This document shows, in pieces, positions 1-64,000 of a stretch of DNA of 64,000 nt; positions within the stretch are counted from its first letter, which is position 1, and each line of letters begins with the position of its first letter. Origin of the DNA: Candidatus Chlorohelix allophototropha. Its GTDB lineage: Bacteria > Chloroflexota > Chloroflexia > Chloroheliales > Chloroheliaceae. Made by a program: the position numbers and the translations under genes. The stretch lies in NCBI RefSeq assembly GCF_030389965.1, contig NZ_CP128400.1, positions 620,001-684,000 on the forward strand. The letters are read 5' to 3'. The notes below the pieces were generated by a model. That model was not told the origin of the DNA. It made no database searches and saw only the letters and a list, made by a program, of their open reading frames with translations.

Positions 1-30
1 GAGATCAAACTGATTTGGTAAACTTTAGAA

Positions 31-132
31 ATGACATCCCAAGAAGAAAATAGTCTACTAAAAGCAGAAATCGAAATCGGAATAGATGCTAATCAATATA
101 AATCCTCACTTAAACGTTCCAAACCCTCCTGA
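31..132 (+). CDS. Very short possible ORF, unrecognised
   Basis: A 33-codon reading frame rich in Glu, Lys and Ser that starts at an ATG and stops at TGA. It has no convincing ribosome binding site and no recognisable domain; the Glu/Leu-rich start vaguely recalls the coiled-coil start of some transposases, but that is too weak to name. The remainder of bases 133-320 shows only AT-rich sequence, presumably the promoter region of the protease gene that follows. Confidence 0.15.
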   Translation: MTSQEENSLLKAEIEIGIDANQYKSSLKRSKPS

Positions 133-320
133 TTAGACCGCCACACATTCGGATTTCCGCTCAATTGTTATGAAAATAATACTTTCTTTGCAATTGGATA
201 ATACCTTTTTACAAAATGCCAAATCTTTTGAAATATCTATTAGTTAAGATAGAACTGTAAAGGAATACGAGCAGTGTGCTCGAACGAGGTTTAATCAATC
301 TAAAATGAAGGGCAATTAGT

Positions 321-1754
321 ATGAATTATAATAATGAAATTCCATCCCAGGAAGGAAACGAAAGCTTCTCGCCTTATCCAGAAGAGTATAATACTAACGA
401 AATACCACAGCCAACCACTGGCATAGGCAATACGAGTCAGGCTTATTATGGCTACACGCAGCAAACTGCTAATTGGTATAACCCTACACCAGAAAATTTC
501 CAGAATCCAACTGCACCATACAATCGTGCGCCTCGCAAAGCCGGAAAAGTGCTACGTTTTGTCATGTTTCCTGCACTGTTCTTGCTGGCGTTGATATTTG
601 GTATGGTAGCTTCAAACATGTTTTTGAACGTAAATAATAGTTCTAAACCCGCAGGGTCAGTAGCCACTATAAACAATAATATCCCGGCAAAAGTAGTTCC
701 GGCAAGTCTTTCCACTACTGCGGCAGGACAATTAACCGTTACACAAAACGCAGAAAAGAATCGCCCTGCTGTAGTGCAGATTACTACAATGCAAAACGCT
801 AGCACCTCATCTCGAGTTAGTCCCTTCAGTGGAAACTCAAGCTCAAGTCCTATACAAACTGGCGTTGGCTCTGGTGTTATCTATGATGCCTCTGGCTATA
901 TTCTTACCAATTACCATGTGGTGAACGGAGCGGATTCGCTACTCGTATCGCTACCGGACGGGCGTTCTTTTGATGGAACAGTGGTTGGTAAAGATATGAT
1001 AACTGACCTTGCCGTGGTCAAGATTGATGCTGGTGGCGCAAGCTTACCGGTAGCTGAGCTTGGCGACTCTTCACAGCTTAAAGTCGGCGATGGTGTAGTG
1101 GCAATTGGTAATGCCTTAGCTTTGCCGGGTGGTCCTACCGTTACCGCTGGCGTGGTTAGTGCGCTTGACCGTAGCGTAACTGAACCAAGTACATCCGGTG
1201 GTAATAGCCTGCGAAGTAATACTGCCAGTGGTCCCCAACTTTATGACTTAATTCAAACTGATGCCGCTATCAATCCCGGCAACAGTGGTGGCGCTTTGCT
1301 AGATATGCAGGGTAAAGTAATCGGTATCAATACACTGGTAGCTGGTCAGGCAGAAGCTGGTTATCAGGCAGAGGGAATCGGCTTTGCCATCTCTATCAAT
1401 CAGGCGAAGCTAATAATTGATCAACTGGTAGCAACGGGCAAGGTAGATCATGCCTTTCTAGGCATCTCGTTCCAACCTCTAACCCCGGCGGAAGCTAAAA
1501 AGCTTAGTCTTGCTACGGGTCAGGGTGGGTCGGTTGTGATGCAAGTACAAAGTGGTTCACCGGCAGCTCAAGCAGGAATTAGCAACGGAGATGTAATCAT
1601 CTCGATAGATGGTCAGAAAATAATCGGTGAATCGACTTTGGGCGAGATTATCAGCCAGCACAAACCGGGCGATAAAGTAAAGCTCGAAATCATCGGCAGT
1701 AACTCACAGTCACGGACTGTAGAAGTGACCCTAGGATTGCGAAATTCAGCTTAA
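321..1754 (+). CDS. HtrA/DegP-type S1C serine protease with one PDZ domain, membrane-anchored
   Basis: Predicted extracytoplasmic quality-control protease. Residues 1-75 are a Tyr/Asn/Pro/Gln-rich cytoplasmic tail, about 78-101 is a single transmembrane helix, then a Ser/Asn-rich linker, the trypsin-like domain (about 140-370) and a PDZ domain (about 385-475). The triad is visible: His199 in TNYHVV, Asp229 in TDLAVVKID, and Ser322 in NPGNSGGALL. The layout cytoplasmic tail-TM-protease-PDZ is the usual one for HtrA proteins of Gram-positive and Chloroflexota type, which are tethered outside the membrane. The ATG start is preceded by a modest AAGGGC site. It appears monocistronic, closed by the hairpin just downstream. 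Family assignment is firm; substrate is unknown. Confidence 0.93.
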   Translation: MNYNNEIPSQEGNESFSPYPEEYNTNEIPQPTTGIGNTSQAYYGYTQQTANWYNPTPENFQNPTAPYNRAPRKAGKVLRFVMFPALFLLALIFGMVASNMFLNVNNSSKPAGSVATINNNIPAKVVPASLSTTAAGQLTVTQNAEKNRPAVVQITTMQNASTSSRVSPFSGNSSSSPIQTGVGSGVIYDASGYILTNYHVVNGADSLLVSLPDGRSFDGTVVGKDMITDLAVVKIDAGGASLPVAELGDSSQLKVGDGVVAIGNALALPGGPTVTAGVVSALDRSVTEPSTSGGNSLRSNTASGPQLYDLIQTDAAINPGNSGGALLDMQGKVIGINTLVAGQAEAGYQAEGIGFAISINQAKLIIDQLVATGKVDHAFLGISFQPLTPAEAKKLSLATGQGGSVVMQVQSGSPAAQAGISNGDVIISIDGQKIIGESTLGEIISQHKPGDKVKLEIIGSNSQSRTVEVTLGLRNSA

Positions 1755-1780
1755 CTTCCTAACCTTCTTTTCTCTCTTCT

Positions 1781-1823
1781 AAAGACCGGTATCTCTGGAA
1801 AATATCTAGGGCGACCGGTCTTT
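1781..1823 (+). terminator. Hairpin after the HtrA-type gene
   Basis: A perfect 10-bp inverted repeat, AAAGACCGGT at 1781-1790 and ACCGGTCTTT at 1814-1823, with a 23-base loop. The arm ends in T residues, but no long U-tract follows, so termination efficiency is uncertain. Confidence 0.6.
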
Positions 1824-1869
1824 GGATAAATAAAATTTATTATTTCAAGTAGCTTAAGGAGATTTGTCT

Positions 1870-2679
1870 GTGAGTATAGGTTCTATGGTTTTTAGAAAAA
1901 AGAGTTTTGTAGGTTTAATGTTTCTTTTGTTGTTAACTATTGCTCTGGTAGCTTGTGGCGATGCACCTACCAGCACTCCGGTTCCCGCCAACAATGCAAC
2001 TACTGCCGCTGTTTCAGGTAACAACAACCTCTCACCTGCCGGACAAACTCCGGGCGCTGGTTTTAGACAGGGCAATTTCAATCCTTCTATCAGTGGCACA
2101 GTCGATAGCTATGACGCAACAGCCAAAACTTTGACTGTAAAAGCGGCGGACGGCACAATTCAGAAATTTGATGTTTCTAATGTGCGCCTCACCAAAACCG
2201 ATAAGATTAGCCTTGATGAATTGACTAAACTTGCTGTGGCAAACGAAACAATTCAGGTAACGGGTGATAAAGCCAGCGATGGTAGTTACAATGCCACTCA
2301 GTTGACAGTATTAGACCCCAACGCTGTAGGTGGTAACGGTGGCGCAGCGGGCAGACTACAACGTCCTGTTGGCACTGGCACGCCCGGTAATAATGTCCCT
2401 AATAATGGTAACGGCACTCCCAATGGTACGTTCGGTAATGGGAGTCAACGAGCAGGCTTTCCCGGTATCGTAGTCCAGAACGCGGTTGTATCTGGCAATA
2501 AGCTTACCGGTACTGACTTCGCCGGACAAGCTATTACTGTTAACCTGAGCGCTACAACCACTGTGTTGAAACGGGCTGCCGGAACAACCGACGAGCTTAA
2601 AGCAGGTGTGACAGTTAGCGTAAATTATGTAACGAGTCAAAGCAGTACAATCACTGCGGTTGCTATCGTTATAGAATAA
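1870..2679 (+). CDS. Lipoprotein with DUF5666-like repeats
   Basis: Secreted lipoprotein of about 269 residues. The signal peptide has a KK pair, a Leu-rich core and the lipobox LVAC with the lipidated Cys at residue 29, followed by a Thr/Ala/Asn/Pro-rich linker. The body has a segment reading ISGTVDSYDATAKTLTV, typical of the DUF5666 beta-sandwich (about residues 75-140), and a second, weaker copy near the C-terminus separated by a Gly/Asn-rich spacer. I chose the GTG at 1870 because AAGGAG (1856-1861) lies 8 bases upstream; the in-frame TTG at 1864 would be too close. The function of DUF5666 proteins is not established; metal or polymer binding at the cell surface is possible. Confidence 0.8.
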   Translation: MSIGSMVFRKKSFVGLMFLLLLTIALVACGDAPTSTPVPANNATTAAVSGNNNLSPAGQTPGAGFRQGNFNPSISGTVDSYDATAKTLTVKAADGTIQKFDVSNVRLTKTDKISLDELTKLAVANETIQVTGDKASDGSYNATQLTVLDPNAVGGNGGAAGRLQRPVGTGTPGNNVPNNGNGTPNGTFGNGSQRAGFPGIVVQNAVVSGNKLTGTDFAGQAITVNLSATTTVLKRAAGTTDELKAGVTVSVNYVTSQSSTITAVAIVIE

Positions 2680-2698
2680 TTTCTTTTCATACATTTTT

Positions 2699-2740
2699 AG
2701 GTCTGGAAGTACGTGTGTGCCGCCAGACCTTTCTTTATTA
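2699..2740 (+). terminator. Rho-independent terminator
   Basis: Perfect 8-bp stem AGGTCTGG (2699-2706) with CCAGACCT (2723-2730), followed by TTCTTTATT. It lies 20 bases after the DUF5666 lipoprotein stop codon. Confidence 0.75.
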
Positions 2741-2795
2741 CCATGTACTTTACATAATTATTTGAATAGAATCACAAACATGCCAGCAATCATAC

Positions 2796-2804
2796 TGCTA
2801 TAAT
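2796..2804 (+). promoter_or_regulatory. Extended -10 promoter for the phosphoesterase lipoprotein
   Basis: TGCTATAAT, a perfect TGn-TATAAT extended -10 box, 56 bases before the GTG start. No good -35 hexamer is visible, as is common for extended -10 promoters. Confidence 0.5.
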
Positions 2805-2859
2805 ATGTTTCTAGTGGCGATGTGAAACTGATTTGTTGTGAGGATTAAATATTATACTT

Positions 2860-3861
2860 GTGAAAAAAATAATATCGGTGTGCTTGATCGCAGCTATTCT
2901 AATGATACTGGCAGCTTGTGGAGATGCTACCGCTACCCCAATAGCTGTTACGCCTACTCAAATTCAGGTGCAAACAACTATTCCAGCAACTACGCTTATT
3001 CCCACCACTTTGCCAATCGTGAGCACCATTACCCCAACTCCCATTCCGGCAACTTCTCCGGTTTTTTCCAGTGAGTTTTCGCCTAAAGCTTTCAAGAGGG
3101 TATTTCTTATTATTCTGGAAAATACCGATTATTCCGAAGCGATACGACAAACCTATTTGGGGCAACTGGCGGGTAAAGGCGCTTTGCTGAAAAACTATTT
3201 TGCTGTAACGCACCCTTCGTACCCAAATTATTTGGCGTTAGTAGGTGGCAGCACTTTTGGAGTTACCAGCGATGGTCAAACCGACCTTGATAAAAGCAAT
3301 TTGGCGGATTTAATGGATGCTGCCGGGATTAGCTGGAAAGTTTATGCGGAAGGTTTGCCCACTACACCCTGCTATAAGGGTGTGCTTTCCGGTGATTATG
3401 CCCGTAAGCACGAACCTTTTGTATCTTTCCTGAATGTGCAGAATAATCCGAATCGCTGTGCCAACATTGTACCTGCCAGCCGTTTGCAGTCTGATATAAC
3501 AGCAAATAGCCTCGCCCACTATATCCTGTATGTGCCGGACCAAAAAAATGATGGGCACGATACGGGACCAAAATACACTTCAACTTGGTTGCAAGGCTTC
3601 TTGCCTCCCATGCTGAATAACCCACAGGTCAGTCAAGGCACGCTATTTGTAGTTACTTTTGATGAAGGGCTAGCGGGTAGCTCAAATCAAGTTTATACCG
3701 TACTAGCGGGTGATATGGTAAAAGCGGGGAGTAGCAGCGACAAACGCTATACTCATTACGATTTGCTGCGCACAATTGAAGATAATTTCCAGTTGGGGAA
3801 TTTGGGGCGTGAGGATGCCACTGCTACTCCGATAAGTGGTATTTGGAATATTGCCCGTTAG
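2860..3861 (+). CDS. Lipoprotein of the alkaline phosphatase/phosphoesterase superfamily
   Basis: Predicted surface lipoprotein of 333 residues. The signal peptide ends in the lipobox LAAC (lipid Cys at residue 20), then a Thr/Pro-rich linker to about residue 65. The catalytic region resembles the phosphoesterase family that includes acid phosphatase AcpA and phospholipase C: an early ILENTDY motif, HPSYPNYLALVGG with a candidate nucleophile region, and a late FVVTFDEG metal-ligand motif followed by YTHYDLLRTIEDNF. The family hydrolyses phosphomonoesters or phospholipids in the alkaline phosphatase fold. The GTG start is in frame with KKIIS, giving a normal signal peptide; the Shine-Dalgarno site (GAGG near 2839) is far away. 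The exact substrate cannot be told. Confidence 0.8.
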   Translation: MKKIISVCLIAAILMILAACGDATATPIAVTPTQIQVQTTIPATTLIPTTLPIVSTITPTPIPATSPVFSSEFSPKAFKRVFLIILENTDYSEAIRQTYLGQLAGKGALLKNYFAVTHPSYPNYLALVGGSTFGVTSDGQTDLDKSNLADLMDAAGISWKVYAEGLPTTPCYKGVLSGDYARKHEPFVSFLNVQNNPNRCANIVPASRLQSDITANSLAHYILYVPDQKNDGHDTGPKYTSTWLQGFLPPMLNNPQVSQGTLFVVTFDEGLAGSSNQVYTVLAGDMVKAGSSSDKRYTHYDLLRTIEDNFQLGNLGREDATATPISGIWNIAR

Positions 3862-3970
3862 TTAATAGGATAGCGTATGGATGACTATGGGTTGGATTTA
3901 AGGTATTGTGATGATAAAAACCAAGAATTACCAACCCAAAAACCATTACAGCTACCGGACAGTTACCTAT

Positions 3971-3999
3971 TTGCATCTGTACTCAGAGGTTGGTATAAT
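3971..3999 (+). promoter_or_regulatory. Promoter for secG and the solute-binding protein gene
   Basis: TTGCAT at 3971-3976, 17 bases, then a perfect TATAAT at 3994-3999. Transcription would start near 4006, about 38 bases before secG. Confidence 0.7.
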
Positions 4000-4043
4000 C
4001 GCACTTTGTCAGACATAAGATTCTTATTCACAGGAGTATAATT

Positions 4044-4268
4044 TTGGGCGGATTTCTAAACGTAATTCAGCTTATCTTGGCTATTTTTATAATCGTGCTG
4101 ATATTGCTTCAAAGCAAGGGTAGTGGCATTACTAGCTCGTCAGCGGCTGATAGCAGCAAAATTTTCAGCTCACGCCGTGGCTTTGAGTTGCGACTTTTCC
4201 AATTTACCATATTATTTTCGATTATTTTTGCATTGGTTGCGCTGTCAAACAGCTTGATTAAGCAATAA
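4044..4268 (+). CDS. secG: Protein translocase subunit SecG
   Basis: Small (74 residues) integral membrane subunit of the SecYEG channel. Two hydrophobic helices (about residues 4-23 and 50-70) flank a polar loop with the characteristic LLQSKGSGITSSS segment and a following SSRRGFE. Length and topology fit bacterial SecG. The start is a TTG with AGGAG (4032-4036) 7 bases upstream. The gene is followed after 12 bases by a solute-binding protein gene, so the two are likely co-transcribed from the promoter at 3971. Confidence 0.9.
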   Translation: MGGFLNVIQLILAIFIIVLILLQSKGSGITSSSAADSSKIFSSRRGFELRLFQFTILFSIIFALVALSNSLIKQ

Positions 4269-4280
4269 AGGAACTGGCAT

Positions 4281-5939
4281 TTGGTTAATCGACTACGGCT
4301 TCAGGTTTTTGTAGCTGGAGTCGGCTTCCTTGCTATTGCATTGTCGCTGGCTTACTTCTTGTTGGCAGTGCCACGTTTTTCTACACCCGCTCAAGGTGGA
4401 ACATATGTTGAAGGGTTGGTGGTAGAGGGCATTCCTGAAGTTGCTATTAACCCGCTCTTACAGATTAACGATCTTAGCCGTGATATTTCTTCATTGGTGT
4501 TTACCGGTCTAACACGCAATGAGGCAGATGGTACAGTTAAGGATGATATAGCCGAAGCTCATTACGACCTCGAAGGTGGCAAGGTTTGGGAATTTTACCT
4601 TCGCCATGATGTTTACTGGCAAGATGGTTTCCCTGTCACATCCAAAGATGTAATTTTCACTGTAAATGTGCTTAAAAGCGATGATTTTGCCACTTTTAGC
4701 CCCTCCGCCCGTGCGCTCCACGATATTTGGAAAGATATAGAAGTTGACCGTTTGGGTGATTACGCGGTACGCTTCCGCCTGACCCGAAGTGTTTGGACTC
4801 CTTTTCTGAATTACACTAGCGTTGGACTATTGCCAGAGCATCAATTAAGATCAGTACCAGTAACAGAATTACGGCGAGCCGATTTTAACCTGACCCCAAT
4901 CGGTACAGGACCTTATCGCCTTCAGAAAGACGGTATTTCACCGGATAGTGTTTCTTTGCAAGTAAATCCTCTATACTACGGTCAAAAACCTTATCTGGAA
5001 AAGATTTGGTTTCGTTTCTATCCTAGTGCAAGGGCAGCGTTAACTGCGCTTGAATCCAATCAAGTAGATGGTATTTCTTCGGTCTCACCCGAAGATCAAG
5101 CAAAAATACTCAATCGTACCGATATACGCGAACTAACCGCGCCCTATGCTGCCAATACTTTCCTTTTCTTCAACCTTAATCGGACTGACCTTTTCGGGCA
5201 GAAAGAGGTCAGGCAAGCAATAACTCAATCAATTGATCGAAATACGCTGGTGAAGGAAGAATTTGCAGGGCAAGCAGTCGTTAGTAACTCACCTATCCTC
5301 AGCTTTTTGTGGGCTTATAAAGCCGATATAAAAACCTTCGATTTTAACCCTAGTGCCGCACGAAACTTGTTGGATCAAGCAGGCTGGAAACTAAATCAAG
5401 AAAACATCAGGGTAAAAGACGGGCAAACCCTAACTTTTACTTTGCTTATTGGCAGTGCCGATGAACAAGTGATAGCCGAACGACTAGTATCAAATCTGCG
5501 TGATGTTGGAATTGTAGCGGCGGTACGGCTCTCGGCAAGCCCTCGTGAATTTATTAATGATCTTGATAAAAGACGCTATGATGCTGTTATGCTGGCAACA
5601 AAAGGGGTAACTAATGACCCCGATGTATTCCAGATTTGGTCTAGCTCAGGGGTATTCAATTACAGCAACTGGAAAAATGATAAAGCCGATCGCTTGCTAG
5701 AAGAAGCTCGTCAGATTTTGGCACAGGACGAGCGCAAGAAACGCTACGACCAGTGGCAAGATTTGTGGATAGAGGATTTACCCGCCGTGCCATTATATTA
5801 CCAATTATATACCTACGCTGTCAGCGATCGTGTACAAGGGTTGGATAGTACCAAACTAAAGGTAGTTAATGAAACCAGCGATCGTCTAAAAGATATAGCC
5901 AATCGTTATGTGCTTAGTAATACAAGGTTTGGCAATTAA
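4281..5939 (+). CDS. ABC transporter solute-binding protein, family 5 (peptide type)
   Basis: Extracytoplasmic binding protein of 552 residues, family SBP_bac_5 (OppA/DppA-like). Residues about 7-30 form one hydrophobic helix without a lipobox, so the protein is probably anchored by it or processed. Family landmarks include VFTGLTRNEADGT, WEFYLRHDVYWQDGFPVTSKDV, and the later FFNLNRTDLFGQKEVRQAI block; the C-terminal region has VTNDPDVFQIWSSSG. The TTG start has AAAGGA 8 bases upstream. No permease or ATPase gene is next to it, so the partner transporter must be encoded elsewhere. The placement directly after secG is notable but gives no functional clue beyond membrane location. Confidence 0.85.
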   Translation: MVNRLRLQVFVAGVGFLAIALSLAYFLLAVPRFSTPAQGGTYVEGLVVEGIPEVAINPLLQINDLSRDISSLVFTGLTRNEADGTVKDDIAEAHYDLEGGKVWEFYLRHDVYWQDGFPVTSKDVIFTVNVLKSDDFATFSPSARALHDIWKDIEVDRLGDYAVRFRLTRSVWTPFLNYTSVGLLPEHQLRSVPVTELRRADFNLTPIGTGPYRLQKDGISPDSVSLQVNPLYYGQKPYLEKIWFRFYPSARAALTALESNQVDGISSVSPEDQAKILNRTDIRELTAPYAANTFLFFNLNRTDLFGQKEVRQAITQSIDRNTLVKEEFAGQAVVSNSPILSFLWAYKADIKTFDFNPSAARNLLDQAGWKLNQENIRVKDGQTLTFTLLIGSADEQVIAERLVSNLRDVGIVAAVRLSASPREFINDLDKRRYDAVMLATKGVTNDPDVFQIWSSSGVFNYSNWKNDKADRLLEEARQILAQDERKKRYDQWQDLWIEDLPAVPLYYQLYTYAVSDRVQGLDSTKLKVVNETSDRLKDIANRYVLSNTRFGN

Positions 5940-6097
5940 ACCCTTGTAAATCATGGTTCGCGGAAATTCAGACGGAAAAGGAAATAAACGGTAAGCTGTT
6001 TAAAATAGTGCTTTCGGCATAGTCCCAAAAGTGCGGATTTCCTTTCGGTTAGCAGCAAACAAGCCACCCTCTTTTTATTTACGTCTATCCCACAACG

Positions 6098-6126
6098 TTG
6101 ACAAATTATCTCCGCAAGCATAAATT
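6098..6126 (+). promoter_or_regulatory. Sigma-A type promoter for the PPOX-family gene
   Basis: TTGACA at 6098-6103, a 17-base spacer, and TAAATT at 6121-6126. It lies about 60 bases before the ATG at 6189. The rest of the 5940-6188 gap shows nothing else convincing. Confidence 0.6.
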
Positions 6127-6188
6127 TATAGCCAAATTAGTATTTCATCTCCGCTATACAGGAAAATAATCATAAAGGTAGATAAACA

Positions 6189-6599
6189 ATGACGATACTA
6201 TCGGATAGTCATCGGGTTTACCTTGCTTACCCGCATTATTGCGTGCTGGCAACTATCAATAAAGATGGCACTCCCCAACTCAGCACTGTTTGGTTTGAAC
6301 TAGAGGGCGATGAATTACTTTTTAGCCTAGAAGCAGATAGCCTTAAAATTAGAAACCTGTTGCGAGACCCACGCTGCGCGGCGAGTATTCCTAACGGTGG
6401 TCGCTTTGTGTCAGTCAAGGGTACTGTAACAATTATCGAGGATTTTGACCAGGGCTGGAACGATTTAGTGCGGCTTGGTACACGCTATTATGGAACGGTA
6501 GAAGGCTTGAAACAGGCTGAGTTCTTGGGTGGTGGGGACAAACACCACTACACGGTACGCTTGAGCATCGAAAAGGCTTCATCTGTTGGTGTGGGTTAG
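6189..6599 (+). CDS. PPOX-class flavin/F420-dependent oxidoreductase
   Basis: 136-residue protein of the pyridoxamine 5'-phosphate oxidase-like split barrel family. The diagnostic beginning is YPHYCVLATINKDGTPQLST, followed by VWFELEGDELLFSLEADS and RNLLRDPRCAASI, which form the cofactor-binding barrel. Small stand-alone members of this size are usually called PPOX-class F420-dependent enzymes in Actinobacteria and Chloroflexota; whether this one binds FMN, F420 or heme cannot be told by reading. The ATG has a weak AAAGGTAG site upstream. It stands alone with its own promoter. Confidence 0.85.
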   Translation: MTILSDSHRVYLAYPHYCVLATINKDGTPQLSTVWFELEGDELLFSLEADSLKIRNLLRDPRCAASIPNGGRFVSVKGTVTIIEDFDQGWNDLVRLGTRYYGTVEGLKQAEFLGGGDKHHYTVRLSIEKASSVGVG

Positions 6600-6941
6600 G
6601 TTTTGTCGGGAATGAGGGTAGTTTGGCAAGTTTGTTATTATTTATGGTAAGCTGTATATAAACTTTACCCTAACAAGCCATTGACTGTAAGATATTAGCT
6701 GATTCGAGGATTCAGAGATTTGAAAGCGCTTCGAGATTTTGCAATGGTTTTGATCAAATAAATAATTTCTTCAAGAGTGGAACAACATTGAAAGTTTTAG
6801 TGTAAAGAAGACTCTAGCAACGGGTACGCACCACAGTTTATCAATCGATAATGAGAGTAGCATAATCTTAAATTTCGGGTTACTTCTAGCATTAGTATGC
6901 GCTAGAATTTACCTGAGCCAAATTTTCAGAAAGGGATTAAC
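6600..6941 (+). other. Intergenic stretch without a gene; short inverted repeat near its end
   Basis: No reading frame with coding character is visible. Near the end there is a perfect 7-bp inverted repeat TTCTAGC (6884-6890) / GCTAGAA (6901-6907), 35 bases before the next ATG; the second arm overlaps a TAGAAT that could act as a -10 box. It may be an operator for the URO-D-like gene. Confidence 0.35.
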
Positions 6942-7889
6942 ATGAACAAACGCGATGCAATTTTGAGTGTGGTCGATAGTAGCAAACCGTTCTCCTACAT
7001 CCCCGCTGCATTTTTTCTGCACTTTCCGGATGAATTTCACGCTGGACGTGCAGCAGTTGAAAAGCATCTAGAGTATTTCCGCTATACGGGTATGGACTTG
7101 CTAAAAATACAATATGAGGGTAAATATCCTACGCTTCCAGAAATCCAGTCTCCTGCCGATTGGCTTAAAATGCCTTACTATGGTCGAGAGTTTTATGAGG
7201 GACAATTGGAAGCAATAGAGGGGTTGGTTAAAACTATTAAACATGAGGCAGTGGTAGTAGTTACCCTCTACTCCCCCTTTATGTGTGCAGTGCATTCTAC
7301 CAGCGATGCTATTGTCAGTAAGGCTTTAAATAACGAGCCTGAATTAATCAAGAAAGCTCTGGAAACAATTACCGAAAGCCTTTTGCTGTTCGTGCGCGAG
7401 TGTATTAAGTTAGGAGTGGACGGCTTCTATACCTCAACTCAGGGCGGTGAAATCGGACGCTTTAACGACCCAACCGTTTTCGATAAATATATCAAACCCT
7501 ATGATTTGGTTTTAATGGAAGAAGCAAACCGGGAATGCCTGTTCAATATTCTGCATGTTTGTGATTACCACCTCGATTATGATGATTTTGGGAAGTTCGT
7601 GGATTATCCCGGTACGGTGGTAAACGCGCCACTAAATGTAGGAAATAAAGAATTGACTCCTAAAGAAGCCGCACAATTTTTCAAACGACCCTATATGGGT
7701 GGTTTGGAGCGCAAGGGGATTATTACCAACGGTACACCCGACCAAATCCGCCAGAATGTTGAAAAGGTTATTGAGGAAGCGCCGGAACGCTTTATTCTGG
7801 CAGCCGATTGCACAGTGCCTTCCGATGTCTCATGGGATAACTTAAAATACGTAATTGACCTAGCGCACAATTACAGGCGGAGCAGCTAA
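6942..7889 (+). CDS. Uroporphyrinogen decarboxylase-like (URO-D superfamily) protein
   Basis: 315-residue TIM-barrel protein of the URO-D/MtaA-CmuA superfamily. Visible features are the KHLEYFRYTGMDLLKIQYEG start, a VTLYSPFMCAVH strand, GVDGFYTSTQGGEIGRF, and the C-terminal ILAADCTVPSDVSWDNLKYVID, which matches the LxxGCxVP-type end of the corrinoid methyltransferase and URO-D branches. True HemE normally begins with a conserved RQAGRYxPEY signature that I do not see, so heme synthesis is unlikely. A methyltransferase or other barrel activity is more probable. AAAGGG lies upstream of the ATG. Monocistronic, closed by the hairpin at 7894. Confidence 0.75.
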   Translation: MNKRDAILSVVDSSKPFSYIPAAFFLHFPDEFHAGRAAVEKHLEYFRYTGMDLLKIQYEGKYPTLPEIQSPADWLKMPYYGREFYEGQLEAIEGLVKTIKHEAVVVVTLYSPFMCAVHSTSDAIVSKALNNEPELIKKALETITESLLLFVRECIKLGVDGFYTSTQGGEIGRFNDPTVFDKYIKPYDLVLMEEANRECLFNILHVCDYHLDYDDFGKFVDYPGTVVNAPLNVGNKELTPKEAAQFFKRPYMGGLERKGIITNGTPDQIRQNVEKVIEEAPERFILAADCTVPSDVSWDNLKYVIDLAHNYRRSS

Positions 7890-7893
7890 AGAT

Positions 7894-7921
7894 AAATCCG
7901 GGCATAACTACACCCGGATTT
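7894..7921. terminator. Bidirectional terminator hairpin
   Basis: Perfect 9-bp stem AAATCCGGG (7894-7902) / CCCGGATTT (7913-7921) between two convergent genes. The A and T ends of the stem supply a U-run on both strands. Confidence 0.75.
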
Positions 7922-7936
7922 GTTCAATTATTTAAA

Positions 7937-8608
7937 TCACTTAGTTTTAGCCTCAGCAGGGGCTTTTTCATCCTTAGTCTCTGCCGAGGAAAAACGCTTT
8001 ACAGCCTTTGATAAAATACCACCAGCAGAATGCTTTGCGGGGGTTTTTGGCTTTTCCGCATCAACCGACTTAGTGGGAGGCTTTTGTATTCTCGGTTCAA
8101 CCGACTTAGTGGGAGGTTTTTGCATTCTCGGTTCAACCGATTTGGCGACTGGCTTTTGTATTTTTGGTTCAGCCGGTTTCGCTACTGTCGGTACTTCCCT
8201 TGCGGTGGATTTTACGGTAGTTAGTTTTTTCTCGCGATTTTGAATGCTTACTTGAGAGGCATAGCGGGTGAAGTTAAGTTGCCCATCAATTCTCCCCAAA
8301 CCTTGTTCGGCTAACAGTATGTTCAGGGTCTTGTTGCCTACTCCCGCACTATCGAGATATATCACTACGCCAGCAATAGTTGCCAAGTCCACCACTTTAA
8401 GTTTGAGCAAGCTCAGAGGGGTTTTAAGATCGCTTCCTTCCTTTGTACCAAATCGTCTCTTGGCATTTTCGCCTAGCGCTTTAAAAGTACCGGCGTTCCG
8501 TTCTCCGGCTAGTTCCCGGATTTGTTCTACCAATTCCTTTACAGTTTTGTCCGGATTAAAGGACTTCACAGCTTTTGTTGTAGTTTGGATGGGATTTTCT
8601 TGGGACAT
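7937..8608 (-). CDS. Hypothetical protein with 12-residue Lys/Pro repeat tail
   Basis: 223 residues; I do not recognise the family. Residues about 15-120 look like a folded, mostly helical domain (KTVKELVEQIRELAGERNAG, then LLKLKVVDLATIAGVVIYLD and a region rich in Leu and Gly). From about 130 the chain is Lys/Pro/Ala-rich and disordered, with a 12-residue unit around KSVEPRIQKPPT repeated three to four times. At DNA level the period is exactly 36 bases (units begin at 8061, 8097, 8133 and 8169). A basic, repeat-rich tail of this type suggests nucleic-acid or surface-polymer binding, but this is inference. GGGAGG lies just upstream of the ATG. Confidence 0.6.
   Translation of the reverse strand: MSQENPIQTTTKAVKSFNPDKTVKELVEQIRELAGERNAGTFKALGENAKRRFGTKEGSDLKTPLSLLKLKVVDLATIAGVVIYLDSAGVGNKTLNILLAEQGLGRIDGQLNFTRYASQVSIQNREKKLTTVKSTAREVPTVAKPAEPKIQKPVAKSVEPRMQKPPTKSVEPRIQKPPTKSVDAEKPKTPAKHSAGGILSKAVKRFSSAETKDEKAPAEAKTK
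8061..8180 (-). repeat. 36-bp in-frame tandem repeat
   Basis: Three to four units of a 36-base repeat encode the KSVEPRxQKPPT tail of the preceding protein. The first two units are almost identical, the third and fourth have diverged, so copy number probably varies by slippage. Confidence 0.8.
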
Positions 8609-8732
8609 GTTAACCTCCCGGTTAAATCATATCTACTGCTGACTGAGCATAAAATGATACTGCTACTACAATAATACCAGAAAAATTTTAGGCTACTATA
8701 TATTTTAAGAAATTTGAAGTTACCAGATTAGT

Positions 8733-8761
8733 TTGACCGGATTATTGGCTGTACGTATAAT
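8733..8761 (+). promoter_or_regulatory. Promoter for the acyl-CoA synthetase gene
   Basis: TTGACC at 8733-8738, exactly 17 bases, then TATAAT at 8756-8761; about 50 bases before the ATG. Confidence 0.75.
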
Positions 8762-8811
8762 CCTGACAAGTAATTTTATACCACCCGAAAAATATATTCT
8801 GGAGGAAGAAG

Positions 8812-10488
8812 ATGGCAGATACTCGCCCCCTGTATCATGATTTTGTCGATAATTTCACATGGGATTTACTAATGGCGCGTTGTGGTTGGAATCCGCGTGA
8901 ACGTTATAACCTTGGCTACGAAGTTTGTGATCGTTGGGCAGAAGACCCGGCAAAAGCCGATTCGACAGCTTTGCGTTTCGAGTTAAAGGATGGCACGCAT
9001 GGAAATTACACCTATCGCCAGTTACGCGATCTCTCCAATCGAGTAGCTAATACGCTGACTGCGCTTGGTGTCAAAAAAGGGGATAGGGTAGCGGGTTTGT
9101 TGCCAAAAACACCGGCTATTTTGCCGACTGTAATTGGAATTTGGAAAATGGGTGCCGTTTATGTACCGCTATTTACCGCTTTTGCGGGACCTGCCGTAGC
9201 CTACCGCCTTCGCCATAGCGAGGCAAGCGCTGTAATTACCGATGTCACAAATTTTCCCAAAATACAGGAGGGGCTAAATGAAGCGGAAGGGTTACCGCTG
9301 TTAAAGAATATTCTGGTAATCGGGGATGAAGAGGCATATTCGGGTGTGGGTATAACTAACTTCTGGGCAACAGTTAATGGAGCTTCCACTGAATTTGCCA
9401 TAGTAGAAACGAAACTGGATGATCTGGCAGAAATCCAATATACCAGTGGCTCAACCGGACAAGCAAAAGGCGCAATGATTTCACATAAAATTGGTCTGTC
9501 TATCCTGCCCTATGTGCTTTATGCAATGGGTGTGCGTGAAGATGATGTTTTCTGGGGTGGTGCGGATCCCGGTTGGGCTTATGGCTTGATTATCTGCTTG
9601 CTTGGACCATTGTTGATCGGAAACGCTGCTACAATGATTGAACCGACCTTTAGCGCTGAACTATTCTGGCAAGTGGCAGAGCGCTATGGGGTTACAAATA
9701 TCGCCTACGCCCCGACCGCTTACCGGGCGTTGGCAGCGGCAGGCGCGGATATTGCTCGTAAGTATAAGCCAAGCGTAAGAGTTGCCAGCAGCGCGGGTGA
9801 ACCACTCAACCCTGAAGTAATTGATTGGTTCCAACGTGAGTTAAATGTACCGATTTATGACCATTACGGGCAAAGCGAATTGCTGATGATTGTAAATAAT
9901 TACCATGCTTTCAGTGACCCAATTCGTCCGGGTTCGATGGGTCGCCCAATGCCCGGTTTTGAGGTTGAATTGGTTGATGAGAAGGGCAATATTGTGCCTA
10001 CCGGGTCTGTTGGGCAAATTGCTCTAAATAAAACCTGTTTGGGTTATGTCTTTAAGGGTTACCTGAAAGAGCCTGAAAAAACCGAAGCGCTATACGCAGG
10101 GGATTGGCATTTAACCGGAGATATGGCGCGCCGAGATGAGGATGGCTATTTTTGGTTTGAAGGACGGTCGGATGACCTGATCAATACTAGCGGCTATCGG
10201 GTAGGACCGTTTGAAATAGAAAGCGCCTTGCTGGAACATCCGGCTGTAGCAGAAGCGGCGGTTATCGGTGTGCCCGATCAGCAGCGCGGCGAAATCATTA
10301 AAGCCTATGTGACTCTAAAAACCGGAAGTGAGGGAAGTGAAAAACTAGTAGAAGAATTGCAGCAGGTTGTACGGAAAAACGTCGGTAAGCATGCTTTCCC
10401 TCGCCAAATTATTTTCACAGATGCGCTTCCAAAAACACCTAGCGGGAAAATTCAGCGGTTTTTGCTACGTAGGGAAACCGCCAATTAA
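8812..10488 (+). CDS. AMP-forming acetyl/acyl-CoA synthetase (ANL family)
   Basis: 558-residue ligase that activates a carboxylic acid with ATP to an acyl-adenylate and then forms the CoA thioester. Landmarks: P-loop-like YTSGSTGQAKG (about 211-221), the YDHYGQSE motif, GDWHLTGDMARRDEDGYFWFEGRSDD hinge region, and the C-terminal TPSGKIQRFLLRRE with the adenylation Lys. The phrase WGGADPGWAYG is typical of acetyl-CoA synthetase-like enzymes of medium length that lack the long N-terminal region of Acs. Substrate could be acetate, propionate or a short acid. CTGGAGGAAGAAG precedes the ATG. It is transcribed alone from the promoter at 8733. Confidence 0.88.
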   Translation: MADTRPLYHDFVDNFTWDLLMARCGWNPRERYNLGYEVCDRWAEDPAKADSTALRFELKDGTHGNYTYRQLRDLSNRVANTLTALGVKKGDRVAGLLPKTPAILPTVIGIWKMGAVYVPLFTAFAGPAVAYRLRHSEASAVITDVTNFPKIQEGLNEAEGLPLLKNILVIGDEEAYSGVGITNFWATVNGASTEFAIVETKLDDLAEIQYTSGSTGQAKGAMISHKIGLSILPYVLYAMGVREDDVFWGGADPGWAYGLIICLLGPLLIGNAATMIEPTFSAELFWQVAERYGVTNIAYAPTAYRALAAAGADIARKYKPSVRVASSAGEPLNPEVIDWFQRELNVPIYDHYGQSELLMIVNNYHAFSDPIRPGSMGRPMPGFEVELVDEKGNIVPTGSVGQIALNKTCLGYVFKGYLKEPEKTEALYAGDWHLTGDMARRDEDGYFWFEGRSDDLINTSGYRVGPFEIESALLEHPAVAEAAVIGVPDQQRGEIIKAYVTLKTGSEGSEKLVEELQQVVRKNVGKHAFPRQIIFTDALPKTPSGKIQRFLLRRETAN

Positions 10489-10510
10489 TAAGTCGGTTTC
10501 AATTTTTATT

Positions 10511-10561
10511 CAAATACAGGGTGGAATTAAAATGGTTCTTATCCTATTCATCCTGTATTTG
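10511..10561 (+). terminator. Imperfect hairpin downstream of the synthetase gene
   Basis: CAAATACAGG (10511-10520) pairs with CCTGTATTTG (10552-10561). The stem extends a few more bases with mismatches and has a loop of about 31 bases. It may act as a terminator. The rest of 10562-10739 shows nothing recognisable. Confidence 0.45.
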
Positions 10562-10739
10562 AAGGGATACGTTTGTGAAGCTAGAAATCTCCATATAACC
10601 TCATAAATGACAGTTACGGGCGATTTAGCCCCTACACAGGACTTGCTAGGACATACCAACCATGCCCACCACCCGTATTTATGCACAAATCAATGAGCGT
10701 AAAAAACAGGGCGCACACCATCAAGTTTTGGCGATTGCT

Positions 10740-11615
10740 TTATGCTTTTATACTGGCGGCAAGTTCACCGGAGCGGGCTTTGCACCATTCTTCTAGGGTA
10801 ATGAAGGGTCTGCCAAGAAGAGCTTTTGCCGCGTTACTATCGCCGTTTTCGCGCACCTTCCCAGTATAGTTGAAAAATGGAAGCACCTGTTTTAGTTCCT
10901 TGTTACCGCTCATTAGGGCAATGAGTCGTGCCATTCCCATCGGAAGATTCGAAACAGCTGTATTCGGGCTAAACGTTCCACAATAGATTTTCAGGGCATT
11001 TTCCAAAGTGTAAGCTTCTGGACCTAGCACATAAATAGCTTTTCCAGCAACTTCAGAACTTCTATATGCTTTGGAAACCATCTCGGCATAATCAACTGCG
11101 CTCACCCAATGCCAGCTAGAGGGTTGCTTACCGATTACACTGGCTCGCTTTCCCTGAACAAAGCGGGGAAGTGATTCTATAAAGAAAGTGGCTTTAAAGA
11201 TGGTATAAGCTAAACCTGATGAGGTTATAGCCGCTTCAGCCTGATACTTTGCATTTGTACCGGCAAACCAACGATTTTCCTCGCAAACACTTGCGCCGGA
11301 CAAATATGTTAGTCGCTTTACACCAACTTTTTTTGCTGCCTCGACGATATTGATAACGCCGCGCCTTTCCAAATCAGGGTCTTGCCCACCGTCCAAATTG
11401 ATATGAACCCCATCACAATTACGCAAAGCCGCTTCGAGTGTGCGGGTATCTTCAACATCACCAACGGCAATTTCGAAATTAGCGCCGTATTTCGCTTTGG
11501 CTTTTTCCACAGAGCGGCTTAAAATACGAACTGTATAACCATCCGCTTTTAATTTGCGTGCCACCGGTTCGCCCAACAGCCCTGTTGCTCCAATAACCAA
11601 TATTTTTTCTGCCAT
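10740..11615 (-). CDS. NmrA-like/SDR-family NAD(P)-binding protein
   Basis: Atypical short-chain dehydrogenase (NmrA/TMR-like). The Rossmann motif GATGLLGEPVARKL is at residues about 7-20, followed by IAVGDVEDTRTLEAALRNCDGV and the RLTYLSGASV strand; a canonical active-site YxxxK is not clear, so it may be a redox sensor or a reductase. The ATG at 11615 is preceded by AAAGGAG at good spacing; an ATG 27 bases further upstream would lack such a site. The gene is divergent from a PadR regulator, with a paired operator between them, so it is almost certainly the regulator's target. Confidence 0.85.
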   Translation of the reverse strand: MAEKILVIGATGLLGEPVARKLKADGYTVRILSRSVEKAKAKYGANFEIAVGDVEDTRTLEAALRNCDGVHINLDGGQDPDLERRGVINIVEAAKKVGVKRLTYLSGASVCEENRWFAGTNAKYQAEAAITSSGLAYTIFKATFFIESLPRFVQGKRASVIGKQPSSWHWVSAVDYAEMVSKAYRSSEVAGKAIYVLGPEAYTLENALKIYCGTFSPNTAVSNLPMGMARLIALMSGNKELKQVLPFFNYTGKVRENGDSNAAKALLGRPFITLEEWCKARSGELAASIKA

Positions 11616-11671
11616 GATTTTAACTCCTTTTGTTCTTGACAAGACATAGAATTATATATATCATTTTACAT

Positions 11672-11687
11672 ATGTATATTATTACAT
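11672..11687. promoter_or_regulatory. PadR-type operator 1
   Basis: ATGTATATTATTACAT fits the ATGT-N8-ACAT form of PadR operators. On the minus strand it covers the expected -35 position of a promoter whose TATAAT (plus-strand ATTATA, 11651-11656) would drive the NmrA-like gene, so binding should block that promoter. Confidence 0.65.
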
Positions 11688-11713
11688 ATCATTTAATATG
11701 TCAATGCTTTTAT

Positions 11714-11729
11714 ATGTAAATTATTACAT
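11714..11729. promoter_or_regulatory. PadR-type operator 2
   Basis: ATGTAAATTATTACAT, a 6-bp perfect inverted repeat with the same ATGT-N8-ACAT geometry as operator 1. It starts 42 bases, about four helical turns, from operator 1. It lies just before the padR ribosome binding site, which suggests autoregulation. Confidence 0.7.
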
Positions 11730-11740
11730 AAGGATAGAAA

Positions 11741-12301
11741 ATGACAAATTTAGGTTATGCTTTGTTGGGTATGCTGGCGGATGAATCTCGAACGGGCTAT
11801 GATTTGGCTCAGCTAATGAAACAACAGGTTGGATATTTCTGGAGCGCTAAGCATAGCCAGATATATCCTGAACTCGCCCGCTTGGAAAGCGAAGGTCTGG
11901 TAGCTTTTGAGGTAATTGAGCAGCAAGACCGTCCGCATAAAAAGCTCTATCATATTACGCCAGCAGGCTTAGAAATTTTGCGAAATTGGGTAACTACTCC
12001 GGCTGAATCAGCCCCGGTGCGGGATGAACTGATATTAAAAGCGTATTGTATTTGGTTAGCCGAACCTGAGAAAGCAATTGAACTGTTCAAACAAGAAGAG
12101 CTTCGCCATCGTCAGCAACTAGCTCACTATGAGCAATTATATATTTGGGGAGAAGAAAATCTGCAAAGGGAGCAACGCAGTAAGCATAGCTCTTTGTTTG
12201 GCAAGTATCTAAGCCTAGCGCGAGGTATTGGTCATGAACGCGAATATGCCGAGTGGTGTCGCTGGGTTATTGAGCAATTGGAAAAGCCCGATTTCTTCTA
12301 G
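11741..12301 (+). CDS. PadR-family transcriptional regulator
   Basis: 186-residue repressor. The N-terminal winged helix reads LGYALLGMLADESRTGYDLAQLMKQQVGYFW and SQIYPELARLESEGLV, a classic PadR signature; the C-terminal half (about 90-186) is a helical dimerisation domain of the Vir-like PadR_C type, with LRHRQQLAHYEQLY. AAGGAT lies 8 bases before the ATG. The gene is divergent from the NmrA-like gene and should control it and itself through the two operators between them. The inducer is unknown, though PadR proteins often sense phenolic or other small toxic compounds. Confidence 0.9.
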   Translation: MTNLGYALLGMLADESRTGYDLAQLMKQQVGYFWSAKHSQIYPELARLESEGLVAFEVIEQQDRPHKKLYHITPAGLEILRNWVTTPAESAPVRDELILKAYCIWLAEPEKAIELFKQEELRHRQQLAHYEQLYIWGEENLQREQRSKHSSLFGKYLSLARGIGHEREYAEWCRWVIEQLEKPDFF

Positions 12302-12335
12302 CAATATCCAGTGGGATTGGCTTCTTTACTGTTGT

Positions 12336-12402
12336 CAGTTCCATCGCTATCGCGGAAAAAGTATAAGTGCTTTCTTAATTTTCCATCGCTATAGCGGAAA
12401 AT
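12336..12402. repeat. Two direct copies of a palindromic 21-bp motif
   Basis: TTCCATCGCTATCGCGGAAA (from 12339) and TTCCATCGCTATAGCGGAAA (from 12381) are 42 bases apart. The second has a perfect CGCTATAGCG core, and TTTTCC/GGAAAA frame it. They sit between padR and a TniQ remnant. They could be transposon-end protein-binding sites, terminator hairpins or operators. Confidence 0.6.
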
Positions 12403-12466
12403 AAAAACGCCTCTTTTTGGAGACTTTCAAGCTGACTGAATTTAAATCAATTCATTTAGCTTGTCG

Positions 12467-13093
12467 CTAGATATTCTCTTCTCTTTTTTCTACCAATAAA
12501 TACATCTCTTTGATACTTATTCCATTATAATATGTATACTCCACGTACGCTCTAAACGGCGCGGTTCCATTCTTTATTCTTCCTTCTTCCACAAAGAATA
12601 TTTCAGAACTCTTCAGCGCTAACTTATCTGCAACTTCCTTTATTGTCTCACCCCTCGCTACCCTTCTCCTTCTGAGTTCTTCTCCTAGTTCAATTATTAC
12701 CTTCTCCCCTTCTTCTTCATTTGAATGAGGTGAGAGCAGAAATTCAAGATCATTATTTATTGTCTCCAGCTTAATTATGTTTTCGCTTTCAGCCAATTTC
12801 TTGACGACACTACTTTTCAATTCCTTTTTACAGTAGGGACATTTGCCAAGGGTGAGGGGGTTGGTCAACAGAGGAATTTCACGATTACAATGACCACAAC
12901 CCTCTAATAGCTGACAGTGATGCTCAGCGCAACCGATATTCTGGTTGTAACGCCAAACAAGTTTATAATAATTATATTGCTCTAAACAGAAGGGGCAAAA
13001 ACGGAGATGAGGAGATAAGCTACCCTCTAGGAATTTTGAGGCAGTCAAGAATGTTGTTGACGGATAATAAGAAAGAAGGGCGTATTGCATCAT
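12467..13093 (-). pseudogene. TniQ-family protein, N-terminally truncated, with C-terminal HTH
   Basis: 208-residue frame resembling TniQ/TnsD proteins that guide Tn7-like transposons to their target. Two zinc-binding sites are visible: FCPFCLEQ...CAEHHCQLLEGCGHC and CPYCKK. The normal TniQ N-terminal segment before the first Cys pair is missing, and an in-frame TAG lies directly before the ATG. From about residue 130 there is a short helix-turn-helix-like region (LRRRRVARGETIKEVADKLA). No TnsA, TnsB or TnsC gene is next to it, and an IS21-like remnant lies directly upstream. I therefore read it as a leftover of a Tn7-like element rather than a working gene. Confidence 0.6.
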
Positions 13094-13157
13094 CTAAAAA
13101 TGTAACCCGATTTGCCCTTGTTGCATCATTTAAGATCATACCCACCCAGGTGTCAAT

Positions 13158-13475
13158 CTACTTGTCCGGTAAGCTGGCTTCTTCTGGCACTGCTTCGGTA
13201 AATTTCCCCCGCAATGGTTTCGGTAATGTTTTTACCGAGATTACTTCATCTTCTATCCAGCCATCATCAAACTCGACTAGCATACTCACCCGCCATTCGT
13301 GTACCCGCCCGCCGTAAAGTTCTTTGCAACACATCGCGGTATTGACCAGGGTAACGCTCTTGCAACTCAACAAACAACGATTTGGCTGTTCGCCCAGGTT
13401 CCGCCATTAGGGCAGCCTTAAGTTCTGCATTTACCGTCTCAAATGGGTCTTAACCCATCCATCAGAATGCCTCCT
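13158..13475 (-). pseudogene. Remnant of an IS21-like/integrase-core transposase N-terminal region
   Basis: Minus-strand reading gives DPFETVNAELKAALMAEPG, then AKSLFVELQERYPGQY and LQRTLRR in one frame, continuing after a frameshift near 13320 as RVHEWRVSM and a Val/Asp/Glu-rich tail. The phrase LQxRYPGxYxDxxLRTLxRRVxEWR is characteristic of the N-terminal part of IS21-like transposases. The catalytic core is absent. Only a fragment of about 310 bases remains, between the TniQ remnant and the IS4 element. Confidence 0.6.
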
Positions 13476-13530
13476 TTGCTACTATAGGTTCACGCTTTTT
13501 TGATTGGTAGGGATTATTTCTAAATCTGAC

Positions 13531-14747
13531 TTTGCTACCGTACAGATATAAAGGAGAGGAAAAGGAGGAGAAGGTTGAGGCAGAGTGGTAAACTGTAGTT
13601 TTCTTACCGACCAAAGTAGAAAGCAAAAGGATACCAAAATGAGTGACAACCTTCGCCGACATCGTGCCATAAAACAGCAATTGTTGCAACTCCACCCACA
13701 AGCGCAGGGGCGCGAATTACAATATTTAACAATTCTAGCGATGGTGATCAGTGGGATTGTAGGTAGTCGGCATAGTGCGTTGCCTAATATCGCCGCCAAA
13801 GTGCCAGATAAAACTAAACGGGAAAGCCGCATCATCCGAATGCGCCGATTGCTCAAAAATGATAACTTTAACCAAAAAGTGGTGTATGCTCCTTTCGCCA
13901 AACAATTGCTGAGTAGCCTGTGTCATTGTCCACTGGTACTGGTGATAGATGGCAGTCAGGTTGGTGCTGGTGGAATGGGCTTAGTAATCAGTGTAGTATA
14001 TCAGGGGCGGGCTTTACCTTTGGGTTGGTTGGTGGTTAAGGCTAAAAAGGGACATTTAGCTCAAGCTTTGCACATCAGATTGTTAAAGCAAGTTCACTCG
14101 TTGGTTCCGTCTGGTAGCCAAGTAGTCTTTTTGGGTGATGGTGAATTCGATGGCTGTCGTTTGTTAAGACGGTTAGATTATTACGGTTGGCAGTATGTCT
14201 GTCGTACTGCTAAAAATAGCCAGGTCTGGTTGGATGAACAAGCTCATTATGCCATCAGTAAGTTAGGGGTTCAGCCTGGTCAGGTAGTGAGTCAGAGCGG
14301 CGTAGCATTCAGCAAACACGAGTACGGACCAGTACTGGTCATAGCGGTCTGGCAAAAGCCTTACCGTGAGCCACTTTATCTGGTGAGTAATTTGGCTCTA
14401 GCCCAGGAAGCAATCCGGTACTACAAAAAGAGGTTTAGGATTGAAACCTTCTTTTCCGATAGCAAGAGCCGAGGGTTTCGGCTGGACAAGAGCCATTTGG
14501 ATGACCCTAAACGGCTAGAAAGGTTATTGTTAGCGGCTTGTCTGGCTTATCTTTGGATTGTACATCTGGGTACGATAGCTTTAGCTGAAGGCTGGAACCG
14601 GGTCATTCATCGCACCGAACGACTGGATTTGAGCCTGTTCAATTTAGGTTTGAACCTGCTTGAGCATTTTTTGAATGAACATTTACCCTTACCAGTCGCC
14701 TTTATCCCTTTTCTTTTAGAGGATTTCTAATTGTGTACGGTAGCAAA
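13531..14747 (+). mobile_element. IS4-type insertion sequence with perfect 14-bp terminal inverted repeats
   Basis: TTTGCTACCGTACA at 13531-13544 and its reverse complement at 14734-14747 bound an element of about 1.2 kb with one intact transposase gene. Similarity continues outward for some bases (AAATCT/AGATTT). No clear target duplication is visible. A lone copy of nearly the same end occurs at 36804-36818. Confidence 0.85.
13639..14730 (+). CDS. IS4-family DDE transposase
   Basis: About 363 residues from the ATG at 13639 (SD-like AAAGGATACC upstream); a longer frame reaches back to 13585 but begins inside the terminal region. DDE residues can be placed: first Asp in VLVIDGSQVG, second in VFLGDGEFDGCRLL, and Glu in the YxxRFxIExFFxDxK motif (YYKKRFRIETFFSDSKSRGF), the hallmark of IS4 transposases. 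The gene is complete and lies between intact terminal repeats, so this copy could still be active. Its stop codon overlaps the stop codon of the convergent ADP-ribosylglycohydrolase gene. Confidence 0.9.
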   Translation: MSDNLRRHRAIKQQLLQLHPQAQGRELQYLTILAMVISGIVGSRHSALPNIAAKVPDKTKRESRIIRMRRLLKNDNFNQKVVYAPFAKQLLSSLCHCPLVLVIDGSQVGAGGMGLVISVVYQGRALPLGWLVVKAKKGHLAQALHIRLLKQVHSLVPSGSQVVFLGDGEFDGCRLLRRLDYYGWQYVCRTAKNSQVWLDEQAHYAISKLGVQPGQVVSQSGVAFSKHEYGPVLVIAVWQKPYREPLYLVSNLALAQEAIRYYKKRFRIETFFSDSKSRGFRLDKSHLDDPKRLERLLLAACLAYLWIVHLGTIALAEGWNRVIHRTERLDLSLFNLGLNLLEHFLNEHLPLPVAFIPFLLEDF

Positions 14748-15710
14748 TAAAAGATTTGGTTTTTTTACCTGAGAGGTGTGCGAATGAAGGCTTTTACCCA
14801 ACTCCAGTAGGTAATCCCGACCCTTATAGCCGTTTTCCAATCCTTTTACCCAGCTTTCAGGTATGCTTTTAACTCCGTTAAAGGCCCCTGATATATTGCC
14901 GTTAATCGCCGCCATTGTGTCGGTATCCCACCCCGCATTTACGCACAATAGCACACTTTGTTCGAAATCTGTCGGGTGTTTTAGAAAGGCGTAGACAGCC
15001 GTCATCATTACATCACCAACCGGGCTACCGGTGGCTCGGCTATTCTTTAGTAACTCTTTTAGCGCTTCTTCTTCGGGCTGACCCAGCATTTCTTCTAGAG
15101 CCAGCAGATTCTTGCTCATAGTTTTATCGAATTGCTCTGCCACTCCGGCGATTTTATGAAGATATTCTTGCCTGTTTAATTGGCTATGGGTGAGACAGTA
15201 GGCAATGGAGAAGGTACTTACCAGCGCGCCAGCGATAGCGGCGGGGTGAGTGTGAGTGATGCGGCTGCATTCAACCGTCATATCAAAAAGGGTAGACTCC
15301 TGATTATAGTAGTATAGGGCGAGAGGGGCCGAGCGCATCGCGCTTCCGCTGCCCGGTCGGTTGCTACCGGTATTTTTCAAACCCAGTAAGCATTTAAAAG
15401 AAGCATTTTTGATGCTACGTCCACTCAAGCGGGGTGGCACCAACCACCAGCGGGCTAATTTCCGCTTGAAAATCCTGGACTGGAAACCCTGACCTTCGAG
15501 CAGGGTTTCAGCAAGGGCAATCGTTAACTGGGTATCGTCGGTGAAGTAGCCTCGGCCAGGTCTTACCTTATATTCGGTCAGGCGGCCATATTTTGTTTTT
15601 ATTCGTTGAGGGCTTAAATTTTCGGTGGTAAAGCCAAGAGCGTCACCTACTGCGCCACCTAGCAAGCAGCCTAAAAACCGATATTCTAAATTTGTCTGGG
15701 AAGTTAGCAT
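14727..15710 (-). CDS. ADP-ribosylglycohydrolase family protein, C-terminus replaced by IS sequence
   Basis: 327-residue ARH/DraG-type enzyme that removes ADP-ribose from proteins or small molecules using two Mg ions. Metal-binding motifs are visible: GAVGDALG near residue 16, GYFTDDTQ (about 55-62) and NAGWDTDTMAAINGNISGAF in the C-terminal half. The last residues (LFATVHN) and the stop codon are encoded by the terminal repeat of the adjacent IS4 element, so the original C-terminus was cut at about residue 315-320. All catalytic motifs lie upstream of the junction, so activity may be kept. No partner ADP-ribosyltransferase is nearby. Confidence 0.88.
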   Translation of the reverse strand: MLTSQTNLEYRFLGCLLGGAVGDALGFTTENLSPQRIKTKYGRLTEYKVRPGRGYFTDDTQLTIALAETLLEGQGFQSRIFKRKLARWWLVPPRLSGRSIKNASFKCLLGLKNTGSNRPGSGSAMRSAPLALYYYNQESTLFDMTVECSRITHTHPAAIAGALVSTFSIAYCLTHSQLNRQEYLHKIAGVAEQFDKTMSKNLLALEEMLGQPEEEALKELLKNSRATGSPVGDVMMTAVYAFLKHPTDFEQSVLLCVNAGWDTDTMAAINGNISGAFNGVKSIPESWVKGLENGYKGRDYLLELGKSLHSHTSQVKKPNLLFATVHN

Positions 15711-15864
15711 TATTTTACCTTCTTTCCGGCAATAGGGTCAGCGTCAACGAGGTGTCCTTCAATTTTAATCATGAACTCAAATTTATTGAACATCTTATTC
15801 GCCCCTTCGTCTTTTCCCTAGCTCTTCCTGAAGGTAAGATATAGCTAGCTTTCTATAAGAGTAA

Positions 15865-15890
15865 CCTCCCACAAGGGATTTTGTGAGAGG
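15865..15890 (-). terminator. Hairpin downstream of the WD40 gene
   Basis: CCTCCCACAA (15865-15874) pairs with TTGTGAGAGG (15881-15890) with one mismatch, 27 bases after the WD40 stop codon on the minus strand. It is followed by TTACTCTTAT. The rest of the 15711-15916 gap holds nothing recognisable. Confidence 0.55.
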
Positions 15891-15916
15891 AAACTTCTGT
15901 CTCCCGGTATGGCAGC

Positions 15917-17920
15917 TTAAAGCCCCAAAATTTCCCATAGCTTGATAGAACCATCCTCATGACCTGTCACCAAAAGCTTACCATCCGGCGAGAGAGTAAG
16001 CGCAGAAACTAGGTCAGCGACAGTGTTGCTAAGCTCCTTGCCCGAAGCCATACTCCATAGCTTGACACTGCTATCAGCGCTTATGCTGGCAATCGTCTTT
16101 CCATTTGGGCTGAACGCTACCGCTGTAACATAGCTAGAATGCCCCATGAGAGTGCCAAGTTCCTTGCCAGAAGCCACCTCCCACAGCTTCACGCTTTTGT
16201 CTTTACTCCCGCTGGCAAGGGTCTTGCCATCCGGGCTGAAGGCTACCGCATTGACATAGTCAGCATGACCCCTGAGAGTGTTAAGCTCCTTGCCCGAAGC
16301 CGCCTCCCACAACTTGATAGTAGCATCCCAACTAGCGCTAGCAAGGGTCTTGCCGTCCGGGCTATACGCTACCGCTGTAACATAGGCAGAATGGCTAGAG
16401 AGAGTGTTGAGCAGATTGCCAGAAGCGGCATCCCACAGCTTGATAGTTTTATCCCAACTCCCGCTGGCAATAGTTTTCCCATCCGGACTAAACGCTACCG
16501 CTGTAACATAGTCAGAATGACCCGCCAGGGTGCGTATTTCCTTGCCAGAAGCGGCATCCCACAGTTTGATATTTTTATCCCAACTCCCGCTGGCAATAGT
16601 TTTCCCGTCTGGGCTGAAGGCTATTGCTGTAATATAGTCAGCATGCCCCGTCAAAGTGCGTATTTCCTTGCCAGAAGCCGCCTCCCACAGCTCGATACTA
16701 GCATCCCAACTCCCGCTGGCAAGGGTCTTGCCATCCGGGCTGTATGCTACCGCTGTAACTCCAATGGAATGTCCAGAGAGTGTACCTATCTCTTCACTAG
16801 AATTCGCATCCCACAGCTTGATATCTTTATCCCAACTCCCGCTGGCAAGGGTCTTGCCATCCGGGCTGAACGCTACCGAAAAGACCATGTCAGTATGCCC
16901 TGTCAGAGTATCAATCTCCTTGCCGGAAGCCACTTCCCACAGCTTCACGCTAGTGTCCCGACTAGCGCTAGCCAGCATCTTCCCGTCCGGGCTGAAGGCT
17001 ATTGCTGTAACATAGTCAGTATGCCCCTTGAGGGTGCGTATTTCCTTGCCAGAAGCCGCCTCCCACAGCCTGATATTTTTATCATAACTGCCGCTGGCAA
17101 TTGTCTTTCCATCTGGGCTGTACGCTACCGAAATAACCCTAGCAGCATGCCCCTTAAGGGTGTTGAGCATTTTACCGGAAGCCACATCCCACAGCTTGAG
17201 GTTATTATCATAACTCCCGGAGACAAGGGTCTTCCCGTCCGGGCTGAACGCTAGCGCTACGACATAGCCAGCATGCCCATTGAGGGTGTTAAGTTCCTTG
17301 CCCGAAGCCACGTCCCACAGCTTGATAGTTCTATCATTACTCCCGCTGGCAATTGTCTTCCCGTCCGAGCTGAACGCTACCGCCGCAACAACGTCAGAAT
17401 GCCCCTTGAGAGTGTTAAGCTCATTACCAGAATCAACTTCCCACAGCTTGATAGTTTTATCATTACTCCCACTGACAAGGGTCTTCCCGTCCGGGCTGAA
17501 AGCTACCGAAGTAACAGCGGCAGAATGCCCAGAAAAAGTGCTAAGCTCATTACCAGAATCAACTTCCCACAGCTTAATAGTTTTATCCCAACTCCCACTG
17601 GCGAGCGTCTTCCCATCCGGGCTGTACGCTACCGAACTGACCCCGGCAGAGTGACCGGGAAGGGAAGGCGTAGAGTAGCGGAGCTTCAGAGCGGGCAGAT
17701 TACTAGCCGCCGGTGTACCAGATACTGCTACAGTGGCGGTTTTAGCTACGGTTGGGCGAGCAGTAACGGTTGATGAGGCAGTAGCCCGTGCGGTTTTAGC
17801 TACGGTTGGGCGAGCGGTAGCAGTAGGGGCGATGGTGGTAGCAGTAGTATCGTCACACGCTACCAGTAAGGTTGAAACCAATAACACTAAAGCTAGTAGA
17901 GATAAGCGAAACCTCTTCAT
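15917..17920 (-). CDS. Surface lipoprotein with 14 WD40 repeats
   Basis: 667-residue lipoprotein. The signal peptide ends in the lipobox LVAC (Cys22), followed by a Thr/Ala/Pro linker in which TARPTVAKTA occurs twice. From about residue 90 to the end I count 14 WD40 repeats of 42 residues, most reading GH-x-AVAFSPDGKTLASGS-D-IKLW. Fourteen repeats are enough for two seven-bladed propellers. Repeats 1-13 are strikingly alike, while the last (LSPDGKLLVTGHEDGSIKLW) is the most diverged, typical of a closing blade. WD40 propellers are protein-interaction scaffolds; outside the membrane the partner is unknown. The gene is monocistronic. Confidence 0.92.
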   Translation of the reverse strand: MKRFRLSLLALVLLVSTLLVACDDTTATTIAPTATARPTVAKTARATASSTVTARPTVAKTATVAVSGTPAASNLPALKLRYSTPSLPGHSAGVSSVAYSPDGKTLASGSWDKTIKLWEVDSGNELSTFSGHSAAVTSVAFSPDGKTLVSGSNDKTIKLWEVDSGNELNTLKGHSDVVAAVAFSSDGKTIASGSNDRTIKLWDVASGKELNTLNGHAGYVVALAFSPDGKTLVSGSYDNNLKLWDVASGKMLNTLKGHAARVISVAYSPDGKTIASGSYDKNIRLWEAASGKEIRTLKGHTDYVTAIAFSPDGKMLASASRDTSVKLWEVASGKEIDTLTGHTDMVFSVAFSPDGKTLASGSWDKDIKLWDANSSEEIGTLSGHSIGVTAVAYSPDGKTLASGSWDASIELWEAASGKEIRTLTGHADYITAIAFSPDGKTIASGSWDKNIKLWDAASGKEIRTLAGHSDYVTAVAFSPDGKTIASGSWDKTIKLWDAASGNLLNTLSSHSAYVTAVAYSPDGKTLASASWDATIKLWEAASGKELNTLRGHADYVNAVAFSPDGKTLASGSKDKSVKLWEVASGKELGTLMGHSSYVTAVAFSPNGKTIASISADSSVKLWSMASGKELSNTVADLVSALTLSPDGKLLVTGHEDGSIKLWEILGL
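15950..17660 (-). repeat. Tandem 126-bp units encoding WD40 blades
   Basis: The blades repeat at 126 bases with long near-identical stretches at DNA level (for example the segments encoding SPDGKTLASGSWDK). Such homogeneity suggests recent duplication or gene conversion between blades. Confidence 0.8.
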
Positions 17921-17980
17921 AAAACAAACGTTCCTTTCGTTGTGCTAGGTCTCTTGTAGCAGTACACCATTTCGGGGTGT

Positions 17981-18108
17981 TTGGAATGCGCCCTATAAGA
18001 CCAGACTACATTCTAGCCGCTTTTGAGCCAACCAATTATGTTCAAAATCTATCGGCGATAAGTAGCCCAAAGACGAATGTAAGCGACCTTCATTATAAAT
18101 CCGTTCCG
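17981..18108 (-). mobile_element. IS3-family 3' end remnant
   Basis: Minus-strand reading gives PERIYNEGRLHSSLGYLSP followed by IDFEHNWLAQ and a stop, the C-terminal end of an IS3/IS150-type orfB transposase (YNxxRxHSSLGYLSPxxF). The outer 49 bases (17981-18029) form one arm of a long inverted repeat with 19438-19486. Confidence 0.75.
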
Positions 18109-19436
18109 GGTATGTCAATAGTTTTGTGTAAATGGAATTGATTGCTGAATTCAAATAGTTACTCTTTGCTTAAAACAGATCGAAAGCTGGTTCAAAATAC
18201 ATGCCCAATTAGGTATCGGCATGGTCCAATCGCTGGTAATATCACAATTTGCCAGGTAAAATAACTTCCTTACTGACTCCGCGGAGGGAAAAGCCCCCTT
18301 GGTTTTGATCACTTTACGCAATTGGCGATGGTAGCCCTCGACGGAATTCGTGGTGTAGATCAGCCGCCGGATATCAGGTGGATAGGTGGACAGCTCCGCC
18401 CAATTGTTCTCCCAGCTCTTTACCGCAATGGCATACTTCCCACCCATTTATCGGTCAGATTTAGCAGGTTGAGTTCGGCTTCTTCCCGAGTAGCCGCCTT
18501 GTCAAGTCAGCCATAAAGGCTTTCTGATCCTTCCAGACCACATAGAGCAGGCTGGTGCGGATTTGATGAATAATGCAGCGCTGAACCTGGGCGTAGGGAA
18601 AGACCGCCTGGATCGCCTCACTGAAACCGCTTAGCCCGTCCACGCAAGCGATAAAAATATCCTCGACCCCACGCCCTTTCAGAGCACTGATCACTCCCAG
18701 CCAGAATTTAGCTCCTTCCCCAATGACCCAGAATATCGCGCCGCCCTTCCAGATCGACCCCCAACACATTGTAAACTGCCATATTCTCGACTTTGCCTTC
18801 CCGGCGCATTTTCACAAAGATGGTGTCCAGATAGATGATCGGGTAAATAGCTGCCAGTGGCCGGTTCTGCCAGGCTTCTACCATCGGCCAGATCATGGCG
18901 CTGATGGTAGCGGGCGAGATTTCCACCCCATACAGATCCTGTAAAGTCTCCTGCAAGTCTCGGGTAGAGAGCCCTTTGCCATACAGACCCAGGATCTTTT
19001 CTTCCAGTTCGTTGGTGTTATGACCGTACTTTTTGAGTAGGGTGGGTTCGAACTCGTCATTGCGATCCCTTGGCACCTGGATGGTGGTGCTACCGGCTGA
19101 GGAATTTAGCTGGCGAGTAACTTTGCCGTTTCGGCTATTACCACTATTACGACCTTTAGCCTCATATTTCTCATAACCCAGATGGTCGGTCAGTTCCGCC
19201 TCCAGCATTTGCTCCAGGGTGCGAGCGAACAGTTTGGCGAAGATCCCTTCCCGACCAAAGAAATCTTCGATGGAGCTAGCCTTGTCCAGTTCTTGCTGGA
19301 CCACTTCTACTGATGGCAAATTGCTGGATTTGCTAGTTTGTTGTTAGCCGCCACTGGTTTTCTCCTTAATAGCTGTTTTTATTTTCGGCTATCTTACCAT
19401 CAGCTTTTTCCTTTTACACACGTTAGGATACACTCT
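18109..19436 (-). mobile_element. IS256-family element, decayed
   Basis: Its ends share the IS256-like GTGTGTAAA pattern (around 18123-18132 and 19414-19425 on opposite strands). It sits inside the IS3 remnant: IS3 end sequences lie at 17981-18108 and 19438-19486. Confidence 0.7.
18151..19319 (-). pseudogene. IS256-family transposase with two frameshifts
   Basis: Read in transcription order, the N-terminal 200 residues (19319 down to 18708: HLGYEKYEAKGRNSGNSRNG, IQVPRDRNDEFEP, IYLDTIFVKMR with the first Asp), then after a frameshift near 18720 the middle (KFWLGVISALKGRGVEDIFI, CVDGLSGF with the second Asp, QRCIIHQIR), then after another frameshift near 18500 the end (IYTTNSVEGYHRQLRKV with the catalytic Glu). 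All three DDE residues survive but no continuous frame does, so the gene is inactive unless both shifts are bypassed. Confidence 0.85.
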
Positions 19437-19437
19437 C

Positions 19438-19486
19438 GGCTCAAAAGCAGCTAGAATGTGGTCTGGTCATATAGGGGGCATTCCAA
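19438..19486 (+). repeat. Right arm of the 49-bp IS3 inverted repeat
   Basis: Reverse complement matches 17981-18029 with about five mismatches. It probably represents the other end of the same IS3 element, whose interior was replaced by the IS256 copy. Confidence 0.7.
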
Positions 19487-19811
19487 TCTCCCCGTTACGG
19501 TCTCTGGGCACGGCTATTTCGGTTTCACCGACGCTGGAGCGGTTGATTTTGCCGTTGCGCGAGTTGCCACTGTTTCGACCCGCCGCTTCGTATTTGTCGT
19601 AGCCGAGGTGGTCGGTGATTTCAGCTTCCAACAATTTTTCGAGGGTATGGCCGAAAACCCTGCAAAGGATGCCTTCTTTGCCGAAGAAATCGTCCATACT
19701 TTTGGCACTGCCCAACTGTTGTTGGATTAACTCCATGGGTGGTAAGGATGCCTGAATAATCTCCTGGATCTGCTTCTTTTTTGAATTCGAGTTCTGGTTG
19801 CTGTCTGGCAT
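19467..19811 (-). pseudogene. 5' fragment of a second IS256-family transposase
   Basis: About 107 genuine residues: LPPMELIQQQLGSAKSMDDF, FGKEGILCRVFGHTLEKLLE, HLGYDKYEAAGRNSGNSRNG and VPRDRNGE, a diverged relative of the IS256 transposase at 18151-19319. The frame is cut at the IS3 end at 19486 (the last few residues are read from the IS3 end). Its own terminal sequence, GTGTACATTAGTGTGTGTAA on the minus strand, is at about 19877-19896. Between 19897 and 20010 a short minus-strand frame is visible but not recognised. Confidence 0.8.
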
Positions 19812-20010
19812 AAATGGTTTTCTCCTTATTAGCTGGTTTTAATTGCTTTATTGTAGCAGCAGCTTTTTCCATTTACACACACTAATGTACACCCTCATTT
19901 ACGGTGTTGCGCCGCTTCAGCCTTCGGTAATCGGGATACACCACGAAGCCCTAGTAGCTTCTTCTGTCCGACCAGATAATGGCTTTGGTGGTCAGATAAC
20001 ACCATAGATT

Positions 20011-23000
20011 CTATACCCTATCCAGTAGCAAGCGCACTTTCCTAACAAGCTCTATAGACGAAAAAGGTTTCTGGATAAAATCCGTTGATAGGAGAATGCT
20101 ATCATCGTAAAACATGTCTTCCGAATAACCTGACATTAAAAGTATTTTCAGGTCGGGGAAATGTTTTGCCAGTTCTACAGAAAGTTCTTTCCCACCCATT
20201 CGGGGCATCACCATATCACTTATCAGCAGGTCGATTTTACCTCCGTAATTCCGATACATTTCTAGAGCTTCATGACCGTTTTCTGCTTCCAGAACCGTGT
20301 AGCCGTTTTTTCTCAGTAGCGCTCTAGCTAATTTTCGGATGAGGTTTTCATCTTCCACTAAGAGTATCGTTTCGGAACCGCTCGTGGGCAGGTTTACGAC
20401 TGGTTGCTCAACCACTTCAGGAGTTGAAATCCCTTCCAGTTTTGGTAAGTAGATTTTGAAAACAGAACCCAATCCCGGTTCACTGTAAACAGAAATATAA
20501 CTTTGGCTTTGCTGGATTATCCCGTACACAGTGGCAAGCCCCAGACCAGTGCCCTTTCCAGGTTCTTTAGTAGTAAAGAAAGGCTCAAAGATATGGCTTA
20601 GCGTTTCATTATCCATTCCGCAGCCTGTATCGCTTGCTTCTAGCAAAACATATTGTCCTGGTTTTATAGTCTGGAAGTAGCCGGTGTGTCCCTCATCTAA
20701 CTGCACATTGGAAGTTTTCAGCTTAAAGCTACCGACTCCGCGCATTGCATCCCTAGCATTAACCGCTAGGTTTATTATAATTAGCTCTACCTGAACCGGG
20801 TCAGCCATCACCATACCTAGGTTGCGGTCAAGTTCACACATTATCTCAACATTATCCCCAATCAAACGCTTCAACATTTTCTCAATATCCAGAATCGTAT
20901 TATTGAGGTTTAGCACCTTTGGTTGAAGCCTCTGACGACGGCTGAAAGCCAGCAGTTGCTTGGTTAAAGCGGCAGCTTTTTCCCCTGCCTTCTTGATTTC
21001 CTGCGCATTTTCAAGCAGCGGGTCTTGTGAATGCAAACCGTTAGCTATTATTTCGGCGTAAGCTTGGATTACGGTCAGCAGATTATTAAAATCGTGTGCC
21101 ACGCCCCCTGCCAACCTGCCCACCATCTCCATTTTCTGAGAATGGAAAAGTTGTTCTTTGCTCCTGATTACCTCATTTTGCGCTTGTTTGAGCGAGGTTA
21201 AATCGCGAGTAATAGAAAGTAAGGATACTAACTGCTTTTTGGTGTTAAATTCTGGGACTATGCGGGTTTGGAGATAAAACACTTGCCCAAATAAAGTGAT
21301 TTCATAATCTAGCACCTGCTCTTGCCCGGTTTCGATTACTTTTAGGGCAAATTCCTGCCAAGGTTGCAAAACATTTTGGTCTATTGCAAGCTTCTCTGGA
21401 GTTTTTCCAATTAAAGACTCTGCCGACTCACCATATAATTGAGCTGCTGCCGGATTAGCATAGAGCAACTCAAATTCTATATTATGTCTGACGATAAAGT
21501 CTGGAGAGTTTTCCACCAGCGCCTTAAAACGGGTTTCGCTTTGGCGCAAAGCTTCTTCTCCATGCTTGCGCTGGGTGATGTCCACCATAATGGTAGCCGC
21601 TTGTAGAATATTCCCGCTGTCATTGAGAATAGGGAAGATGGTCTGTTCCACATCAATTAGCCGACCATCCGGGGTTTTAAGACGGTTTTCTCCACTCCAT
21701 TGTCCGTTTTTTAAGGCATACGGCAAATATTCATTAAGGGCGCGTTCTGCATCTTCCGGCAAGTGAAAATCGGCGATTTGCTTACCTATAAACATTTCCG
21801 GTTGGTCGTAACCGAGCATAATTGCGCCACCCCGGTTCATAAAGGTAATTTGTCCTTCCAGATTACTCATTGCGATGAGATTTCTTGACTGGCGCAATAA
21901 CTCATTCTGCATAAGGATTTCTCGTTCTGCCATTTTCTTATCGGTAATTTCGCTGGCGTAAATCAGCGCCGCATAAGGCTTTCCCGTGCTATCCCGTATC
22001 GGTTGCAGGCTAGTACGAAACCAAACTGATTTCCCGGCAAGAGTCACTTCAGGTTCAAGGACTAAGCCTTTTTCGAGGGTTATAACCCGATTTATATCAG
22101 CCATTATATTGTTGGCTTGTGAGGGCGGGAATAAGTCATGCACGGTCTTGCCCATCAGTTGCTCAGGCTCTACACCAAAAGGAACGGCAGCGATTCTATT
22201 CAAATACAAATAACGTCCGGTGGAATCAACCATCGAAAATGCACCATCCGAGCTTTCAATCAGGCTGCGATACTTTTCTTCGCTGTCTCGCAAGGCTGCT
22301 TCCGCTCTTTTGCGAGCGGTTATATCGCGAATAATTGCCAGCACTTCCTCAGTATTATCTAACGGTGCAAACCGCGCTTCAAAGAAATGCATATCTGCTT
22401 GAAAGAACAGCTCATATTCGAAAATTACAGGTTGTCTCGTGAGGTCAACCTGCTTGATTGCCTCCAGCGAGCGGTTCGCAACCCACGAGGGTAAAATGTC
22501 CTGAATATGTTTGCCGATAAAAGCTTCCGGCGGAACTAGCAAATCGGTTTGGGGACCATGAAATTCTACAAATATTCCTTCAGGCGTTATACGAAACAAT
22601 AAATCAGGGTTCGCCGAAAGTAAAGCTTTCTGTTGAGCTTCGCTGTAGAGTAGCTTTTCTTCAATTCTTTTGTGTTCGGTGATGTCGCGTCCGACACTTT
22701 GATATTCGATAAAGCGACCACTTTTATCGAATATAGCCCGGTTTGTCCATTCAATCCAGCGAAGTTTCTGCCCGGGTAGGCTATCTTGATATACCAATTT
22801 TGCAACGGGACTATCAAATGTTAAGGTTTTGACATGGGCAATTGCCCGCTCTCGATACTCTGCCGGAATATTATCCAGAATATTACTACCCAATAGAGCT
22901 TCAATAGGCTGCTCGTACCATTCGCTGTAGGCGCGGTTGGCAAAGGTCAGCCGAAAATCGGCATCATAACGACAGATAAGCTCTGTCTGATATTTGATAA

Positions 23001-23442
23001 TGCTCTCGTAATACGATTCATCCGATTCTTTTGTTAAATGCCTCGTTTCAAGCGCTTGTCTGACAAATTCTATAAGACGAAGGTAATCCGTCTTTTCAAC
23101 GAACCCGCTTGCCCCCAGACGCATCATATCTACTGCGACCTGCACCGTTGCCCCTTCTGAAACAAGGATAATTGGGGTGGTGGGTTGGGAGTGTTTGACT
23201 AACTTAATCACATCGACCGAGCTTAGCGTAGCTAATACAAAATTGCACAAAACTAAGTCCCACTCGCGCTCTTTGAGGGCTATTTCAAGCTCAAGGGCAT
23301 TTAGGACAAGGCGATATTCGAAGTTGATTTTCGCAGAATCTCTGAGTAATACAACCAAGTAGTCAACATCGGACGGGGAATCAGTGATAAGGAGAATATT
23401 GTTTTTTTCGGGTTCTACAACCTTTGAATGGCGCATGGTCAT
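20011..23442 (-). CDS. Hybrid sensor histidine kinase: pseudo-REC, five PAS, HisKA, HATPase, REC
   Basis: 1143-residue cytoplasmic signalling protein without transmembrane helices. Domains: an N-terminal receiver-like domain (about 13-130) in which the phospho-acceptor Asp position reads LVLCNFVL, so Asn67 replaces Asp; five PAS/PAC units (about 140-255, 265-375, 385-500, 510-622, 630-745); HisKA with His783 in [12 protein letters not shown]; HATPase with [17 protein letters not shown] and [12 protein letters not shown]; and a C-terminal receiver with intact Asp in [13 protein letters not shown]. The AHDFNN type of H-box places it with the PAS-rich hybrid kinases common in Chloroflexota. The two receivers probably play different roles, the first being non-phosphorylatable. 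No response regulator is adjacent; the chemosensory cluster begins 1.3 kb away. Confidence 0.92.
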
Positions 23443-23639
23443 ACCTTTTGAAAACCTAGCAAATTTGTATTACGACTAAGCAGTTATTTGGATGCCCTAC
23501 TTACAATTATACTTCCTATTGGAATACTTCCGGCTGGAAAAAGTAAAGGCTAGGAGAAGTCCCACGAAGAAATGTGGAGATGGGGTAAGGCGTAAAGAGA
23601 ATTCCGAAAGCGCGAAGCGCCGCCCTAAAAAGTGGTAGT
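23443..23639. other. Intergenic leader of the hybrid kinase gene
   Basis: AT-rich upstream region followed by a purine-rich stretch (AGGAGAAGTCCCACGAAG near 23550). No gene, promoter match or repeat is convincing. Confidence 0.3.
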
Positions 23640-23689
23640 CAGCCTATTGGCTCGTAATATAATGGGTTTGCGGGGTTTATTAGCCCGGT

Positions 23690-23835
23690 CAGGCTACTGG
23701 GTAGGTGCTGCGGGGCGGTTCTTTCAACAACAATGAAGCTAATGTGTCCTGTGTGTACCACAGCAACAACAACCCTAACAACAGTAACAACAATATTGGG
23801 TTTCGGTTGGTGGTGTGTTCCGATGACCTGTCTAA
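23690..23835 (+). other. Candidate orphan DGR template repeat (or relic variable region)
   Basis: Read in one frame from 23705 the DNA gives [15 protein letters not shown], then [11 protein letters not shown] and IGFRLVV, the consensus of the variable C-terminal end of formylglycine-generating/C-type-lectin-fold target proteins of diversity-generating retroelements. The positions expected to vary are almost all Asn encoded by AAC or AAT, as in unmutated template repeats. A TAG stop lies directly before the first codon (23702-23704), so this is not the end of a working target gene. No DGR-type reverse transcriptase or Avd gene is visible nearby. Confidence 0.55.
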
Positions 23836-24098
23836 CCTTCAGAGGGCGCAATCCTTAAAACGGGTTGAGCTTGCTTCCAGAAATGTCGTGCGATTACGGT
23901 TTCACGTCCGAGGAGAAGGCGGCAGGATAGCGCCGGCGGGTCTGGTCTGCGTGTGCAAACGCCAGGCACATATCTAGGGCTTGGGTACAGTCCAGTTTTA
24001 GCGTGCCCTAAAATGATGCAGGTATTTTAAGCTTGTGGCTTATTCGGGCGAACTAAACGGTCACGAATTACTTCGAACACTCCCAGTGTTGAAATTAT

Positions 24099-24507
24099 AA
24101 AATGTAATGATTAGGACTAGATCGGACACGTATGGTAAAATCAACACAAGCATTATCAGAAGGAGTGTCCGATGTCAGTCGAACGAAAAATCATCAAAGG
24201 GCGAGTAGGACTGCTGAAGCTAGCCGAGGAGTTAGGCAATGTCAGCCAGGCCTGCAAAGTCCTGGGCTATTCCCGCGATACTTTCTACCGCTACATGGTT
24301 GGAGTATTACAATCGGGAGCGCGCGCATATTGGGCGGTATTGTTACGGCAAGACCCCTTTACAAACTTTTCGAGATAGCAAGCACTTGGCAGATCAGAAA
24401 CGATTGGATAAACTGTTAGAAACTACCGCCACCAGAAGTCAGGCGGTTACTACCCCTCTTGTCAGTTAAGTCGCTAGTATCCGATCTAGTCCTGTCTACT
24501 ACATTTT
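24099..24507 (+). mobile_element. IS481-family internal deletion derivative (MITE-like)
   Basis: Imperfect 31-bp inverted ends at 24099-24129 and 24477-24507 (six mismatches; the inner AGGACTAGATCGGA block is identical). Inside, an N-terminal transposase piece (VSQACKVLGYSRDTFYRY) is joined directly to a C-terminal piece (EYYNRERAHIGRYCYGKTPL, QTFRDSKHL), so roughly three quarters of the transposase gene has been lost. Confidence 0.75.
24172..24469 (+). pseudogene. IS481 transposase, N- and C-terminal ends fused by internal deletion
   Basis: The first 40 codons from the ATG at 24172 encode the helix-turn-helix of an IS481 transposase. The frame then shifts at the deletion point near 24298 to the C-terminal end, which reads on to the stop at 24467-24469. 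The whole catalytic core is missing, so the product cannot transpose. The ends may still be moved by a full-length relative elsewhere in the genome. Confidence 0.75.
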
Positions 24508-24622
24508 TCCCGCGTTACCACTAAATTTTACGCAGACCCTGATCTTTTCTTAATTACTAATCGAATACCACTCTCCACCTACTGGTAGGTGGCTATTTTC
24601 ACAAGAACGTCAAAGGTATCAA

Positions 24623-24666
24623 ACCCCTTGACAATTTAACACATTGGACACGTATCCTGTTCCTAG
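24623..24666 (-). repeat. Dispersed 44-bp repeat, copy 1
   Basis: Minus-strand sequence beginning CTAGGAACAGGATACGTGT and ending TTAAATTGTCAAGGGGT matches 36322-36366 with a few differences in the middle. Probably an end fragment of an IS not otherwise present here. Confidence 0.7.
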
Positions 24667-24778
24667 AAGTTTGTCGGAGAAAGCCTTATTTTGGCGTAGA
24701 CACTACCACTGATAGTAAAATTCTAGCAGACTTGTCTATAAGTGGTAGGCATTTCGATTACTCCGACAAGCTGCTAGG
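24662..24778. repeat. Nested inverted-repeat hairpin next to cheB
   Basis: Outer arms CCTAGAAGTTTGTCGGAG (24662-24679) and CTCCGACAAGCTGCTAGG (24761-24778) pair over 18 bp with two mismatches. Inner arms CTACCACTGATAG and CTATAAGTGGTAG pair with one mismatch. TGTT flanks both sides. It ends 9 bases from the cheB stop codon, so it could be a small MITE now serving as terminator. Confidence 0.6.
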
Positions 24779-24787
24779 TGTTGTATG

Positions 24788-25819
24788 TTAAAGATGTTTT
24801 AAATATGATGAGATTTGCTCTAGCGAAAGTACCAGGGTAGCAGCTTTCAGGTCTATGGCAGCTTTGGGCATACCAAAAACAACCGAAGTGGATTCATCCT
24901 GCGCTACCGTAACTGCACCCGCATCATGCAGCTTTTTCAAACCGCGCGCGCCGTCATTCCCCATTCCGGTCAGAATTATGCCAAGCGCATCTGCCCTGGC
25001 GGTTCTGGCAACGGATTCAAACATCACGTCTGCGGAAGGTTTGTGCGCATTAAGACCGGGGGATTCGTCCAACGTAAGTTTAAAACCAGGATTCAAAACC
25101 AGATGGGCATTATCCGGGGCAAACCAGATTTTTCCGGAATTAAACTCTAGGAATGCGCCGTTACGGACGCATGCAATATCTCGCCCGGTGGTTTGGCGCA
25201 ACCACACCACCAATTGTTCGAGGAAGCCGGGCAGAATGTGCTGGGTAATCAGGATGGGTATTTTAAAATTGGGCGGCAGGGCTTTCAAGATTTTTTGAAG
25301 CGCCGGAGGCCCCCCGGTACTGCCCGCTATAGCAATCAAGCCGGGGGGTTTGTTACCCGGTTTTGGGACACTAAAGTTCAACTGGTTAGTATTGATGCGA
25401 TTTAGCAGGTTACGCCTGACAACTTTGACCTCGGACATTAACTTTACAGTGTTAATCAATATCCGGGCGGCATTTTCCGCGCCCGTCCCGCTTAATGCTC
25501 CCGATTTTGGCACTACCGTTAAAGCGCCTGCTTCCAGTGCAAGCATCCCCAAATTGACCTCTTCTTGCAGCAGCCCAGATAAAATGACAATTGGAACTGG
25601 CATATCGGACATAATTGAGCGGGTGGCTTCTATACCATCCATTATCGGCATCTGAATATCCATCACGATAATATCAGGATGGAATTTCTGGTTGAGTTGT
25701 ATGGCTTCCTGACCGTTGCCCGCTACCCCTACCACAAATAATTGGGGGTCGGTTTTGAATATTTCAAACATGTAGCGGCAAAATACAGGCGAATCATCAC
25801 AAAGCAATACCTTGATCAT
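24788..25819 (-). CDS. cheB: Chemotaxis response regulator protein-glutamate methylesterase CheB
   Basis: 343-residue enzyme that removes methyl groups from chemoreceptors. The N-terminal receiver has Asp54 in IIVMDIQMPIMDG; the C-terminal methylesterase has the catalytic Ser in AIAGSTGGPPALQKIL, His in ITQHILPGF and Asp in TGMGNDGARGL. It is the last gene of a seven-gene operon on the minus strand and starts 3 bases after cheA, so translation is probably coupled. In Wsp-like systems this position is held by WspF, which tunes receptor adaptation. Confidence 0.95.
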   Translation of the reverse strand: MIKVLLCDDSPVFCRYMFEIFKTDPQLFVVGVAGNGQEAIQLNQKFHPDIIVMDIQMPIMDGIEATRSIMSDMPVPIVILSGLLQEEVNLGMLALEAGALTVVPKSGALSGTGAENAARILINTVKLMSEVKVVRRNLLNRINTNQLNFSVPKPGNKPPGLIAIAGSTGGPPALQKILKALPPNFKIPILITQHILPGFLEQLVVWLRQTTGRDIACVRNGAFLEFNSGKIWFAPDNAHLVLNPGFKLTLDESPGLNAHKPSADVMFESVARTARADALGIILTGMGNDGARGLKKLHDAGAVTVAQDESTSVVFGMPKAAIDLKAATLVLSLEQISSYLKHL

Positions 25820-25822
25820 TTT

Positions 25823-28141
25823 TTACACCAACTGCCTGATGGTAGTAAGTAAACTCTGCTGGTCAAAGCTGTTTTTAACAATATAAGCATCTGCTCCGGC
25901 TTGCAATCCTTTGGCTTTATCTTCGTCTGATCCCAGAGATGTAACCACTACTACTGGCAGTTCTGCCAGATGCGGGTTTTGTTTAATTTCGCGCGTGAGT
26001 TGGTAACCGTCCATTATCGGCATCTCAACATCGGTGATAACTAGGTCAAAATGGTCATGCTTGAGAAATTCCAGCGCTTCTAGCCCATCGCGGGCAGTTT
26101 GTACAGAAAAGCCTGCCACCTCAAGGATATTTTTTTCAAGGGTGCGGGTGGTAATCGAGTCATCCACCACTAAAATATGGTTTTTTTGAAATTGGCTGGC
26201 AACTTTTGGCTCCTGTGTCTCCGGTGCATTAGCCTTAAGCGAGACGGCAGGCGCTAAATCATCCTCCATAAAAATCTTCATTAGGTCGGCGGTATTTACA
26301 ATCAGGGCAACGGTTTTATCGGGCAGAACGGTAGCTCCTGCCATATATCGCACTTGCATTAAAGGCTTGCTGAAGTTTTTAACCACCACTTCCTGATTTC
26401 CCAACAAGTCGTCCAGATAAATTGCGCCATAATGATTCCGATTATATAGTACCAGAATAATATTATTTTTACCGCTGCTTTTTAAACCCAGTACTTGCGC
26501 CATAGAAATTACGGGAACTTTTATCCCACTATACAATAAATATTGGCGGCTGCCTATATTAACCAGATTTACATCGCTGACCCGGTAAGCATGAACCACG
26601 CTGTCAACCGGGAAAATAAAAAGTTGCTCGCCGGATTTAGCCAAAATCCCCTCGGTAGTAAACAGGAAATTTGGAATCGAGAAAATAAAGCTCGTGCCTT
26701 TATCCTTCTCGCTTTCCACATCAATGCTTCCCGACAGATGGGTGGCAATTTCTTGCACCACATCCATGCCCACCCCACGCCCTGAAATCTCGTTTGCAGT
26801 GCTTCTGGTGGAAAAGCCGGAGTTAAAAATGAACCGAATAATCTCATTATCGCTCAGGGTGTCGATTTCCTCCTGAGTTATCAAACCACGTTTGACGGCG
26901 ACCTGCTTTATCTGTTCTCTATCAATGCCCGCGCCGTCATCGCTAAGCTCAAACTCGATCCGGTGCCCTTGCTGCCGAAATACCAGCTTTAATTGTCCTT
27001 CGGGCGATTTGCCCTTGAAGATGCGCTGCGAAGGGCTTTCAATTCCGTGATCCAGCGCGTTGCGGATCAGGTGCAACAGCACCACCCGCAGCTCACCCAA
27101 AAGTTTTTTATCCAACTCCAGTTCCGCCCCGCTAACCACCAGATAAGCTTGCTTTCCAAGAGAGTGCGAAAGCTGCCTTATCACTCTTTCTAACTCTTCC
27201 ACCAGTAGGTTTAGCGGGACAAGGCGCAAGCGGCGAGTTTCAAACTGGATTTGCCGGGAAGTTTGGGCGAGGTGATCCACACTGCGCTCAAAATGCTCGC
27301 TGAAATTGTTAACGCGAGTTTCCAGTTCCTTAAGTTGCTGCTGGTTTTGTTCAAGGAAGTGCAGCAGATTTAAAAGGTCTTCTTCTTTTTTGGCAGGGCT
27401 GGTCGAGTGACCCTGAAGCGTGCGTGTATATGCCCCGCGCATACCGCGCCATAGTTTTGACCAGTTGCGTAGTTGATTTTTTATTTCGGCAAGGTCTTGC
27501 TGGTGATTACTGACGCGCAGATGCGCTACCAATAGTTCGGTTGAAACCGCCAGTAAATCATCCAGTTTTGCGCCGTTAATCTGGATGGAGGTATCCACCC
27601 CAACCGCCGTTGTAACCGGGCGGGCTACGCTTTTGGTGGTCTCAGCCTTGATTTGTTCTGGAGAAGTTGCGCCGTTCTTGCTCTCCTTTTTCGCATCTCC
27701 GGGCTTTTTATTCTGCTCAAGCTCGGCAATGAAATCCAGCAAGGTGTTGATTTCAGGCGGTTGCCCCAGCGTAAGGCGGTTGAGCAGTTGGTCGAGCCAG
27801 TTCACCCCATCGTAAAGGCGATCTATCGCCCACGACCAACCATCCATAGAAAAATCCGGTTTGGAAGCGGCAGCTTTGAAAGGCAGCAGCAGCGCTTCAA
27901 GGGCATGGGTCAGTTGTTCGATTTGGGTATAGGAAAGAACTCTGGCAGCGCCTTTCAGGTTGTGCAGTTCGCGTAGCAAAGCTTTATAAGACTCGGCTGG
28001 CAGCCCCTCAGATAGAGAAGTGGGAGCCTGGAAGGATTCTTCTAAAGAGCTTAGATGCTGGGAAATAGCCAGGATGCGCTCGTTCATTTCCTGGCGAAAA
28101 TTCTCCTGCATGGATTTTTGCAACTCTGCTTCAAACGACAT
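25823..28141 (-). CDS. cheA: Hybrid chemotaxis kinase CheA with C-terminal receiver
   Basis: 772 residues. Order of domains: one HPt (His60 in ELHNLKGAAR), an Asn/Gln-rich linker, a dimerisation helix pair, the HATPase (LHLIRNALDHGIESP, DDGAGID, GRGVGMDVV), a CheW-like regulatory domain, and a receiver with Asp in LVITDVEMPIMDGYQ. P2-type CheY-binding domains are not evident. A CheA fused to its own receiver is typical of alternative systems such as WspE and FrzE rather than swimming control. It lies between the receptor gene and cheB in the operon. Confidence 0.95.
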   Translation of the reverse strand: MSFEAELQKSMQENFRQEMNERILAISQHLSSLEESFQAPTSLSEGLPAESYKALLRELHNLKGAARVLSYTQIEQLTHALEALLLPFKAAASKPDFSMDGWSWAIDRLYDGVNWLDQLLNRLTLGQPPEINTLLDFIAELEQNKKPGDAKKESKNGATSPEQIKAETTKSVARPVTTAVGVDTSIQINGAKLDDLLAVSTELLVAHLRVSNHQQDLAEIKNQLRNWSKLWRGMRGAYTRTLQGHSTSPAKKEEDLLNLLHFLEQNQQQLKELETRVNNFSEHFERSVDHLAQTSRQIQFETRRLRLVPLNLLVEELERVIRQLSHSLGKQAYLVVSGAELELDKKLLGELRVVLLHLIRNALDHGIESPSQRIFKGKSPEGQLKLVFRQQGHRIEFELSDDGAGIDREQIKQVAVKRGLITQEEIDTLSDNEIIRFIFNSGFSTRSTANEISGRGVGMDVVQEIATHLSGSIDVESEKDKGTSFIFSIPNFLFTTEGILAKSGEQLFIFPVDSVVHAYRVSDVNLVNIGSRQYLLYSGIKVPVISMAQVLGLKSSGKNNIILVLYNRNHYGAIYLDDLLGNQEVVVKNFSKPLMQVRYMAGATVLPDKTVALIVNTADLMKIFMEDDLAPAVSLKANAPETQEPKVASQFQKNHILVVDDSITTRTLEKNILEVAGFSVQTARDGLEALEFLKHDHFDLVITDVEMPIMDGYQLTREIKQNPHLAELPVVVVTSLGSDEDKAKGLQAGADAYIVKNSFDQQSLLTTIRQLV

Positions 28142-28176
28142 TTACCACCTGCTTGTACTTAGCATGCCCTGTGTTG

Positions 28177-29826
28177 CTATTGATAATAACCGTTAGACAG
28201 GTTGAAGCGTTGGTTGAGCGCATTAAAGCGGGTCGCAATAAGTTTGAGGCTTTCCACGCTTTGTTGAATCTGGCGCGTACCGACTGCACCCTGAGTAGTG
28301 ACTTCATTGATATTGAAGATCGCTTGCGAAATTTGTTCAATCCCAATTGTTTGTTGCTGTACCATCACCTGTATCTGTTGGGTGTTGCCGATGTTTTCTT
28401 TCAAAACTTCATTCAACTGGCTAATAGCTCCTCCAGTGCGATTGGCAAGTTTAACCCCGTTTTCTACCCCTTTGGTGCCTTCTTCGGTAACCATTACCAC
28501 TGCATTGGTAGCTTTCTGAATGTCGAACAGGATGGTACGAATTTGCGCGGTTGCCTGTTTAGAGCGTTCCGCCAGCACCCGAATCTCGTTAGCCACCACC
28601 GAAAAGCCCCTGCCGTGTTCTCCGGCGCGCGCGGCTTCTACGGTTGCGTTCAAAGCCAGCAAGTTGGATTGCTCGGCGAGGTCATTCACAGTGGTGATAA
28701 TCTCGCCAATTTGCTGGGTTTGTTCCGAAAGCACAAGAATATTCTCGGCAATAATCTGCACTTTCTCTTTGATTTGGCTCATGCCTTCGATGGTATCTGC
28801 CACCACCTTCTGCCCATCTTCCGCTACCACCGAAAATTGTTGAGCGCTTTCCGAAATCGCCATTGCCCGTTTGCTGGTCTGTTCAATGGTCGCCCTTACT
28901 TCGTTTACAGTTGAGGCGGTTTCATGAATAGCGGCGGACTGTTCAGTTGCGCCTGAATTTTGCAAGTTGACCAACTCAGCCAATTGTTCCGCCGAGATTT
29001 TCAGTTCACTGCCGGATTTATTGATTTCAAGGTTAAGCTGTATTAAATTATTCACCATCTCCTTGAAATCGCGCGCGAGGTCGCCGATTTCGTCGCCACG
29101 ATTGGACTCAATGGTCTGGGTGAGGTCGCCCGCCAGCACTGCTTTAGTGACCAAGCGCAACCTTTTGATAGAGCGCACAATCGAATTGGAGAGCATGTAG
29201 CCCACCAGCAGGATAATTACTACCAGCAGCGACGAACCACCCAGAATAGACCAAAACAGGTTTGAGTATAAATCTCGCCCTTGCGCCAAAATCTGCTGTC
29301 CTTCTTGTTGCTCGTTAAAATTTAACTTGTTCAGCAAGTCTATAATAGAATCGCTCTGGTTTGTCATGCTGATGGCTTGAATAGCCTTTTGTTTGGAGGT
29401 GGGGTCATTACTTGAAATCAGAGTTATCAACTCCTGCTCAAAGCCGCTCCAACTCAGCCACTCTTTATCAACTTCCATTATCACAATCCGGTAATCTGCG
29501 CTTATAGAGAATTTTTTGTATGCTTCCCAACTGGCGGAGAAATCCTGCAAATCCTTCTTAGTACTATTGAGTAAAACTTGAACTTTAATCTGATTCGGTT
29601 CAAGCATTGCTTGCCTGACGGCTACCCGTACCGATTGCAAGCTTTCAAGGCTGGCATTAAGCAGGTTCAGGCTGGTAATTTGCTCGCTATTCAACTTGTC
29701 CAGATTATCTTTCATGGCACTGGTGCCGATGATAGCCAGCGTTCCTATCAAGATAACCAAGGTTAGAATGACAAAACCTGACAGCCCGAATTTTTTCTTG
29801 ATTGTAAGTGAGCGGTGGTTTAACAT
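28177..29826 (-). CDS. Methyl-accepting chemoreceptor
   Basis: 549 residues: transmembrane helix 1 at about 12-35, a periplasmic four-helix-bundle sensor (about 36-190), transmembrane helix 2 (about 192-214), HAMP, then a long cytoplasmic coiled coil with the signalling hairpin [20 protein letters not shown]. The MCP tip is well conserved and should bind CheA and CheW. The C-terminus lacks an obvious NWxxF pentapeptide for CheR/CheB docking. The receptor is encoded inside the operon and is probably dedicated to it, as WspA is. Confidence 0.93.
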
Positions 29827-29872
29827 CCTTTTATCCTTCTTTTTAGTGTCTGCCGACCTTTTGAAATCCCCA

Positions 29873-30517
29873 CTAATTTTGATTAACTGTAAAGGTATTA
29901 CTGTTAGTAATTGCCAGCAAATCTACCCGTATAATCCCGGTCAGATCAATCCCTGAGATATATTCATTATGGTAGTCCAAAATCATATCAAGCGCCTGCG
30001 TAAAATTATCCGGGCTGTAGTGGCTAATCAGCGGGTATCCATAAGATAACAAACCAAATTCCATCCCCGATATTTCAGTTATAACTACCGTACAATCCCT
30101 GTCATAATTATCAGGCTGGGAAACAGCCTTCTTTTGAATAAATTTCTCAAGATTTACCAGCGTTAGAATTTTCCCGCGCATATTGATAACACCTGCGATA
30201 TGGGCGGGCACACCGGGTACGATGGTGAGCGATTCGAGCGGGATTATTGCCTTTACTTCCAATACATTTATACCGATTCGGCAATGAGCCTGGTTCAAAA
30301 TGACCAGCATATATTTGTTCTGGTCAGAATAGGGGAGATCAATGGCTTTGGCTATCTCGCGGGCGCGCTCTAATAGTGTTTTCTCTACTTGTTCTGCATC
30401 GGTCAGCTTAGCCTCAACCTCAGGCGCGGTTGAATCCAACTTTCGTGAATTATGTTGCGCAAGATATTGCTGCAAACGGTATTGGGTAGCGGCGATTGAA
30501 TTTAGATTGGGATTCAT
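29873..30517 (-). CDS. CheW-like coupling protein (longer paralogue)
   Basis: 214 residues with the CheW beta-barrel from about 70 on: [20 protein letters not shown], then [20 protein letters not shown] and [19 protein letters not shown]. An N-terminal helical extension of about 65 residues precedes the barrel. It corresponds in position to WspD, the second CheW of Wsp-type operons. It should connect receptor and CheA; two CheW proteins in one operon suggest distinct array positions. Confidence 0.88.
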
Positions 30518-30538
30518 GATTTCTATAACCTGTATCTA

Positions 30539-31849
30539 TTAATTTTCAAACTCCGTCTGATACTGAATTTCTTTTAACCCCGCGCGTACCAGATTCAGCA
30601 GTTCACCGTAGGTAATACTGGGCAGATTAGGGCTGTGCTCGGCAGGATTTGAATTTTCGAGGATAGAAATTATGCGGTTGTAAGCGCGCGCCTGACGTTG
30701 TTTATTTCCGGCTTGTGCTTCAAGGTTGATAAGGTAAAAATAGCCTTCCGGTTTGTGCGGTTCCAGATATACGTACTTTCTCGCCATTTCCAGCGCTTTG
30801 ACGGGGGCGTTTTGCTCCTGATACAAAGCGACAAGGTGCAAATATAGCGCGGAGTTCAGCGGGTCTTTTACCAGCTTTTCTTCAAAAGGGCTGATTTCAG
30901 AAATTATTTCAGGCTGCGAAGTAGGGTTAATGCTCATATGTGCCTGCACCTTTTCCGCCTTTATGTGCGAAATTTTGGGCGAAACCGGAAATTCATTTTT
31001 AACCAGCAGTGGGCGGCGTAAAATTCTGTAGTTTACCGTATCGATTATCTCAAAATCTGCGAAAAGTTCTTTTGAATATTCGCTTGGGGTGATTACCAAA
31101 AAACCGCCCGGCGCAAGGGTCTGGTACAACCGTTTTGCTACCGCTTTGATAGTTTTTTGATCAAAATAGATAAATACATTCCTACAAAAAATGAGGTCGT
31201 ACATGTAAAGGTCAGTTTTTAGGGGTTGGGAAGTGTTTTCCAGCAGGTTAAGGAATTTAAACTGCACATTGCGCCTGTATTCTTCTTTAACCTGTAAATT
31301 TCCCCTGCCTTCTACCGGGGTAAAAGCCTCCTTGAATCTGCTTTGATGCCTGAAACTATTCAAGCCATACACTGCCTGCCGCGCCTTTTCCAAACGGCTT
31401 TTGTTTAAATCGGTGCCCAGAATATCTATTTGCCAATCCTTGCCCGCGAAATATTTATTGAGAAAAATAGAGAGGGAGTACGCTTCTTCGCCGCTGGAAC
31501 AACCGGCGCTCCAAACTCGCAGGCTACGCTTATACGAGCCAAACTGCTTGACCAGTTCCGGCAATACCTCTGCCGCCAGCAGATCATAAGCTTCATAATC
31601 CCGGAAGAAGTAGGTTTCGCCGATAAGCACTTCATCCAGAATCGGCTGAATCAGTTCCAGCACTCTGGAAGGGTTAAATGAAAAACGCTCGACCAGCCCA
31701 ATCAATTCTTCAGGGTCTTTATTTATATGCGCAAAACCGCTCTCAAGGTGCGAGAGTAACTCGGCATTTAGACCATCCGGGAATTTAAAGCCGGTATAAT
31801 GCCTAATTATGTTTACCAGAGCTTTTACTTGTTCGTTGTTCAGCTTCAT
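30539..31849 (-). CDS. cheR: CheR methyltransferase with C-terminal TPR segment (WspC-like)
   Basis: 436 residues. The CheR part (about 1-280) contains the helical N-terminal domain and the AdoMet-binding RVWSAGCSSGEEAYSLSI, later FCRNVFIYFD. The C-terminal part (about 320-400) is a tetratricopeptide-like helical repeat (YLHLVALYQEQNAPVKALEM...). CheR proteins with a TPR tail are typical of the Wsp and Frz alternative systems. It methylates receptor glutamates, opposing CheB. It follows a CheW gene closely, with 17 bases between them. Confidence 0.93.
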   Translation of the reverse strand: MKLNNEQVKALVNIIRHYTGFKFPDGLNAELLSHLESGFAHINKDPEELIGLVERFSFNPSRVLELIQPILDEVLIGETYFFRDYEAYDLLAAEVLPELVKQFGSYKRSLRVWSAGCSSGEEAYSLSIFLNKYFAGKDWQIDILGTDLNKSRLEKARQAVYGLNSFRHQSRFKEAFTPVEGRGNLQVKEEYRRNVQFKFLNLLENTSQPLKTDLYMYDLIFCRNVFIYFDQKTIKAVAKRLYQTLAPGGFLVITPSEYSKELFADFEIIDTVNYRILRRPLLVKNEFPVSPKISHIKAEKVQAHMSINPTSQPEIISEISPFEEKLVKDPLNSALYLHLVALYQEQNAPVKALEMARKYVYLEPHKPEGYFYLINLEAQAGNKQRQARAYNRIISILENSNPAEHSPNLPSITYGELLNLVRAGLKEIQYQTEFEN

Positions 31850-31866
31850 ATCAATTTGTCAATTCG

Positions 31867-32328
31867 TCAATTTGCGGTCATATTAGTAAAAGCATTAGTA
31901 TTGAATCTTCTTATCAATGCTGCATTATTCAGAACAGGCACGAGTCCAATCTCCAGTTTTGCGATAAACTCAATAATTTCGTTATCCTGCGTATCTGTTA
32001 TCACCTCTGAGATATTTTTAACTTCATTAGGGCTTTCGAACTTTAGCACCTGATCTACTAGCAGGCAAAGCTGCGGTACAATTAAATCTGTACCGTTACT
32101 TAAAATCAGCATATGTTGTTGGATCAAGGGGATCCCGAAATCTACGCCAAGTACCTTGCTGCCGCTAATGACCGGGAGCAAGTTTCCACGATAGTTGATA
32201 ACGCCACAAATCGATTCGCTCGAACCCGGCACATTGGTAATTTGCACTGCTTGAATGATTTCCACCAGAATCCCCGTTTCGAGAGCGTAAAATTTATTCC
32301 CAATTTCAAAAGTCATCAAATTAAGCAT
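31867..32328 (-). CDS. cheW: CheW coupling protein
   Basis: 153 residues, a complete CheW domain: MTFEIGNKFYALETGILVE, then QITNVPGSSESICGVINYRG and NLLPVISGSKVLG. It starts 8 bases inside the end of the cheY gene, so translation is coupled. It holds the WspB position in the operon. Confidence 0.9.
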   Translation of the reverse strand: MLNLMTFEIGNKFYALETGILVEIIQAVQITNVPGSSESICGVINYRGNLLPVISGSKVLGVDFGIPLIQQHMLILSNGTDLIVPQLCLLVDQVLKFESPNEVKNISEVITDTQDNEIIEFIAKLEIGLVPVLNNAALIRRFNTNAFTNMTAN

Positions 32329-32707
32329 CGGTTTTATTTTTACGATTCCGCTTTTGCTGCGCCATTATTGCTCCAACCCTCGCCACAAGGGTGGTGAGTT
32401 GCTTGTCACATAAATATACTTTACTATCCAGATCGGCTATATTGAGAGCTTCAAGGCTATCTTTGGTAGTGTTCAAAATTATCGGCAGGTCCTGATTATG
32501 TGCGTGCAACTTCCGAATCAATTCGAGACCGTTCAGGTCGGGCAAATTTAGGTCGGTAATAACTAGGTCATATTGAGAATTCAAGGCTTTTTCCAGCCCA
32601 GCGCTACCGCTCGTTTCGGTATCAAGCGAGTAGGTAGGAGGTACAAATTGCATTCCCGCCAGTTTCAGGAAGAAAGAACTATCATCAATGAGTAGAATAT
32701 TTAGCAT
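32321..32707 (-). CDS. Single-domain response regulator (CheY-like)
   Basis: 128 residues, one receiver. The acidic pair is in LLIDDSS, the phospho-acceptor Asp in LVITDLNLPDLNG (about residue 51), the conserved Thr in ILNTTKDS, and the final Lys in LCDKQL. It is the first gene of the operon. No output domain is attached, so it may be the diffusible output or a phosphate sink of the CheA-REC kinase. Confidence 0.88.
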   Translation of the reverse strand: MLNILLIDDSSFFLKLAGMQFVPPTYSLDTETSGSAGLEKALNSQYDLVITDLNLPDLNGLELIRKLHAHNQDLPIILNTTKDSLEALNIADLDSKVYLCDKQLTTLVARVGAIMAQQKRNRKNKTDA

Positions 32708-33002
32708 AATTCGGTACGAGCCTTTCGATATATGCCAGCGTTCTTGAAATTGAGCCTGTCCTCACTATTAGTATATTATATATGTAAATAATATATAAAA
32801 ATAATTTCACATATTTATAAAAATAATTTAATAATATTGATTAAATATCAAATAACTCTTGTGTTAAATGATAAAATAATATTGAATATGGGTTTCATTA
32901 TCAGCCGCACTCACTCGGCTGCGATAATCTGATTTACATACTGCTCAATAACAAGCAACCTAGAAATACAGGCATTAATCCAGAGAAGGCAAAGGAACTA
33001 AT
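32708..33002. promoter_or_regulatory. AT-rich divergent promoter region of the signalling island
   Basis: Very AT-rich 295-bp region (runs of ATAT and AATAAT between 32770 and 32890) between the chemosensory operon on the minus strand and the kinase genes on the plus strand. It must carry promoters for both, but I cannot assign single boxes with confidence. Confidence 0.4.
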
Positions 33003-34130
33003 ATGCGTGTTCTTATCGCTGAAGATAATAATGTCTCACGCCTGATACTTAAAACTGTCCTACAAAAAGCCGGACACCAGATTTATGAAGCAGATAACGG
33101 CTTTACCGCCTGGGAGTTGTTTCAGGGCAACGAGGTAGATGTAATTATCAGCGACAGAATGATGCCGGGAATAGACGGCATCGAGCTTTGCACACGCGTC
33201 CGCTCTTTACCCCGAAGCATTTATACCTATTTCATTTTCCTCACTTCGATGGATAACAAAAGCCAGTTGTTGGACGGTATTAATGCAGGGGCAGACGATT
33301 ATTTAGCTAAACCGCTCGATGCTGAAGAATTAAAGATTCGACTCCATGTAGCCGCGCGGATTACTGAACTACACCGCAAGCTAGCACAACAAGCCGAAGA
33401 ACTAAAGCGATTAAATCAACTAAAAAACGAGTTTGTTTCAATTGTCAGTCATGAGTTCCGAACACCGCTTAGCAGTATTTTATTTTCGGCACAGTATTTG
33501 CAACGTTACGAAACAACCGCCAGCGCCGATAAAAAATTGAAACATCAGGTGCGCATCGAAGATTCGGTAAAGAGCATGATAGAACTGCTGGATGAGGTTT
33601 TGCTGGTGGGTAAGGCTGAGGCAGGCAAGCTCGATTTCTTAGCTGAGCCGTTGGATTTGAGCGAATACTGCCGCGATTTAATCGAGGAATTTCAGGAAAG
33701 AGCGGGGGCACAATACAGCCTGCAATTGGAACTAAAGCACGCCGTCAATTACAACGATTTCAGCGGTGATAAAAAATTACTGCACCATATCCTCGGCAAC
33801 CTGCTTTCTAATGCCATCAAATATACGCCACAAGCCGGAAAGGTTACGCTTGCGCTCGATTATCAGCGCGATAATGTGGTGCTGAAAGTAATAGATCAGG
33901 GAATTGGAATACCGGAAGCGGATCAGGTGCGCATGTTTGAGAGTTTCCACCGCGCAAAAAATGTCGGCAATATCTCCGGTACCGGTCTTGGTCTTTCAAT
34001 TGTGAAACGTTGTGTGGATTTGCATCAGGGCAGCATTACGCTGGAAAGTCAGGTAGGGGTTGGCACTACCTTTATTGTGACACTGCCGCGTATCCCTGCT
34101 TCAAGCCCGGCGGTGGTAGCGCAAGGTTAG
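33003..34130 (+). CDS. Receiver-histidine kinase fusion
   Basis: 375 residues, cytoplasmic. An N-terminal receiver with Asp51 in VIISDRMMPGIDG is followed by a short coiled coil (about 120-140), HisKA with His150 in SIVSHEFRTPLSS, and HATPase with NLLSNAIKYTP, DQGIGIP and GTGLGLSIVK. A receiver at the front of a soluble kinase usually makes the kinase a target of an upstream phosphotransfer system; here the divergent CheA is an obvious candidate. The next gene begins 11 bases downstream and looks like a paralogue. Confidence 0.92.
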   Translation: MRVLIAEDNNVSRLILKTVLQKAGHQIYEADNGFTAWELFQGNEVDVIISDRMMPGIDGIELCTRVRSLPRSIYTYFIFLTSMDNKSQLLDGINAGADDYLAKPLDAEELKIRLHVAARITELHRKLAQQAEELKRLNQLKNEFVSIVSHEFRTPLSSILFSAQYLQRYETTASADKKLKHQVRIEDSVKSMIELLDEVLLVGKAEAGKLDFLAEPLDLSEYCRDLIEEFQERAGAQYSLQLELKHAVNYNDFSGDKKLLHHILGNLLSNAIKYTPQAGKVTLALDYQRDNVVLKVIDQGIGIPEADQVRMFESFHRAKNVGNISGTGLGLSIVKRCVDLHQGSITLESQVGVGTTFIVTLPRIPASSPAVVAQG

Positions 34131-34141
34131 AAAGTATATTT

Positions 34142-35242
34142 ATGACAAGAATTCTGGTAATTGAAGACGAAGAGGCAATCCGGGACGATATTCTGGATTT
34201 GCTGGAGGCGGAGGGTTTTGAAACCACCGCTGCCGAAAACGGCGCGGTTGGGGTTACTACTGCCCGCCTCAAACTGCCGGATTTGATTATTTGCGACATC
34301 ACCATGCCCGTATTGGACGGCTACGGAGTGCTGGAAGAGTTGCGGAAAACACCAGAAACGCAGCTAATCCCTTTTATTTTTCTGACAGCAATGGTCGACA
34401 AGGATCACCTGCGGCAGGGCATGAATCTGGGAGCAGATGATTATCTCACCAAACCGGTAGATAGCGATGAATTACTACGCGCAATCCAAACGCGCTTGAA
34501 CAAGCAAGCCGCCATCAGCGAAGCCAATCAAAAGCAGTTTAAAGAATTGCTCGGCAAATTAAGTGACAGTTTACCCGAAGAATTCGTTGAACCGCTCTCG
34601 GTGATTATGATGTCTTCTGAGATTTTGATCAAGCACGCCGATACGATGAAGGCTGGTCAGTTGGAAGAGTTGGGTCAAAACATTAATCGTACCGCCACCC
34701 GCCTGAATCGTATGATCCAGAACCGTTTGCTGATTTCCAAACTTGAACTGCTGGCAAAAGAGCCTGCAAAAGTCAATTTATTGCGCAGCCTGCAAATTAA
34801 TGAAGTCACTATGGCGGCGGTCAACGGCAGGTTCACAACGATGCTGAAGGAAAAGGCGCGCCAGCACCACCGCATGACCGACCTTGACTTGCAGTTAAAC
34901 CCGGCGGCGGTGCATATCTCGGAAGAACATCTAAAGAGAATCGCAGAGGAACTGGTAGAAAATGCCTTTAAGTTCTCCAGAGCAGGTTCCGCAATTACAG
35001 TGGTGAGCGGTTACAACCAGCGGCGCGACCGTTATATTTTCGCAGTTTATAACTACGGTAAAGAGTTTGATCGAGAAATCTCAACCAAATTTTCAGGCGG
35101 CGGCATTTTTAAAGACTCTGATGATGCAAAATGTCTGGGCTTAACAGTAGTCAAACGCATTCTCGAACTTTACAACGGGGATCTGATTATAGACTACCTT
35201 TCAGGAAGGCAAACTGTGGTAGCAGCCCGGTTGCCGCTTTAA
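34142..35242 (+). CDS. Receiver fused to a degenerate histidine kinase
   Basis: 367 residues from the ATG at 34142. The receiver is intact (Asp52 in LIICDITMPVLDG; DDYLTKPVD). The HisKA-like helices (about 135-205) read EEFVEPLSVIMMSSEIL where the H-box should be, and no His is present. The HATPase keeps the N-box (EELVENAFKFS) but the G1 motif (DxGxG) reads NYGKEF, and the G2 region is altered (SDDAKCLGLTVVK). Autophosphorylation is therefore unlikely. It may act as a phospho-controlled scaffold or regulator of the kinase upstream, with which it should be co-transcribed. Confidence 0.85.
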   Translation: MTRILVIEDEEAIRDDILDLLEAEGFETTAAENGAVGVTTARLKLPDLIICDITMPVLDGYGVLEELRKTPETQLIPFIFLTAMVDKDHLRQGMNLGADDYLTKPVDSDELLRAIQTRLNKQAAISEANQKQFKELLGKLSDSLPEEFVEPLSVIMMSSEILIKHADTMKAGQLEELGQNINRTATRLNRMIQNRLLISKLELLAKEPAKVNLLRSLQINEVTMAAVNGRFTTMLKEKARQHHRMTDLDLQLNPAAVHISEEHLKRIAEELVENAFKFSRAGSAITVVSGYNQRRDRYIFAVYNYGKEFDREISTKFSGGGIFKDSDDAKCLGLTVVKRILELYNGDLIIDYLSGRQTVVAARLPL

Positions 35243-35263
35243 TAATCCTCCGGTGGAGTATTC

Positions 35264-35647
35264 GTCTTAGCACATAGGTGACAACTTAAGGATTTGACGG
35301 ACTTGTCAAGTACAAAATCAGGAATATTTAGCCGAATTTCGGTTCTGGTGCACAGGGTATGAAAATTTTCCAAGTTAGTAGCGTATTTAACTAATATTAG
35401 TTCACACTACCCTTACCCTTTCCACCGATTCACGCAAAATGCACCAGAACCTGAATTTCATACCAATTTTGGCTGATATGTTCTTAAGTTTCTCAAATGT
35501 GACTGCTTTGGCAATTACTACTCGGACAAAATACAGGCTTTTTGTTGCCAAACAATTATTTTTACCGAAGATTGACCACTTTGAGTATCATCGTAATCAG
35601 CTTGACAACTTCAGTGGAACCTTAAGTTGTCAACTATGGTCTTAGCA
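35264..35647. mobile_element. 366-bp MITE with 19-bp inverted ends and a 9-bp target duplication
   Basis: Inverted ends CATAGGTGACAACTTAAGG (35273-35291) and the complementary 35620-35638 differ at one base. Directly outside both ends is the 9-bp direct repeat GTCTTAGCA (35264-35272 and 35639-35647). No coding sequence lies inside. A second smaller element (35341-35451) is nested within it. Confidence 0.85.
35341..35451. mobile_element. 111-bp ISL3-derived MITE nested in the larger MITE
   Basis: Ends GGTTCTGGTGCA (35341-35352) and TGCACCAGAACC (35440-35451). The right end continues inward for about 38 bases with close similarity to the left end of the ISL3 element at 47007. Flanks CGAATTTC and TGAATTTC match in 7 of 8 bases, the duplication size used by ISL3 elements. 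Confidence 0.8.
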
Positions 35648-35691
35648 CTAACCGGTTAATAGCACATAGCCTCACTAAGAGAGTGTAAAAA

Positions 35692-36117
35692 ATGGACGAG
35701 AATAAATTAAATGTGAACGCGGCGGTGACAGATAGCAGCAATACCAATATGGATTTCACCATGCTATCAAATTTGTTAAAACTGGCAGACGGTAGCGAAG
35801 AATTTGTACTATCAATTGTCGAGCTATATTTGGAAGACACGGCAAAGTTACTCAAAGAGATAGATCATAATTTGATAGAGCATGATGCCAAAGCCCTTAA
35901 GTTTAATATACATACCATCAAGGGTAGTTCCGGGAATGTCGGGGCGCTTGCGGTTATTGCGCAATGTACCGAGATTGAAAACCAGCTAAGTGCCGGGGAT
36001 TTAACCGGAATTGAGCCGATCTGTAACCGCCTAAAACTGGAATTTGAAAGAGTGAAAGACGTTTTGGAAGTAAATAACCTGATGCCTATTTTGGGATACT
36101 TACAATCTTTCGGGTAA
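35692..36117 (+). CDS. Histidine phosphotransfer (HPt) protein
   Basis: 141 residues. A four-helix HPt domain with His74 in IHTIKGSSGNVGALAV, the typical HTLKGSS motif. The N-terminal 20 residues are polar and probably flexible. Stand-alone HPt proteins move phosphate between receivers of hybrid kinases. Its neighbours are two receiver-kinase fusions and, across the divergent region, CheA-REC and CheY, so a multi-step relay is plausible. The gene was once closer to the kinase genes; a MITE now separates them by about 450 bases. Confidence 0.9.
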   Translation: MDENKLNVNAAVTDSSNTNMDFTMLSNLLKLADGSEEFVLSIVELYLEDTAKLLKEIDHNLIEHDAKALKFNIHTIKGSSGNVGALAVIAQCTEIENQLSAGDLTGIEPICNRLKLEFERVKDVLEVNNLMPILGYLQSFG

Positions 36118-36321
36118 AAGCGACGCTAAGGAAAAATCACAAACTTTTGAGCAAAAAGAGATGCTAAGCTATAGATCTTCAGGTTTGGTTTTGGAATCTT
36201 CTGGCAGGTTTTGTGCTTAACCATCGCCGTATTTTTCAAAAACCTTTTCTGAACATCTATATCAATTTTTAGAAATCCTCACCACCAATGCTAGTTTTAC
36301 CGGGTTGGTGCCCAATATCAC

Positions 36322-36366
36322 CTAGGAACAGGATACGTGTACCGATGAGTTAAATTGTCAAGGGGT
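36322..36366 (+). repeat. Dispersed 44-bp repeat, copy 2
   Basis: Same sequence as 24623-24666 in the opposite orientation (shared CTAGGAACAGGATACGTGT start and TTAAATTGTCAAGGGGT end). Confidence 0.7.
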
Positions 36367-36468
36367 CAGGGCCTGGATTTTGAAAAATTATAACGCCGAG
36401 GGAGTGAAACAGCCCATTGCTTCTATCTACGTTAGCCCCTCCCCACCGACTGTTTCACGGACGCAGGC

Positions 36469-36497
36469 GCGGTGCTGAATAAGCGCCGCTTTTCTTT
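36469..36497 (+). terminator. Orphan rho-independent terminator
   Basis: GCGGTGCT (36469-36476) pairs with AGCGCCGC (36482-36489, one G-U pair), followed by TTTTCTTTTTTT. No gene ends immediately upstream, so it may belong to a lost element or a short RNA. Confidence 0.6.
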
Positions 36498-36572
36498 TTT
36501 TAAGCATACACAAAACAAACCTGGTTGAAAGTAACACAACCAGCCAGCTTTACGTTTAGATTGTTCTCAGCG

Positions 36573-36779
36573 CTAACCAGCTACTTCCGTGGCTCGCGCT
36601 GCTACCAGGGTGTAAGCTTGCCCATTCCAGTTGAAACTGCTTATTTTATCCTCCAACTTCAAACATTGAAGCTTTTGGAGCAGGAATTCTCGAGTAGTCA
36701 ACCGACCTCGCCCTTCCAATTTCAATTTGGCACCCCAGTTCATTAGTTTGCGGGCTACCAATTCCGGATTGCCAATCAC
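36573..36779 (-). CDS. Possible small ORF, unrecognised
   Basis: 68 codons from a GTG preceded by GAAGAGGAG. The product (for example LVARKLMNWGAKLKLEGRG and NWNGQAYTLVA) looks protein-like but I do not recognise it. It lies just inside an IS4-type end (36804-36818), so it may be a scrap of a transposon. Confidence 0.3.
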   Translation of the reverse strand: MIGNPELVARKLMNWGAKLKLEGRGRLTTREFLLQKLQCLKLEDKISSFNWNGQAYTLVAARATEVAG

Positions 36780-36803
36780 CTCCTCTTCCTAGAACTTCTT
36801 TTC

Positions 36804-36818
36804 TGTACGATAGCAAAG
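36804..36818 (-). repeat. Solo IS4-type end
   Basis: Reverse complement CTTTGCTATCGTACA matches the left end of the element at 13531 in all but one base, and the next two inward bases also match. No full element accompanies it. Confidence 0.6.
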
Positions 36819-36918
36819 CTCAGAATAGAATACTACCGTTCTCAAGCACAATTTTTGCTACAATAAAGATACTTCGGTGTAGATTTCTCTAAACTTTAGT
36901 TGCAGTAGAGGAGGTAAT

Positions 36919-38301
36919 ATGTCTGGAAATAGTGCGACTGAAATTGAGCATGTATCTGAGCTAATTAACCACCCCGACCCCTATAGCATCCCCTACGCAG
37001 AGTTGCAAGCCTTGCGTTTGAAACTCTTGCAAAAATGGTTCGACCAGAATTATCGGCAGATTCCTGTTTTACAAAGAGCCGCCGACCGCAAGGGCATTAC
37101 ACGTATCGAGAAAGCCGAAGATGCCATTCCCTTGCTTTTCTCGCATTCCACCTATAAGACTTACCCGGAATCTTTTTTGGAGAAGGGACAGTGGGATAAG
37201 CTGAACCTTTGGCTGGCTACTTTAACGGTGCATGGCGACAAATTAAAACAGATGAATACCGAAGGAATTTCGGGACTGGACGATTGGTTGTCAGCGGTGG
37301 AAGCGCAGGGCTTTGCTATGAGCGTCTCGTCTGGTACCAGTGGCAAACCCTCCTTTATTCCTCGAAGAGCCGAGGATGGGCCTCTTTTCTTCCGCAGTTT
37401 CATTACCATGCCCAAACTCGGACAGGGTTTTGATGAAGGTGTGCAAATACCCATTCTGCTAGGTTTCTTCCGAGAGGGATGGCACGTCTTGAACCTGTTT
37501 GCCAATGAATTGCTAAGGCAACTGCCAGATTGGGGAGTGACTTTTGCTTTTGATGGTCGTCTTTCTCCTACCACTATTCGTCAAGAAATTAAAATGCGTA
37601 GAATGATTGCGGAAGGGAAACTTTCACCCGACGAAGTAGCAGCTTTTGAGAAATTGGCAGAAGAGCAAAAAGCGATCAGAGGGGCAGTATTCCAGCAATT
37701 CATCCAGAAGGTGATGGTTAATAAGGGTAAAAGAATCTTTTTGCTGGCGCAAACCTCGGTGATGTATCAGATGGCAGCTAATGGCCTGGCGTTAGGGCTG
37801 GAAAATTTCTTCGCCCCCGACTCAATTATTATGCATGCAGGTGGCGCAAAAGGATTTAAACTGCCCCCGGATTATCAAGAACAGATGGCGCGTTTCTTTG
37901 GTGTTCCGCTGCAAAACGTGGTTAACTTTTATGCCATGTCCGAAAAAGGCTCTGCCTCCCTCTTTTGCCAGTACGGACGCAATCATGTTGCGCCTTGGGA
38001 AATTCCGCTTATCCTCGATCGGGAAGGGGAAAAGCTTCTGAATCCTGAGTTTGGTTCCGGCGAGGTAATTGTGGGTCGGTATGCCTTTGTTGACCTAGTA
38101 GCGCAATCCCATTGGGGCGGCGTAACCACTGGGGATCAGGTTAAGGTCAGCTTTGAGCGTTGTCCATGCGGTCGGGAAGGTCCGCAAATACTAGAGATTG
38201 CCCGTTATTCCGATCTGCCTGACGCTCCTGACGACGATAAATTATCCTGCTCTACCGAAATGGCATACTACGTCAATGTAGAAATGGAGTTGGGAGTATG
38301 A
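36919..38301 (+). CDS. LuxE-like acyl-protein synthetase/ANL-family ligase
   Basis: 460 residues. The ATP-binding loop reads SVSSGTSGKPSFIPRR (135-150). Later blocks include HAGGAKGF, NFYAMSEKGSASLFCQYG and a GDQVKVSFERCPCGREGP segment near the end, all as in LuxE and in coenzyme F390/phenylacetate-CoA ligase-like proteins. LuxE activates a fatty acid as acyl-AMP and passes it to the reductase LuxC. Here the luxC-like gene follows with an ATGA overlap (38298-38301), strong evidence that they work together. AGAGGAGG precedes the ATG. Confidence 0.85.
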   Translation: MSGNSATEIEHVSELINHPDPYSIPYAELQALRLKLLQKWFDQNYRQIPVLQRAADRKGITRIEKAEDAIPLLFSHSTYKTYPESFLEKGQWDKLNLWLATLTVHGDKLKQMNTEGISGLDDWLSAVEAQGFAMSVSSGTSGKPSFIPRRAEDGPLFFRSFITMPKLGQGFDEGVQIPILLGFFREGWHVLNLFANELLRQLPDWGVTFAFDGRLSPTTIRQEIKMRRMIAEGKLSPDEVAAFEKLAEEQKAIRGAVFQQFIQKVMVNKGKRIFLLAQTSVMYQMAANGLALGLENFFAPDSIIMHAGGAKGFKLPPDYQEQMARFFGVPLQNVVNFYAMSEKGSASLFCQYGRNHVAPWEIPLILDREGEKLLNPEFGSGEVIVGRYAFVDLVAQSHWGGVTTGDQVKVSFERCPCGREGPQILEIARYSDLPDAPDDDKLSCSTEMAYYVNVEMELGV

Positions 38302-39722
38302 AAGAGGTGCTGGCGGAAGCCAGCGCCAAACCCATCCCGGTCAAGTTTTTCATACGGGGCGAATTGATTGAAGGTGCCGAGTTAGAATTTTCCGGCAGAG
38401 GAGGAGAGACAACTTTCGTTTCCGCCAACCCGTCCAAACTCCTGAATCGGATAGTTCTGCGCGACCCCCAATCGATGGTGAGCGATTTTAAAGGTTTGAA
38501 AACCTCTGATATTGTTGATTTTCTGGTAGCGTTGGGGGAAAAGTTGGAGTTTGACCGCAACCCCTTGATGCAAGAAGCGTGCCGTGTTTCCACACTCTTT
38601 AGCGGTCTAACCCCTTCTATCCTTGAAGGTTGTTATCGCCGGATTCCACTAGTTTTCTCGCGCCCGGCGTTAGAAAGCCTCGTGGAAAATGAAGTAGGCA
38701 TCAACTTTTTAGATGGTTGGGTGGAAGTGCCTGTACCGTTGGGACGTGCTAAAGTGAGGGCTTATGGTGCGAAAACCCTGCACATTATCGCCGGGAATGT
38801 ACCGCTGATTGCAGCAATTAGTGTCATTCGGGGGGCATTAATCAAAGCGGATAATATTATCAAACTCCCTTCCAACGACCCGCTTACCGCTACCGCTATT
38901 CTCACTACCATGCACGAGTTTGACCCCGGTCATCCGCTGGTCAAACATTTTGTTTCGGTTTACTGGAAGGGCGGAGATAGTCGGGTTGAGCGTCCTCTTA
39001 TTACACCACAACATCTGGAAAAAATCATTGCGTGGGGCGGTCACAATTCGGTCAAGCATATCAAGAATCTAGTTGGACCGGGCATCGACCTGATTACACT
39101 TGACCCCAAATTCAGCATATCCGTCATTGGTGCAGAAGCCTTCACCTCGGAAGATGTGATGCGACAAGCGGCAGGGCGGGCGGCGTTAGATGCTGGCACT
39201 TTTAATCAAGAAGCATGTGTCAATTCCCGCACCCAATTTGTACAAACCACCCCAGAAAAGGCGGCTCGCTACGGTGAGTTGCTCTATCAAGCATTACAGG
39301 AACTGCACCCATCCATAAGCACTCGCCCCAAGCACTTTCCCGCGCACTTGCGAGAGAATCTGGAAAGTTTGCGCTATATGTATGATTTTTACCATGTGGC
39401 GGGGGGCGAAAAGGGTGAAGGGGCGGTTGTCACCAGTCTCACCGGTGACCCGGTAGATTTCTTCCCCTCCTGCAAGGTCGTAAATGTAATACCCTTTAAC
39501 GAAATAACCGAGATTTTACCGCATATAACGGTTGCTACCCAATGTGTGGGGATTTATCCTGAACCTTTGAAAGAGGCGTTAATGGATTCGCTGGTAGCAC
39601 AGGGAGTGCAACGCTTCGTTTCGTTGGGCAAAGCCACTGAGGGCGGTATCGGTGTTCCCAGCGATGCGATAGAGCCGATGCGGCGAGCCTGTAAGTGGAT
39701 TGTAAATGAGATAGAGGCATAA
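38298..39722 (+). CDS. LuxC-like acyl-CoA/acyl-protein reductase
   Basis: 474 residues of the LuxC family (aldehyde dehydrogenase fold). It uses NADPH to reduce an activated acyl group to an aldehyde through a covalent Cys thioester. The candidate nucleophile is Cys307 in TFNQEACVNSR; nucleotide-binding regions include LHIIAGNVPL and IKLPSNDPLTATA. Length matches LuxC (about 470-490). The start overlaps the stop of the LuxE-like gene, and an SDR gene follows 18 bases later. No luxA or luxB is present, so the aldehyde has another use. Confidence 0.9.
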   Translation: MKEVLAEASAKPIPVKFFIRGELIEGAELEFSGRGGETTFVSANPSKLLNRIVLRDPQSMVSDFKGLKTSDIVDFLVALGEKLEFDRNPLMQEACRVSTLFSGLTPSILEGCYRRIPLVFSRPALESLVENEVGINFLDGWVEVPVPLGRAKVRAYGAKTLHIIAGNVPLIAAISVIRGALIKADNIIKLPSNDPLTATAILTTMHEFDPGHPLVKHFVSVYWKGGDSRVERPLITPQHLEKIIAWGGHNSVKHIKNLVGPGIDLITLDPKFSISVIGAEAFTSEDVMRQAAGRAALDAGTFNQEACVNSRTQFVQTTPEKAARYGELLYQALQELHPSISTRPKHFPAHLRENLESLRYMYDFYHVAGGEKGEGAVVTSLTGDPVDFFPSCKVVNVIPFNEITEILPHITVATQCVGIYPEPLKEALMDSLVAQGVQRFVSLGKATEGGIGVPSDAIEPMRRACKWIVNEIEA

Positions 39723-39740
39723 TAGAGAATGGAGAAATAA

Positions 39741-40553
39741 ATGTACCACTACGTCGGAAAAACTGCGTTAATCACCGGAGCCTCTTCCGGTATCGGGGAA
39801 GTTTTTGCCAGAGCGTTGGCGAAGCGTGGAATGAACCTTATATTGGTTGCACGTACCGAAAGTAAACTGAGAGCTTTGGCACAGGAATTGGGCAGCCAAT
39901 ATAGGGTTAACGTGGAGGTGCTTTCGATAGACTTGGGAAATCCCGGAGCGGCGCAAAGTGTTCGCCAAACTACCCGCGATGCCGGGTGGCGGGTAGATTT
40001 ATTGGTGAATAATGCCGGTTTTTCTACGCTTGGGGCATTTGAAACTATACCGCCTGAGTTGGAACAACAGTGCGTGATGGTGAATATCGCAGCTTTGTTG
40101 GATTTAACCCACGCCTATATTCCTGACATGCTAGAACAGGGCGAAGGGGCTATTATAAACATGGCTTCGGTGCTGAGTTTCGTAGGGGGCGGCAGACAAG
40201 CGACTTATGCCGCCACCAAAGCTTTTGTATTTTCCCTGAGCCAAGCGCTGTGGTCAGACTATCGGAAGCGTGGAATACGGGTGTTTGCGCTATGTCCCGG
40301 TCCGGTAGCTACCGGTTTCTTCGAGGTGATGGGGGCAGATGCAAAGCTGAATTTTATGGGGCTAATGGATAAACCGGAAAGAGTAGTAAAGGTCGGTCTA
40401 AAAGCTTTCGAAAAAGGAAAGCCCTATAAGTTGGTAGGCTGGTTTACCAAAGCAACGGCACTTTCTACGAGAATTCTGCCACGCACCTTGATGAGTCGGG
40501 TTGTGCATTTTATGACCGTTTTCATCTACAAACCTAATGGGAAAAGGCGGTAG
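39741..40553 (+). CDS. Short-chain dehydrogenase/reductase
   Basis: 270 residues, classical SDR. NAD(P) motif TGASSGIGE (12-20), NNAG (90-93), Ser143 and the catalytic pair Tyr156/Lys160 in YAATK. The closest flavour is the YqjQ/DltE-like and 17-beta-HSD12-type SDRs (CPGPVATGFF motif), often linked to lipid metabolism. As third gene of the LuxE/LuxC operon it may reduce the fatty aldehyde to an alcohol or act on a related ketone. AATGGAG precedes the ATG. Confidence 0.9.
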   Translation: MYHYVGKTALITGASSGIGEVFARALAKRGMNLILVARTESKLRALAQELGSQYRVNVEVLSIDLGNPGAAQSVRQTTRDAGWRVDLLVNNAGFSTLGAFETIPPELEQQCVMVNIAALLDLTHAYIPDMLEQGEGAIINMASVLSFVGGGRQATYAATKAFVFSLSQALWSDYRKRGIRVFALCPGPVATGFFEVMGADAKLNFMGLMDKPERVVKVGLKAFEKGKPYKLVGWFTKATALSTRILPRTLMSRVVHFMTVFIYKPNGKRR

Positions 40554-40666
40554 TTGCGGATAAAACTGCACCATATGACCTTCCGTACAACATTGGAATA
40601 ATTTTGGGCGGTAAGCTTGAAATGATGCTACTGCTTATTATCAGAAGCTCACCTTTCTAATATGAC

Positions 40667-40897
40667 TTGAACGATCCAAAACTATTTGAAGTGTTTTATC
40701 CTACCCGAAAAAGCAAAACAGCGATTATCTTCTCACTAGGGGTTACTTACCGGAAACGGGAAGAAGTGGTTCATCCGCACTTTGTGTGGGTTTCATCCGA
40801 ATTTTATGTGGGAACTTTTGGCGGAGCTAAACGTATATTAGATAAATCTCTCAAGGAACCTAAACCAAATGATAAGGAGCTAAATTTATACCTTTGA
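40667..40897 (+). CDS. Small hypothetical protein
   Basis: 76 codons from a TTG without a clear ribosome binding site. The product is rich in aromatic residues (HFVWVSSEFYVGTFGG) and ends ELNLYL. I do not recognise it. It may be a fragment bordering the recombinase scrap that follows. Confidence 0.3.
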   Translation: MNDPKLFEVFYPTRKSKTAIIFSLGVTYRKREEVVHPHFVWVSSEFYVGTFGGAKRILDKSLKEPKPNDKELNLYL

Positions 40898-41083
40898 ATC
40901 CTTTTGAATTTTTATTACCGGCTTCAACCGGTTTGCATCTCGATCGCCTGCTAGTACTAATCGACCAGGTTTTACTTCCGGGTAGCAAGAGAGCATTACT
41001 GCTCTCCCGACCCCGTGAATCTGCTCGTGCGAGTTTCCCCGCAAGCAGCTTGAGCCTCTACGAAGGTAGCTACGGTTGGCTAA

Positions 41084-41272
41084 ACCACGCTTTTTTAATA
41101 CCTTCATTACCGACTGATCGGTCATAATTTCCACTCTGACCTTGCCACTTTTATGCAATGGGCAGAAGAGCGCCCCGGCAGTGTCACCCCGTTGTCCTAA
41201 CCAGACTGCCAGAGATTTAGCGGCTCCACCTTTGACATACACCAGCCGGTCTTTGCCGCCCTTGGCTCCTCT
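41084..41272 (-). pseudogene. Tyrosine recombinase fragment
   Basis: Minus-strand reading RGAKGGKDRLVYVKGGAAKS, LAVWLGQRGDTAGALFCP and MTDQSVMKVLKKRG matches the part of tyrosine recombinases (phage-integrase family) just before the catalytic HxxR box. Both the N-terminal part and the R-H-R-Y region beyond are missing or shifted out of frame. Confidence 0.65.
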
Positions 41273-41348
41273 AAGGGAATTAAAAAGAAAAAGGTATCCT
41301 GAGGAACTGGTATAATCTTCTTCCGGTAAAGAGATTGGGAGAAGAAAA

Positions 41349-42539
41349 GTGGAATTAACCGAAAGCTTAAAAGAAACATTTATCACAACGGCTAAGCAAC
41401 TAAAGGGTAGTGACCGACGAATATTTATGGCCCGGATTACCAGAGAATTAGGAGCAGGGGGTCAAACCAAGGCTGAAAAAGAGTTGGGTTGGAACCGTAA
41501 AACCTTAAGAAAAGGCACCAAAGAATTAGAAAGTGGGGTGCCTATTGTGGATAATTACCAAGCTAGAGGGCGTAAACGGGCTGAGGAACATTTGCCAAAC
41601 CTATTGACAGATATGCAGGAAATAGTGGATAAGCAAAGCCAAACTGACCCTCAATTCAAGAGTAACCGGCTTTATACTCGCTTGAGTGCGGCAGAAGTAA
41701 GGCGACAATTGATCGCCCAAAAGGGTTACCTGGAGGAGGACTTGCCCACCGCTACTGCGATTGGCTACAAGCTAAATAAAATGGGGTATCATCCCAATCG
41801 AGTGCAGAAAAGTAAACCGAAAAAAAGATAGCCCAAACTGACGATATTTTCGAGGAAATCCACCAGGGCGGATAATGCCCCCAGCCAGTTGCGGGTCTCA
41901 CTGGATGCCAAAGCAGTAGTCAAATTAGGGGATTTCAGCCGAGGAGGCAAGAACCGGGTAGCAGTAAAAACGCTAGATCACGATTTTAAGCCGGAAGGCA
42001 CCGTTACCCCGGTAGGACTGCTCTTACCTGGTTTGGGAGAATTGTTTCTTTATCTGGTACTTTCCAAAGTGACGAGTGACTGCCTGGTAGATATTTTGGA
42101 ACAGTGGTGGGAGCAGGTAAAAGCACGGTTCCCAGAGGTAGGTGAAATAGTGCTGAACCTGGATAATGGTCCCGAGAACAACAGCCGGAGAACTCAATTT
42201 ATGTATCGGCTGGTGGAGTTCGGTAAACGAGAGGGTTTAACCATCACGCTGGCTTACTATCCACCCTATCATAGCAAGTGCAATCCGGTGGAAAGATGCT
42301 GGGGTATTCTGGAACAGCATTGGAATGGCGACATCCCAGACTGCCTGGAAACAGTGAAAAGATTTGCTCAGAGTATGTCTTGGAAGGGCAAGTTCCCTTA
42401 TTGACAAGCTGTATCAAGCGGGGGTTAAGCTTTCTAGGGAAGCTATGGCTACAGTGGAAGGGTTTCTGGTTCGCCTGCCTACTTTGCCTAATTGGTTTGT
42501 TACCATTCCTTGCCCTGTTCTTGATCCGAATACTTAATT
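41349..42539 (+). pseudogene. ISAzo13-family transposase, broken by frameshifts
   Basis: First part 41349-41831 (RRIFMARITRELGAGGQTKA, ELGWNRKTLRKG, LSAAEVRRQLI), then 41889-42404 (LRVSLDAKAVVKLGDFSRGG with first Asp, LNLDNGPENNSRRTQF with second Asp, PVERCWGILEQHWNG with Glu), then a C-terminal stretch (LIDKLYQAGVKLSREAMATV) in another frame ending near 42539. The first shift is at an A7G run (41818-41825) and would be healed by a -1 slip, the second is a one-base gain in GGG near 41866, the third lies near 42395. Three breaks mark it as dead. No clear terminal repeats were found. Confidence 0.8.
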
Positions 42540-42724
42540 ATTTTTGGTTCCCATTATATGCTTATCTTCTAGGTGTATACTAAAATATGTACTTGGAATA
42601 AGAATAGGAACTTCTATGCAATCAGAAGCTTGAAGCTTGTCTCTTTATTTCAAACTTGGTCTGCCACCGAAGCAATCCGTCGTATTTAGTAGTGTAAAAG
42701 CTCAGTGAAACTAACAGGCAAGGA

Positions 42725-45700
42725 ATGATTACACTTCACGCCCTCTGGGATAGCATAGATAAGGGCAGTTTACTTCTATGGGGAGAAGAGGCTGCTTTCT
42801 TTGAAGCTGCGGTAAAAAGCAAAAAGGCGTTGTCGTTGCATCCCTACGCCCTGACTACCGCTCGTTTAAAAGAAGCGCTAGGCGAACTTTGCGGTAGCCT
42901 ATTGGTCGAGTGTGGTGAACCGAAAATAATCAAGCTCAGATTGCCCACCGGTGGCAAACACCCCTTGCCCTCCCCTGAACTGCGACTACCGAACCGGGTT
43001 GAGGAAACACCCCAGAAACTGGGAGAATGGCAAGTTCCAGCCCTAACCTTTACCCCTTCTTCGGCGCTGGATTTACTTGTTGGCTTACCGGATAACCCCC
43101 CGCTGTGGCTTGGAACAGGTGCTTCCCTAATTTTCTGGGAAGAAGCGGCAAAATTGGCGCTGGTAATTTTAGCCGGGCAGCATTTTGTACCTTCTCTGGA
43201 AGAAAGGCAAGCGGGTAAAGGTAGCAGTTACCGCGCTATCTGGGAACCGCATCTGGAAGAAGAGTTAGAGAAGCAACTACAAATATTGGCAAAAGCTATG
43301 CCGCCGGTATGCCAAGCTCTTACAGGCGCAACCTGCTCTCCCACCTTACTCCTGAAAGATTTCCTGCGCCGCACGGTAGATACTTTGGTGCGACAAACGC
43401 TGCAAGATAGCCGGTTACTACCTGCCACACGGGGTAAGCCCTCTCTCTATCGGCAATGGCTCAACGGCTTGGCTTCACCTGTTTCCGCTAACCTCGATGC
43501 CTCCCCTTCCGAGTTGAAGCAATTCGCCAAAACCGTAACGGGATGGCTGGAACAATTGAAACCAGACCCCGCAGCTTTTCGAACTTGTTTTCGTCTCGAC
43601 CCTCCCCCGGAAACCAGCAGTAATCCAATATGGTCGCTCAACTTCCATTTACAAGCCAATGATGACCGAAGTTTGCTGGTTCCCGCTGAACAAGTCTGGA
43701 AAACACGCGGTAGCGCCTTGACCTTCCTTAAACGCCGCTTTGAAAACCCGCAAGAACGGCTATTGGCAGATTTGGGGAAAGCCTCGCGCCTTTTCCCACC
43801 GCTAGACCGCAGTATGACCACCGCCCGTCCGGTGGAATTAACCCTCGATACGGCTGGCGCATACGAATTTCTGCGGCAAGGTGCGCCGCTTTTGGAGCAG
43901 AGCGGTTTCGGGGTGTTTTTACCGCCTTGGTGGCAAAAAGCCAAAGCTAAAGTGGCGGTCAAGATGAAATTGAAGGACAGCGGCAAAACTACCTCCGGCT
44001 TGCTGGGTCTGGACGGAATTGTGGCTTATGACTGGCAAGCGGCGGTAGGTGACCAAACCCTCTCGCTTGAAGAATTCGCCCGCCTTGCGCAAATGAAAGT
44101 GCCGCTGGTACAGGTGCGCGGTCAGTGGGTCGAGCTAAGACCGGAGGATATTGAAGCCGCCATTGCTTTTTTCGAGAAACAGCAGCGCGGCGAACTATCT
44201 TTGGGAGAGGCGCTCAGGTGGGGGTTGGGGCAGGAGGGTGATACCTTTCGGGTAGTGGAAGTAGCAGGGGAAGGCTGGATTGGCGAACTACTTCAAAAGC
44301 TCAACGGAAAAGCGCAGATAAAGGCGATAAAACAACCCGTCTCTTTCAAGGGGCAACTCCGTCCCTACCAGTTAAAGGGGGTGGCGTGGCTTGCCTTCCT
44401 CAGACAATACGGCTTGGGCGGGATTTTGGCAGATGATATGGGGTTGGGTAAATCAGCCCAGTTAATCTCCCTCTTGCTATACGAACGCGAGCATAATAAA
44501 AAAGGCAATACTCCCGGAACAACTCTGCTAGTTTGCCCAATGTCGATTGTGGGCAACTGGCAGCGGGAATTGTCCCGCTTCGCGCCATCTCTCAAAGTAA
44601 TGGTGCATTATGGCAGCGAGCGTTTGTCGGGAGAGGATTTCAAAACCGAAGCGTTGCAACACGATTTGGTGATTTCCACCTACTCGCTGGTGCATCGCGA
44701 CACCGAGACCCTTACTGCGGTGGAATGGGAACGGGTAGCGTTGGACGAAGCGCAGAATATAAAGAACTCGGCTTCAAAACAAAGTCTGGCTATCAGAAAG
44801 CTAACTGCTCGCTACCGGGTAGCCCTTACCGGCACTCCCGTGGAAAATCGTCTTTCAGAACTATGGTCAATTATGGATTTCCTGAATCCGGGCTATCTTG
44901 GTTCGGCTACCGAATTCCGCAATCGCTATTCGCTATCCATCGAAAAGTTCCGTGACCGGGATAAAGCCGAAACCCTGAAAAAGCTGATACAGCCCTTTGT
45001 GCTGAGACGGGTCAAGACCGACAAAAGTATTATCAGCGATTTGCCCGACAAGTTGGAAATGAAAGTGTTCTGCAACCTGACCCGTGAGCAAGCTACTCTG
45101 TATGAAGCGGTGGTCAAAGATATGCTTGAACAGATTGAGCAGGCGGAAGAAGGTATCCAGCGCAAGGGTTTGGTGCTGTCCACTTTGATGAAACTGAAGC
45201 AGGTATGCAATCATCCGGCGCATTTCGCCCAAGATGGTAGCCCCTTACCGGGACGTTCCGGCAAACTGGCGCGGTTGGAAGAAATGCTGGAAGAGGTGTT
45301 GGCGGAGGGAGATCGTGCCTTAGTTTTCACTCAGTTCAGCGAGTTCGGAGGGCTATTGCGGGGCTATTTACAGGAGACGTTGGGTTGTGAAATTCTCTTT
45401 CTACACGGGGGCAGCACCAAGAAACAACGTGACGAGATGGTGCAACGCTTTCAGGAGGATAAACATGCTCCGCCCATCTTCCTACTCTCGCTTAAAGCGG
45501 GTGGCGTTGGTTTGAATCTGACCGCTGCCAATCATGTTTTCCATTTCGATCGTTGGTGGAATCCGGCGGTGGAGAATCAGGCTACCGACCGGGCTTTTCG
45601 CATCGGGCAGCAAAAGAATGTGCAGGTGCATAAATTTGTGTGTGCCGGAACTCTGGAAGAGCGCATCGATATGATGATCGAACAGAAAAAGGAGTTGGCT

Positions 45701-45799
45701 GACAGCATTGTGAATAGTGGCGAGGGCTGGATTACCGAATTCAGTACGATGCAGTTGCGGGAACTTTTTGCACTCAGCCGGGAAGCGATAGGAGAGTAA
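42725..45799 (+). CDS. SNF2/SWI2-family DNA-dependent ATPase
   Basis: 1024 residues. The first 500 or so form the bacterial SNF2-associated N-terminal region. The helicase core begins at about 535: Q-like LRPYQLKGVAWL, motif I GILADDMGLGKSAQ (about 563-576), motif II VALDEAQNIKN (about 672), motif III ALTGTPVENR, then motif V GGVGLNLTAAN and motif VI ATDRAFRIGQ. Such proteins are translocases that remodel protein-DNA complexes; RapA is a distant relative. It is paired with a SWIM-domain gene 6 bases downstream, a combination seen repeatedly in bacteria. Substrate unknown, cytoplasmic. Confidence 0.93.
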   Translation: MITLHALWDSIDKGSLLLWGEEAAFFEAAVKSKKALSLHPYALTTARLKEALGELCGSLLVECGEPKIIKLRLPTGGKHPLPSPELRLPNRVEETPQKLGEWQVPALTFTPSSALDLLVGLPDNPPLWLGTGASLIFWEEAAKLALVILAGQHFVPSLEERQAGKGSSYRAIWEPHLEEELEKQLQILAKAMPPVCQALTGATCSPTLLLKDFLRRTVDTLVRQTLQDSRLLPATRGKPSLYRQWLNGLASPVSANLDASPSELKQFAKTVTGWLEQLKPDPAAFRTCFRLDPPPETSSNPIWSLNFHLQANDDRSLLVPAEQVWKTRGSALTFLKRRFENPQERLLADLGKASRLFPPLDRSMTTARPVELTLDTAGAYEFLRQGAPLLEQSGFGVFLPPWWQKAKAKVAVKMKLKDSGKTTSGLLGLDGIVAYDWQAAVGDQTLSLEEFARLAQMKVPLVQVRGQWVELRPEDIEAAIAFFEKQQRGELSLGEALRWGLGQEGDTFRVVEVAGEGWIGELLQKLNGKAQIKAIKQPVSFKGQLRPYQLKGVAWLAFLRQYGLGGILADDMGLGKSAQLISLLLYEREHNKKGNTPGTTLLVCPMSIVGNWQRELSRFAPSLKVMVHYGSERLSGEDFKTEALQHDLVISTYSLVHRDTETLTAVEWERVALDEAQNIKNSASKQSLAIRKLTARYRVALTGTPVENRLSELWSIMDFLNPGYLGSATEFRNRYSLSIEKFRDRDKAETLKKLIQPFVLRRVKTDKSIISDLPDKLEMKVFCNLTREQATLYEAVVKDMLEQIEQAEEGIQRKGLVLSTLMKLKQVCNHPAHFAQDGSPLPGRSGKLARLEEMLEEVLAEGDRALVFTQFSEFGGLLRGYLQETLGCEILFLHGGSTKKQRDEMVQRFQEDKHAPPIFLLSLKAGGVGLNLTAANHVFHFDRWWNPAVENQATDRAFRIGQQKNVQVHKFVCAGTLEERIDMMIEQKKELADSIVNSGEGWITEFSTMQLRELFALSREAIGE

Positions 45800-45805
45800 A
45801 GATTT

Positions 45806-46702
45806 ATGCCGCGTAATAGGAGAGGTTGGGGGGATTACTACGATTATGGCAGCGGACCACGCCCGGTAGTGGGCGGTATAAAGGCGAAAAGCGAGCGAGG
45901 GGCTATCGGGGAAAGTTGGTGGTCAAAACGCTGGGTGGAAGTGTTAGAATCTTTTGAACTGGGCAATCGTCTAACGCGCGGGCGCAGTTATGCTCGCAAG
46001 GGGCAGGTGGTTTCTCTTTTATTGGAAAAGGGGCAGGTAAAGGCAAAAGTACAGGGTTCGCAACCTAAACCTTATAACGTCACGATAAAACTGACTCCCC
46101 TGAACCCGCAGGAATGGGAGCGGGTAATTGTGGCTATGGCAGAGCAAGCCATCTTTGCAGCTAAGTTGCTGGCAGGGGAGATGCCCCAGAATATTGAGGA
46201 AGCCTTTGCAGTCGCGGGGGTTTCACTCTTTCCCCAAGAATTGGACGATTTAGATACTAAATGTTCCTGCCCGGATTGGTCTAATCCCTGCAAACATCTG
46301 GCAGCCGTATATTATCTGTTGGCAGAGCAATTCGATGAAGACCCCTTCCTCATCTTCAAACTGAGGGGGCGAGAGAAAGAGGAAATAATCCAGGCGCTTA
46401 GAGAGAAACGGGCGGTAGTAGCAGAGGTAGGTAACCCCGAACTTGGGTCAGAAACGGGCATCTCCGAGACTGAAGCCATAGCAGAAAGCTTGCCACTTGA
46501 AGACAGATTGCCTACATTTTGGCTGATGGGGGAGAGTCTGTCCGAATTTCGGCTCTCGATTGAAGCGCCACCGATAAACGCAGCTTTGTTAAAACGCTTG
46601 GGAACACCTAGCTTTGCCGAGAAAACCCCGGATGTACTGACACTACTGGCTAAAGGTTACGCCCTTATAGCGGAGGCTGCCTTACACAAAGCCAACCGTT
46701 GA
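45806..46702 (+). CDS. SWIM zinc-finger protein
   Basis: 298 residues. The SWIM motif CSCPDWSNPCKHLAAVYYLL (about 153-172; pattern CxCx(n)CxH) is central. The N-terminal half has WWSKRWVEVLESF and LTRGRSYARKGQV, common to SWIM proteins encoded with SNF2 helicases. SWIM domains bind DNA or proteins. The short gap to the helicase gene suggests a two-component remodelling complex. The C-terminal 100 residues are Glu-rich then helical. Confidence 0.9.
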   Translation: MPRNRRGWGDYYDYGSGPRPVVGGIKAKSERGAIGESWWSKRWVEVLESFELGNRLTRGRSYARKGQVVSLLLEKGQVKAKVQGSQPKPYNVTIKLTPLNPQEWERVIVAMAEQAIFAAKLLAGEMPQNIEEAFAVAGVSLFPQELDDLDTKCSCPDWSNPCKHLAAVYYLLAEQFDEDPFLIFKLRGREKEEIIQALREKRAVVAEVGNPELGSETGISETEAIAESLPLEDRLPTFWLMGESLSEFRLSIEAPPINAALLKRLGTPSFAEKTPDVLTLLAKGYALIAEAALHKANR

Positions 46703-46818
46703 AACTGGCAGCTTTCTGCTGAGAAATATTAAGAAACAGGAAATGCCGAGAGGTGCGTCAAAACTGGAGTCAGATGAAACAGAACAGCACCATTGGATAG
46801 AACCCAAGTGGATTAGCG

Positions 46819-46980
46819 CTACTCCCGTAAAAGTCGTGGTTCGGGGTCAAATTCTACTTTAGCGTAGATGCGCTCTAGCGATACTTCGATTTGTAGACTT
46901 TCAAGAACTACTACTTCTCCCAAGCCCGTATAAACTCGTTGTACCCATTCATTTGGTCTCAGTTTGTGATAATAGGTCAC
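46819..46980 (-). CDS. Short possible ORF fragment
   Basis: 53 codons from a GTG, with a clearly protein-like reading (YYHKLRPNEWVQRVYTGLGE, VVVLESLQIEVSLERIYAKV, FDPEPRLL). The ISL3 end lies 26 bases upstream and may have cut the original gene. Not recognised. Confidence 0.3.
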   Translation of the reverse strand: MTYYHKLRPNEWVQRVYTGLGEVVVLESLQIEVSLERIYAKVEFDPEPRLLRE

Positions 46981-47813
46981 ATTTATGTTTATGATAATTT
47001 AAAAATGGTTCTGGCGCACTATGCGTGAATCGGTGGAAAGGGTAGCTAGCTATTATTGGTATAATTTAGGGGGGTAGTAATTGTGTTCTAATTCCTAGAA
47101 ATAGCTAGCCTATGTTAGAAGAAATTGTTTTACCTACACGCTGGGAAATTCAGCTTGATGCCTGTAAAGAAGAAGGCAGTACCCTGCTTCTCGAAGCACA
47201 TTTAACATACCAGACTACACAATGTCCGAGTTGTAGATTTACGGCGGAGCGGGTGCATAGCCGTTACAAAAGACAACCGACAGACTTGCCGTTAATCGGG
47301 CAACAAGTAAGCTTGAGTTTAACCATACGCCGTTTCTTTTGTGATAATTCTGGTTGCCCGCGTCGCACTTTTGCGGAACAAGTACCAATTCTGCTCGAAA
47401 GAAAAGCCAGGCGTACCATTCGCCAATATCATTTGCTCGAAAATCTGGCTTTTGCGCTGGGAGGTAGACCGGGTGTTCGGCAAGCTGCTAAAGAGGGTGT
47501 AAAAGTAAGCCGTGATACTCTATTACGCATTATTCGAAAAACGCCGATCCCTTTACAACCTACTCCTCGAATTCTAGGAGTGGACGATTGGAGTTACAAG
47601 AAAGGGGTCGAATACGGCACGATCTTGATCGATTTAGAGCAACATTGCCCGGTAGATTTACTAGCTGACCGAAAAGCCGACACATTAGCTAAATGGCTGG
47701 AGGAACATCCAGGGGTGGAGGTAATCAGTAGGGATCGTGCCAGTGCTTATGCTGATGGTGCCAGGCGAGGAGCACCAGAAGCGATTCAGGTGGCTGATAG
47801 ATTTCACCTCTTG

Positions 47814-50285
47814 GTGCGCCGTATAGACGCTTGTTGGATACCTTTTAGAGAAAGGAGCGGTTGAGAGTAACAGACCGTTAGGACGGTGGCTTACTCGATG
47901 GGGAAAACCCAGACAGGACAGTAGCATGCCACAAAACCTCAGCAGACTGAAGACGTTTAGGTCTGGTTGAGGGTGTCCTGCTCGCTATGGTGAAGCTGAA
48001 TTGCCGAACCTAATCTACCAACGGTGGTAAGGAACACTCAGCGTTAATAACGTTTATCGCGCTGTCACCGAAATATGCATCAGATTACGAGGGATGCAAA
48101 ACACTCTCTTCGGTGAGTGATGGGTAATGAACCCATTCAAGGAGATGAAAGGGCACCTAAGGCGAGCTAGAACGTCTAACAAGTGGGATGCGGGATGACC
48201 TACGGGTCGCGAGACCTACGGTCACGGAACCCCCATAGTAGTCCGGGCTGAGGAAAACTCAGTACATGGCGAAGGGGCAGCCTTTGAAAGAAGGCCAGAG
48301 TTGACCCTTTGACAAAGGTCAGCAGGGTAGGTGTCGGCGAGTTGAGTATAGAAAGGGGCGCGTGATGCGTGAAGCCCGTAATATCCTCGAACTCATCCAA
48401 AAGCGCGGTACTCAAAACTTACCACTAGAAAGAGTGTATCGCCTTCTCTACAATCCTAATCTCTACCTAATGGCTTACGGTAAGATATATCGGAACAAAG
48501 GAGCCATGACGGCAGGAGCGGATAAAGAAACCGCTGATGGGATGAGCCTGACTAAAATTGAAGCTATCATCGAGAAATTACGTCAGGAGAAATACCATTG
48601 GAAACCAGCCAAACGAGTTTACATTCCACGCAAAGATGGCAAACAGAGACCGCTCGGTCTACAATCTTGGTCGGATAAACTGTTACAAGAAGTAATTCGC
48701 CTCATTCTTGAAGCTTACTATGAGCAAAGTTTCAGCAACTTCTCACATGGATTTCGACCAAAACGAGGTTGTCATACCGCTTTACAACAAATCTATCATA
48801 ATTGGGTTGGCACAGTTTGGTTTATAGAAGGAGATATCTCAAAATGCTTCGAGAGTCTGTCTCATGAAAAGATTGAGGCCAGGCTCAGAGAGGATATTAA
48901 AGATGAGAGGTTTGTTCGGCTCATCAGCCAATTGCTAAAAGCAGGCTACCTGGAAAATTGGCGATGGAATGCCACCTATAGCGGAGCACCGCAGGGTTCA
49001 ATTCTTAGCCCCCTTTTGTCGAACCTACTTTTAGACCAACTGGACAAATGGGTCGAAACTACACTTATTCCAGAATACACCAGGGGCGAACGAAGAAGAC
49101 TTAATCCACAATACGAGAAGATCAAGCACAGTGCCTATTACCAAACTTCCAAAGGGCGAACGGAAATAGGACGCGAACTATGGAAACAGGTTCAAAAACT
49201 GCCTTCGCAAGACCCTGATGATCCAAACTACCGACGTTTAAGATACATTCGGTATTGCGACGACTTTCTATTAGGTTTTATTGGCTCTAAGGCGGAAGCA
49301 GAAGAGATTAAGCGAAAAATCGGAGAGTTTTTAAGCCAGAAATTGGAATTAAAATTATCCGAGGCTAAAACGTTGATCACGCATGCCAAAACCCAAAAAG
49401 CCAACTTTCTCAATTACGAGATACACACAATCCACGAAAACAGTCGGCGCGATACAACTGGTCGTCGTTGTGTCAATGGAAACATTGGCCTCAGAGTGCC
49501 AAAGGAGGTTGTGAAAAGTAAATGCCAGCGTTACAAACAACACAGCCGCAAAGTTTTACAAAGAACGGAACTAATTAACGATAGCGTTTTCACCATCATA
49601 AATCTGTATCGTTATGAGTTTCGAGGGTTAGTCGAATACTACCGACTAGCCTACAACCTCCACACGTTTACCCGATTAGATGGGGTAATGGAAACTTCCT
49701 TAACCAAAACAATAGCGGCAAAACTCAAATTGTCGGTACCTAAAATCTACCAGAAATACCAGACAGAATATGAGTTAGAAGGAAAACGTTACAAAGTCTT
49801 GGAAGAAACCATTGAAAGACCAGGGAAGAAACCGTTGGTAGCACGCTGGGGCGATATTTCACTGAAGTGGGATATTAAAGCCTCGATTGAAGACGAGAAG
49901 AAAGTTTTCAACTGGCCACCTCGAACGGAATTGGTCAAACGACTTTTAGCGGACAAATGTGAAAATTGTGGAGCCAGCGGAAAAGCTGAGCGAATACAAG
50001 TCCATCACATTAGAGCGTTAAAAGAGCTTGAGCGATACCCTGGGCGAGAGAAGCCAGGCTGGGTCAAAGTAATGGCGGCAAGAAAGCGCAAAACTTTAGT
50101 TTTATGTGAAAGTTGCCATCAAGATGTAACCTATGGACGACCATTTCGACGAGTACCGAAGTCCGCGACAGGCTAGACCGATGCTGGAAAGCGGTGTGCA
50201 TTGAAAGATGCCCGCACCGTTTGGGAGAAGGCCGTTGGAAAAGTGCTTTTCTTTGGAAGAGTAACTCGCTGGCGGCCCATCTCAC
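47814..50285 (+). ncRNA. Group II intron with HNH-type intron-encoded protein
   Basis: Begins GTGCG (consensus GTGYG) and ends in AC, directly joining two halves of the transposase codon frame. Length 2472 bases. The first 550 bases are the structured 5' domains. Domain V is visible at about 50186-50224: AGCGGTGTGCATTGAAAGAT with the complementary GCCCGCACCGTTT after it, holding the AGC triad. Domain VI follows to 50285. The reverse transcriptase gene lies in domain IV. Confidence 0.88.
48365..50176 (+). CDS. ltrA: Group II intron reverse transcriptase/maturase with HNH endonuclease
   Basis: 603 residues. RT motifs: RVYIPRKDGKQRPLGLQSWS, SHGFRPKRGCHTALQ, WFIEGDISKCFESLSHEKI, GAPQGSILSPLLSNLLLDQL, and the catalytic RYIRYCDDFLLGF (about residues 294-306). 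The maturase X domain follows (about 380-470), then an HNH nuclease with CENCGASGKAERIQVHHIRA and LVLCESCHQDVTYG. All catalytic residues look intact, so the intron could be mobile. The ATG at 48365 follows AAAGGGG; a GTG directly before it is less likely. It serves splicing and retrohoming of its own intron. Confidence 0.93.
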   Translation: MREARNILELIQKRGTQNLPLERVYRLLYNPNLYLMAYGKIYRNKGAMTAGADKETADGMSLTKIEAIIEKLRQEKYHWKPAKRVYIPRKDGKQRPLGLQSWSDKLLQEVIRLILEAYYEQSFSNFSHGFRPKRGCHTALQQIYHNWVGTVWFIEGDISKCFESLSHEKIEARLREDIKDERFVRLISQLLKAGYLENWRWNATYSGAPQGSILSPLLSNLLLDQLDKWVETTLIPEYTRGERRRLNPQYEKIKHSAYYQTSKGRTEIGRELWKQVQKLPSQDPDDPNYRRLRYIRYCDDFLLGFIGSKAEAEEIKRKIGEFLSQKLELKLSEAKTLITHAKTQKANFLNYEIHTIHENSRRDTTGRRCVNGNIGLRVPKEVVKSKCQRYKQHSRKVLQRTELINDSVFTIINLYRYEFRGLVEYYRLAYNLHTFTRLDGVMETSLTKTIAAKLKLSVPKIYQKYQTEYELEGKRYKVLEETIERPGKKPLVARWGDISLKWDIKASIEDEKKVFNWPPRTELVKRLLADKCENCGASGKAERIQVHHIRALKELERYPGREKPGWVKVMAARKRKTLVLCESCHQDVTYGRPFRRVPKSATG

Positions 50286-51403
50286 GTGAATCTGGGAGAC
50301 CATCTCAAAACTATGTTTGAGCGTAAAAGTGCTTGTTTACTCCCCAGGCAAGTTAAGACGGAGCAACTGGAATGTAGCCGGGTAGAACAAGTTGAAAACC
50401 AAGAATTTGAGCCTGTAATTCTTTCAGAGAACGAACAAAGAAGGAAGGTAGGGCTAAAACTTGAGACTGCTTTAACCACCCTAGAAAATGAAGATAAGGA
50501 AATTTCTGCTGAAGAAACGCCACTAACCATACCAATTAGTCGCAAAGATTATTTATTTGAACATATTAAGGCACTATGTGAGGAGGGCTTAACCCAACGC
50601 AGAATTGCCAGGGAATTAAGAATTAGCAGGCAAACTGTAAAGAAATATTTGATAGCCGAACAAGTACCACGTTACACTCCCCGTGCCTCCGGGCCAAGTA
50701 TATTGGATTTGTACAAACCTTATATTGCACTGAGATAGGCAGAAGGAGTTTACAAAGGGGTACAACTTTTCCTTGAGATTAAAGAGCGTGGTTACACCGG
50801 GTCGTGGGCACTTATGGCTCAATATCTGGCAAAATACCGATTGAATCATCCTCCGCCAAAACCACTGAAAACTGGTCGTGGAAGACCACCTGGAGCAAGT
50901 AGTGCAGAAGGTAAGGCGCTCCCTAAGCTAAAACCACAACCACTGCTAAGTGCCAGAAAAGCCAGTTTTGTAATGTTGAAGAATACAGAGGATTTAACCG
51001 AAAAGCAGCAGGAGTTGTTGATCCATCTACGAACCTTTGATAGTGAAATAGAGACAGCTTACCAACTCAGTCAGGAATTTGTGAAAATGCTGCGAGGGCG
51101 GCAAGGTCAGAATTTAGAAGAGTGGCTGAAAAAGGTGGAACAGCAGGTGGGGCTGGCACAATTACAGGAATTGGGAAGTTTTGCGAATGGGATAAGGCAA
51201 GACCAGGCAGCAGTGAAAGCTGGTCTAACCTTGGAGTTCAGCCAAGGTCAGGTAGAGGGTCAGGTTAATCGATTGAAAACGATTAAGAAAACAATGTTCG
51301 GTCGCGCTAGATTCACGTTGCTAAGGGCGAGGGTATTACGTCCTACTGCGGCTTAACTAATCTGGGTTATCGCCCATATTTTCACGCAAAGTGCGCCAGA
51401 ACC

Positions 51404-52107
51404 CTTTTTCCCTTGACAAAAATAAATATCGAGCGGGGGCGGTTGGTGCACCTACTCAAGGAGAAAATCTCAGACCCTGTTCTGGTACAGTTGTTAAAAC
51501 TCTGGCTCAACAACCCCCGGCAACTTAACCGAGAACCGGAAATGCCGTCCCAACCTGCCCCACACAAGCCGGGTCTTGCGCCAACCCCAACTTCAGAACT
51601 TACACCGTCACAACCGGAAGGGAATTTGGTTGATCGGTTGGCTGAATTCACCCGGTTGGCCTTAGAGGGGGGGCTGGACTGGGGCATTTCCGCCTTGAGC
51701 AGTGGACAGGCGGGTTCAAATTCCGGGTACTACCGCGCTTCGGCTGGTTTCGGGACGAAGAGGGAGACGAGTGGCGCACGCCCACGCGGCAACGCTCCGA
51801 AGGGCATACCGGGCAGGAAGCCTTGAAACGTCTGGGAATGGAAGGAGCTTTGACCGGATTGTGGTTGGCAAAAAGGTTCGTGCGGCATGGTGGGGCGCTG
51901 GGTAAGGTAGCCTGCGCTAGCGCAGCGCTGGGAACTGTTGGCTCGTTAGGGCTACTGGCGCATCGGATCTGGAAAAATCGGCAGAGCTACCGTAACGCCA
52001 AAGACTCTTTAAGCGCCACGCCACAGGAAGAGGGTCGGTTGAGTTTAGAACGCACCAGAGGTATTGCCCAAGGTTCCATCCTGCCACCACTCTATTCCAA
52101 TATTTAA
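51404..52107 (+). pseudogene. Reverse transcriptase fragment with a long internal insertion
   Basis: The 5' end reads INIERGRLVHLLKEKISDPV then QLLKLWLNN, like RT motif 2 (DNIDRxxLLxLLxERIxDP). After a frameshift in a G7 run near 51670, the reading continues through about 150 residues with no RT likeness, including a possible membrane helix (CASAALGTVGSLGLLAHRIW), and then ends RGIAQGSILPPLYSNI, like RT motif 4 (GxPQGxxLSPLLxNI). The YxDD motif and the N-terminus are missing. It is cut at one side by the ISL3 end and at the other by the IS110 region. Confidence 0.55.
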
Positions 52108-52141
52108 TTGAAACACTAAGCTCGGCTTATATAATAGTTTT

Positions 52142-52434
52142 GAACAAAGAAAAGCTTAGACTACAGCAAAGTACTCAAAAGCTAATAGACTGATGGTAAC
52201 GGGAGAACCGAGGTCTCGACTTACGGCTTCATAACTGGATAGCAGTGGAGAAGACCGACTTGCAAAGACTGTTCCCCGACCATTAGCGCTAGTAGCGGCA
52301 ATTAGGCTTGTTACAGCGCAGTTATGCGACTGGCTATCCGCGATAAGCTTACGCACGCGCTGAATGGTTGGGTGTCCCGTAAGTTCAATAGTGTATTGTG
52401 TAGCAGCCCTTTTAGCTGGACTAAGGTGCAAAAA
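52142..52434 (+). ncRNA. Candidate IS110 bridge RNA region
   Basis: Non-coding leader between the element's left end and its transposase gene, the location where IS110-group elements encode the bridge RNA. It contains short stem-forming stretches (GGTAACGGGAGAACCGAGG near 52195; GCAGTGGAGAAGACCGACT near 52242). The assignment rests on position and family knowledge, not on a confirmed fold. Confidence 0.45.
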
Positions 52435-53722
52435 ATGATTACTCCTCCATGTGAAACCCCAAAGCAAGCCTCAATAGGTCGGCTGTTTGCCGTGGGTATT
52501 GATGTAGGTTGTGAGAAGTGTAGTATAAGTGTACTTCGCCCTGACAAAACAGTAGTCATCAAGCCTCTCGAATTTACTAATGACGCGCAAGGTTATGCTT
52601 TTGTGCTGACTAAGCTCGAAAGTTTAGGGGTAATACCAGCTCAAATCACCATCGGCTTGGAAGCGACTGGACGTTACTGGGAAAACTTGTATCACTATCT
52701 AGCCAGATTGGGTTATAATTTAATTCTTTTACATCCGGTCCAAACCCATCAGTTCGCACAACGTCGTGGTTTACGGGCTAAAACTGATGCCTTGGATGCT
52801 GGAACGATTGCCAGGGTAGTCCTAAGCGATGAGGCTCGACCAGCTTATGTGCCAGGTGATTTGGTGGCGACCTATCGCGAATTAGTTCGGCTTCATTCCA
52901 ACCTAGCCGATGAAATTGGTCGCTATCGAAATGAAATTCACGCCTTACTTTTTGTTATATATTCCAGAATATACTCAGGTCTTTGCTGACCCCTGCCGCC
53001 CCACTGCCCTGTCCTTATTAAAGCTATATCCTAGCCGTCAAGCAATTGCAGAAGTTCCTATAGGAATTCTAAGTGCTAAACTCATTGAATTAAGTAACGG
53101 TCATTATGGTTTGAAAACCGCTGAACGGCTACTTACATTGAGTAAAAAATCTGCCAGTAGTGGGCTTGCCAGTAATGCCCGTGCCCATGGCTTAGTGATT
53201 TTGTGCGACCAATTGCTACATACCCAGGCTAACCTTGAGATTTTAGAAAGTGAAATTGCTCAACTACTGCAAAAAGATGAAGCAGCCAAGAAGTTGGCTG
53301 AAATCCCCGAATTTGGACCAAAAACCATCGCAGGGTTACGGGCAGAGCTAGGCGAAGTTGGACGTTTTACCAATTGTAATCAGGTGGTGGCCTACGCTGG
53401 GCTAGATTTAACCGTGAAGGAAAGCGGAAAATGGAAAGGCAAGGTGAAACTTTCCAAGCGTGGCAGTGGTCGGTTGCGGCGCCTGTTATACATGGTGGCA
53501 TTAGTCAGTTTGCGTCTTAAAGTATCTGCCTTTGGGGACTATTACCGCGAATTAAGGAAGCGTGGCATGAATGGGCGCAGTGCATTGATGGCGGTTATGC
53601 GTAAGATGTTAATCACAGCTTACTCTTTGTTAAAGAACGACAGCACCTTCGACCCGAAAAAAGTCTGGATCGGTGCTAAGTTTGTGGCCAAAGAGTTACC
53701 ATTGGTTGCTCAGGTGGCTTGA
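52435..53722 (+). pseudogene. IS110-family transposase with a single frameshift
   Basis: The first part from ATG 52435 has the RuvC-like DEDD domain: AVGIDVGCEKCSISVL (Asp), ITIGLEATGRYWENLY (Glu), and AKTDALDAGTIARVV (Asp). Near 52950 the frame shifts by one and the rest reads KLIELSNGHYGLKTAERL, EIPEFGPKTIAGLRAELGEV, GRFTNCNQVVAYAGLD and SKRGSGRLRRLLYMVAL, the Transposase_20 domain with its Ser. Only one break separates two otherwise complete halves, so this is either recent decay or a recoding site; I favour decay. Confidence 0.85.
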
Positions 53723-53783
53723 CAAACTACGATGGCTTCTTTGTACCTAACTGTTACTACCTAAAACTATTATATAAGTCGAG

Positions 53784-53846
53784 CTTAGCAGAGATCTGTT
53801 CCTTCCTTTTTATTTGCTTGTTAAAGTCCTATTTTTGTTCAAACTC
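53784..53846 (-). repeat. IS701-type end fragment, 63 bp
   Basis: 63 bases identical except for one position to 63318-63380, the outer end of the IS701-like element near the end of the window. It marks an older copy now reduced to its end. Confidence 0.8.
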
Positions 53847-53915
53847 TGTCTAAGGGCATATGTTTCGGTTGTGCGCTATAATACAACAATTAAAAAACAG
53901 GAGGAATAAAAAGCG

Positions 53916-55646
53916 ATGCCAAAGATAAAGAGACTCGGTGCGCTGGCAGCAAATTTTTTATTAGTTCTGATGTTGCTTGGCGCATGTGGTGATAACAATA
54001 CCGCGACCCCCTCTCCTCTAGCCACAACTACTGCGGCTACGACTATTATAACAACACCTGTAACTACCAACACTAATACGACTGTCACTACCACAACCAA
54101 CGCGGCACCCGCAGCGGCATGGACGCAAGACGGGGTTTGTTATTCACTATTTGTGCGCAGTTTTTTTGATAGTAACGGGGATGGCAACGGGGATTTGCAA
54201 GGTGTTATAGCAAAGCTGGATTATCTGAATGATGGCAAATCCGGTTCTTCCAAAAGTCTGGGAGTCAATTGCATCTGGCTATTGCCGGTAACAGAATCAC
54301 CTACTTATCATGGCTACGACACCACCGATTATTACAAAATTAACCCGGACTACGGCACAAACGATGATTTTAAGAAGTTGGTACAGGAAGCGCATAAGCG
54401 CGGCATCAATGTTCTGGTGGACATGGTGTTCAATCATACCTCGATAAAGCATCCTTGGTTCCAACAAGCAGCAGCCGACCCCAAATCTCCTTACCGTAAC
54501 TGGTACATTTTCAGCGATACCGATCCGGGTTATCCGGGTCCATTAGGTCAAGCATGGCATAAAAATCCATTAGGCGAGGGCTATTACTACGGTGTGTTTG
54601 ATTCAAACCTACCCGATTTAAATCTGACCAACCCGGATGTTACTAAAGAGCTTTACAAAGTAACCGAATTTTGGATTAAAGAGATGGGTGTAGATGGCTT
54701 CCGTATGGATGCAATCAAGCATTTTATCGAGGATGGGCAGAAGCAAGTGGATACCCCGCAAACTCACCAATGGTTGCGTGATTATCGCAAATACTACCTC
54801 TCGCTCAAGCCTGATTTTTATACCATCGGTGAGATTTCCGCAGGGTCATCGCTACTTGGTTACTATCCTGACCAACTGGACAGCTATTTCGAATTTTCGC
54901 TGGCTTTAAGTTTTGTAAATAGCGCCAAGCGTGGGCAAGCTTCCTTTGTAAACCTGATTAAAGATGCCAATAAGAACTGGCCTAACCAACGCTATGGTAG
55001 TTTTCTTACCAATCATGACCAGCCACGTATTATGGATGCGCTGGGAAATGATATGGCGATGATGAAGTTGGCAGCTACCGCTTATCTAACTTCAACAGGT
55101 TTGCCCTTTATCTATTACGGAGAGGAAATCGGGATGCTTGGGACAAAGCCGGATGAGCAAATTCGCACGCCTATGCAATGGAGTGGCGATTCAAAAGGCG
55201 GGTTTAGCACCGGTACACCCTGGGAACCGCTCAACCCGGATGTAGCGAAGGTCAATGTACAGACGCAGGATAGCGATTCCACTTCGTTACTAAACCTCTA
55301 CCGCAAGCTGATTCAAATTAGGCGAACAACTCCAGCAGTAGCGCAGGGCGATTATACCCCGCTCAACTCTAATTATTACAAAGTAGCTACCTATTTACGT
55401 CACGCCGAGAATAGCGATGTGCTAGTAGTGCTGAATATGAGTGACCAACCTATCACCGACCTGAAGCTAGATATAGATAAATCCAGTCTTGCCTCTGGTC
55501 AGTATAGCCCCACCTTACTAATGAGTCTGGATGGCACTAATCCTGCCCTTGCGCCGCTCACCGTTCAAGCGAACGGTGCAATCGTTGGGTATGCCCCATT
55601 GGCAAATATTCCCGCAACCAGCGGTTATATCATCAAGCTCAAATAA
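53916..55646 (+). CDS. GH13 alpha-glucan-active lipoprotein (alpha-amylase family)
   Basis: 576 residues. Lipobox LGAC with Cys24, then a Thr-rich linker to about residue 65. GH13 conserved regions: I NVLVDMVFNHTS (about 165-176), II GFRMDAIKH with nucleophile Asp265, III YTIGEIS with acid/base Glu306, IV FLTNHDQPR with Asp368. The opening VCYSLFVRSFFDSNGDGNGD recalls extracellular amylases and trehalose-synthase-like enzymes, and TNHDQPRIMDALGND fits a maltogenic or oligo-glucosidase branch. A C-terminal beta domain (about 460-576) is present. It should act outside the membrane on starch-like glucans. CAGGAGG precedes the ATG, with TATAAT at 53877-53882. Confidence 0.9.
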   Translation: MPKIKRLGALAANFLLVLMLLGACGDNNTATPSPLATTTAATTIITTPVTTNTNTTVTTTTNAAPAAAWTQDGVCYSLFVRSFFDSNGDGNGDLQGVIAKLDYLNDGKSGSSKSLGVNCIWLLPVTESPTYHGYDTTDYYKINPDYGTNDDFKKLVQEAHKRGINVLVDMVFNHTSIKHPWFQQAAADPKSPYRNWYIFSDTDPGYPGPLGQAWHKNPLGEGYYYGVFDSNLPDLNLTNPDVTKELYKVTEFWIKEMGVDGFRMDAIKHFIEDGQKQVDTPQTHQWLRDYRKYYLSLKPDFYTIGEISAGSSLLGYYPDQLDSYFEFSLALSFVNSAKRGQASFVNLIKDANKNWPNQRYGSFLTNHDQPRIMDALGNDMAMMKLAATAYLTSTGLPFIYYGEEIGMLGTKPDEQIRTPMQWSGDSKGGFSTGTPWEPLNPDVAKVNVQTQDSDSTSLLNLYRKLIQIRRTTPAVAQGDYTPLNSNYYKVATYLRHAENSDVLVVLNMSDQPITDLKLDIDKSSLASGQYSPTLLMSLDGTNPALAPLTVQANGAIVGYAPLANIPATSGYIIKLK

Positions 55647-55674
55647 ATTGAGAGCCTTGCATAAGCATCAAAAT

Positions 55675-55702
55675 AGGCAAACCCCCGGCTGCGGGTTTGC
55701 CT
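55675..55702. terminator. Terminator hairpin after the GH13 gene
   Basis: Perfect 10-bp stem AGGCAAACCC (55675-55684) / GGGTTTGCCT (55693-55702) between convergent genes. Confidence 0.75.
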
Positions 55703-55730
55703 CCAAATCATTTAGTCGAACTTAGTATAA

Positions 55731-55751
55731 CCGCGCCTTGTAAAGACGCGG
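55731..55751 (-). terminator. Short hairpin after coaX
   Basis: CCGCG (55731-55735) / CGCGG (55747-55751) lies 8 bases beyond the coaX stop on the minus strand, a weak second hairpin in the convergent region. Confidence 0.4.
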
Positions 55752-55758
55752 CAACTTT

Positions 55759-56547
55759 CTAATTGTTCAATTCGTGTATCAGACGCAAGCCTTGCAGTGT
55801 CAAATCCTGATCTACTACATCAATTACACCGGGCGCACCATCTGAAACAATCTCTGCCAGACCACCGGTAGCAATCACTTTTACTCTGGTTTCATTTGGA
55901 TTGTATAATTCTTCTAACTCGGTTCGAAAACGGCGCACTAACCCTTCTACCAAGCCGATATAGCCATACATTATGCCAGATTGCATGCTGGCGGTCGTAT
56001 TTTTACCAATAGCATTGGCTGGAGGAATCAATTCCACCCGATAAAGTCGGCTGGCTAACTGAAATAAGGCTTCGGCAGCAATACCAATACCGGGCGCAAT
56101 TGCGCCGCCTAAATATTCACCGTTGGCTGAAAGCGCATCAAAGGTAGTGGCAGTACCAAAATCAATCACCACCGCAGGACCACCGTAGTAATGGAATGCC
56201 GCCACCGCGTTTACAATGCGGTCTGCGCCGACCTCACGTGGATTCTCATAGCGCACCGCCACTCCGGTTTTGATACCCGGTTCAACCACCAACGCTTTAT
56301 CCTTAAAATAGGTTTCCGCCATTTCAACCAGAGCATTTGTCAAAGGTGGTACTACGCTACTGATTACAACCGAGTGCACTTCTTTAGGATTTATACCACG
56401 ATGCTCCAGCAGAGTTAAAAACATCAAGCCCCATTCATCCGGCATACGCCGACGTTCAGTTTGGACACGCCAGCTAGCTTTAAGCTCATCACCGATGAAA
56501 ACACCGACTACTACATTGGTGTTACCCACATCAATTGCCAGCAGCAC
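55759..56547 (-). CDS. coaX: Type III pantothenate kinase CoaX
   Basis: 262 residues; phosphorylates pantothenate, the first step of CoA synthesis. The ASKHA-fold phosphate loop is LAIDVGNTNVVVG at the N-terminus; GADRIVNAVAA and VIDFGTATTFDAL carry the catalytic and monovalent-cation regions, and YLGGAIAPGIGIAAEALF and MQSGIMYGYIGLVEGLV follow. Length is typical of CoaX. The start is GTG with AGGAGGAG upstream, which fixes it. Stand-alone gene facing the amylase gene. Confidence 0.95.
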   Translation of the reverse strand: MLLAIDVGNTNVVVGVFIGDELKASWRVQTERRRMPDEWGLMFLTLLEHRGINPKEVHSVVISSVVPPLTNALVEMAETYFKDKALVVEPGIKTGVAVRYENPREVGADRIVNAVAAFHYYGGPAVVIDFGTATTFDALSANGEYLGGAIAPGIGIAAEALFQLASRLYRVELIPPANAIGKNTTASMQSGIMYGYIGLVEGLVRRFRTELEELYNPNETRVKVIATGGLAEIVSDGAPGVIDVVDQDLTLQGLRLIHELNN

Positions 56548-56659
56548 GTTATCTCCTCCTATTGGCTCACAGAATATTTTGGAAAATGTATGCTCAATTA
56601 TACAATACTCTGCGGCATTGAAGCAGGTTATATCCGCATCAGTTCAGGAATAAAAAAAA

Positions 56660-56702
56660 GACCGTGAAGACTAAGCAGGCAAGCCTGTCGGTCTTTACGG
56701 TC
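56660..56702 (-). terminator. Strong rho-independent terminator oriented to the minus strand
   Basis: GACCGTGAAGAC (56660-56671) pairs with GTCTTTACGGTC (56691-56702) with one mismatch, and an inner CAGGC/GCCTG stem sits in the loop. On the minus strand it is followed by eight T residues. No minus-strand gene ends upstream of it, which suggests an unseen small RNA transcribed from 57000 toward 56703. Confidence 0.65.
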
Positions 56703-57000
56703 AGTGTTGGTTTAGAACAGGGTTATCAGCACAAGCCAGTTCGTGCTAATACTACTTTACCGTATGAGCTTGTAAATTCCATTACAAAGGCGGCTAGCGT
56801 AATTACGGTTGTGTCATTTTTTAACGAGTTTTTAACGAAAGTCAATCTAATTGATATCATCCGTTTTTAACTTTCTGAATCATAACAAAGAATGCATTAC
56901 TGACGAAAAGCCATACATTTATCACCGAAGGATTGCTAACATTATTCTATTTTCAGAGAATTATTTAACAAAATTATAAGATTTAAATAGACCATTATGA

Positions 57001-57009
57001 TGCTATAAT
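57001..57009 (+). promoter_or_regulatory. Extended -10 promoter with very short leader
   Basis: TGCTATAAT ends 11 bases before the ATG at 57021, and no Shine-Dalgarno site lies between. The mRNA would begin about 5 bases before or at the start codon, that is, almost leaderless. Confidence 0.55.
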
Positions 57010-57020
57010 ACTTAATAATT

Positions 57021-57605
57021 ATGGAGAATAAACTACTAAAAATTGCATCCAGTTTTATTTTAACTATCTGCCTTTTCATCTTCGGTGCGAACACTGTTTT
57101 CGCCAATGGCGGTACCATCATCTTTGCGCAGGATGTGGGACCATTTAACGTTATCGTATCTCGCAGCCCTACTCCGCCTACCATTGGCGCTTCTGTACAT
57201 TTGAGCATTCTCATTACCAAAGCCAGCAATCCCCAGAAAGTTACAGATGCCACTGTTATTGTAAATCCAGCTATGCCGGGTATGGATATGCCGGGTGTGA
57301 CTCCGGTTCGAGCTTATCGCGGTCAAACCGAAAACACCTATGATGTGGATATTCCGGTGAACATGGAAGGGCAGTGGACTTATAATATTCAGGTTATCAG
57401 CCCTCAACTAGGCGAAAGTAATTTTCCCGTGAAAGACAAAGTTGAGAAAGCCGACGCACCTTGGATTATTATCATTGCGATTCTGGTAGGCTTACCTATA
57501 ATGGCGGGCGTGACATGGTTCCTTCTTTTCCGTAAAACTTCTTCGGACGATGAAGACGAGGAAAAGACAATTTCTGAGCCGACACCCGAAAGTAAAAAAC
57601 GCTAA
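57021..57605 (+). CDS. FixH/YtkA-like membrane-anchored protein
   Basis: 194 residues. N-terminal signal/anchor (about 6-28), an extracytoplasmic beta-sandwich with VSRSPTPPTIGASVHLSILI, VNPAMPGMDMPGVTPV, and VDIPVNMEGQWTYNIQVIS, then a transmembrane helix (about 146-168) and an acidic/basic tail. The MPGMDM and GxWxxxI pattern is shared by YtkA/FixH-like and CopC-like proteins linked to copper handling and cytochrome oxidase assembly. It precedes a ferredoxin-type membrane protein by 27 bases, reminiscent of fixG-fixH pairs. Confidence 0.7.
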   Translation: MENKLLKIASSFILTICLFIFGANTVFANGGTIIFAQDVGPFNVIVSRSPTPPTIGASVHLSILITKASNPQKVTDATVIVNPAMPGMDMPGVTPVRAYRGQTENTYDVDIPVNMEGQWTYNIQVISPQLGESNFPVKDKVEKADAPWIIIIAILVGLPIMAGVTWFLLFRKTSSDDEDEEKTISEPTPESKKR

Positions 57606-57632
57606 CCTATTTAAACTGGGAAGGAAATCTCA

Positions 57633-59129
57633 GTGGCAAATAAAAGAGTTATTCAACTTCAACCCATCTTTGATTCCACCGATATTAGTAATGCACATCC
57701 TCGAAGAGGTGAACCTGATAAGGAAAATCACGGTTTTGACCTACTTGGAATTCGCTGGTTGCGGAAAATAATGCTGTGGAAACACACCCGCAGCGTTTTT
57801 CAGACCGTTCTATTACTTTTTTCGGTTATGATTATTCTGGATGGCTTCCTAGGTGAACAATTTGCCCCCAAAAATGTCGCCACTACCCTGAGTTGGATTG
57901 ATTACCGCATGATTTTGGCGCTGAGTGTATTGGTAATCGGCGGGGTTTTTTGCATGAGTTGCCCTTTTGTGCTGGTAAGTCGCCAGATACAAAAGCGAAT
58001 CGGGCGTAATCTGCCCTTTCCTCACTTCCTGCGAAACAAATGGCTTCCCACCATCTTGCTGTTGCTTATTCTCTATTGCTACGAGGTTTTCAGCTTGTGG
58101 AGCAATCCATTATTGACGGCAGTTGTGACACTGGTATATTTTGGTGGGGCGGTTGCGGTGGATAGCGTTTATAAAGGCAACGCCTTTTGCAAATACGTCT
58201 GCCCGTTAGGTTTATTTACTCAGGCATATTCGATGGTAGCCCCCACCGAAGTCAAGAGCAAATCTTTCACCTTTTGCCACGACCATTGCAAAGGTAAGGA
58301 ATGTATAAACGGCAATAGCGGCAAGCAAATCACCGGTTGCCAAACTTTTCTGTATCTTGGTACAAAGACCAGTAATATGGATTGTAGCTATTGTCTGGAC
58401 TGTATTCGGGCTTGCCCTCACGACAATATTGCTCTACAGGTGCGTCCGGTTACCCAAGAGCTAAAGGGAAATCTCAAAAAGCGGGACTTTTCTCTAGCAG
58501 TGATGGCGTTACTAATCTCGTTTGCCTCGCTGTTCAACGCAGCAGGAATGATTGCACCGGTACAGGAGTTTGAACGCTCCTTTGCTGAAACTCTCGGTTT
58601 GAAAGATACGATTATAACCTATACCTTGATGTTCTTGTTTGGTTTGGTGGTAGTACCTTTAACTCTGGGATGGTTGGCAAGCCTGCTCACTAGAACGTTG
58701 GCTAATACTAACGATACCTTGCACAACATCTTCAAACGCTACGCGCTAGGACTTTTTCCGGTAAGTTTCGGGATGTGGATTGCACATTATCTTTATCACT
58801 TTCTAATCGGTGGCTTGGGTATCATACCCGCTTTCCAGAATTTTTTTGTAAAGATGGGAATACCTGTCTTCGGGCAACCCGATTGGGCAATCTCAACTGT
58901 AATTCCCCGCGACTGGCTAGGGGCAATCACCCCAATGCAAGTGCTGATTGTTTACGTAGGTTTTATGGTCAGTGGGGTTAGTATTTGGCAAATCAGCCAT
59001 AAAATGTATAAGCGCAAGGTAGCCGGTAAGGCAGCGTTACCTTTCTTATTTTTAACATTGCTAATTGCGGTATTCGGAATCCTCATTTTGCTACAGCCGA
59101 TGCAGGCACGCGGTACTTTCGGAGCATGA
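57633..59129 (+). CDS. Polytopic 4Fe-4S membrane protein (CcoG/NapH-like)
   Basis: 498 residues with about nine hydrophobic helices. CxxxCP motifs of the Fer4_5 type are visible (GGVFCMSCPF; CKYVCPLGLF), then a ferredoxin-like cluster site CSYCLDCIRACPHDNI at about 250-265. This layout is found in CcoG, NapH and NosR-type proteins, which pass electrons across the membrane to copper or quinol systems. The N-terminal 45 residues are soluble. GTG start with AAGGA 9 bases upstream. Overlaps the next gene by 4 bases (ATGA). Confidence 0.8.
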   Translation: MANKRVIQLQPIFDSTDISNAHPRRGEPDKENHGFDLLGIRWLRKIMLWKHTRSVFQTVLLLFSVMIILDGFLGEQFAPKNVATTLSWIDYRMILALSVLVIGGVFCMSCPFVLVSRQIQKRIGRNLPFPHFLRNKWLPTILLLLILYCYEVFSLWSNPLLTAVVTLVYFGGAVAVDSVYKGNAFCKYVCPLGLFTQAYSMVAPTEVKSKSFTFCHDHCKGKECINGNSGKQITGCQTFLYLGTKTSNMDCSYCLDCIRACPHDNIALQVRPVTQELKGNLKKRDFSLAVMALLISFASLFNAAGMIAPVQEFERSFAETLGLKDTIITYTLMFLFGLVVVPLTLGWLASLLTRTLANTNDTLHNIFKRYALGLFPVSFGMWIAHYLYHFLIGGLGIIPAFQNFFVKMGIPVFGQPDWAISTVIPRDWLGAITPMQVLIVYVGFMVSGVSIWQISHKMYKRKVAGKAALPFLFLTLLIAVFGILILLQPMQARGTFGA

Positions 59130-60973
59130 TAGCGCCCGCGAAACAGGCGCGATTAGAAGCGCTTCAGAACAAAACCATTCGGTTGGAACTAAAAATTAAA
59201 AGACTCAAAGCTGCAAATGAGCGTTTTTTGTGGATACGCACGCTCCTTTTTTTCGGATCAATCCTGTTGGCAAGTATTGCCGGGTATAGTTGGGGTATTT
59301 GGCTGGCATTGTCAGTTTTAGCGCTGTCACTGATACCCTTCGTCTTGATTGTGCGAATAAACCAACGATTTGATAAGTCAATCGAACGCTATAACGGCTG
59401 GATGCGCCTTACCCGACAGGATATAGCCCGAATCCGCCTTGCTTGGTCTGGTATCCCCTCCTTTAAAATTCCGGCTCTCTCCGGCTTTGACCATCCTTTT
59501 GATAGAGACCTCGATATTTGTGGCGATTTTTCGCTACATCAATTAATTAACACTGCCTATACTCAGGAAGGCAGTTTGCGCTTGCGTGATTGGCTTTTAC
59601 AAACCAACCCTTGCATAGAAGAAATCCAGAAACGTCAGAAATTAGTAACCGAACTGGCGCAACTCACTCTTTTTCGTGGCAAGTTACAACTGATTACGAG
59701 TTTGAATGCCAATAATCTCTCTGAGGTTTGGAATGGTCGTCGTTTGCTGGAATGGCTACAACGCCATGTAGTCTCAAAATCACTTGTCCCTGTCACCTTA
59801 ATTCTGAGCGGATTAGCTTTCCTCAACCTATTGCTACTGGGATTGTTTGTAATTCAGTTAGTTCCGGCGTTGTGGCTAACCACTTTCGTACTCTATATAA
59901 TCATTTATAACCTGAAAGGTCTGGAAACCAGAGGCATATACGAGGAAGCTTATAGCCTTCTGGACGGGCTGAGTAACCTCAAAGAAGTGTTACTATATCT
60001 GGAAAAATACCGTTACGGGCATCATAAAGCATTGTATGAGTTATGCCAACCCTTGCTGGAAAGCAAAAAGCGCCCCTCCGCTTTAATCAAAAGACTTAAT
60101 CGCATAGTAACCGGAATAGCGCTCCAAAGAAATGGGGTTATTTGGTTAGCTTTGAATGCAGTTATACCTTGGCGATACTATGCCACTTTATTACTTGGCA
60201 AAATTCAAGCCGAAATTCTGGCGGATTTACCGGGTTGGCTGGAAGTATGGTATGAACTGGAAGCGCTCAATTCACTGGCAAGCTTTTGCTATCTGAATCC
60301 TGAATATACTTTCCCCGAAATAAAGGACTCCGGTGAGCCAATAATCAAAACGGAGGGTTTAGGACATCCTTTGATTGCCCCGGATGCCAAAGTTTGCAAT
60401 GACTTTTCGATGCGTTGGCAGCATACACAACTTGCCTTGATAACGGGGTCGAATATGGCAGGCAAAAGCTCTTTCCTGAGAGCAGTGGGCGTAAATTTGA
60501 GCCTCGCTTACGCCGGTGCGCCGGTAAACGCCGCCAACTTTACCACCTCGCTTTTCCGGCTTTACAGTTGCATCCGAGTAAGCGACTCGGTGACAGACGG
60601 CTTTTCTTATTTCTATGCGGAAGTGCGGCGCTTGAAAAGTTTGCTGGAATCTGCGCGTGCTGCCTCAGCACAACCGCTTTTCTATTTAATTGATGAAATC
60701 TTCCGAGGCACAAACAACCGCGAACGGTTAGTGGGTAGTCGAGCTTACCTCCAAACACTACTCACCGAGAATTGCATGGGCTTGGTTGCTACACACGATC
60801 TCGAATTGGTTAAACTCGAAACCGAAGCCGCCTTGCTCAAGAATTACCATTTCAAAGAAGATGTTCGCGAGGGTAAAATGTTGTTCGATTTCAAGCTCAG
60901 GTCGGGACCCTGCCCCACCACTAATGCTTTGTTGATAATGCGTTTAGAGGGTCTTCCGGTTGGAGAAGATTGA
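59126..60973 (+). CDS. Membrane-anchored MutS-like ATPase
   Basis: 615 residues. Two hydrophobic helices at about 35-75, another hydrophobic pair at about 225-260, and a C-terminal MutS-family ATPase: Walker A TGSNMAGKSS (about 439-448), Walker B LFYLIDEIFRGTNNRERLVG, and VATHDLEL. The mismatch-recognition domain of MutS is absent. Such membrane-linked MutS homologues are found in several phyla; their role is not known. The start overlaps the stop of the ferredoxin-type gene, so translation is coupled. Confidence 0.88.
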   Translation: MIAPAKQARLEALQNKTIRLELKIKRLKAANERFLWIRTLLFFGSILLASIAGYSWGIWLALSVLALSLIPFVLIVRINQRFDKSIERYNGWMRLTRQDIARIRLAWSGIPSFKIPALSGFDHPFDRDLDICGDFSLHQLINTAYTQEGSLRLRDWLLQTNPCIEEIQKRQKLVTELAQLTLFRGKLQLITSLNANNLSEVWNGRRLLEWLQRHVVSKSLVPVTLILSGLAFLNLLLLGLFVIQLVPALWLTTFVLYIIIYNLKGLETRGIYEEAYSLLDGLSNLKEVLLYLEKYRYGHHKALYELCQPLLESKKRPSALIKRLNRIVTGIALQRNGVIWLALNAVIPWRYYATLLLGKIQAEILADLPGWLEVWYELEALNSLASFCYLNPEYTFPEIKDSGEPIIKTEGLGHPLIAPDAKVCNDFSMRWQHTQLALITGSNMAGKSSFLRAVGVNLSLAYAGAPVNAANFTTSLFRLYSCIRVSDSVTDGFSYFYAEVRRLKSLLESARAASAQPLFYLIDEIFRGTNNRERLVGSRAYLQTLLTENCMGLVATHDLELVKLETEAALLKNYHFKEDVREGKMLFDFKLRSGPCPTTNALLIMRLEGLPVGED

Positions 60974-60979
60974 ACGGCA

Positions 60980-61399
60980 TCAACTCTTCGACTTCCCCAG
61001 ATAAACCTCACAAGCATCATCCTGACATGCCACTTCTTGCTTGCCCATCAGCAAATAGCGATTGTCGGCTACCAGCAAATAAGCCGATTGCGCCAACACA
61101 TCGAAACCCGGCACTTTCCAGAGATAGGATAGCGGTTTAAGCCCCTTATTTAAATACAAAATATAGCGAACTGCTTGCGCCCCTTTGATAATTTTGCCTT
61201 CAGGGGTCACAATGTGCATTTCACGTTGCGCCGCTTTTGCTTTGATATGGTAACGCGCTTGAATTTCAGGGTTATTTATGTCAAGTGGCTTTATACTACC
61301 CTTTGGAGCCAGCTTCAAAGCCTGTTGACTGCTGGCGGTGCAAAAGCGACAGGTGGCATCGTATAGCAATAACGCCGGGGGCTTTTTAATAATACTCAT
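60980..61399 (-). CDS. DCC-family thiol-disulfide oxidoreductase-like protein (DUF393)
   Basis: 139 residues. The diagnostic LLYDATCRFC (DxxCxxC) lies at about residues 11-20, followed by LKLAPKGSIKPLDINNPE and GAQAVRYILYLNKGLKPLSY. The family has a thioredoxin-like fold with a CxxC-type pair. Biological role uncertain. It converges on the MutS-like gene with only 6 bases between stop codons. Confidence 0.85.
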   Translation of the reverse strand: MSIIKKPPALLLYDATCRFCTASSQQALKLAPKGSIKPLDINNPEIQARYHIKAKAAQREMHIVTPEGKIIKGAQAVRYILYLNKGLKPLSYLWKVPGFDVLAQSAYLLVADNRYLLMGKQEVACQDDACEVYLGKSKS

Positions 61400-61436
61400 T
61401 TTATATACCTCGCTCTAATGCTAGCAGCCATCGGAA

Positions 61437-61625
61437 TTGATGTCAATCATTATAGTGAGTGAACAGGTCAGAACTATTGATAAAAATCGTTTCCCTACTA
61501 CCCCACCGTCCAATATCTTCCGTTGGTTCAAAACCTCTGGGCGCTGTTTCAAACTCAATGACTTTTTGAGCATTGCGGTGAGGAATAAAGAAGGTAATGT
61601 CAATTCTCTTGTAACTGCGAAATGA
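61437..61625 (+). CDS. Small possible ORF, unrecognised
   Basis: 62 codons with a moderately protein-like product (FRWFKTSGRCFKLNDFLS). Its stop overlaps the first of the AACTGCGAAA repeats that follow. It could be the tail of a lost mobile-element gene. A minus-strand frame over the same bases looks less likely. Confidence 0.25.
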   Translation: MMSIIIVSEQVRTIDKNRFPTTPPSNIFRWFKTSGRCFKLNDFLSIAVRNKEGNVNSLVTAK

Positions 61626-61752
61626 AATAGGCTCAAACGAATCCTAAAATAACATTCCAATTGCGAAATAATTTTTTATAACTGCGAAAAAGTATGAGAT
61701 TCTCTCATAACTGCGAAAAAAGTATTTTGAACTCAAAATCTCCAATAACTGC
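61613..61752 (+). repeat. Cluster of AACTGCGAAA direct repeats
   Basis: Cores at 61613, 61659 (AATTGCGAAA), 61680, 61709 and a partial AACTGC at 61747. The third and fourth share ATAACTGCGAAAAA and GTAT. Spacing is irregular (46, 21, 29, 38 bases). The pattern recalls protein-binding iterons at an element end or integration site. Confidence 0.6.
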
Positions 61753-61917
61753 TTAGTCGGCAAGTTTTTTTTCTCAGAAGTATTGAAATAAAACCAACTA
61801 ACTTCTATGCATTTGAAAGGTTTCCACACCTAGTGAATTTATTTAAATTCGCTTACCCTGATGTGTAATAATTCTTTTTATTGTTAGGGCTGAGCGTTTT
61901 TACTTTACAATCTCGAG

Positions 61918-63388
61918 CTTAGCTCGAGATTGAACAAAACAGGTTAATAACAAGCGGCAAAAGCTAGCCGTTCAAGTTCAGCCCGGGTAACTAAACAGAT
62001 TTCTGGGTAAGAAGGGGATGTCTGAAAACTAAATTCCCTCCACAATCCCCTTCTTACCCCGGCTAAAAGATCACCGAAAGTCAAATGCTCCTTGCGATAC
62101 CAGGCACTCTGCGCTGGTTTTAATTTCCCTGCCTGATACAGCTTCTCGCCTATCAATGCTACCAGGTTGTATAGCCCTAATAGTAATGGAGTGCTTCGCT
62201 CACTCGCCCTGTCACTCCAGTACCGCTGGGTTTCAAAGCCTAAATGGGCTCGGCTTTCTTCAAATGTTACTTCCAGTGACCACCTTTTCACAAATTCAAC
62301 TACTATTTCCCCGGTTGGTTGCCCCAGATCGGTAGAGAAAAAGGCTCGAACCTGCTCTTCTTTCTCCGGGTCTCGTACCAACACCCACCTGATCGGTAGT
62401 GGGGTCTCCCCGGTGTGATACCATAATGCAGTTCCGCTACTCAGTTCTAACCTTTTGAGCTTTCCTCCATACCATTCTAATTGGCTAAATTAAATTGCCA
62501 ACTGGTGGTTGCATCTGTCAGGCGTTCGTTTAGATTTGGTTGCCGCTTGCCTACCACTCTTGGTCTGCCCGTCCAGGCTCGCAAATCTCCCACCGGGTCG
62601 AATAGCCTAGCATCCAGTCTAAGCGGGGCAATCAATGTAATATCAAGCTCCCGGCACTGGTGCCCAAATTTAAGGGCACTGTAAGCGCTATCGCCCACCA
62701 GTTTCAGTTTTAGCTTGGGCTACCACCGTCTCATTACCCTGAGTAGTTGAGCCGCTACCTCCAATACTGTCTTATGCCGCACCCCTAATTTCTGGCTGGT
62801 TTTAGGGGTAAGAACGGTAGCAGTTAAAAAAGGTAAAGCCCAGTACAAAGCGCTCCAGGGCACTTTTACCGCTAGGGCTATCGCAGACCACTATTGGTTA
62901 TATTAAGTCCACCACTGGAAAGCAGGCTATCCCGCCAATGACCTCGTTTGCTTAGTTTGCGACCCCAACGCCGTTCTAACGTTTCATCAATTACCAGGGT
63001 AACTTCCTGGTCAGAACCTACAAACTGTTGCAGCAGGACTGCCAATAAGGTACGGCTAAGCAAAAGGGTAGAATAACGTGCCTGGTTGAGCAGATGGTGG
63101 AATTTGGCATAATTAGGGTTATTGGCTAATCCCAGGTAACGCAGAGCCGCGCTAACCGTATGCCGACCCCTGGTTAATATTACCCCGGAAAACAACAACA
63201 GCATTTTCTGAAAAGTAGGGCGGGTAAAATGTGGGCGGAAATGCCCCAACACGGTTATAATTTCAGTTGGAAGGAACATTTTCTCCTCGCTTTCGATAGT
63301 GGTTTGGTGATTACTATCTTAGCAGAGCTCTGTTCCTTCCTTTTTATTTGCTTGTTAAAGTCCTATTTTTGTTCAAACTCGAGCTTAG
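61918..63388 (-). mobile_element. IS701-like element with CTCGAG ends
   Basis: Inverted ends start CTCGAG, then (A/T)TTGAACAAAA on both sides (61923 onward and, complementary, up to 63383). CTTAG flanks both ends directly (61918-61922 and 63384-63388), and its TTAG fits the YTAR target of IS701 elements. The left side also forms a long palindrome ATCTCGAGCTTAGCTCGAGA. Confidence 0.75.
61944..63279 (-). pseudogene. IS701-like DDE transposase, decayed
   Basis: In transcription order: MFLPTEIITVLGHFRPHFTR, VTLVIDETLERRWGRKLSKR with the first Asp (63279-62878), a shifted middle part (YWALPFLTATVLTPKTSQKL), VGDSAYSALKFGHQCRELDI with the second Asp and IAPLRLDARLFDP (62698-62477), then after another shift VKRWSLEVTFEESRAHLGFE with the Glu and a C-terminal helical part ending at 61944. 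At least three breaks, including a stop before PKLKLKLVGDS, make it inactive. Confidence 0.85.
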
Positions 63389-63714
63389 ACAGAGTAGAAT
63401 TGTGAGATAAATCATTTGAAACAACCGCAATTATTATTAGTCTTATACTAAACTAGTCGCGATGAAGAGTCTTTTGAATAAAGTTTTCTGCCACCGCTGC
63501 ACCACCTTCAAATTAGAGCGTTTGAGCGCGAGTTTCCGCTTTTATTTCTGAGAATAGCATAGCATATTAAGTCCAGAGTAGCGGTTAAAAGCTTTAGCAT
63601 GACTGAACTTTAACCCTAAAAGGGTATTTTAATACTGTGAATTAATTGTATAATATTTTTACTAGATTTTAACCTTTATTTACGACAATGGGTAGCGTCG
63701 GAAAGCGGGGTCTT
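63389..63714 (+). other. Upstream region of the kinase gene
   Basis: No gene is visible. The stretch is AT-rich toward the end (TGAATTAATTGTATAATATT around 63640), where TATAAT at about 63649-63654 could be the -10 box of the kinase gene. Confidence 0.35.
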
Positions 63715-64000
63715 ATGCCTTTAGAAAATACTCAGCTTGGTGCATATCGGTTACTTTCCCCCGTAGGTCGGGGTGGAATGGCTGAAGTATGGCTAGCAAA
63801 TCAACTTAATTTGAATCGTGAAGTCGCCATAAAAATTATTCCCAATCGTAATGATACCAATGACGAGCTTAATATTACCGCTCGTTTCGAACGTGAAGCA
63901 CGTGCTATTGCTCGTCTTGACCACCCTGCTATCCTGCCTGTGATTGATTTCGGTAACACTGATGAGTATCTCTATTTGGTGATGCCTTACCTACGTGGTG
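63715..64000 (+). CDS. Ser/Thr protein kinase (PknB-like), 5' part only
   Basis: The window ends after about 95 codons. The glycine loop reads VGRGGMAEVWLA (about 18-29), the ATP-binding Lys lies in EVAIKII (about 41), and the C-helix Glu in RFEREARAIARLDHPAILPV; these are the start of a Hanks-type kinase domain. GRGGMAEV is the usual loop of bacterial PknB-like kinases. An in-frame ATG at 63688 is an alternative start. The rest, including any transmembrane and sensor domains, lies beyond the window. Confidence 0.9.
   Translation, partial: MPLENTQLGAYRLLSPVGRGGMAEVWLANQLNLNREVAIKIIPNRNDTNDELNITARFEREARAIARLDHPAILPVIDFGNTDEYLYLVMPYLRG

Follow-up and report, generated by a model that had tools for sequence, protein, structure and literature searches.

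Here we describe what is very probably (about 0.88) a decayed copy, truncated by an insertion sequence (IS), of the RNA template of a diversity-generating retroelement (DGR) whose machinery has been lost from the genome of 'Ca. Chlorohelix allophototropha'. The window, that is, the whole analysed stretch of 64,000 nucleotides, lies on C2, one of five replicons (C1-C5, with lengths of 2,961,161, 2,453,413, 375,274, 241,389, and 54,957); closed replicons of 2.96 Mb, 2.45 Mb, 375 kb, 241 kb, and 55 kb are reported for 'Ca. Chlorohelix allophototropha' L227-S17 (PMC10972752). A template repeat (TR) together with variable regions (VRs), differences focused on adenines, a structured 3' RNA, and targets of the FGE fold are all present, and a dedicated reverse transcriptase (RT) and Avd were not found; what remains in the window is thus an incomplete DGR, a remnant.

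The initial annotation had proposed an orphan TR, or else a frozen VR, at 23690-23835, pointing to a translation rich in AAC and AAT codons. The frame reads as described (23705-23821), and alignment to a second TR on the 55-kb plasmid C5 and to 15 VRs identifies the stretch as a non-coding TR with 31 adenines in 118 nt. It is enclosed by a 395-bp copy of a DGR RNA module, larger than the interval first noted, in which a target-downstream flank, a promoter-like site, a 5' leader, the TR, and a 3' RNA domain follow one another (Table 1). The TR and 3' part are also 73% identical to a locus of the relative G004, described below. At the DNA level the stretch matches about 16 further places in the genome (E from 4e-122 to 2e-4), all at the 3' ends of FGE-sulfatase-domain genes except for the plasmid TR copy and flank-only matches. 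The closest of them is not a gene end but the plasmid TR; the window TR is therefore not the only one, as a better-kept copy stands beside a target.

Table 1. Coordinates of the DGR remnant and of neighbouring or related elements (window positions, unless a replicon or locus is named)
Feature	Position	Strand	Evidence
Template repeat (TR), window copy	23705..23822	+	8 differences from plasmid TR in 118 nt
Copy of the full DGR RNA module	23582..23976	+	93% identity to plasmid C5:38747-39138
Promoter-like site TAGTCA-16-TATAAT, upstream of TR	23636..23663	+	pattern scan 10/12
5' leader of TR RNA, conserved GGTCAGGC...GGG block	23664..23704	+	alignment of 13 TR loci
Conserved 3' RNA domain, three hairpins	23875..23967	+	15-sequence alignment; model R1, 87 bits
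Repeated mobile-element end, abutting and truncating the module	23977..24103	.	98% copies at C3:127447-127573 and C2:120625-120751
Remnant of a further insertion sequence	24103..24460	.	84-99% copies in C1 and C2
Probable DGR reverse transcriptase relic (GFVVYPDYRRLKRRNTVN)	19897..19950	-	strand opposite to TR
IS fragment, end abutting RT relic	19486..19895	-	98% copy at C2:86036-86445, same end base
GCGCGAAGCGC-type inverted-repeat stretches	L036:18700-18800; L043:8080-8150; L039:8195-8250; L049:7207-7255		

The plasmid module is located just downstream of the VR of a 1055-aa TIR-NACHT-FGE target gene, and it retains the promoter-like site, the leader, the 3' domain, and a terminator-like hairpin; judged from its sequence, it appears to be the better-kept, nearly intact template. 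Directly after it (L036:19242-19825, corresponding to C5 39242-39825), where many relatives have the RT, we observed a small two-gene module, which we take to be of the DUF433/DUF5615 toxin-antitoxin type. The promoter-like pattern was found once in the scan against 0.7 occurrences expected by chance; the same site is carried by the plasmid copy, and a -10-like hexamer occupies the matching place in most of the aligned relatives. The site may act as the promoter of the TR RNA. An in-frame TAG immediately before the TR (23702-23704), to which the initial annotation attached significance, is indeed present, but it has no diagnostic value, as AAG stands at this point of the plasmid copy. Readings of the TAG as a designed translation block or as the relic of an RT stop codon were rejected on the same ground. 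As to the latter, the RT stop of G004 does sit there, yet the leaders of other relatives have no RT upstream, and the codon is therefore incidental.

The initial annotation called for a search for genes whose 3' ends differ from the stretch at template adenines, and this search was positive. The genome contains 18 FGE-sulfatase matches, and 15 VRs at the 3' ends of FGE-domain genes could be aligned without gaps to the plasmid TR, which served as the reference. Pooled over these VRs, differences from the TR occur at 277 of 465 adenine sites (60%) versus 203 of 1305 other sites (16%). The bias is significant in every VR alone and has a pooled odds ratio of 8 with p 6e-70, the latter being only a guide since the cells come from paralogous targets and thus depend on one another. 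In the VRs, template adenines are replaced by each of the three other bases (A kept 188 times, G 120, T 109, C 48). The cleanest VR, on the plasmid at 19.9 kb, has 15 adenine differences and a single other one in 92 core positions, and that one is the base of the window TR. Many older VRs show 5-17 non-adenine core differences (more than 12 from the plasmid TR in three of them), those at positions 31, 69, 72, and 93 being among the shared ones. At these four columns most VRs have non-adenine bases in common, different from those of both surviving TRs; this suggests that at least one other TR variant, now lost, probably wrote the older VRs.

The target genes with adenine-biased VRs, at least 15 in number, are spread over four of the five replicons. 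In the ten targets scanned, N-terminal TIR, nSTAND1, DUF4062, or protein kinase domains precede the FGE domain; PF03781 was found in every one, with the VR at the C-terminal end of this domain. The putative antigen sensors reported from multicellular bacteria with DGRs have this domain make-up (PMC10907252). Several VRs, including ones with no TR after them, are followed at a distance of about 100-200 bp by a conserved stretch with an inverted repeat of the GCGCGAAGCGC type, which could be a target-site stem-loop or a terminator.

The 3' RNA domain is conserved and folds into three hairpins. In the 15-sequence alignment, which is partly anchored on conserved motifs and supplies both the structure and the counts, the domain has 23 pairs, 11 of them with compensatory change on both sides; 95% of cells are paired versus 33-41% in slid controls, and the covariation score is 0.494 versus 0.222 after shuffling. 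An alignment of 13 loci extends over leader, TR, and 3' domain. The structure is visible only in the alignment: the whole plasmid RNA folded alone was not better than shuffles (z -1.2), and neither the TR region nor the 3' domain had a match in Rfam. Model R1 of the domain matches exactly two copies in the genome, in the window and on the plasmid, and had one other match over 400 Chloroflexota genomes under the stricter filters of large sets, which lose weak matches. The phage BPP-1 DGR has a folded spacer 3' of its TR, to which RT-Avd is recruited and from which cDNA synthesis is primed (PMC12875486); by analogy, the 3' domain may be the counterpart of this DGR spacer.

The same data bear on the nature of the stretch. 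Its in-frame reading, ending in ...GFRLV, resembles the ends of the target genes, as it would in a frozen VR or if a broken FGE target gene had left its conserved coding end here. However, of the 31 adenines in the plasmid TR the stretch keeps 29, whereas the VRs differ at 14-24 of them. Moreover, the flanks consist of a non-coding TR leader and a 3' RNA domain rather than FGE coding sequence, stops lie upstream, and there is no FGE-domain coding sequence directly upstream in frame. The structured 3' domain, to whose model the stretch conforms, follows no VR examined. A frozen VR or coding end is thus very improbable, and of the two possibilities first offered the template is the one that stands. 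Still harder to credit is a chance resemblance of low-complexity sequence to a TR: AAC repeats are simple sequence, but the homology to the plasmid copy extends over 395 bp, beyond the AAC-rich part, and is conserved across genera, RNA structure included.

The window copy shows decay. Five of its eight changes relative to the plasmid TR are not shared by the VRs. At 23745, 23760, and 23783 the plasmid base is kept in 15, 15, and 14 of the 15 VRs, respectively; adenines were gained by the window TR at 23760 and 23783, where the VRs are essentially invariant, and lost from it at 23763 and 23784, where the VRs do vary. At 23707, 23719, and 23754 the window base is the one found in some VRs, and therefore the plasmid TR has drifted too. 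Homology of the module ends and the mobile-element end starts exactly at 23977; the IS remains beyond it include a transposase-like ORF (24172-24378). Both the plasmid copy and G004 have a terminator-like hairpin after the 3' domain, as read by eye; the window copy lacks it. The five private changes and the 3' end lost to an IS show that the window TR is a decayed side copy and not the donor of the existing VRs.

The initial annotation had attributed the isolation of the TR to IS activity. The TR is indeed parted from its targets and RT and borders on an IS end, but the RT is not merely elsewhere. Searches of all five replicons with PF00078, BPP-1 bRT, the G004 RT, and a 16-sequence RT profile found no DGR RT and, besides the probable 54-bp relic, yielded only group II intron RTs: a 623-aa frame in three copies (twice on C1, once on C2), a 561-aa RT on C4, and a fragment at C1:992 kb. 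The C4 protein was rejected as a DGR RT on its QGGVISP motif and HNH-like end, which indicate a group II intron, and the C1 fragment on its group II-like sequence. The RT near 48 kb in the window (48467-49444, plus strand), already recognized as a group II intron RT and not a DGR RT, is one of three genome copies of equal frame length. Avd was not found in the genome with PF22296 (best E 0.2, below the cut-off). Since the replicons are closed, the negative result for RT and Avd is strong, with room left for an element lost before sequencing.

Thus of the RT and Avd genes sought, the genome yielded only a probable relic of the former. This translated 54-bp piece is identical to the G004 RT at 14 of 18 positions and to the RT of another relative, L087, at 16 of 18 (counted by eye against the alignment), and its DNA is 78% identical over 51 bp to a Thermoflexales DGR RT. 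The HMM gave E 0.0017 when window and plasmid were searched, the next non-intron match being at 1.5. The assignment as a DGR RT relic remains probable, given that it covers 18 codons only, is 3.6 kb away from the TR and inverted relative to it, and reaches a genome-wide profile E of only 0.005. Its orientation implies that at least one rearrangement separates it from the TR, and IS ends adjoin both the relic and the TR module.

An intact counterpart exists within the same family. G004 (JACAUC01, 'Ca. Chloroheliaceae' L227-5C MAG, from a Lake 227 (L227) assembly) belongs to another genus and has a full DGR in the order MoxR-like AAA, vWA, FGE target with VR, Avd on the opposite strand, RT, TR, and 3' domain. 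Its loci L073/L086 have the TR leader, TR, 3' domain, terminator-like hairpin, and FGE target type in common with Chlorohelix; they differ in the intact RT and Avd, the RT directly upstream of the TR, and the target in a MoxR-vWA system. About 45 related RTs were found, most of them in MAGs of Chloroflexota; at many of these loci a TR-like repeat stands between the target and the RT. TR placement is variable within this DGR clade, since two relatives have TR and RT on opposite strands (L087:1345-1702 and L088:1338-1684).

Several features agree with known systems. The adenine-directed transfer from TR to VR and, in layout, a structured spacer 3' of the TR (PMC12875486) are shared with the BPP-1 DGR (avd-TR-spacer-brt), whereas BPP-1 has a phage tail target and an intact cassette. 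In cyanobacterial DGRs, as here, one TR serves many remote targets with C-terminal CLec domains, but there the RT is present (PMC7517822). Another parallel is Thiohalocapsa sp. PB-PSB1, where degenerate DGR loci have multiple FGE/CLec targets fused to STAND NTPase and other conflict-system domains, and where loci are duplicated and transposons or MITE-like arrays replace the RT or TR (PMC10907252). IS-driven degeneration of DGR loci is already known from that organism (PMC10907252), and the Chlorohelix remnant is therefore a further case of a known type. In contrast to Thiohalocapsa, which keeps one complete locus per class (PMC10907252), none was found in any replicon of this Chloroflexota phototroph. 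The unusual feature is the lack of a complete DGR locus beside a large set of diversified targets.

From established DGR biology, the following course of events may be proposed. The TR RNA would have been transcribed from its own promoter, bound by RT-Avd via the 3' domain, and copied into cDNA with random bases opposite adenines. The cDNA would then have replaced the 3' ends of TIR, NACHT, nSTAND1, kinase, and DUF4062 sensor genes, acting in trans and across replicons. RT and Avd would have been lost later, probably via an IS-driven rearrangement that left the 54-bp RT scrap in the window; the plasmid TR would have stayed nearly intact while the window copy decayed. The VRs are most likely frozen now. 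Against a loss of the RT, the 19.9-kb plasmid VR has so few non-adenine differences that its writing must have ended recently on the scale of point mutations, which fits complete loss oddly unless the loss was recent, perhaps in culture, or the RT perhaps came from outside.

The last point leads to a DGR that is still active, with RNA from the plasmid TR, the window TR as a spare or minor template, and RT and Avd supplied from beyond the sequenced genome, by a plasmid or phage lost in culture or by another strain in the lake. The retained elements of the plasmid module, a VR almost free of non-adenine differences, and the intact RT-Avd locus in a relative from the Lake 227 assembly are consistent with it. 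On the other hand, RT and Avd are missing from all five replicons, the RNA was not matched in plasmid records (distant blastn), the exact 3'-domain pattern was not found in viral contigs, and the window copy has private changes and no 3' end. We therefore consider continued activity unlikely, and equally doubtful is a more specific version in which a separate element, mobile or variable among strains, brings the RT in and is lost again, and at least 15 immune-like receptors are rewritten in trans from an intact TR RNA. If that were true, the lack of an RT in a closed genome that has an intact TR RNA and a scattered set of diversified receptors would be explained.

Under the preferred reading of a remnant with lost machinery, Chlorohelix presents a DGR after its end: one TR lineage diversified at least 15 sensor genes, and when RT and Avd disappeared the repertoire became fixed. 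Such a genome lets one test whether diversified receptors of conflict systems stay useful once hypermutation stops. In addition, the R1 model of the covarying 3' domain can find templates that are remote from an RT or have none.
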